33,139 nt of DNA, from assembly GCA_017889265.1 (NCBI GenBank), contig JAGHEK010000036.1:1-33139 (forward strand), written 5' to 3'. Position 1 is the stretch's first letter; every line of letters starts with the position of its first letter. Made by a program: the position numbers and the translations under genes. A model generated the notes under the pieces. It worked only from the letters and a program-made list of their open reading frames with translations, was not told the origin of the DNA and did not search any database. Positions 1-33,139 of this stretch are shown here, piece after piece. The stretch is from Romboutsia sp. (GTDB lineage Bacteria > Bacillota > Clostridia > Peptostreptococcales > Peptostreptococcaceae).

Positions 1-625
1 TATTTTTAAATACATTTTTATTAGAACATATTGCAAAGTCTTTTAGTCCTAAGTCAATCCCTATTCCTTCATTCGTAGGTTTAGAAACTTTAGTATCATT
101 TTCTTCGACTAATATTGATACATAATATCTATTGGCTTTTTGACTTACTGTACCACTTTTAACTATTGAATTTGTTGGAATATAACCAAATTCTTTAAGT
201 CTTACCCACCCAATAGTAGGTATCTTTACTCTATGTCTTTCTAAAGTCCAATCGGTTTTATTATTCTTAGGAAAGTATGCTTTTACATCTTGATTTTTCT
301 TTTTCTTAAACTTAGGAAATACTTTACTCTTTTTAAAGAAATCTCTAAATGCTTTATCTACATTCATAATAGCTTGTTTAGTTGCTTTAGAAGATACATC
401 TTTTATCCATTTCATATCTTGATTATTAGGTATATATTCGTTATTTAACCATTTTGAAAAATCCATTCCACTAACAAACTTTCCTTCTTTTTCATAAACT
501 TCTTTATTATGAGCAATATAAAAGTTATATATAAATCTTGATACACCAATAGTTTGATGTATTTTAGATTTTTGCTTATCAGTAGGATTAATTTCTATCT
601 TGTAGGCTTTTTTCAACTTCTTCAT
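1..625 (-). mobile_element. tnpB: TnpB / OrfB of the IS200/IS605 family, 5' part only (C-terminal half lies beyond the left edge)
   Basis: Reverse-strand reading from ATG at 625 gives MKKLKKAYKIEINPTDKQKSKIHQTIGVSRFIYNFYIAHNKEVYEKEGKFVSGMDFSKWLNNEYIPNNQDMKWIKDVSSKATKQAIMNVDKAFRDFFKKSKVFPKFKKKK... ending ...GIGIDLGLKDFAICSNKNVFKN with no stop; N-terminal OrfB HTH pattern and the first RuvC motif (GIDLGLKDFA). SD-like agagagg just upstream of the ATG. Confidence 0.93.
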
Positions 626-877
626 CCTCTCTGATTTTATTCTTGTACTTTCTTAAACCATAGATCCTTTTAAATTATTATATATTAAAAACATACAAAT
701 CATTATAAAAAATTATATTTTGATTAAAATAATTCAGATAGGGTAAAATTTTTTTATAAAATTACTTTAAAATATCAATATAGTATGTACTTTTTTATAA
801 AATAATGATATTATAATATAGAAATGTTCAATGTATACAATATTAAAAGATAATATTTGTCTTAACGGAGGAAAGTA

Positions 878-2074
878 ATGAAAGTTTTAGTATTAAATTG
901 TGGTAGTTCTTCATTAAAATACCAATTAATAGATATGTCAAATGAAGAAGCTTTATGTGTTGGATTAGTTGAAAGAATAGGTATAGAAGGTTCTGTACTT
1001 AAGCAAGAAAAAGAAGGTGTAGAAGGAAAGCTTATAAAAGAGCAACCAATGAAAAATCACCAAGATGCTATAAAGTTAGTTTTAGAAGCGTTAATAGATG
1101 AAACTTACGGAGCTGTAAAGTCAATGGATGAAATAGAAGCTGTTGGACATAGAGTTGTTCATGGTGGAGAAAATTTTGCATCTTCTGTAATAATAACTGA
1201 AGAAGTTAAGAATGCTATAAAAGGTTGTTTTGATTTAGCACCACTTCACAATCCTGCAAATATGATGGGAATAGAAGCTTGTGAAGAAATACTTCCAAAT
1301 GTACCAATGGTTGCTGTATTTGATACTGCATTCCATCAAACAATGCCTAAAAAATCTTACTTATATGGATTACCATATGAACTTTACAAAAAGTACGGAA
1401 TAAGAAGATATGGTTTCCATGGTACTTCTCATAAGTATGTATCTCAAAGAGCAGCAGATATGTTAGGAAAAGATATAAAAGATACTAAGATAATAAGCTG
1501 TCACTTAGGAAACGGAGCATCGATAGCTGCAATAGAAGGTGGAAAATGTATAGATACTTCTATGGGATTCACTCCACTTGAAGGATTAATAATGGGTACT
1601 AGATGTGGAGATATAGACTCTGCTATAATACCATTCTTAATAGAAAAAGAAAATTTAACTCCTCAAGGTTTAAGTGATTTAATGAATAAAGAATCAGGGG
1701 TATACGGTATGACAGGTATATCTAGTGACTTTAGAGATATAGAAAAAGCTGCTGCTGAAGGGCATGAATTAGCTCAAGTAGCTTTAGATGCATATGACCA
1801 AACAGTTAAAAAATATATAGGAAGTTATACTGCTGAAATGAACGGAGTAGATGCAATAGTATTTACTGCTGGAGTTGGAGAGAACGGAATAGAAACTAGA
1901 GAAAGTATAATGAGAAATATGGATTTCTTAGGAATGAAATTAGATAAAGAAGCTAATAAAGTTAGAGGAAAAGAAACTGTAATATCAACTGCTGATTCAA
2001 AAGTTAAGATATTATTAATACCAACTAATGAAGAATTAGTAATAGCAAGAGATACTGTTGCTTTAGTTAAGTAA
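878..2074 (+). CDS. ackA: Acetate kinase
   Basis: [53 protein letters not shown] motifs; SD ggagga upstream. Confidence 0.97.
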
Positions 2075-2078
2075 TTTT

Positions 2079-2107
2079 AAAAGGATAGGTTATTACCTAT
2101 CTTTTTA
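2079..2107 (+). terminator. Rho-independent terminator after ackA
   Basis: aaaaggataggt-tatt-acctatctttttaa hairpin followed by T-run. Confidence 0.75.
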
Positions 2108-2111
2108 ACTA

Positions 2112-2129
2112 TCAAGTAAAAATACTTGA
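2112..2129. promoter_or_regulatory. Perfect inverted repeat TCAAGTA-AAAA-TACTTGA overlapping the -35 (candidate operator)
   Basis: 7-bp perfect arms with 4-nt spacer; right arm shares TTGA with the -35 TTGACA. Confidence 0.6.
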
Positions 2130-2155
2130 CAAACAAAGTACTAATTTTGTATAAT
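2126..2155 (+). promoter_or_regulatory. SigA-type promoter for DUF177-rpmF
   Basis: TTGACA (2126-2131), 18-nt spacer, TATAAT (2150-2155); both hexamers match consensus exactly. Confidence 0.85.
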
Positions 2156-2183
2156 TAATTGGTAATGTATTGAGGTGATTAAT

Positions 2184-2702
2184 TTGATAATAAGCCTAGA
2201 TAAATTAATAAGAAAAGAAATCGATAAATTAGACTTGAGTTTTCTAGAAAATGTTGATACTATTAGAAATGGTGAGTATAATTTATCAACTCCTTTAAAA
2301 GTAGAAGGTAAAATATCTAATACTAATAAAGGTTTATACTTAGACATTGAAGTAGAATTTACATTTGTTGATAATTGCTCTAGATGTCTAAAAGAAGTAC
2401 AAGTACCTATAAAGTACTTAGTACAAGGTTTCTTAGTAAAAGATGATTTTGATGAAGAAGATTTCGAAGAAGATATTTTTGTATTTAATGGATTTGAATT
2501 AGATATAATGGATATAATCGATCAAACAATAGACTTTGAAATTCCTTTAAAGGTTCTTTGTAGTGAAGATTGTAAAGGTCTTTGTCAATATTGTGGAACT
2601 AACTTGAACATAGAAAAATGTTCTTGTAATGAAGTTGCTAATGACGAGGATGTAATAGATCCCCGTTTTGCTAAATTAAAAGATATATTTAAAAACGACT
2701 AA
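2184..2702 (+). CDS. DUF177 (YceD family) protein
   Basis: SRCLKEV, C-terminal CxxC..C cysteines and ...EDVIDPRFAKLKDIF; located immediately upstream of rpmF. ORF track starts at GTG 2175; TTG 2184 is better spaced from SD gaggtga. Confidence 0.88.
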   Translation: MIISLDKLIRKEIDKLDLSFLENVDTIRNGEYNLSTPLKVEGKISNTNKGLYLDIEVEFTFVDNCSRCLKEVQVPIKYLVQGFLVKDDFDEEDFEEDIFVFNGFELDIMDIIDQTIDFEIPLKVLCSEDCKGLCQYCGTNLNIEKCSCNEVANDEDVIDPRFAKLKDIFKND

Positions 2703-2715
2703 GGAGGTGGCGTAA

Positions 2716-2892
2716 ATGGCAGTACCAAAGCGTAGAACATCTAAATCAAAAACTAAGATGAGAAGAGCAGCTAACTCAAAAATGGTAGCAACTGGATTTG
2801 TAAGTTGCCCACAATGTCATGAGCCAAAATTACCACATAGAGTATGTCCAGATTGTGGATATTATAAAGGTAAAGAAGTTGTTGCTAACTAA
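2716..2892 (+). CDS. rpmF: 50S ribosomal protein L32 (58 aa, zinc-ribbon form)
   Basis: [60 protein letters not shown] aaggaggtg. Not in the supplied ORF track. Confidence 0.97.
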
Positions 2893-2901
2893 TAGCTTCA
2901 T

Positions 2902-2933
2902 AAACATGTAGATTATACTCTACATGTTTTTTA
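2902..2933 (+). terminator. Rho-independent terminator after rpmF
   Basis: aaacatgtag-attatact-ctacatgttt followed by TTTTATTTT. Confidence 0.8.
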
Positions 2934-2959
2934 TTTTAGAAAATTTAGGAGGTAACTTA

Positions 2960-3952
2960 ATGAAGATAGTTTTAGATGGAATGGGTGGAGATAATGCACC
3001 GATATCTACTGTAAAAGGAGCTGTTGATGCTATAAAAGAATATAGTGTTGACTTAATAGTTACTGGGGATAAAGAAATTCTTGAAAAAGAATTTTCAAAA
3101 TATGAATTTGATAAATCTAAATTAGAAATAATACATACAACGGAAGTTATAGAAAATGAAGACAAGCCGGTTGAAGCTATAAGAAAGAAAAAAGATTCAT
3201 CTATGGTAGTTGGGTTAAGACTTGTAAAAGAAAAGAAAGCAGATGCTTTTATATCAGCAGGAAATACTGGAGCACTTCTTTCTGGAGGTGTATTCGTTGT
3301 TGGTAGAATAAAAGGTGTTGATAGACCTTGTTTATGTCCTGCACTTCCTAATATAAAAAAGAGTATGACTATGATAGCAGATGGTGGAGCAAATGTTGAT
3401 TGTAAGCCGATAAATTTAGTACAATTTGCAGGAATGGCAAATATATATGCTAAAAAAGTTTTGGGACTAGAAAGTCCTAGAGTGTCTATTGCAAATATAG
3501 GTGCAGAAGCAGGTAAAGGTAATGATTTAGTAAAAAAATCATACGAAGAAATAAGTAATTTAGACCTTAATTTCTTAGGAAATATAGAGGCAAGAGATGT
3601 TATAAATGGAGAAACTGATATAATTGTTTGTGATGGATTTACTGGTAATATGCTTTTAAAATCGGCAGAAGGTGTTGCTATGTCTGTTATGAAGATAATA
3701 AAAGAAACTTTACTTAGTAGTACAAAAGGTAAAATAGGTGCTATGCTTATAAAAAAGGATATGCAAGAAATAAAGAGTTTTATGGATTATTCTGAATATG
3801 GAGGAGCACCTCTTTTAGGAGTAAATGGAGGAGTTATAAAAGCACACGGAAGTTCTGATGCTAAAGCTATAAAAAATGCGATAAATCAAGGTATTAAGTT
3901 TTCAAAAGGTAACGTTGTTGAAGATATAAAAAACTTTGTAAGTGAAGAATAG
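2960..3952 (+). CDS. plsX: Phosphate acyltransferase PlsX
   Basis: MKIVLDGMGGDNAP..., ADAFISAGNTGALL, DGFTGNMLLKSAEG. Start set at ATG 2960 behind SD aggaggt; the ORF track start at 2924 lies inside the terminator. Confidence 0.95.
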   Translation: MKIVLDGMGGDNAPISTVKGAVDAIKEYSVDLIVTGDKEILEKEFSKYEFDKSKLEIIHTTEVIENEDKPVEAIRKKKDSSMVVGLRLVKEKKADAFISAGNTGALLSGGVFVVGRIKGVDRPCLCPALPNIKKSMTMIADGGANVDCKPINLVQFAGMANIYAKKVLGLESPRVSIANIGAEAGKGNDLVKKSYEEISNLDLNFLGNIEARDVINGETDIIVCDGFTGNMLLKSAEGVAMSVMKIIKETLLSSTKGKIGAMLIKKDMQEIKSFMDYSEYGGAPLLGVNGGVIKAHGSSDAKAIKNAINQGIKFSKGNVVEDIKNFVSEE

Positions 3953-3980
3953 ATTTGCTAAATGGCAAATCTTTTTTTAT
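3951..3980 (+). terminator. Rho-independent terminator after plsX
   Basis: agatttgc...gcaaatctttttttatttt, beginning at the plsX stop codon. Confidence 0.78.
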
Positions 3981-4047
3981 TTTTAGTAATATTTATTAGT
4001 TTTAATTAATATTAATATATAAACAAAAGAAAGGGGACAAGGGGTAT

Positions 4048-5001
4048 ATGAATGATGTAATAAATTCACTTTCTCCAAGTTTAAGAGAAAAAGTAAAAAG
4101 AGTTTTCAAAGAAAATGAAAATATAGAGGAAATAAGACTTAGAGTTGAAAAACCTCTTATATTTAACCTAAATAATAGAGATTATTTCTTTGATGAAAAG
4201 AAAAAAGTACTAACAGAAAATATAAAAAATTCTTATATAGTATCAAAAAAAGATATAGAAAATACTTTTCAGATAATGTGTAAACACTCTATTCATTCAT
4301 TTATAGATGATATAAAAAAAGGATTTATAACTCTAAGTGGTGGTCATAGAGTTGGTATAGCAGGCAAAGTTGTAATTGAAGATAATAGTATAAGAAATAT
4401 AAAAAATATTTCATATTTAAATATTAGAATATCAAGAGAAATTATAGGTTGTTCGGATAAGATAATAAATCATATATATACTAGTAAAAATATAAATAAT
4501 ACTCTAATAATATCTCCTCCACAATGTGGGAAAACTACACTTCTTAGAGATATAGTAAGGAATTTAAGTAATGGAAATGAGAAATTAGGTTTAAGGGGAG
4601 TTAAAGTAGGTCTTATAGATGAGCGTAATGAAATCGCAGGTTCATATCTAGGGATTCCTCAAAAAAATGTAGGTTACAAAACTGATATTATAGAAACTTG
4701 TCCAAAAGATATTGGTATTATGATGTTGCTTAGGTCTATGTCTCCTAATGTAATAGTAACTGATGAAATAGGGAATATTAATGAAATACAAGCGCTATAT
4801 ACTGCACTTAATGGAGGGGTTTCACTTATTACTACTGTTCACGGTAATTCTATTGATGATATAAAAAGTAGGAGTGAGCTAAATAGACTTTTAGATAAAG
4901 AATTATTTAAAAAAGTAATAGTATTATCATCTAAGAAAGGACCTGGAACCATAGAAAAAATATATGATTTAGAAGAAAAGAGATGGTATTTTGCAAATTA
5001 A
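4048..5001 (+). CDS. spoIIIAA: Stage III sporulation ATPase SpoIIIAA
   Basis: Walker A SPPQCGKTTLLRDIVR, VTDEIG, and position at head of an AA-AH cluster. Confidence 0.95.
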   Translation: MNDVINSLSPSLREKVKRVFKENENIEEIRLRVEKPLIFNLNNRDYFFDEKKKVLTENIKNSYIVSKKDIENTFQIMCKHSIHSFIDDIKKGFITLSGGHRVGIAGKVVIEDNSIRNIKNISYLNIRISREIIGCSDKIINHIYTSKNINNTLIISPPQCGKTTLLRDIVRNLSNGNEKLGLRGVKVGLIDERNEIAGSYLGIPQKNVGYKTDIIETCPKDIGIMMLLRSMSPNVIVTDEIGNINEIQALYTALNGGVSLITTVHGNSIDDIKSRSELNRLLDKELFKKVIVLSSKKGPGTIEKIYDLEEKRWYFAN

Positions 5002-5512
5002 AATGATTATAATATGTATTTTGATATTTTCAAGTTATCTAATAGGAGAAAATATCTCAAAGTATTATATAAATAGACATAAGCAAATAAATGAGTTAAT
5101 TAGAGTTTTAGAAATAATTAGAATGGAGCTTTCTTTTGGAGTTTATACTCTAGGAGAAATATTTTCTAAATTATCTAGTAAAGTGGATTTTGTAACTTCT
5201 AAGTTTTTTGCCAAAGTTTCAGAAACTTTAATTAATGAGCCTTATAAAACTTTAGATGAAGTTATAAAAGAGAGTACATATATATTAAAAGAGGAAACAA
5301 ATCTTAATTATAAAGATATTTATGAGCTAAGAGAGCTTATAACTACACTTGGAAAAAGTGATGTATCTTCTCAAAGTAGGCTTATAGATTTATCGATAGA
5401 AAATTATAAAAAAATAACTATTGATACTAAAGAAGATATAGAAAAAAAGGGGAATGTGTATAAAAAATTATCTACTATAACTGGAGTTATATTGGGGATA
5501 ATTTTGATATAG
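4991..5512 (+). CDS. spoIIIAB: SpoIIIAB
   Basis: Single N-terminal TM helix, EIIRMELSFG-type motif, synteny. ATG 5003 is an alternative start. Confidence 0.9.
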   Translation: MQIKMIIICILIFSSYLIGENISKYYINRHKQINELIRVLEIIRMELSFGVYTLGEIFSKLSSKVDFVTSKFFAKVSETLINEPYKTLDEVIKESTYILKEETNLNYKDIYELRELITTLGKSDVSSQSRLIDLSIENYKKITIDTKEDIEKKGNVYKKLSTITGVILGIILI

Positions 5513-5520
5513 GGGGTATT

Positions 5521-5718
5521 ATGGATATAAGTTTGATATTAAAAATAGCAGGTATAGGTATACTTATATCTGTTGTTAATATGTTGCTTGAGCAAGCTGA
5601 CAGAAAAAATTGGGCTACATTTACTACTTTAGCAGGAATTATAATAGTTCTTAGTATGGTTTTAACTGAGATAAATCAACTTTTTAATACCGTTAGAACA
5701 ATGTTTCAACTTTACTAA
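5521..5718 (+). CDS. spoIIIAC: SpoIIIAC (65 aa)
   Basis: Small two-TM protein, ISLILKIAGIGILISVVNMLLEQADRKNWA, synteny. Confidence 0.93.
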   Translation: MDISLILKIAGIGILISVVNMLLEQADRKNWATFTTLAGIIIVLSMVLTEINQLFNTVRTMFQLY

Positions 5719-5732
5719 AGAGGTGATATTAA

Positions 5733-6119
5733 TTGGAAATAATGCAGTTAATAGGGGTTTGTATAGTATCGACGTCTGTATGCTTAGTCATAAAAAAAGA
5801 AAGACCAGAAATAGCAATGTTTATAGGAATATTAACTGGAGCATTAATATTATTTTCTGTAGTATCGAAGCTAAATTTTATAATAGAGAGTATACAGGAT
5901 TTATCAAAAAAAGCTAATATTCCTACTATGTATATAACTTTAATAATAAAATTAATAGGAATAGCATATCTTATGGAATTTGCTATTAGACTTTGTAATG
6001 ATTGTGGGGAAACTAATATTTCATCTAAATTAGAGTTTGGAGGTAAGATAATGGTTATGACTATGTCTTTTCCAATACTTTTATCAATTATGGAGATGAT
6101 TTTAGATATTATTCCTTAG
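5733..6119 (+). CDS. spoIIIAD: SpoIIIAD (TTG start)
   Basis: Membrane protein, synteny; SD gaggtga before TTG 5733. Confidence 0.92.
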   Translation: MEIMQLIGVCIVSTSVCLVIKKERPEIAMFIGILTGALILFSVVSKLNFIIESIQDLSKKANIPTMYITLIIKLIGIAYLMEFAIRLCNDCGETNISSKLEFGGKIMVMTMSFPILLSIMEMILDIIP

Positions 6120-6134
6120 GGGGAAACTTTACTT

Positions 6135-7274
6135 ATGAAGAAAATTATTTTGGCAGTTCTAATGATAATTTTATTTTGTAGTGATTATTCTTTTGCACAA
6201 ACAGATATTAATGATTATGTAGATAAGCAATTAGAAAGTCTAAATATAGATAGTATTCAAAAATATTTAGATGAATCTGAAGTATTGGGAGATTTACATC
6301 TAAAAACTTTTTTAAAAGAAGTTATAACTGGAGATAAAAACTTATTAGATATTTTTGATAAAGAGTCTATAAAGTTTTTGTTTTTTAAAGAAGTAAAAAC
6401 TAGTATGAAAATATGTGCTATGGTTTTAGTTTTGTCATTACTTTCGTCTATACTCAAAAGTTTAGAAAATTCCTTTTCATCAGGAACTATAACTCAAATA
6501 ACTAATTATATAATCTTTATAACTATGATATCTTTTATTTTGGTAGCTTTTAAAGATGTACTCGAAATAGCTGATAGTTCTATAAATTCAATAATAGGTC
6601 TTGTAAAAGTTATTGTGCCAGTTTTAATAACGTTTTTAGCTTTAATGGGACTTCCTATCACATCGTCTGTTTTAAATCCAATATTTATAGGAGGAATTAC
6701 ATTTATAAATATACTTTTTAAAAAGTTTTTATTCGTTTCAATATCTTTAGCATTTTCAATACTTGTAGTAAACAATTTATCAAAAAGCATAAAGCTTAGT
6801 AAATTAGCATCTTTTATAAAAAATATTAACTTTTTATGTATAGGGGCTATGTTTACAGTTTACTTAGGTTTGGTATCTGTTCAAGGTTTATATGTTACTA
6901 GCTTAGATAGTTTTACTATGAAGACTACTAAGTTTGCAGTAGGTAGTTTTATACCAGTAGTGGGAGGTTTTGTTTCAGATTCTTTAGATATTATACTTTC
7001 ATCATCTCAATTAATAAAAGGAGTTTTTGGTTCGATAGGTCTTATTATTTTAGTAGCTATATCTATAACTCCAGTAATAAAAATTTTTTCTATAATACTA
7101 GTTTATAAAATTTGTTCCATAGTAGTTGAGCCAGTAGGAGAAGAAAGGATTTCTACATTTTTAAATGAAGTGGCAAATCTTATGATAGTAATTTTATCTT
7201 GTGTTATAGCTATAACTATAATGTTTTTTGTAACTGTTGGTATACTTACATCTATGGGTGTTATATCTAGTTAG
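6135..7274 (+). CDS. spoIIIAE: SpoIIIAE
   Basis: Signal peptide followed by multi-TM protein of 379 aa, synteny. Confidence 0.93.
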   Translation: MKKIILAVLMIILFCSDYSFAQTDINDYVDKQLESLNIDSIQKYLDESEVLGDLHLKTFLKEVITGDKNLLDIFDKESIKFLFFKEVKTSMKICAMVLVLSLLSSILKSLENSFSSGTITQITNYIIFITMISFILVAFKDVLEIADSSINSIIGLVKVIVPVLITFLALMGLPITSSVLNPIFIGGITFINILFKKFLFVSISLAFSILVVNNLSKSIKLSKLASFIKNINFLCIGAMFTVYLGLVSVQGLYVTSLDSFTMKTTKFAVGSFIPVVGGFVSDSLDIILSSSQLIKGVFGSIGLIILVAISITPVIKIFSIILVYKICSIVVEPVGEERISTFLNEVANLMIVILSCVIAITIMFFVTVGILTSMGVISS

Positions 7275-7284
7275 AGGAGGAGTT

Positions 7285-7833
7285 ATGGATTATATAAAAG
7301 AGTTTATAGTAACGGTTTTAATAGGTGCTTTTATAGTTAATATAGTGGATATGATATTACCTTTTTCAAAATTAAAGCCTTATATAAATTTAGTTATAAA
7401 TTTTATATTCGTATTTATCGTTATTACTCCTATAATAAGTTATTTTTCAAATGGAAATACGTTAGAAGATACTATATTAAAACTTATGACTAAATATAAT
7501 AAGATTTATGTAGATAGTATAAATGAGCTAGCTAATGAAACTAATAATGAAAAACTAACTAAAAACTATGAAGAAGGTTTAAAAGAAGTATTACAATTAA
7601 AATTAGATGAGTACGGATACGAAATTGATGATATAGATATAAATAATTCTAAAATAGAAAATATAAAAATTAAAAAAAATAGTAATAATGAGGACGAATT
7701 GAACATAAAATCTAATGAAAATGAAAACTCAAAAGAAGTATTTAGCGAAAATATAGAAAATAACAAATTAAAAGATGAGCTTGTAAATATACTAGACATA
7801 TCAATTGAAGATATAGAAATTGATTGGAGATGA
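7285..7833 (+). CDS. spoIIIAF: SpoIIIAF
   Basis: MDYIKEFIVTVLIGAFIVNIVDMILPFSKLKPYINLVINFI; SD gaggagg before ATG 7285. ORF track start 7237 is inside spoIIIAE. Confidence 0.9.
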   Translation: MDYIKEFIVTVLIGAFIVNIVDMILPFSKLKPYINLVINFIFVFIVITPIISYFSNGNTLEDTILKLMTKYNKIYVDSINELANETNNEKLTKNYEEGLKEVLQLKLDEYGYEIDDIDINNSKIENIKIKKNSNNEDELNIKSNENENSKEVFSENIENNKLKDELVNILDISIEDIEIDWR

Positions 7834-7837
7834 AACT

Positions 7838-8386
7838 GTGTTTGAAAACTTTAATGAAAAGGAAAAGAAGAAATTTTATTCTTTACTCATTTTAATGGCT
7901 ATTTGTGTATGTTCATTGATAGCTATATCAGGAGTAGAAACTACACAGGAAGTAAAAAGTGTGGATAATGAGCAAAATAACCAAAATCAAGAGATAGAAA
8001 ATAAAGAGCCTAAAAATGAATTAGAAGAAAAATTAAAAAATATTTTATCACAAATAAAAGGGGCAGGAGATTTAGACGTAATGATAACTTTGGAATCAAG
8101 TGAAGAAATACAGCCTGCATTCAATACTAATACAACAGTAGAAGAGACTAGCGAAAAGGACCCACAAGGGGGAGAAAGAGTAGTAAAAACATCAAATGAG
8201 AATAAAACTATGATAACTTCAAACTCAAATAATCCTGTAATAATAAAGACTAATGAGGCAAAAATAAAAGGTGTAATAGTAGTTTCAACAGGGGCAAATG
8301 ATCCTATCGTAAAAGAAAGTTTATATAAAGCAGTTCAAACAGCGCTTCAAATAGAGGGTTATCAAGTAGAGGTATTTAGTAAATAA
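7838..8386 (+). CDS. spoIIIAG: SpoIIIAG (probable GTG start)
   Basis: LKNILSQIKGAGDLDVMITLESSEE...PIIVKESLYKAVQTALQIEGYQVEV-type C-terminal domain; GTG 7838 preceded by SD ggagatg (ORF track 7820 is TTG). Confidence 0.9.
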   Translation: MFENFNEKEKKKFYSLLILMAICVCSLIAISGVETTQEVKSVDNEQNNQNQEIENKEPKNELEEKLKNILSQIKGAGDLDVMITLESSEEIQPAFNTNTTVEETSEKDPQGGERVVKTSNENKTMITSNSNNPVIIKTNEAKIKGVIVVSTGANDPIVKESLYKAVQTALQIEGYQVEVFSK

Positions 8387-8403
8387 TAAAAGGGGGATTT
8401 ATT

Positions 8404-9003
8404 ATGAAATTTAATTATAAAGGAAGAGGGTTTGTAGTATTAGCTTTATCTGCTATGTTAGTTGCAGTAGGAACTGCTAATTATCAGTTAAGTAAAAAGT
8501 CATTGCTTGAAACATCTAATGAGCTTAGAGCTTATGAACAAGCTCAAAATACAGGTGAAACAGATGAAATTTTGGTGGTTGACAGTAAAAAAGAAGAAGT
8601 AACTGAAACTAGTAAGCAAATAGAAGAACAAATAGCATCAAAATCTAATATGGGAACTTATATATTAGATATGAAAATGAATAGAGAAAAACAAAGAAAT
8701 CAATTATCACAAGAGTTAAATGAAATGATAAACAATCCATCTACTACTGAAGAAGCAAGAAAAGAAGCATCATCAATGAAACTTCAAATAGTAAAAGATC
8801 AGGAAACAGAATCAAGAATAGAAAATATATTAAGTACAAAAGGTTTTGAAAATAGTTTAGTTTATATAAATGAAGGTAAAGTTAATGTTGTTGTAAGTAA
8901 TGAAAAATTGGAAAAATCTGATGCTGCTAAAATATTTGATTTAGTTTCTAAAGAAGCTAGCGTTGATTATGAAAATATAAAACTTTCAAATAGTGAGCAA
9001 TAA
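8404..9003 (+). CDS. spoIIIAH: SpoIIIAH
   Basis: N-terminal TM plus C-terminal ring-building domain (IENILSTKGFENSLVYINEGKVNVVV), synteny. Confidence 0.92.
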   Translation: MKFNYKGRGFVVLALSAMLVAVGTANYQLSKKSLLETSNELRAYEQAQNTGETDEILVVDSKKEEVTETSKQIEEQIASKSNMGTYILDMKMNREKQRNQLSQELNEMINNPSTTEEARKEASSMKLQIVKDQETESRIENILSTKGFENSLVYINEGKVNVVVSNEKLEKSDAAKIFDLVSKEASVDYENIKLSNSEQ

Positions 9004-9072
9004 TATGATACTTATGTTTTTCTTTACAGATTATATTTTTTAATATATAATAAAAAGTGTTTTTAATCATAA

Positions 9073-9093
9073 ATTTCCTTAAAATAAGGAGGT
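9073..9093 (+). promoter_or_regulatory. Small hairpin enclosing the asp23-like gene's SD sequence
   Basis: atttcctta-aaa-taaggaggt; 3' arm carries the SD aaggaggt directly before ATG 9100. Confidence 0.45.
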
Positions 9094-9099
9094 AAAATT

Positions 9100-9438
9100 A
9101 TGGAAGATAATAATTTTGGTCAAGTTAAAATATCTAATGATGTAGTTGCAACTATTGCATCTTTAGCAGCATTAGAAGTAGAAGGTGTAGAAACTAACAC
9201 TACATTTACTGATAAAATACTTAAAAATAGTGGTGTTAAAATACAAATAGATGAAGAGGAAGTTAACTTAGAAATAATGGTTAATATAGATTACGGAGTA
9301 TCTATACCGGAAATAGCTCTTAAAGTACAAGAAAATGTAAAAAATACTATTGAAACAATGACAGGGCTTAAGGTTTCTCAAGTAAATATACATATTCAAG
9401 GAATTAGCTTTAAAAAAGATAAGTCTGATAAAGAATAG
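9100..9438 (+). CDS. Asp23/Gls24 family envelope stress response protein
   Basis: GQVKISNDVVATIASLAALEVEGV..., VNIHIQGI; size 112 aa, located before nusB. Confidence 0.93.
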   Translation: MEDNNFGQVKISNDVVATIASLAALEVEGVETNTTFTDKILKNSGVKIQIDEEEVNLEIMVNIDYGVSIPEIALKVQENVKNTIETMTGLKVSQVNIHIQGISFKKDKSDKE

Positions 9439-9450
9439 GCTACTCTAAGA

Positions 9451-9488
9451 AAAATTACCCTCTGTTTATTTTCAGGGGGTAATTTTTT
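9451..9488 (+). terminator. Rho-independent terminator after the asp23-like gene
   Basis: aaaattaccctctg-tttatttt-cagggggtaatttttttg. Confidence 0.85.
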
Positions 9489-9538
9489 TGAAGATTTATG
9501 TATAATAATAATGTAATATTATAGGAAGGACATTTTGA

Positions 9539-10012
9539 ATGAATAACTATAAAACAAGAAAAATAATAACTAGAGAATTTACTATGAAATTAGTTTATCA
9601 ACTAATAATTAATAATGAAAATATAGATAATGTTGAAATTTTAGCAAAGAAATTTATAAATGATAATGAAGAGTATATAGCACAAAGATATAATGAAATA
9701 ACTAAAGAACAAATCGATTCATATTCACTTGATTTAGATTATATTAAAGTTATATTAAATACTATAAAATTTGAAGATGAAAAAATATGTGATTTAATAA
9801 ATAAGCATGCTAAAAATTGGTCTGTTAATAGAATGCCAAAAGTAGATTTGGCTATACTTAAAGTAGCTATATGTGAGATTATGAAACTTGATGAGATACC
9901 TTTTAAAGTTTCTATAAATGAAGCAATAGAACTTTCAAAACTTTATTGTGATGAAAAATCTCATAAATTTATAAATGGTATATTAGGAAGTATATTAAAT
10001 GAGTTTAAATAA
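9539..10012 (+). CDS. nusB: Transcription antitermination factor NusB
   Basis: KTRKIITREFTMKLVYQL, LAILKVAICEIMKLDEIPFKVSINEAIELSK...KFINGILGSI. Confidence 0.94.
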   Translation: MNNYKTRKIITREFTMKLVYQLIINNENIDNVEILAKKFINDNEEYIAQRYNEITKEQIDSYSLDLDYIKVILNTIKFEDEKICDLINKHAKNWSVNRMPKVDLAILKVAICEIMKLDEIPFKVSINEAIELSKLYCDEKSHKFINGILGSILNEFK

Positions 10013-11870
10013 TATAATAATCGGAATAGATACAAGCTGCTATACTACATCCATAGCAGCTATATCTTTAGAAAATAAAATAATATTTAATGAAAAAATA
10101 GCACTTGAAGTTGAAAAAAATTCAAATGGACTAAGACAAAGCGATGCTGTATTTAAACATATTAATAACATAGGTTTTTTAGCAGATAAGATAAAAGAAT
10201 ATACTAAAGAGTATAAAGTAGAAGCTATATGTGTCTCAAAAAATCCACGACCTATAGAAAATTCTTATATGCCTGTTTTTAATGTCGGGTATAATTTAGG
10301 TAAATTACTATCTTCAGTATTAAAGTGTAAGTTTTATGAAACTACTCACCAAGAAAATCACATAAGAGCTAGTTTATTTACTAATGATATAAAAAATAAA
10401 GATAAATTTATGTCATTTCATATATCTGGAGGAACTACTGAATTATTATTAGCTTATAAAAGTAAAGAACATTATAAAACAGAAATAATTGGTTCTACTA
10501 ATGATATAAATTTTGGTCAATTAATAGATAGAATAGGTGTTAAGTTAGGGTATAATTTCCCTTGTGGTGAGTATATAGATAAAAAAGCTATGCTTTGTGA
10601 TTACAAAATAGAAAAAGGACTAAAAACTTCAGTAAAAGAAGGAATTATAAATTTATCTGGAATAGAAAATCAAATAACCGAACTAATAAAAGAAAAAGAT
10701 GAATATTATATATGTAAAATTACTTTAGATACGATAACTAGAATTTTAGCAAAAATAATTGATTATGCCTGTGATAAATATGATGTTTATGAAGTTGTAT
10801 TTGCAGGAGGAGTTTCTGCTAGTAAATATATAAAAGAAAATTTATATAAAAAAATAAAAAATAATAAGATAAAAGTATATTTTACATCTAATGAATATGC
10901 AACTGATAATGCAGTAGGTTGTGCTATTATAGGTATGGAAAAATATATTATAGATAGAAAAAATACTCTTATTATGGAAGAAAAAATAGAATTTGAAAAA
11001 ATCCTAAAAAAGAAATCTGAAGAAATAGAGAAATTAATAAAAAATTATATCCCAAAAGAAGAAGGATACCAAAAATCTATAATAAATGCTATGAACTATA
11101 GTTTATTAGTAGGTGGAAAAAGATTAAGGCCTATACTTACTTTAGAAGCGTGCAGATTATTTAATAAAGATATAAAAGATGCTATACCTTTTGCAGTAGC
11201 GATAGAGATGATTCATACTTATTCTTTGATACACGATGATTTACCTGCACTTGATAACGACAGTTTAAGAAGAGGAAAGCCAACGAGTCATATAGTATAT
11301 GGTGAAGATATGGCAATTTTGGCAGGAGATTCACTTTTAAATTATGCATTTGAAGTTATGCTTTCTGCTGGTATTGATAAAGAAAATACAAAAAATCATT
11401 TACTTGCTATGAATGAAATAGCAAAATCATCTGGCATATATGGTATGATAGGTGGTCAAGTGGTTGATATAGAAAGTGAAGGTAAAAAAATAACGAAAGA
11501 AACACTACAATATATACATCTAAACAAGACTGCATCTATAATAATAGGTTGTATGAGAGCAGGTGCTATAATTGGTGGTGCAAATGAGAACGAACTTTCA
11601 AAAATAACTACTTATGCTAAAAAAATAGGCTTAGCATTTCAAATAGTAGATGATATACTTGATATAGAAGGTGATGAACAAAAATTAGGGAAAAATATTG
11701 GTAGTGATATAGAAAATGAAAAATCTACCTACCCTTCTATTTTAGGTCTTGAAACATCAAAAGAGATAGCAAAAGAGTTTATAGACGATGCAAAAGAAAA
11801 AATAAATGAATTTGAAAATAATGATTTTTTACTGAAATTAGCAGATTATATACTTAAAAGAGAATATTAA
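9999..11870 (+). CDS. Fusion ORF: N-terminal TsaD/Kae1-like (peptidase M22 family) paralog + C-terminal farnesyl/geranylgeranyl diphosphate synthase (IspA)
   Basis: Codons 1-325: IIIGIDTSCYTTSIAA, HQENH, SFHISGGTTELLL, ATDNAVGCAIIG. From Met 326 (nt 10974): MEEKIEFEKILKKKSEEIEKLIKNYIPKEEGYQ...GGKRLRPILTLEA, DDLPALDND, DDILD. One open frame with no stop between them. Confidence 0.9.
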   Translation: MSLNNIIIGIDTSCYTTSIAAISLENKIIFNEKIALEVEKNSNGLRQSDAVFKHINNIGFLADKIKEYTKEYKVEAICVSKNPRPIENSYMPVFNVGYNLGKLLSSVLKCKFYETTHQENHIRASLFTNDIKNKDKFMSFHISGGTTELLLAYKSKEHYKTEIIGSTNDINFGQLIDRIGVKLGYNFPCGEYIDKKAMLCDYKIEKGLKTSVKEGIINLSGIENQITELIKEKDEYYICKITLDTITRILAKIIDYACDKYDVYEVVFAGGVSASKYIKENLYKKIKNNKIKVYFTSNEYATDNAVGCAIIGMEKYIIDRKNTLIMEEKIEFEKILKKKSEEIEKLIKNYIPKEEGYQKSIINAMNYSLLVGGKRLRPILTLEACRLFNKDIKDAIPFAVAIEMIHTYSLIHDDLPALDNDSLRRGKPTSHIVYGEDMAILAGDSLLNYAFEVMLSAGIDKENTKNHLLAMNEIAKSSGIYGMIGGQVVDIESEGKKITKETLQYIHLNKTASIIIGCMRAGAIIGGANENELSKITTYAKKIGLAFQIVDDILDIEGDEQKLGKNIGSDIENEKSTYPSILGLETSKEIAKEFIDDAKEKINEFENNDFLLKLADYILKREY

Positions 11871-11881
11871 GGAGAAACGCA

Positions 11882-12313
11882 ATGAATGTATTATCACAAA
11901 TTCTTAGTAATAAGTTTCTTATGATAAGTTTATTTGCTTGTTTTTTAGCTCAATTTATAAAAATATTTACAGGAAAGAAATTTATAGAATTTTCAAGGAT
12001 TTATACATCAGGAGGTATGCCAAGTTCTCATAGTTCATTTGTAACTAGCTTGGCTACATTAGTTGGTATTGAAAATGGTTTCGATTCTGTTAGTTTTGCT
12101 ATTTGTTGTGTATTCGCTCTTATAGTAATGTATGATGCATCAGGTGTAAGAAGAGCAGTTGGAAAACATGCAGAAATATTAAATGAAATAGTAGACAATT
12201 TAGATAATAAAAATAAAGAATATGAAAAATTAAAAGAGTTGGTTGGTCATACACCAAAAGAAGTTTTATTTGGAGGAATTTTAGGAATAATAACTGCCAT
12301 ACTTTTATATTAA
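11882..12313 (+). CDS. Divergent PAP2 family membrane protein (YuiD/DUF212-like)
   Basis: SGGMPSSHSSFVTSLATLVGIENGFDS, YDASGVRRAVGKHAEILN, GHTPKEVLFGGILGI. Confidence 0.92.
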   Translation: MNVLSQILSNKFLMISLFACFLAQFIKIFTGKKFIEFSRIYTSGGMPSSHSSFVTSLATLVGIENGFDSVSFAICCVFALIVMYDASGVRRAVGKHAEILNEIVDNLDNKNKEYEKLKELVGHTPKEVLFGGILGIITAILLY

Positions 12314-12340
12314 AATATTTAAATAAGGTGGAATTAAAAA

Positions 12341-14197
12341 ATGTATAAATATTTGGATAAAGTTAATTCACCAGAGGATTTGAAGTCTCTTAACATAGAT
12401 GAAATTAATCTATTAGCAAATGATATAAGAAAATTCTTAGTAAAATCTTTATCTAAAACGGGGGGGCATTTATCGGCAAATCTAGGTGTAGTAGAGCTTA
12501 CTTTGGCACTTCATAAAGTATTTGATAGTCCAAATGATAAAATAATTTGGGACGTTGGTCATCAATCTTATGTTCATAAGATACTAACAGGAAGAAAAGA
12601 AGGATTTGAAACTCTTAGGCAGTTTAAGGGCATGAGTGGATTTCCAAAAGAAGCAGAAAGTGAACACGATATATTTGATACGGGACACAGTAGCACATCT
12701 ATATCTGTTGCAAGTGGACTTTCGTGTGCTAAAGATATAAAAAATACTAAAGAAAAAATCGTAGCAGTAATAGGGGATGGTTCTATAACTGGAGGTATGG
12801 CACTTGAGGCTATAAATCATCTTGGTTATATAAAAAAAGACATGATAATAATCTTAAATGATAATGAAATGTCGATAGATAAAAATGTAGGAGGAATGGC
12901 CACTCATCTATCTTCGATAATAAGGAGTTCTAGAATTAATAAAGTAAAAGATGATGTAAAAAAAATTCTAAAAAAATCAAAGAGTGGTGAACTAGCTTAT
13001 AAAACTGTTCATAAAGTAAAAGGTAGCATAGTTAGTAATTTTCTACCTCAAGAATGCGACCTTTTTGAATCTTTAGGAATAAGATATTATGGACCAATAG
13101 ACGGTCATAATCTAAAAGATTTAATAGATTATTTAGAATTCACTAAAACTAGAAAAGGACCTATATTACTTCATGTCATAACGAAAAAGGGACGAGGTTA
13201 TAAATTTGCAGAAAATGAACCCGATAAGTATCATGGAGTTCCTAAGTTTGATATAAAATGTGGAATAAAAGAAAAAACTTCTAAAACTATATCTACTTTT
13301 GTTGGAGAAAAACTTGTGGATATGGCTAGAAAAGATAAAGATGTAGTGGCTATAACTGCTGCGATGCCTTCTGGAACAGGTCTTTCTATATTTGAAAAAT
13401 CATACCCTAATAGGTATTATGATGTAGGAATTGCAGAACAACATGCAACTACATTTTCGGCAGGTCTTGCAAAAGGAGGAATGAAACCTTATTTTGCAGT
13501 TTATTCATCATTTTTACAAAGAGCATACGACCAATTAATACACGATATTTGTATAACTAAAAAGAATGTAACATTTCTTATAGATAGAGGTGGCTTAGTT
13601 GGAAATGATGGAGAAACTCATCACGGAGTTTTTGACCTTAGTTATTTAAATAGCATACCTAATATTACAGTTATGGCACCAAAAGATATAAAAGAACTTG
13701 AGATTATGATGGATTTTTCTTTAAATTATGAAGAGCCCTTAGCTATTAGATATCCAAGAGGAGATGTTTATTATTTAGAAAAAGGTGAATATAAGGATAT
13801 GGAAATTGGAAAGTATGAAATAATATCAAAGGGAGAAAAAGTATTGATAATAGCAATAGGGCTTATGGTTAAACATTCTCTAGATGCTAAAGAAATACTT
13901 TTAAAAGAAAATATAAATCCTACAATCATAAATGCAAGATTTCTAAAACATATAGATAAAAATTTACTAGATAATATAATAGACGATTATGATTACATAG
14001 TAACAATAGAGGATAATGTTATAACGGGTGGTTTTGGTAGTAGAATAAATAAGTTTGTTATTGATAATGATTATAATATAAAAGTTAGAAATTTAGGGAT
14101 AGATGATGAATTTATAGAGCAAGGAAATGTTGATGACTTATATGATTTAGTTGGGTTATCACCTGAAAAAATAGCAGAATTTATAAAAAAGCTATAA
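12341..14197 (+). CDS. dxs: 1-deoxy-D-xylulose-5-phosphate synthase
   Basis: [53 protein letters not shown]. Confidence 0.96.
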
Positions 14198-14213
14198 ACT
14201 AGAGAGGCGACAT

Positions 14214-15026
14214 ATGAAAAAGAGAATAGATTTACTACTAGTTGAAAAAGGATATTTTGAAAGTAGAGAAAGAGCTAAAAAAGCTATAATGGCAGGTTTA
14301 GTATTCGTTGATAATCAAAGATGCGATAAAGCAGGAGTTGATGTTTTAGAAACTGCAAATATACAGGTCAAAGGAAATCCTATACCATACGTTAGTAGAG
14401 GTGGACTTAAGTTAGAAAAAGCCATAAACAATTTTGGATTTGATTTAAATGGGAAGATATGTATGGATATAGGAGCATCTACTGGAGGATTTACTGATTG
14501 TATGCTTCAAAATGGAGCTAAAAAAGTTTTTTCAATAGATGTTGGATATGGGCAACTTGCTTGGAAATTAAGACAAGATGAGAGAGTTGTTTGTATGGAG
14601 CGAAAAAATATAAGATACGTAACGATAGAAGATACTAAGGATTTTGCTGATTTTGCATCTATAGATGTTTCTTTTATATCTCTTACTTTAGTACTTCCAA
14701 AATGTATAGAATTAATGAAAAAAGGTGCCGAAATAGTTGCACTTATAAAACCACAGTTTGAGGCAGGTAAAGAAAAAGTAGGGAAAAAAGGAGTAGTACG
14801 AGAAAAATCAACTCATATAGAAGTTATAAAGAAAATAGCAGAGTTTGCTATAAAAAATAAGTTTGAGATATTAAATCTTGATTATTCTCCTATAAAAGGA
14901 CCGGAAGGTAACATAGAATATTTGATTCATTTAAAAATAAGCGATGAAGAAGTGTTATTCGATAAAGAAACTTTTTATAAAAAAATAGAAGATGTAGTAA
15001 CTAAATCTCATGAAAATGCTAAATAA
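14214..15026 (+). CDS. TlyA family rRNA 2'-O-methyltransferase
   Basis: S4 domain RIDLLLVEKGYFESRERAKKAIMAG; DIGASTGGFTDCMLQNGAKKVFSIDVGYGQL; ALIKPQFEAG. Confidence 0.94.
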   Translation: MKKRIDLLLVEKGYFESRERAKKAIMAGLVFVDNQRCDKAGVDVLETANIQVKGNPIPYVSRGGLKLEKAINNFGFDLNGKICMDIGASTGGFTDCMLQNGAKKVFSIDVGYGQLAWKLRQDERVVCMERKNIRYVTIEDTKDFADFASIDVSFISLTLVLPKCIELMKKGAEIVALIKPQFEAGKEKVGKKGVVREKSTHIEVIKKIAEFAIKNKFEILNLDYSPIKGPEGNIEYLIHLKISDEEVLFDKETFYKKIEDVVTKSHENAK

Positions 15027-15039
15027 GGAGGAATTTTAG

Positions 15040-16716
15040 TTGATTCTTGAGCTTTATATGAAAAACTGTGCTTTAGTTGAAGAATTAAGGCTTAGCGTAG
15101 ATAAGAATTTAAACATATTAACTGGAGAAACTGGTTCAGGAAAATCTATAATAATAGATGCTTTGGGGCTTTGTTTAGGTGAAAAATATAGTAGAAGTTT
15201 TTTAAGAAAAGGATATGATAAAGGGATTGTAGAGGCTTTATTTTATACTGAAAGTAAGAAAGTAAAAGAAATATTAGATGAAAATGGAATTGATATTGAA
15301 GATAATACAGTTATAATAACTAGAGAACTGTACTCAGATGGAAAAAGTATAGCAAGGATTAATGGAAGAAATGTTAAAATATCACTTCTTAAGGAAGTAG
15401 CATCAAATCTTATAGATATACATTCTCAACATCAAAATCAAGTTCTTTTTAATAAAGATACACATATACAGTTTTTAGATTTGTTTTCGGAAGATATAAA
15501 ACCTATAAAAGAAGAATATAAAAATGAATTTGAAAATTATATAAATATAAAAAAAGAAATAAGTATATTAACTCAAGATAAAGATGATATGCAGATTCAA
15601 AGAGAAATAGATTTACTTAAATTTCAAATAAATGAAATAGAAGTTGCAAATTTAGATTCTAATGAGTATGATGATCTAATAAATAAACGAGATATTTATA
15701 GAAATAGTGAGAAAATTTATTCTAACTTAAATTCGGCATACAATAATTTATATGGAAATTCTGTAAACTGTGTTGATTTAATAGGTAGTTCATTTAAAGA
15801 AATTTCTAATGTAAGTAATTATGATAAGAACTTAGAAGACTATTCAAGAGAAATAGAAAGAATAATGTATGAACTTCAAGATATATCTAGAGAAATTAGA
15901 AATTATAAGGAAAATATTAATTTTGAACCGTACGAATTAGAACAAATAGAAAATAGAGTAGATGAAATAAATAATCTAAAGAGAAAATATGGAGATAGTA
16001 TAGAAGAAATATTTAGTTATTATAAAAAAATAAATGAAAGATTAGATAATATAATTAATTCTGATGAAAAATTAGAAACTCTAAAAGAAAAGCTTAAAAG
16101 TATAGAATATAATCTTTCTAAAAAGGCAAAGTTATTGACTGAAACTAGAAAAAACGTAGCTAAAAAATTAAAAGAAGCTCTTATAGATGAACTTAAATCT
16201 TTAAATATGAACAATGTTAGTTTTGAAGTTGATTTTGAAGAAACTAATTTTTATTCAGATGGAAAAGATAAAGTAGAATTTATGATATCTTTTAATTTAG
16301 GCGAAGATATAAAGCCTATACATAAGGTGGCATCTGGTGGGGAGATGTCTAGATTTATGTTAGCTTTTAAAACTATTTTATCTGATATTGATGAGATTGA
16401 TACATTAGTTTTTGATGAAGTTGATACTGGTATAAGTGGAATAGCAGCGCAGATAGTTGGGAAAAAACTTCATAAAATGGGAAATAAAAAACAGATATTG
16501 TGCATAACTCATTTACCTCAGATTGCTGCATATGCAGATACTCATTACTATATAGAAAAAAATACTAATAATGATAGAACTTACACTAATATAACTAAAT
16601 TAGATGAAGATAAAAAGAAAAATGAAATAGCTAGACTAATAGCAGGAAGTAATATAACTGATACTACTATTGAACACGCAAAAGAGATAATTGAATTAGC
16701 TAAAGGGAGTTTGTAA
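15040..16716 (+). CDS. recN: DNA repair protein RecN (TTG start)
   Basis: GETGSGKSIIIDALGLCLG, DIHSQHQNQ, VASGGEMSRFMLA, VDTGISG; SD aaggagg. Confidence 0.95.
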   Translation: MILELYMKNCALVEELRLSVDKNLNILTGETGSGKSIIIDALGLCLGEKYSRSFLRKGYDKGIVEALFYTESKKVKEILDENGIDIEDNTVIITRELYSDGKSIARINGRNVKISLLKEVASNLIDIHSQHQNQVLFNKDTHIQFLDLFSEDIKPIKEEYKNEFENYINIKKEISILTQDKDDMQIQREIDLLKFQINEIEVANLDSNEYDDLINKRDIYRNSEKIYSNLNSAYNNLYGNSVNCVDLIGSSFKEISNVSNYDKNLEDYSREIERIMYELQDISREIRNYKENINFEPYELEQIENRVDEINNLKRKYGDSIEEIFSYYKKINERLDNIINSDEKLETLKEKLKSIEYNLSKKAKLLTETRKNVAKKLKEALIDELKSLNMNNVSFEVDFEETNFYSDGKDKVEFMISFNLGEDIKPIHKVASGGEMSRFMLAFKTILSDIDEIDTLVFDEVDTGISGIAAQIVGKKLHKMGNKKQILCITHLPQIAAYADTHYYIEKNTNNDRTYTNITKLDEDKKKNEIARLIAGSNITDTTIEHAKEIIELAKGSL

Positions 16717-16735
16717 AAACTCTCTTTATTTTTTG
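16702..16735 (+). terminator. Rho-independent terminator whose loop contains the recN stop codon
   Basis: aaagggagttt-gtaa-aaactctcttt then ATTTTTTG; TAA stop at 16714-16716. Confidence 0.8.
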
Positions 16736-16790
16736 AATAAAATCTATTAAATAAGAAAAAATAACTCTATCTTAATGAAAGAGGTATTTT

Positions 16791-17771
16791 ATGAAAAGAT
16801 TTTTACTAACAGGAGTTATTTTATTTATAATTATTTTTTTTAATATTTCAAATAATGTAGAAAGTGAAGAACCTAAGTATGTGTACCCAATAGGCAAAGT
16901 AGTAGGAATAAAAGCGGAAACTGAAGGAGTTTTGGTTATAGGATATGAAAATGATGACAGTGAGTATATCGGGGGGATAAAAATAGGTGATACAATACTT
17001 GAGATAGATAATAAAAAAATAGAAAATGTAAATCAAATACCTGAAATATTAAAAAATATAGATAATTCTAAAGTAGAGGTATTAATAAAAAGAGATGATG
17101 AGTATAAAAAAGAATTAGTAAAAATAGATAAAAAAAATTCTAGATTAGGTCTTTGGGTTAGAGATAAAGTATCTGGAATAGGAACTTTAACTTTTTATGA
17201 TGTTGAAAATGAAAAATTTAAAGGAATAGGTCATCCCATAACCGATAGTGATACAAATGAACTTCTTGATATAAAAATAGGTAATATATATTATCCCCAA
17301 AATATATCTATAAAAAAACCTAATGGTAATGTTGGTTATATAAAAGGAGAGTTTGACTTTAAAAATCCTATAGGGAATTTTAAAAATAATTATAATTATG
17401 GTATAAGTGCAGATATAAATTTAAAAACTGATGATTATCAGATGATTGAACTTGGAAATAAATATGATATAAAAACAGGAAAAGCATATATATTATTTGA
17501 AAATAAAGACAGAAAAGTAGAAAGTTATGAAATTAAAATAGATGAGATATACTTAGAAAATAAAAACAGCAAACAAATTTTATTAGAAATAGTTGATAAA
17601 AGTCTCTTAGATTATACAGGAGGTATAGTTCAAGGTATGAGTGGAGCGCCTATAATACAAGACAACAAAATAATAGGAGCTATAACTCATGTATTTAAAG
17701 ATGATGCTAAAAAAGGATATGGAATTTTTATAGATGAAATGATAGAATTAGATGAAAATAATAAAAATTAG
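16791..17771 (+). CDS. spoIVB: SpoIVB S55 serine peptidase (PDZ domain)
   Basis: PDZ-like GGIKIGDTILEIDNKKI; catalytic GIGHPITDSDT and GGIVQGMSGAPIIQDNKIIGAITHVF; immediately upstream of spo0A. Confidence 0.94.
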   Translation: MKRFLLTGVILFIIIFFNISNNVESEEPKYVYPIGKVVGIKAETEGVLVIGYENDDSEYIGGIKIGDTILEIDNKKIENVNQIPEILKNIDNSKVEVLIKRDDEYKKELVKIDKKNSRLGLWVRDKVSGIGTLTFYDVENEKFKGIGHPITDSDTNELLDIKIGNIYYPQNISIKKPNGNVGYIKGEFDFKNPIGNFKNNYNYGISADINLKTDDYQMIELGNKYDIKTGKAYILFENKDRKVESYEIKIDEIYLENKNSKQILLEIVDKSLLDYTGGIVQGMSGAPIIQDNKIIGAITHVFKDDAKKGYGIFIDEMIELDENNKN

Positions 17772-17772
17772 T

Positions 17773-17802
17773 GAAGGAATACAAATAAAACCTGTCGAAT
17801 AA
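17773..17802 (+). promoter_or_regulatory. SigH promoter of spo0A with overlapping 0A box
   Basis: -35 GAAGGAATA (17773-17781) fits RNAGGAWWW; 12-nt spacer; -10 GTCGAATAA (17794-17802) fits RNNGAATWW. TGTCGAA 0A box at 17793-17799. Confidence 0.8.
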
Positions 17803-17885
17803 GTATTAAAGAAAACATGATAATAGGTTATAATAAATAAAAGTAGTATAAAATATTATTTTATTGTTAAATAGGGGGAATTATA

Positions 17886-18698
17886 GTGAATAACAAAATA
17901 AAAGTACTTCTTGCAGATGATAATAAAGATTTTTGTCAAGTATTAAAGGAATATTTAAGCAGTGAACAAGATATAGAGATTGTTGGAATAGCAAAAGATG
18001 GAATAGAAGCTTTAGATCTTACTAAAAAAACTATGCCAGATATAATAGTTCTAGACGTTATAATGCCGCATTTAGATGGGCTTGGAGTTTTAGAAAAATT
18101 AAATGAGTCTAATATAGCAAAAATGCCAAAAGTAGTAATATTATCGGCAGTTGGTCAAGATAAAATAACTCAAAGAGCTATTGATTTAGGGGCTGATTAT
18201 TACATAATAAAACCTTTTGATTTTTCTATATTTATAAATAGATTAAGAGAGCTTGTTTCGAATAAAGTTATAAATATAGAGTCAAAAGCAAAATCTCATC
18301 AAGATATACATATGAATAGAGGAGATTTTGTTAGAAATATAGGAAACATAGAGACTGAAATAACTAATATAATACATGAAATAGGTGTACCTGCACATAT
18401 AAAAGGATATCAATATTTAAGAAAAGCTATAAAAATGGTTATAGATAATATAGACCTTTTAGGAGCTGTTACTAAGGAATTGTATCCTAAAATAGCTGAT
18501 GAGTTTAATACTACACCAAGTAGAGTTGAAAGAGCAATAAGGCATGCAATAGAAGTAGCTTGGAGTAGAGGAAGTGTTGATACTATAAATCAACTTTTTG
18601 GTTATACTGTTCATAATATAAAAGGTAAACCGACTAATTCAGAATTTATAGCTATGATATCAGATAAGTTAAGATTAGAACATAGTATGGTTGAGTAA
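17886..18698 (+). CDS. spo0A: Sporulation master regulator Spo0A (GTG start)
   Basis: Receiver domain [31 protein letters not shown], and C-terminal DNA-binding [22 protein letters not shown] aggggg. Confidence 0.98.
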
Positions 18699-18701
18699 AT
18701 A

Positions 18702-18737
18702 AAAGCCTTCTTAATAATAATTAAGAAGGCTTTGTTA
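18702..18737 (+). terminator. Terminator-like hairpin after spo0A
   Basis: aaagccttcttaa-taataa-ttaagaaggcttt, perfect 13-bp stem, short U tract. Confidence 0.7.
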
Positions 18738-18788
18738 ATAGTTTGTATACTTGTTAGAGATAAAATATTTCCTTTTATTTAAAAATAA

Positions 18789-18797
18789 TGCTATAAT
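18789..18797 (+). promoter_or_regulatory. Extended -10 element upstream of steA
   Basis: TGCTATAAT; poor -35 at the expected distance. Confidence 0.45.
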
Positions 18798-18827
18798 TGA
18801 AAAAGAGTTTTTAAATGGAGGTATAAA

Positions 18828-19949
18828 ATGAATATCCAAGCACCTATAAAGGTTGACCGAAAGACAAAAAGGTTAGCTAAAAGGCTTAAGGGTGGAGAAA
18901 TAGCTGTAATAAACCACATAGATATAGATGAAGTTGCTGCTAATTCTTTAGTTGAAGGTAATATAAAATTAGTAATAAATGCATCAAAATCTATTAGTGG
19001 AAGATATCCTAACAAAGGGCCTGGAATATTAGTACAAAAAAATATATTAATAATAGATAACGTTGGAGAAGATTTATTTAATGAGTTAAAAGAAGATGAC
19101 ATCATACAAGTTATAGATGGTAAAATATATAAAGAAGATAAATTAATTGGTGAAGGTGAAGTATTAGACAAAGATAAAGTAGAAGAAAAAATAGAAAAAG
19201 CATATGAAAATATATCTGTAGAGCTTAGTAGGTTTATAGATAATACTATTGATTATGCAAAAAAGGAAAAAGGTTTTATACTAGGAGATATAGAAATACC
19301 TTGTGTTTCTACTAAATATGAAAATAAACACGTACTTATAGTAGTAAGAGGTCAAGATTACAAGGAAGATTTAAGTGCTATATTATCTTATATAGAAGAA
19401 GTAAAACCTATTTTAGTTGGAGTTGACGGTGGAGCAGATGCACTTCTTGAATTTGGATATAAACCTGATGTAATAGTAGGGGATATGGACAGTGTAAGTG
19501 ATGAAGCATTAAAAGATGCCAAAGAAATAATAGTTCATGCATACACAGATGGTAGAGCACCGGGACTTAAAAGAGTGCAGGATTTAGGGCTTGATGCGAT
19601 AGTATTTCCTGCTCCAGGAACAAGTGAAGATATAGCTATGCTTATAGCTTATGAATATAAGGCAGAACTTATAGTAGCTGTTGGAACGCATTCTAATATG
19701 ATAGACTTTTTAGAAAAAGGAAGAAAAGGAATGGCTAGTACATTTTTAGTTAGAATGAAAATAGGTTCTAAGCTTATAGATGCAAAAGGTGTAAATCTAC
19801 TTTACAGAAGTAAGTTAAAAATGAAATACATATGGGCATTAATTATTACTGCTATTTTCCCTATATTAATAGTGGTATCATTTACACCGAGTTTTAGACA
19901 ATTCATACAGTTGATGGAATTGAAATTAAAATTATTATTTCAATTTTAG
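18828..19949 (+). CDS. SteA-like protein (putative cytokinetic-ring protein, thiamin pyrophosphokinase-like fold)
   Basis: KRLAKRLKGGEIAVINHIDIDEVAANSL, SGRYPNKGPGIL, GDMDSVSDEAL, C-terminal TM; followed by SteB-like gene. Confidence 0.87.
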   Translation: MNIQAPIKVDRKTKRLAKRLKGGEIAVINHIDIDEVAANSLVEGNIKLVINASKSISGRYPNKGPGILVQKNILIIDNVGEDLFNELKEDDIIQVIDGKIYKEDKLIGEGEVLDKDKVEEKIEKAYENISVELSRFIDNTIDYAKKEKGFILGDIEIPCVSTKYENKHVLIVVRGQDYKEDLSAILSYIEEVKPILVGVDGGADALLEFGYKPDVIVGDMDSVSDEALKDAKEIIVHAYTDGRAPGLKRVQDLGLDAIVFPAPGTSEDIAMLIAYEYKAELIVAVGTHSNMIDFLEKGRKGMASTFLVRMKIGSKLIDAKGVNLLYRSKLKMKYIWALIITAIFPILIVVSFTPSFRQFIQLMELKLKLLFQF

Positions 19950-19967
19950 AGTTAGGAGGCAATATTT

Positions 19968-20843
19968 ATGCATATAAATATGAAGTATTACGTTGTAAGT
20001 ATAGGGGCTATATTTATATCACTAGGAATAGGTATGTTAGTTGGATTTAATCTAAATTATGATCAAGAACTAACTAAACAACAAGAAGAGATGATTGGTG
20101 AATTAAATTTAAAATTTGAAGATTTAAGGGAATTGAATAATAAATTAGAAGATGATATAGTTTTAATAAACAATGAGTACGAAAATAGCATATCTTTTAT
20201 AAATTCAAATGTTGATAAAATAATAGAGGATAAATTATTAAACAAAAGTATTGGTATAATATCTACTAATCAAGATAATGATTTTAATCAAGAAATAGCC
20301 GATACTTTATCAAAATCAGGTGCAAATATAGCATTTGATATAGTTTTGCTTAATAATATATTTGAAGAAGAAAAATTAAAAGAATTGTCTAAAAACTTAT
20401 CTATGGAGTTTAAGTCGTCAAAAGACGTAATAAATTATATTGTTGAATGTTTAAAGACATCTGATGCAAAAAGTAATTTATCTAAATTACAAGAGTTTCA
20501 AATTATAAATATAAGAAGTATATCCGATAATTATGATTTTGAATCTATCGTATTAGCTGGTGGAAATAATGGCAAATTAAAAGAAAAATTATTCAATAAT
20601 TTAGATAAAAATATAATAGAAAAACTAAGAAGTGAAAATAAACATATAGTTGGTGTTCAAAGAAGTGATTCTAAGTACTCATATATAAACCTATATTTTA
20701 ATGAAAAGGTAACTTCTGTTGATAATATTGATGAGGGTATAGGTAAAATATCGATGGTTATGTTATTAGAAGATAGTAATATATTAGGTAAGTTTGGAAG
20801 AACTGAGGATAGTGATAATCTTATCCCTTATAAAAAACAATAA
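19968..20843 (+). CDS. SteB-like / MctB 'copper transporter' family protein
   Basis: MKYYVVSIGAIFISLGIGMLVGFNLNYD... N-terminal TM followed by coiled coil; paired with SteA-like gene. Confidence 0.85.
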   Translation: MHINMKYYVVSIGAIFISLGIGMLVGFNLNYDQELTKQQEEMIGELNLKFEDLRELNNKLEDDIVLINNEYENSISFINSNVDKIIEDKLLNKSIGIISTNQDNDFNQEIADTLSKSGANIAFDIVLLNNIFEEEKLKELSKNLSMEFKSSKDVINYIVECLKTSDAKSNLSKLQEFQIINIRSISDNYDFESIVLAGGNNGKLKEKLFNNLDKNIIEKLRSENKHIVGVQRSDSKYSYINLYFNEKVTSVDNIDEGIGKISMVMLLEDSNILGKFGRTEDSDNLIPYKKQ

Positions 20844-20854
20844 AGGAGGTAGTT

Positions 20855-21538
20855 ATGGTAAGCATAATAATACCTGCATATAATGAGAAAGATAAAATTT
20901 TTTATACTTTAAATAATATAGTTGAAGTTGATGAAATAGACGAAATAGTAGTAGTCGATGATGGTTCAAGTGATAATACATTTGAAATTATAAAAAATAT
21001 AAAAAATGATAAAATAAAGGCTTTTAGATTAGAAAAAAATAAAGGAAAAGGATATGCATTAAATTATGGTTTAAAAAATGTAAATAAAAATGCCGATATA
21101 ATAGGATTTTTAGATGCAGATCTTGGAAAAACTTCATCAGAAGTTGTAAAACTTATAAAGCCCGTTTTAGATAATCAAGCTGATGTTAGTATAGCTAAAT
21201 TTCCTCCTGCTAAGAAAAAAGGTGGAATGGGATTTGTAAAAAGACTTGCTAAAGAATCAGTTTATGAAATGACAGGAAAAGAATTAGATGCAACATTATC
21301 GGGGCAAAGAATTTTCAAAAAAGAAGTTTTAGAAAAGTTCGATGAAATACCATACGGATATGGAGTAGAAGTTGGTATGACTATAGATATATTAAAACAC
21401 GGTTATAAAATAGTTGAAGTGTTAGTTGATATGATACATAGTGAAACAGGTAGAGATTTAAAAGGGTTTATACATAGAGGAAAGCAATATTATCATATTA
21501 AAAAAGTACTAAGAATAAAAAAGAAAGAATGGAGGTAG
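20855..21538 (+). CDS. Glycosyltransferase family 2
   Basis: VSIIIPAYNEKDKI, VVVDDGSSDNT, FLDADLGKTSSEV. Confidence 0.92.
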   Translation: MVSIIIPAYNEKDKIFYTLNNIVEVDEIDEIVVVDDGSSDNTFEIIKNIKNDKIKAFRLEKNKGKGYALNYGLKNVNKNADIIGFLDADLGKTSSEVVKLIKPVLDNQADVSIAKFPPAKKKGGMGFVKRLAKESVYEMTGKELDATLSGQRIFKKEVLEKFDEIPYGYGVEVGMTIDILKHGYKIVEVLVDMIHSETGRDLKGFIHRGKQYYHIKKVLRIKKKEWR

Positions 21539-21539
21539 T

Positions 21540-22346
21540 ATGTTAAGTATTATTTTATTCTTTATAGGATTTATAGGAACTTCTCTTATAATTCCTCTTT
21601 TTAAAAATCTTTTAGTTAGCAGTAATTTGGTAAGGTCAAACTATAAAGGTGAAAATATCCCTGTTAGTATGGGGATAGTTTTTTTACCTATGCTTATTTT
21701 AAATAGTATACTTTTAATTTATTTAACAGATGAAAATATTATATATACATATATGTTTTTGTTTGGGATAATGAGTATGTTTTTAGCAGGTGCATTAGAT
21801 GATATAATAGGAAATAGAGATGTTAGTGGACTTAAGGGACATTTTAAGAGTTTATTTAAAGGAAAACTAACTACTGGTGGATTTAAAGCATTATTTGGTG
21901 GGTTTGTAGGAGTTTTAATATCTATTTCTATATCAAAAAATATTATAGATATTATAATAAATACTCTTATAATAGCACTTTCTACTAATTTTATGAATCT
22001 TTTAGATTTAAGACCGGGAAGAGCTATAAAAGTATATTTACTTATAATTTTTGGTATATTTTTTAATGTTATAGAAAGTATTAAAGATATAATAATGCTT
22101 TTAGTTCCTAATGTTTTAGCTTATTTTAATTACGATTTAAAAGCTAAATCTATGATGGGAGATACTGGTTCTAATGTGCTTGGAATATCAATAGGTATAA
22201 TTTTTGTTATATCTTTTCCTCTAAATGTTAGAGTTTTTTGGCTTTTATTTTTAGTATTTATACATATCTTAACTGAAAAATACTCACTTACTAAAATAAT
22301 AGAGGGTAACAAATTTTTGAACTATATAGATAAATTAGGAAGGTAG
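21540..22346 (+). CDS. MraY/WecA-like polyprenyl-phosphate glycosyl-1-phosphate transferase homolog
   Basis: AGALDDIIGNRDVSGLKGHF, NFMNLLDLRPGRA, SMMGDTGSNVLG; multi-TM. Lacks the canonical NxxNxxDG and the C-terminal His motif of MraY. Confidence 0.82.
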   Translation: MLSIILFFIGFIGTSLIIPLFKNLLVSSNLVRSNYKGENIPVSMGIVFLPMLILNSILLIYLTDENIIYTYMFLFGIMSMFLAGALDDIIGNRDVSGLKGHFKSLFKGKLTTGGFKALFGGFVGVLISISISKNIIDIIINTLIIALSTNFMNLLDLRPGRAIKVYLLIIFGIFFNVIESIKDIIMLLVPNVLAYFNYDLKAKSMMGDTGSNVLGISIGIIFVISFPLNVRVFWLLFLVFIHILTEKYSLTKIIEGNKFLNYIDKLGR

Positions 22347-22348
22347 TT

Positions 22349-23425
22349 ATGCTAAGTAAAAAAATAGGTATAGTTAATAGGATAATAAGTTCTAATGATG
22401 AGATTGATGAGATTGAAGTTATTTTAAATAAAAATATACAAAAAGCATATAATTATAAAAAGTTAACTGGAAACTTAAAATTAAATGATACTGTATTATT
22501 AAACACTACTGCCGTAGAACTTAACTTAGGAACTGGTGGGTACCATTTTGTTATTGCTAATTTAGATAATTTAGAATCTAACTTTACAGAAGGTGGACAC
22601 ATAATGAAGTTAAGGTACACACCATTACAAATAAAAGTAGATGCAGTAGAAGAACAAGGAAGTATTTATCACGATAAAATAAATAATTTTGAAAGTTTAG
22701 AAAATATGCCAGTTGTAGTTGGAACTTTGCATAGTATGTTAACTCCTTTTGTGGCATCTTATAAAAGACATAACAAAGATAAAAAAGTAGTTTATATAAT
22801 GACTGACGGAGCATCTTTACCTATAAGTCTTAGTAAAACTGTAGATGAATTAAAAAATAAAGGTCTAGTTGATTACACTATAACTATTGGAAATGCTTTT
22901 GGTGGAGATTATGAATGCGTAAATATATATACTGCTTTAATAACTACAAAAGAAGTTTTAAAAGCAGACGTTGTATTCGTTAGTATGGGACCTGGTATAG
23001 CAGGAACTGGAACTAAATATGGATTTACAGGTATTGAACAAGGTGCTATACTTGATAGTATAAAAAAATTAAATGGTAGACCAATTGCGATACCTAGAAT
23101 AAGTTTTTCTGATAAAAGAAAAAGACATAAAGGAATATCTCATCATTCTATAACTGTTTTAAGTGAAATATGTAATGTAAATGTTGATATAGTAATTCCT
23201 ATATTTGAAAAAGAAAAGTTAGATTATATAAAAAGCCAAATAAAAGAAAATAACTTAGATAAAAAACATAATATTATTTACATAGAAAATAATAATTTAA
23301 AAGGTGATTTAGAGTATTTTAATCTAAAGGTTAAGAGTATGGGAAGATATTATGAACAAGATAGAGAATTTTTTGATGTATCAAGCTCGGTAGCTTATTA
23401 TATTAATAGTGGAGGTCTTTTATGA
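22349..23425 (+). CDS. DUF3866 family protein
   Basis: GHIMKLRYTPLQIKVDAVEEQGS, VVGTLHSMLTPFVASYK, VSMGPGIAGTGTKYGFTGIEQG, SHHSITVLSEI. Confidence 0.85.
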   Translation: MLSKKIGIVNRIISSNDEIDEIEVILNKNIQKAYNYKKLTGNLKLNDTVLLNTTAVELNLGTGGYHFVIANLDNLESNFTEGGHIMKLRYTPLQIKVDAVEEQGSIYHDKINNFESLENMPVVVGTLHSMLTPFVASYKRHNKDKKVVYIMTDGASLPISLSKTVDELKNKGLVDYTITIGNAFGGDYECVNIYTALITTKEVLKADVVFVSMGPGIAGTGTKYGFTGIEQGAILDSIKKLNGRPIAIPRISFSDKRKRHKGISHHSITVLSEICNVNVDIVIPIFEKEKLDYIKSQIKENNLDKKHNIIYIENNNLKGDLEYFNLKVKSMGRYYEQDREFFDVSSSVAYYINSGGLL

Positions 23426-23955
23426 TATTAGAAGAACAGACTATAAGTAGTGATAGAATTTATAATGGGAAAAATATAAATTTAAGAATAGATACTGTAG
23501 AAACTAAAGATAAAGGTTATCAAAAAAGAGAAATAGTTGAACACGGTGGCGCAGTTGCTGTTGTTGCGATAGATTATGATAGTAAAATTGTTCTTATAAA
23601 ACAGTTTAGAAAAGCAGTAGAAGGAGTTATCTGGGAAATACCGGCTGGAAAACTTGAAAAAGGGGAAAGTCCAAAAGATTGTGCGATAAGAGAATTAAAA
23701 GAAGAAACAGGATATGTTGCAAGTGATATTAAATTTATAAACAAGTTTTATACATCTCCTGGATATTCTACACAAACGGTTTACATATTTTTAGCAAGAG
23801 GTCTTAAAAAAGAAGAACCTCAATTAGAACAAGGTGAAAACATACAAACGTATCTTGTTGATTTTGATGAAGCTTATAATATGGTTATAAAAAATGAAAT
23901 TCAAGATGCGAAAACTAATATAGGTATACTTCTTTCTAGAAATTTTTTTGATTAA
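23422..23955 (+). CDS. NUDIX hydrolase (ADP-ribose pyrophosphatase type)
   Basis: NUDIX box GKLEKGESPKDCAIRELKEETGY; ATGA overlap with the previous gene. Confidence 0.93.
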   Translation: MILEEQTISSDRIYNGKNINLRIDTVETKDKGYQKREIVEHGGAVAVVAIDYDSKIVLIKQFRKAVEGVIWEIPAGKLEKGESPKDCAIRELKEETGYVASDIKFINKFYTSPGYSTQTVYIFLARGLKKEEPQLEQGENIQTYLVDFDEAYNMVIKNEIQDAKTNIGILLSRNFFD

Positions 23956-23963
23956 AGAATAAT

Positions 23964-24005
23964 AAATCTCCTTTATACATATTAATTTAGTATAAAGGGG
24001 GATTT
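23964..24005 (+). promoter_or_regulatory. Hairpin sequestering the spoIIM SD
   Basis: aaatctcctttatac-atattaattta-gtataaagggggattt (15 bp with one bulged G); SD aaaggggg is in the 3' arm, ATG 24008. Confidence 0.55.
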
Positions 24006-24007
24006 AT

Positions 24008-24592
24008 ATGAGAAGAAGAAAAAATAAACTTGAAAAGATAAATAAAAGTATATTAATTATAGGTATTATTTTTATATTTTCTATTGTAGTTGGGAGTTTT
24101 TTAAATAAAATTTGGCCAAGCTATCAAAAAGAAATATTTTTAAATATATCACCTATGATTGATTACTACGATAGTAATTTGAATTTAAAATCTAATGTAA
24201 TAAATAATTTGAAATCGGATTTTTTACTTATTTTTATTATGAGTTTATCAACTCTTTTTGTTTTTACATTTCCTATTGCTATGATATTATTTATAATAAA
24301 AGGTATTTCTATCGGATACACTATAAATAGTATTATTTTGGCACTAAAAATAAAAAGTATAAAAATGATATTAGTAACATTTTCAAAAAATATAATAGTA
24401 ATACCGGGTACTATAATTCTTTTAATAATAGGTATTAACTATGCAAAAGAAGTTTTATTTCAAAAAAAGAAAAATATTTTACCATTATTTAATAGACATA
24501 TATTAAATATGTTGCTTTTGATTTTCGGAACAATTTTTGTACAGGCTATTATAAATTTTTTAATAACGAGTTTAATGAAAATGTTGGCTTAA
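24008..24592 (+). CDS. spoIIM: Stage II sporulation protein M
   Basis: ~194 aa multi-TM protein, FPIAMILFIIKGISIGYTINSII; between NUDIX and xerD-like genes as in related genomes. Confidence 0.88.
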   Translation: MRRRKNKLEKINKSILIIGIIFIFSIVVGSFLNKIWPSYQKEIFLNISPMIDYYDSNLNLKSNVINNLKSDFLLIFIMSLSTLFVFTFPIAMILFIIKGISIGYTINSIILALKIKSIKMILVTFSKNIIVIPGTIILLIIGINYAKEVLFQKKKNILPLFNRHILNMLLLIFGTIFVQAIINFLITSLMKMLA

Positions 24593-24602
24593 GGAGTCTT
24601 TA

Positions 24603-25523
24603 ATGGAAGTTATAAATCAGTATTTAAATTATATAAAATATAAAAAAAATTTATCTAAAAATACTATAGATTCTTATTATGTTGATATAAAAAAATATTT
24701 TAATTACTTAAACTCAAATGGTATAGATTTAAAAAGTGTTACTGAAAATGATATAATAAGCTATATTATAAAGTTAGAGTCAAATAAAATATCTCCATCA
24801 TCTATATCTAGAAATATATCATCTATTAAATCATTTCATGAATATTTATTTTTTAACCATATAAGTATGAATAATCCTGCTAAGACAATTAAAAAGCCGA
24901 AAGTATCGAAATATGATATGAATATTTTATCTAAAGAAGAAATCTATTTATTACTAGATTTTAAAATGGATGATAAAAAATCAATCAGAGACAAAGCGAT
25001 TTTTGAAATTTTATATGGAACGGGAATAAAAGTATCGGAACTTGTTATGCTTGATATTGATGATATAAATTTAAGTTTAGATTATATACATTGTAAAAAT
25101 ACTAAAATAGATAGAATAATACCAATAACTGATGTAGTTAGGTTTTATTTAAAAAAATATATAAAAGAAGCTAGATGTGAAATTGCAAAAGAATATGAAA
25201 AAGCATTATTCGTTAATTCATTTGGAAATAGATTTACAAGGCAAGGTCTTTGGAAATTAATCAAAAAAAGAGCAGAATATGTTAATATAAAGAAAAATAT
25301 AAATCCAAGTATGCTTAGAAATTCATTTGCCATACACCTTCTAAATGAAGGAGCTAATATAGCGGTAGTAGGTAAGATACTTGGAAATTCTAATTTATCT
25401 AGTATGCAATCTTATATAGAACATATTGATAATAATATAAGAAAAGAGATAAAAGACAAACATCCTAGAAAAACTAATAAAGGAGGTTTTTTTGATGAGA
25501 GTAATTTGGATGATAATAGATAG
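24603..25523 (+). CDS. XerD-type tyrosine recombinase homolog with substituted catalytic residues
   Basis: SAM-like N-terminal core-binding domain and catalytic fold (GTGIKVSELVMLDIDDI, NPSMLRNSFAIHLLNEGANIAVVGKILGNSNLSSMQSYIEH). Confidence 0.88.
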   Translation: MEVINQYLNYIKYKKNLSKNTIDSYYVDIKKYFNYLNSNGIDLKSVTENDIISYIIKLESNKISPSSISRNISSIKSFHEYLFFNHISMNNPAKTIKKPKVSKYDMNILSKEEIYLLLDFKMDDKKSIRDKAIFEILYGTGIKVSELVMLDIDDINLSLDYIHCKNTKIDRIIPITDVVRFYLKKYIKEARCEIAKEYEKALFVNSFGNRFTRQGLWKLIKKRAEYVNIKKNINPSMLRNSFAIHLLNEGANIAVVGKILGNSNLSSMQSYIEHIDNNIRKEIKDKHPRKTNKGGFFDESNLDDNR

Positions 25524-26661
25524 CGTCGGTATAGGTGAAATGCCTGATTCTAAAGATTTTGGTGATATAGGTGTTAATACTTTAGGTAATATAGTTAAAT
25601 TTTATAAAGATATAAAAATACCTAACTTAATAAATTTAGGAATAGCTAATATAGATAAAATTGATTTTTTAGACAGTATAGAAAATCCTATAGGTTGTTT
25701 TGGTAGATGTTTAGAAGTATCAAATGGAAAAGATACTACTACAGGACATTGGGAAATGACTGGTGTACTTGTTAAAAAGCCTTTTAAAACTTTCGAAAAT
25801 GGGTTTCCAAAAGATATAATAGAAGAATTTGAAAGAAGAACTAATAGAAAAGTAGTTGGAAATAAACCAGCTTCGGGAACAGAAATATTAGACGAATATG
25901 GAGAACATCAAATGAAAACTGGAGATGTTATAGTTTATACTTCTGCAGATAGTGTTTTTCAAATAGCTGCACATGAAGAAGTTATACCTCTTGATGAACT
26001 TTATAAAATGTGCGAAATCGCAAGAAAAATAATGATAGGAGATAATGCAGTTGCAAGAGTAATAGCAAGACCTTATATAGGAAAGAAAAAGGGAGAGTTT
26101 GAAAGAACTTCAAACAGAAGAGATTACTCTTTAAATCCGTTTGAAAAGACGGTGCTTGATTATATAAAAGAGAGTAACTTAGATGTTATCGCAGTAGGAA
26201 AAATAGAAGATATATTTAATGGACAAGGAATAACAGAAGCAATACATACGAAAGATAATATGGATGGTGTAGACCAGACTATAAATTATATCAAAAAAGA
26301 AAATAAAGGTCTTATATTTACTAATTTAGTAGATTTTGATTCAAAATATGGTCATAGAAGAGATGTTTTAGGGTATAAGAATGCTTTAGAAGAATTTGAT
26401 AAAAGAATTCCTGAAATAATAGATGCTATGAAAGAAGATGATATTTTAATAATAAATTCAGACCATGGAAATGACCCTACATATAAAGGAACAGACCATA
26501 CAAGAGAAAGTATACCAGTATTAGTATATGGTAAAAACATAAAAAACGGAGTAAATTTAGGGATTAGAAAAAGTTTTGCCGATATTGGTAAAACAGTTTC
26601 TGATATCTTAAATATAGATAAACTTGAAAATGGAATAAGTTTCAAAGACGAAATTATGTAA
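25495..26661 (+). CDS. deoB: Phosphopentomutase
   Basis: RVIWMIIDSVGIGEMPDSKDFGDIGVNTLGNI, TTTGHWEMTG, SDHGNDPTYKGTDHTRE; SD aggagg at 25481-25486, ATG at 25495 (ORF track 25492 is TTG). Confidence 0.97.
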   Translation: MRVIWMIIDSVGIGEMPDSKDFGDIGVNTLGNIVKFYKDIKIPNLINLGIANIDKIDFLDSIENPIGCFGRCLEVSNGKDTTTGHWEMTGVLVKKPFKTFENGFPKDIIEEFERRTNRKVVGNKPASGTEILDEYGEHQMKTGDVIVYTSADSVFQIAAHEEVIPLDELYKMCEIARKIMIGDNAVARVIARPYIGKKKGEFERTSNRRDYSLNPFEKTVLDYIKESNLDVIAVGKIEDIFNGQGITEAIHTKDNMDGVDQTINYIKKENKGLIFTNLVDFDSKYGHRRDVLGYKNALEEFDKRIPEIIDAMKEDDILIINSDHGNDPTYKGTDHTRESIPVLVYGKNIKNGVNLGIRKSFADIGKTVSDILNIDKLENGISFKDEIM

Positions 26662-26675
26662 AGGAGACAAAACAA

Positions 26676-27497
26676 ATGAATAATATGTTTGAAAAAATAC
26701 AAGAAAGTACTAATTTTATAAAATCTAAAACTTCTGTAAATCCAAAGATAGGATTAATATTAGGTTCGGGTCTTGGGGTGTTAGCAGATGAAATAGAAAA
26801 TGCTACTAAAATAAAATATGATGAAATACCAAATTTTCCAGTTTCAACAGTTCAAGGACATGAAGGGTGTTTAGTAATAGGGACATTACAAGGAAAAGAA
26901 GTAGTTGCAATGCAAGGAAGATTTCATTATTATGAAGGATACTCACAAAGAGAAATAACTTTTCCAGTAAGAGTTATGAAAGCTTTAGGAGTTGAAACTC
27001 TAGTTGTAACTAATGCGGCAGGTGGAGCTAATAAAGATTTCACTCCTGGAGATTTAATGGTAATAAAAGATCATATAAATTTAAGTGGAAGTAACCCTTT
27101 AATAGGTGAAAATGATGATAGATTAGGACCTAGATTCCCTGATATGTCTAGTGCATACGATAAAGGTTATGTTGATTTAGTTAAAAAGTGTGCTAAAGAT
27201 TTAAATATAGATATTAAAGAAGGTGTTTATGCATATTTAAGTGGACCAACTTATGAAACGCCTTCAGAAGTTAAGATGGTTCAAATTTTAGGTGCTGATG
27301 CGGTTGGTATGTCTACTGCACCAGAAGTTATAGTAGCATCTCACTCTAATATGAAAGTAGTTGGTATATCTTGTATAACTAATATGGCAGCAGGTATATT
27401 AGATCAACCACTTAATCATGAAGAAGTTATAGAAACTACTATAAAAGTAAAATCACAGTTTTTAAGTCTAGTTAAAAGTGTTGTAGAGAAATTATAA
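26676..27497 (+). CDS. punA: Purine-nucleoside phosphorylase
   Basis: LGSGLGVLADEIE, QGRFHYYEGY, VVTNAAGGAN, YLSGPTYETPSEV. Confidence 0.96.
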   Translation: MNNMFEKIQESTNFIKSKTSVNPKIGLILGSGLGVLADEIENATKIKYDEIPNFPVSTVQGHEGCLVIGTLQGKEVVAMQGRFHYYEGYSQREITFPVRVMKALGVETLVVTNAAGGANKDFTPGDLMVIKDHINLSGSNPLIGENDDRLGPRFPDMSSAYDKGYVDLVKKCAKDLNIDIKEGVYAYLSGPTYETPSEVKMVQILGADAVGMSTAPEVIVASHSNMKVVGISCITNMAAGILDQPLNHEEVIETTIKVKSQFLSLVKSVVEKL

Positions 27498-27506
27498 GGT
27501 GCATCT

Positions 27507-28832
27507 ATGAGAGCATACGATATTATAAAGAAAAAAAGAGATAATAAAGAGCTTACAAAAGAAGAAATAGATTATTTTATAGATAAATATTCAAACGGTG
27601 AAATTCCAGATTATCAAGCATCATCATTTTTGATGGCCATATATTTAAATAAAATGAACTCTAAAGAAACTACATATCTAACTGAAGCTATGATGAAATC
27701 TGGAGAAATCATAGATTTATCTAGCATAAATGGTATAAAAGTTGATAAGCATAGCACAGGAGGAGTTGGAGATAAAACTACAATAGCTTTAGCTCCAATA
27801 GTTTCTGCTTGTGGTGCTCCTGTTGCTAAAATGTCAGGAAGGGGTCTTGGTCATACCGGGGGAACTTTAGATAAATTAGAATCTATACCGGGATTTTCAG
27901 TAGACCTTGATTCTGAAAAATTTATAGAGTTGGTAAATAGTGAAAAAATAGCAGTTTGCGGTCAAACATCTTCCATAGCTTTAGCAGATAAAAAAATGTA
28001 TGCCTTAAGAGATGTTACTGCAACTGTTGAAAATATATCTTTAATATCTTCTAGTATAATGTGTAAAAAATTAGCCTCTGGAGCTGATGCTATACTTCTT
28101 GATGTAAAAACTGGTGATGGAGCATTTATGAAGACTTTGGATGATTCTTTTGAACTTGCTAAAGCCATGGTTGATATAGGTTGTGGTATGGAAAAAGAAA
28201 CTATAGCTATAGTTACGGATATGGACGAACCACTTGGATATGCTGTTGGAAATTCTTTAGAAGTTATAGAAGCTATAGAAACTTTAAAAGGAAATGGTCC
28301 TAAGGATTTTGTTCTTCTTTGTGAAACTTTAGGGGCTTATATGCTAGTTTTATCTAAGGTAGCTACGGATTTTGAAGATGGTATTAAAAAAGTAAGAGAA
28401 GTTATAGAAAATAAAAAAGCACTTGAAAAGTTAAAAACTTTTATAAAAAATCAAGGTGGAAATCCAGATGTAGTTGATGATTATTCATTATTTGATAAAG
28501 CTAAGAATACTTACTTAGTAAAATCTCAAAAAGATGGTTATGTAAATAAGATAAAAGCAGAAGATATAGGTATATCTGCAATGATATTAGGTGCAGGTAG
28601 AGAAACTAAAGAAGATTTACTAGACTTATCTGCAGGTATTATATTAAATAAAAAAGTTGGAGATTATGTGAAAGAAGGCGAGACAATAGCTACTATTTAT
28701 TATAATAAAGAAGATAAATTAGAAAATTCTATAAAAATGATTTTAGATGCATATTTTATAGAAGAAAATAAAATAGATTCTAAAAAGTTAATATATGGTG
28801 TGGTTACTAAAGATTATATAAAAAAATATTAA
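27507..28832 (+). CDS. pdp: Pyrimidine-nucleoside phosphorylase
   Basis: KVDKHSTGGVGDKTTIALAPIVSACGAPVAKMSGRGLGHTGGTLDKLESIPGF; AMILGAGRETKED. Confidence 0.95.
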   Translation: MRAYDIIKKKRDNKELTKEEIDYFIDKYSNGEIPDYQASSFLMAIYLNKMNSKETTYLTEAMMKSGEIIDLSSINGIKVDKHSTGGVGDKTTIALAPIVSACGAPVAKMSGRGLGHTGGTLDKLESIPGFSVDLDSEKFIELVNSEKIAVCGQTSSIALADKKMYALRDVTATVENISLISSSIMCKKLASGADAILLDVKTGDGAFMKTLDDSFELAKAMVDIGCGMEKETIAIVTDMDEPLGYAVGNSLEVIEAIETLKGNGPKDFVLLCETLGAYMLVLSKVATDFEDGIKKVREVIENKKALEKLKTFIKNQGGNPDVVDDYSLFDKAKNTYLVKSQKDGYVNKIKAEDIGISAMILGAGRETKEDLLDLSAGIILNKKVGDYVKEGETIATIYYNKEDKLENSIKMILDAYFIEENKIDSKKLIYGVVTKDYIKKY

Positions 28833-28845
28833 AATATTGATTATA

Positions 28846-28884
28846 AAAAGTCTAACGTGTAAAAAATAACGTTAGATTTTTTTT
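28846..28884 (+). terminator. Rho-independent terminator after pdp
   Basis: tctaacgt...acgttaga followed by TTTTTTTT. Confidence 0.8.
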
Positions 28885-28903
28885 ATAAAAATACAGTCTA
28901 ATA

Positions 28904-28910
28904 TTCGACA
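28904..28910 (-). promoter_or_regulatory. 0A-box-like heptamer upstream of mltG
   Basis: TTCGACA = reverse complement of TGTCGAA. Confidence 0.35.
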
Positions 28911-28979
28911 AAATATTGTATATTTATAATATAAGATTTATAATATATTATAATGAATTTTAATAAGGGAGAAAATTGA

Positions 28980-30010
28980 TGAAAAAAATATATAAATTAG
29001 TAATACCTATCTTTATAATATTATTTTTTGGATTCTTATTGTTTACTAAAATAGGTCCTTATGATAAAAATAATACTAAGGATATAGTAGTAGATATACC
29101 TATGGGATCTAGTGTTAAAGATATAACGGATATATTATATGATAAAAAACTTATAAAGAGTAAAATGGTGTTTAAGTATAACGTTAAATCTAGTAAAAAA
29201 GCATCTGAATTTAAGGCAGGTAAGTATAAATTAAATCAAACTTTGACTAATAATGAAATTATAGATATAATTGCATCTGGAAAAGTTTTTAATGAAGGTA
29301 TAAAAGTAACTTTTCCTGAAGGATTAACTTATAAAGAAACTATAGATATTTTAGTTAAAAATAATTTAGGTAAAAAAGAAACTTATGAAGCCTTAATAAA
29401 TAGTCCAAAAGATTTTTATGATAAATTTGAATTCTTAAATCAAGAAGATATAATTTCTTTGGAAGGATTTTTATATCCTTCAACTTATTACTTCAAAGAA
29501 AATGCAACTGAAAAAGAAATACTTGAGGTTATGTTATCTCAATTTGATAAGGTTTATGATGAAAAGCTAAAGTTAAGACAAAAAGAAGTAGATATGACTT
29601 TACAAGAAGTAATAAATTTGGCATCAATAGTAGAAAAAGAAGCAGTTTTAGATGAAGATAGACCTATTATTGCAAGCGTATTTTTTAATAGACTAGATAT
29701 AGATATGCCACTTCAATCTGATGCTACTATACAGTATGCATTTGACAAAAGAAAAGAAATAGTAACTTATAATGACTTAGAAATAAATTCTTCATACAAT
29801 AGTTATAAAAATAAAGGGCTTCCTCCAACTCCTATTGCAAACCCTAGTATAAAGTCGATAGAAGCAGTTCTTTATCCAAAAGAAACTGATTATCTATATT
29901 TTGTTGCTAAGGTTGACGGAGGTAATAACTATAGTACTACTTATGAACAACATCTAAAATACGTTGAAGAATATAGGGAAGAAAGAGATAAACTAAAAAA
30001 ACAAAATTAA
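28980..30010 (+). CDS. mltG: Endolytic transglycosylase MltG
   Basis: N-terminal TM, EGLTYKETIDIL, LEGFLYPSTYYF, LASIVEKEA, NRLDIDMPLQSDATIQYA, GLPPTPIANPS. ATG 28980 or TTG 28977. Confidence 0.94.
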
Positions 30011-30060
30011 AGGATTATGCTTTAAGGTATAATCCATATTAATTATTAAGGAGAAATTTT

Positions 30061-30705
30061 ATGGGTAATATAGTTAATAATTTAGTTGAAAATTATATAA
30101 GGGAAACTTTAAAAGAAAAAGATGGATTGTTAAAAGAATTAGAAATATATGCAGATAAAAATAATGTTCCAATAATTCACAAAGAAGTTTCAGAGCTTCT
30201 TAGAGTTATACTTAAAATAAAAAGACCTAAAAGAATATTAGAAGTGGGTTGTGCTATAGGATATTCTTCTATATTTTTTGCATCATGCCTTGATGATATA
30301 GAAATTATAACTATTGAACGAAATCAAGATATGATAAAAAAAGCAAAGGAAAATATAAAAAAAGCAGGATTTAATAATATAACTATAATTGAAAATGATG
30401 CAGTTGATGCATTAAAAGATATACATGGTGAATTTGATATGATTTTTTTAGATGCAGCAAAAGGTCAGTATAAATTATTTTATGATATGGTTATAGATAA
30501 TTTAAAAACAGGTGGGCTTTTAGTATCTGATAATATATTATATAAAGGTATGGTTGCACACGATGATTTTGTTGTCAAAAGAAAAAAGACCATAGTAAAA
30601 AGAATGAGAGATTATCTTGATTATATTTCTAATTGTGATTATTTAGATACATCTTTAATACCTATAGGTGATGGAGTAGCTCTTAGTTATAAGAAAGAGG
30701 TGTAG
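30061..30705 (+). CDS. Class I SAM O-methyltransferase (YrrM/TrmR-like)
   Basis: RILEVGCAIGYSSIFFASCL, DMIFLDAAKGQYKLFYDMVIDNLKTGGLLVSDNILYKGMV. Confidence 0.92.
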   Translation: MGNIVNNLVENYIRETLKEKDGLLKELEIYADKNNVPIIHKEVSELLRVILKIKRPKRILEVGCAIGYSSIFFASCLDDIEIITIERNQDMIKKAKENIKKAGFNNITIIENDAVDALKDIHGEFDMIFLDAAKGQYKLFYDMVIDNLKTGGLLVSDNILYKGMVAHDDFVVKRKKTIVKRMRDYLDYISNCDYLDTSLIPIGDGVALSYKKEV

Positions 30706-30708
30706 ATA

Positions 30709-31623
30709 ATGCATAATGTTGAATTGTTAGTAGATGTACTTAATTATGAAAGTTTAAATATAGCTTTAGAAAATGGAGCAGATGCAGTTTGTATAGGAGA
30801 TGGACTTAAGAATTTTTCTTATGATGATTTAAGAAAAAGTATAGAATTATCACATAATTTAGATAAAAAAATCTATTTATATTTTAATAAGATACCTCAC
30901 GAAAAAGATTTATTAGACATAAAAAAATATTTAATAAATATAAAAGATTTTGATATAGATGCCATAGTAGTAATAGATGCAGGTACTTTAGAGTTAGTAA
31001 AACAAATAATACCAAGTGTTAGAGTGCATCTAAGTGACCAAGCTAATATAACTAATTATGAAACCGCAAAGTTTTGGTATAATCAAGGTATAAATAGACT
31101 TATGATTTCAAAAGAATTATCTCTTGAAGAAATAGGACAAATAAGAATTAATATACCTATGGATATGGAAATAGAAGTTTTAGCACACGGCTCTATACTT
31201 ATATCACATTCTGGTAGAAGTTTACTTAGTAACTTTATAAAAGATAAAACAAACAAAGTGAAAAAAGATTTTGATTTGACTAAAGATACTTATAATTTAG
31301 TCGAACAAAAAAGAGAAGGTCAATATTTCCCTGTTTATGAAGATGAAAGAGGAACTTTCCTTTATAATACAAAGGATTTATGTACTTTAGAATATTTACC
31401 TGATATCATAAAATCAGGTGTATATAGTCTAAGAATAGATACGAAATTTAAAAATAAAGACTACATAAAAGAAGTCGTAAAAGCATACAGAGTGAGTATT
31501 GATAAATTTTATGCACAAAAAGACAAGTGGAAATTTAATCCTATCTGGATTGAAAATTTAAAGAAGATAAATCATAGAGAATTAACATCTGGATTTTATC
31601 TTGATGAAATAAAGTTTGATTAA
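30709..31623 (+). CDS. Peptidase U32 / TrhP-like family protein (short, Fe-S cysteines absent)
   Basis: ELLVDVLNYESLNIALENGADAVCIGD, VHLSDQANITNYETAKFWYNQGINRLMISKELSLEEI, VLAHGSILISHSGRSLLSNF, GQYFPVYEDERGTFLYNTKDLC. Confidence 0.88.
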   Translation: MHNVELLVDVLNYESLNIALENGADAVCIGDGLKNFSYDDLRKSIELSHNLDKKIYLYFNKIPHEKDLLDIKKYLINIKDFDIDAIVVIDAGTLELVKQIIPSVRVHLSDQANITNYETAKFWYNQGINRLMISKELSLEEIGQIRINIPMDMEIEVLAHGSILISHSGRSLLSNFIKDKTNKVKKDFDLTKDTYNLVEQKREGQYFPVYEDERGTFLYNTKDLCTLEYLPDIIKSGVYSLRIDTKFKNKDYIKEVVKAYRVSIDKFYAQKDKWKFNPIWIENLKKINHRELTSGFYLDEIKFD

Positions 31624-31634
31624 GGAGATAAAAT

Positions 31635-32258
31635 ATGAGCAAAAGACCATTAATAATAGGTATAACAGGAGGAACGGGTTCAGGTAAAAGTACTGTCTGT
31701 AAGGCTATAGTCGAAAATATACCTAGTGAAAAAATAGCCATTTTAGAGCAAGATGCTTATTATAAAGACCAATCACATTTAAGTTTTGAAGAAAGATTAA
31801 AAACTAACTATGACCACCCACTTTCTTTTGATAATCATCTTTTAATAAATCATATAGAAGATTTATGTAATGGAAAGTCCATACAAAAACCAATATATGA
31901 TTATGAAAAGCATACAAGAAAGCTAGATGAAACAATATTAGTTGAACCTAAAGATATAATAATTGTAGAAGGTATAATGATTTTAGAAGATGAAAATTTA
32001 AGAAATAAGCTAGATATAAAAATATATGTAGATACGGAAGATGATATAAGAATACTTAGAAGAATTCAAAGAGATATAAAAGAAAGAGGAAGAAGTGTTG
32101 ATTCGGTTATAGAACAATACTTAACTACTGTAAAACCTGCACACGACCAATTCGTTGAGCCTTATAAAAAATATGCAGACATAATAATGCCAGAAGGTGG
32201 AGAAAATCAGGTTGCAATAGATATAGTAATAAGTAAAATAAAAATTCAATTAGATTAG
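31635..32258 (+). CDS. udk: Uridine kinase
   Basis: [51 protein letters not shown]. Confidence 0.96.
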
Positions 32259-32263
32259 TATTA

Positions 32264-32300
32264 ACCCCTTAGATATTGTTAAAAATGATATTTAAGGGGT
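32264..32300 (+). promoter_or_regulatory. Hairpin sequestering the SD of the PBP gene
   Basis: accccttagatat-tgttaaaaatg-atatttaaggggt (13 bp, one G-U); SD aaggggtg is in the 3' arm, ATG 32307. Confidence 0.55.
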
Positions 32301-32306
32301 GATTTT

Positions 32307-33139
32307 ATGGCAAGAAAAACAACTTTACCGAAAGAGATGTTAAGAAGGTCTTTTGCTATATTTTTTGTATGTATAGGAGTTTATTTATTTTTAATATATA
32401 GAACTTTTAATATACAAATAGTAAAAGGTGAAGAATATAAAAATAAACTAGAAAAACAAAATACTAATAAAATAGAATTAAATAATGGTAGAGGTACTAT
32501 ATATGATAGGAATAATAAACCTTTAACAGATACTAATACTAAAACAGTTTTGATAGTCGATAGACAAAAGTTTTTCAATGATCCAGATTTTAAAAACTTA
32601 GTAGAAGAAGCAATTGATATAAACAATGTAAAAGATAAAGAAGATTTAGTATATGATATATCATCTTCTTTAATTGAAATAGAAATCGATAATTTAGATT
32701 TTAAATTAGAAAAAGAATTAGAAAAAAACGGAGTAATCGTTGAAAATAGGAATTATAGATATCAAGAGAATGGTTTATTATCTCATACAATCGGATATAT
32801 AAGTAAATCTGATAATAAAGGTGTTTCCGGTATAGAAAAGTATCAAGAAGACATACTTAATAATTCTAATGAGGAATATGTATCAGTTTTTAAAGCTGGT
32901 CAAATAGGAGGAAATGTAGATAATAAATTTGTAAGTAATCTTAATGGAACTGTAAAAACTGTCAAAAAAAATGAAGATGCAAAGCATATAAGATTAACTA
33001 TAGATAAAGATATTCAAGAGAATTTAGAACGAGTTGTGGATAATGAAAAAAATCCTAGTGTAGCAATAATTTCTGATGTTGAAAAAGGCGAAATACTTGC
33101 TATGACTTCAAGACCTAATTTTGATCAATATAATATCGA
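32307..33139 (+). CDS. Class B penicillin-binding protein / SpoVD-like transpeptidase, N-terminal part (runs off right edge)
   Basis: MARKTTLPKEMLRRSFAIFFVCIGVYLFLIYRTFNIQIVKGEEYKNKLEKQNTNKIELNNGRGTIYDRNNKPLTDTNTKTVLI...; HTIGYI..., DVEKGEILAMTSRPNFDQYNI. Not in the ORF track. Confidence 0.92.
   Translation, partial: MARKTTLPKEMLRRSFAIFFVCIGVYLFLIYRTFNIQIVKGEEYKNKLEKQNTNKIELNNGRGTIYDRNNKPLTDTNTKTVLIVDRQKFFNDPDFKNLVEEAIDINNVKDKEDLVYDISSSLIEIEIDNLDFKLEKELEKNGVIVENRNYRYQENGLLSHTIGYISKSDNKGVSGIEKYQEDILNNSNEEYVSVFKAGQIGGNVDNKFVSNLNGTVKTVKKNEDAKHIRLTIDKDIQENLERVVDNEKNPSVAIISDVEKGEILAMTSRPNFDQYNI

Follow-up and report, generated by a model that had tools for sequence, protein, structure and literature searches.

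The window, a 33,139-nucleotide stretch of a Romboutsia sp. contig, carries a true, vertically inherited XerD of a small-genome Peptostreptococcaceae bacterium. Of the R-K-H-R-H-Y residues that mark a functional XerCD recombinase, this protein keeps two of six, the second Arg and the Tyr. Judging from homology, normal strand cleavage has most likely been lost from the XerD of the whole family, because the hairpin Lys is unconserved and both His are replaced throughout, in addition to an Arg I that is mostly Lys. Resolution of chromosome dimers would most likely fall to a single XerS-like recombinase whose active site is intact and which would act at an adjoining 34-bp dif candidate in the terminus, and XerD would have been retained as a DNA-binding chromosome protein that cleaves little or not at all. 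I give this explanation as a whole a probability of about two in three.

The xerD gene and its locus

The coordinates of the xerD open reading frame are exact, from the ATG at 24603 to the end of the stop codon at 25523 (Table 1). Among curated families, the best match of its product is XerD TIGR02225, at 265.4 bits, under the equivalog cut-off of 329.6; the HMMER alignment with E. coli XerD (1A0P) has E = 1.4e-36, and both Xer domains are present. The gene order in the window is spoIIM-like, xerD, deoB and purine-nucleoside phosphorylase, the usual order of the XerD locus of Firmicutes, and the overlap between xerD and deoB is similar (26 bp) in the sister species. Besides sharing the deoB-adjoining locus, the Peptostreptococcaceae XerDs form one well-supported group in the tree, in keeping with common descent. 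The identification as XerD, proposed in the initial annotation, is therefore borne out by synteny and best family match. A horizontal or phage-integrase origin was ruled out, since locus and tree fit a vertical XerD, as was membership of the streptococcal XerD-like family (NF002685; 47.2 bits for a cut-off of 178). An AlphaFold model of the protein (pLDDT 81, pTM 0.62) has the predicted fold of a tyrosine recombinase, matching XerA 5HXY at 4e-15 and XerD 1A0P at 2e-13, with a poor domain arrangement (rmsd >12 Å to both).

Table 1. Genes of the xerD locus and residues of interest in XerD, with their positions in the window
Feature	Positions	Strand	Remarks
SpoIIM-like gene	24008..24592	+	upstream of xerD; fast-evolving; TIGR02831 32 bits, cut-off 100
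xerD orthologue	24603..25523	+	306 aa; active site down to R239 and Y271
K143, at the Arg I position (E. coli XerD R148)	25029..25031	+	GLRVSEL -> GIKVSEL; HMMER alignment
beta2-beta3 hairpin CKNTKIDR	25092..25115	+	catalytic Lys absent; one residue shorter than GKGNKER
R213-Q214, TRQ DNA-recognition helix	25239..25244	+	invariant in 61/61; TRQ also in E. coli XerD
S236, at the first-His position (H244)	25308..25310	+	SPHVLRH -> NPSMLRN
R239, second active-site Arg (R247)	25317..25319	+	kept in 61/61
N262, at the last-His position (H270)	25386..25388	+	LGHSDLSTTQIY -> LGNSNLSSMQSY
Y271, nucleophile position (Y279)	25413..25415	+	kept here and in 60/61; Ser in the sister species (SSLQYS, L005)
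deoB (phosphopentomutase)	25495..26661	+	its first 29 bp overlap the 3' end of xerD

Active-site residues

The initial annotation had described a retained, full-length gene whose product has Lys for Arg I, Ser for the first His and Asn for the late His, with the second Arg and the nucleophile Tyr in place. The HMMER alignment agrees at each of these positions, and the gene is full-length. The alignment adds a further loss, that of the hairpin Lys: where E. coli XerD reads GKGNKER, including K172, the window protein reads CKN-TKIDR, with no Lys at K172. These residues support one of the two readings offered in the initial annotation, that the protein is impaired in catalysis, which is probable. 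The sister species shares the Lys, Ser and Asn with the window, and its protein is without the Tyr position as well.

A full-length XerD orthologue is present in 61 of 71 Peptostreptococcaceae genomes, the named relatives being Romboutsia, Clostridioides including C. difficile, Terrisporobacter, Intestinibacter, Peptacetobacter, Tepidibacter and Faecalimicrobium. The substitutions, noted in the initial annotation for the window's protein alone, occur family-wide in these 61 orthologues and are neither a chance event nor an oddity of the window's genome, which rules out a decay specific to that genome. At the Arg I position there are 51 Lys and 10 Arg. The K172 position is unconserved, an aligned Lys being found in only 4 of the 61, while the second Lys of the hairpin, K168, is present in 58 and R171 in all. 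The first His is replaced by Thr (32), Ser (26), Arg (2) or Asn (1), and the last by Asn (60) or Ser (1). The second Arg is kept in every orthologue, and the Tyr in all except that of the sister species. Also invariant are R213, Q214 and W217, which belong to DNA recognition, and the C-terminal R289.

In other Peptostreptococcales families the hairpin Lys is unconserved and the first His is Gln, Asn or Phe in several, with Arg I, the second Arg, the last His and the Tyr mostly intact. Many Clostridia MAGs have this pattern too, whereas records of Bacillales, Desulfotomaculaceae and Omnitrophota keep R-K-H-R-H-Y. Loss of the active site thus looks stepwise and furthest advanced in Peptostreptococcaceae. 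No XerD was found in the Peptostreptococcus-like genus g13, so that the job for which XerD is retained is dispensable in that genus.

Other recombinases of the genome

The window's own genome (88.7% complete) encodes three PF00589 proteins, XerD, an XerS-like and an XerC-like protein; the complete genome G047 encodes four, the same three types and an unclassified protein of 381 aa. The XerS-like protein (375 aa, L002:1456-2583) has the full catalytic R-K-H-R-H-Y set, and so answers positively the question, raised in the initial annotation, of whether another Xer protein of the genome has it. It matches XerS (NF003462) best of all families, at 158.7 bits, short of the cut-off of 267. Such a protein is found in 68 of 71 Peptostreptococcaceae genomes (E <= 1e-30) and in 160 of 167 good Peptostreptococcales genomes. 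Its motifs TYGLR and SPHKLR are invariant in the sequences compared, and LDH..Y is present in 39 of 40 sequences, this last motif being unmatched in one.

The XerC-like protein (303 aa, L003:1165-2076, G000:C26) is encoded next to uppP. In this protein and its relatives (L101-L130), Arg I is replaced by Leu, the first His by Lys or Arg and the last His by Trp, and the Tyr is kept in 31 of 31. It co-occurs with SpoIVA, being present in 52 of 54 SpoIVA-positive and 0 of 17 SpoIVA-negative genomes (raw counts, uncorrected for shared ancestry).

None of the three PF00589 proteins of the window's genome, at its 88.7% completeness, exceeds the XerC cut-off; no canonical XerC that might act as partner is thus seen there. 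The suggestion in the initial annotation that the window protein might work with a partner is not supported: no canonical XerC is seen, the XerS-like protein is of the single-recombinase type, and the XerC-like protein is itself altered and is missing from several genomes that have XerD.

These observations also bear on the possibility that XerD catalysis has been re-tooled, the set K/R - S/T - R - N - Y, together with K168 and R171, cleaving slowly or at a special site, either alone or with the XerC-like protein. Near-invariance of the Tyr and the second Arg goes beyond the obvious need of a pure DNA binder, so that some residual or altered chemistry is possible; the Asn, K168 and R171 are nearly as constant or fully so, Arg I is still Arg in 10 genomes, and an XerC-like paralogue with its Tyr kept is encoded in the same genome. 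However, conservation to the same degree as the Tyr is reached by 67 of the 290 alignment columns, four of the six catalytic positions are altered, both His in all members, and in the sister species the Tyr position has gone too. A joint action with the XerC-like protein would moreover be denied to the XerD-bearing genomes that do not have it. Re-tooled cleavage is on balance unlikely.

Selection on xerD

Across Peptostreptococcaceae, XerD is held by purifying selection: the 18 congeneric pairs from genera other than the window's have dN/dS values of 0.02-0.14, and family-wide most values fall in that range. In the window's own genus the constraint is relaxed, as indicated by a dN/dS of 0.41 and by the lost Tyr of the sister species. 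Between window and sister species, the ratios, which are rough in this genus as dS is high, are 0.41 for xerD, 0.41 for the spoIIM-like gene, 0.31 for the XerC-like gene, 0.17 for xerS-like, 0.125 for deoB and 0.08 for uppP. The spoIIM-like gene, then, matches xerD in evolutionary rate within this genus, though SpoIVA is present.

The excess of xerD over deoB and xerS-like, the sister's lost Tyr and the absence of XerD from g13 are what would be expected if XerD had lost its role upon takeover by the XerS-like protein and were drifting out of the family, the window gene representing a late stage. Such passive decay would not, however, leave 60 of 61 genomes with one and the same Asn, and it fits poorly with the low family-wide dN/dS and a full-length gene in 61 of 71 genomes; I consider it improbable. 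Still less probable is retention of XerD for a sporulation-linked chromosome function: XerD is found in 53 of 54 SpoIVA-positive and 8 of 17 SpoIVA-negative genomes (raw counts, uncorrected for shared ancestry) and xerD adjoins the spoIIM-like gene, but the eight SpoIVA-negative genomes that keep it (G019, G031-G036 and the incomplete G030) belong to several genera.

A dif candidate at the terminus

In four genomes the B. subtilis-type XerD half-site TTATGTWAACT was neither enriched (7-17 copies per genome, versus 18-29 for the reversed control) nor obviously clustered at the terminus, and none of 13 such sites inspected for a 28-bp XerCD dif had a good XerC arm.

A 34-bp dyad with two imperfect inverted arms, AACTAKTCTTTAAATGTRKATTTAGGGAATAGTT, lies upstream of the XerS-like gene and is a strong dif candidate. 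With up to 3 mismatches allowed, all 14 good genomes searched contain exactly one copy each, where the reversed control pattern gives 0 matches and the chance expectation is 4e-6 per genome. When the pattern is broadened, all 8 additional good genomes searched also give the dyad (weaker or second sites appear in G036 and G060), and so does the sister species, where it reads AACTATTCCTAAAAACAAAATTTTAGGAATAGTT. In 17 of 22 genomes, no more than 870 bp separate the dyad from the XerS-like gene. When the chromosome is anchored on dnaA, the dyad maps at 49.2-49.9% of its length in five genomes of five, and the XerS-like gene in four of them. In a g13 genome (G039) the gene lies 102 kb from the dyad, yet the dyad keeps its place at 49.7%; this would be expected if it is the site, and not the gene, that must sit at the terminus. 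The relatives thus have a unique dif-like terminus site of the kind that accompanies XerS, next to the gene; in the window's own genome (88.7% complete) the dyad was not found, the XerS-like contig ending 488 bp upstream of the gene.

A scan of 72,556 plasmid records gave matches in seven only, all from Peptostreptococcales. In Acetoanaerobium (Filifactoraceae), the dyad lies 135 bp from xerS-like on a 2.6-Mb record that is classed as a plasmid. Six Paraclostridium plasmids carry dif-like sites and no match to the recombinase gene, as is usual for plasmid resolution sites of the cer/psi type; presumably these sites serve dimer resolution via the XerS-like protein of the host. On the plasmids L291, L292, L293 and L295 the right arm ATTTAGGGAATAGT(T) is exact, and two carry tetB(P). 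The dyad was absent from the viral contigs and phages searched.

Two other elements flank the XerS-like gene. A second half-site, TTTAAGGRATAGTTGAA, is found about 70-80 bp before its start codon in many genomes (e.g. L075, L078 and L082) and perhaps reflects autoregulation by the recombinase. Downstream of the gene, GAACAAATGTTTG is conserved in 23 loci; it is possibly the LexA box of a neighbouring lexA, a gene seen in the sister locus (L004).

The literature searched has the dyad sequence in one place, where it is predicted to be a response-regulator site upstream of a 'tyrosine recombinase', CDR20291_1855 (PMC6222199). The literature searched yielded no pairing of XerS with Clostridioides difficile and no description of a dif for Peptostreptococcaceae.

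A possible role for XerD

SMC unloading by B. subtilis XerD reportedly proceeds without need for recombination. For a XerD retained as a DNA binder with little or no cleavage, the most plausible job would be this unloading of SMC in the terminus region. In B. subtilis, XerD removes SMC near the terminus (Karaboja 2021, as cited in PMC12322038 and PMC8357415). Since the B. subtilis half-site was not enriched, this role, argued by analogy, is put forward tentatively, as possible rather than probable. Equally speculative would be a complete division of labour in Peptostreptococcaceae, in which the XerS-like protein does the cutting, at a dif of its own, and XerD is now a non-cutting factor devoted to the terminus and SMC unloading, a natural separation-of-function allele fixed family-wide.

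Significance and comparison with known systems

XerCD-dif is regarded as near-universal in Firmicutes. Earlier predictions of Firmicutes dif sites used XerCD-based models (PMC3025954). In Peptostreptococcaceae, including C. difficile, the annotated XerD does not have the residues that normal cutting needs, and the terminus is occupied by another recombinase and another site. The dyad provides a concrete dif candidate for this group, and natural XerDs poor in catalysis offer a route to ask whether the chromosome-organising job stands apart from recombination. A family-wide, apparently catalytically impaired XerD beside an XerS-like/dif system was not found described in the literature searched.

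The window protein resembles bacterial XerD (TIGR02225) and B. subtilis RipX/XerD in the order of its deoB locus, its domain make-up, the TRQ helix and the C-terminal HPR. It differs from them in that the XerDs of its family have neither the hairpin Lys nor the two His, Arg I is mostly Lys and no canonical XerC is seen.

Streptococci, too, keep a non-canonical XerD-like protein (NF002685/PRK02436) beside a single XerS recombinase. That gene, however, lies at the scpAB locus, whereas the window's xerD is at the spoIIM-deoB locus; the Tyr is mostly kept in Peptostreptococcaceae, and the NF002685 score is far below its cut-off.

As in the XerS/difSL system of streptococci and lactococci (PMC5357621), a lone recombinase, about 356-375 aa long, has an imperfect dyad adjoining its gene. 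By contrast with difSL, the Peptostreptococcales site is 34 bp and not 31 and has a different sequence, and the match to NF003462 is 159 versus 267 bits.

The Arg I to Lys change is the one made in Tn1549 Int, where R225K stopped cleavage in crystals with DNA still bound and served as the inactive control in excision assays (PMC5871717); the corresponding Cre mutation is cited by the same authors as having the same effect. Those mutants, which bind DNA and do not cleave it, were made in the laboratory, whereas in Peptostreptococcaceae XerD the change is natural and is accompanied by three further losses.
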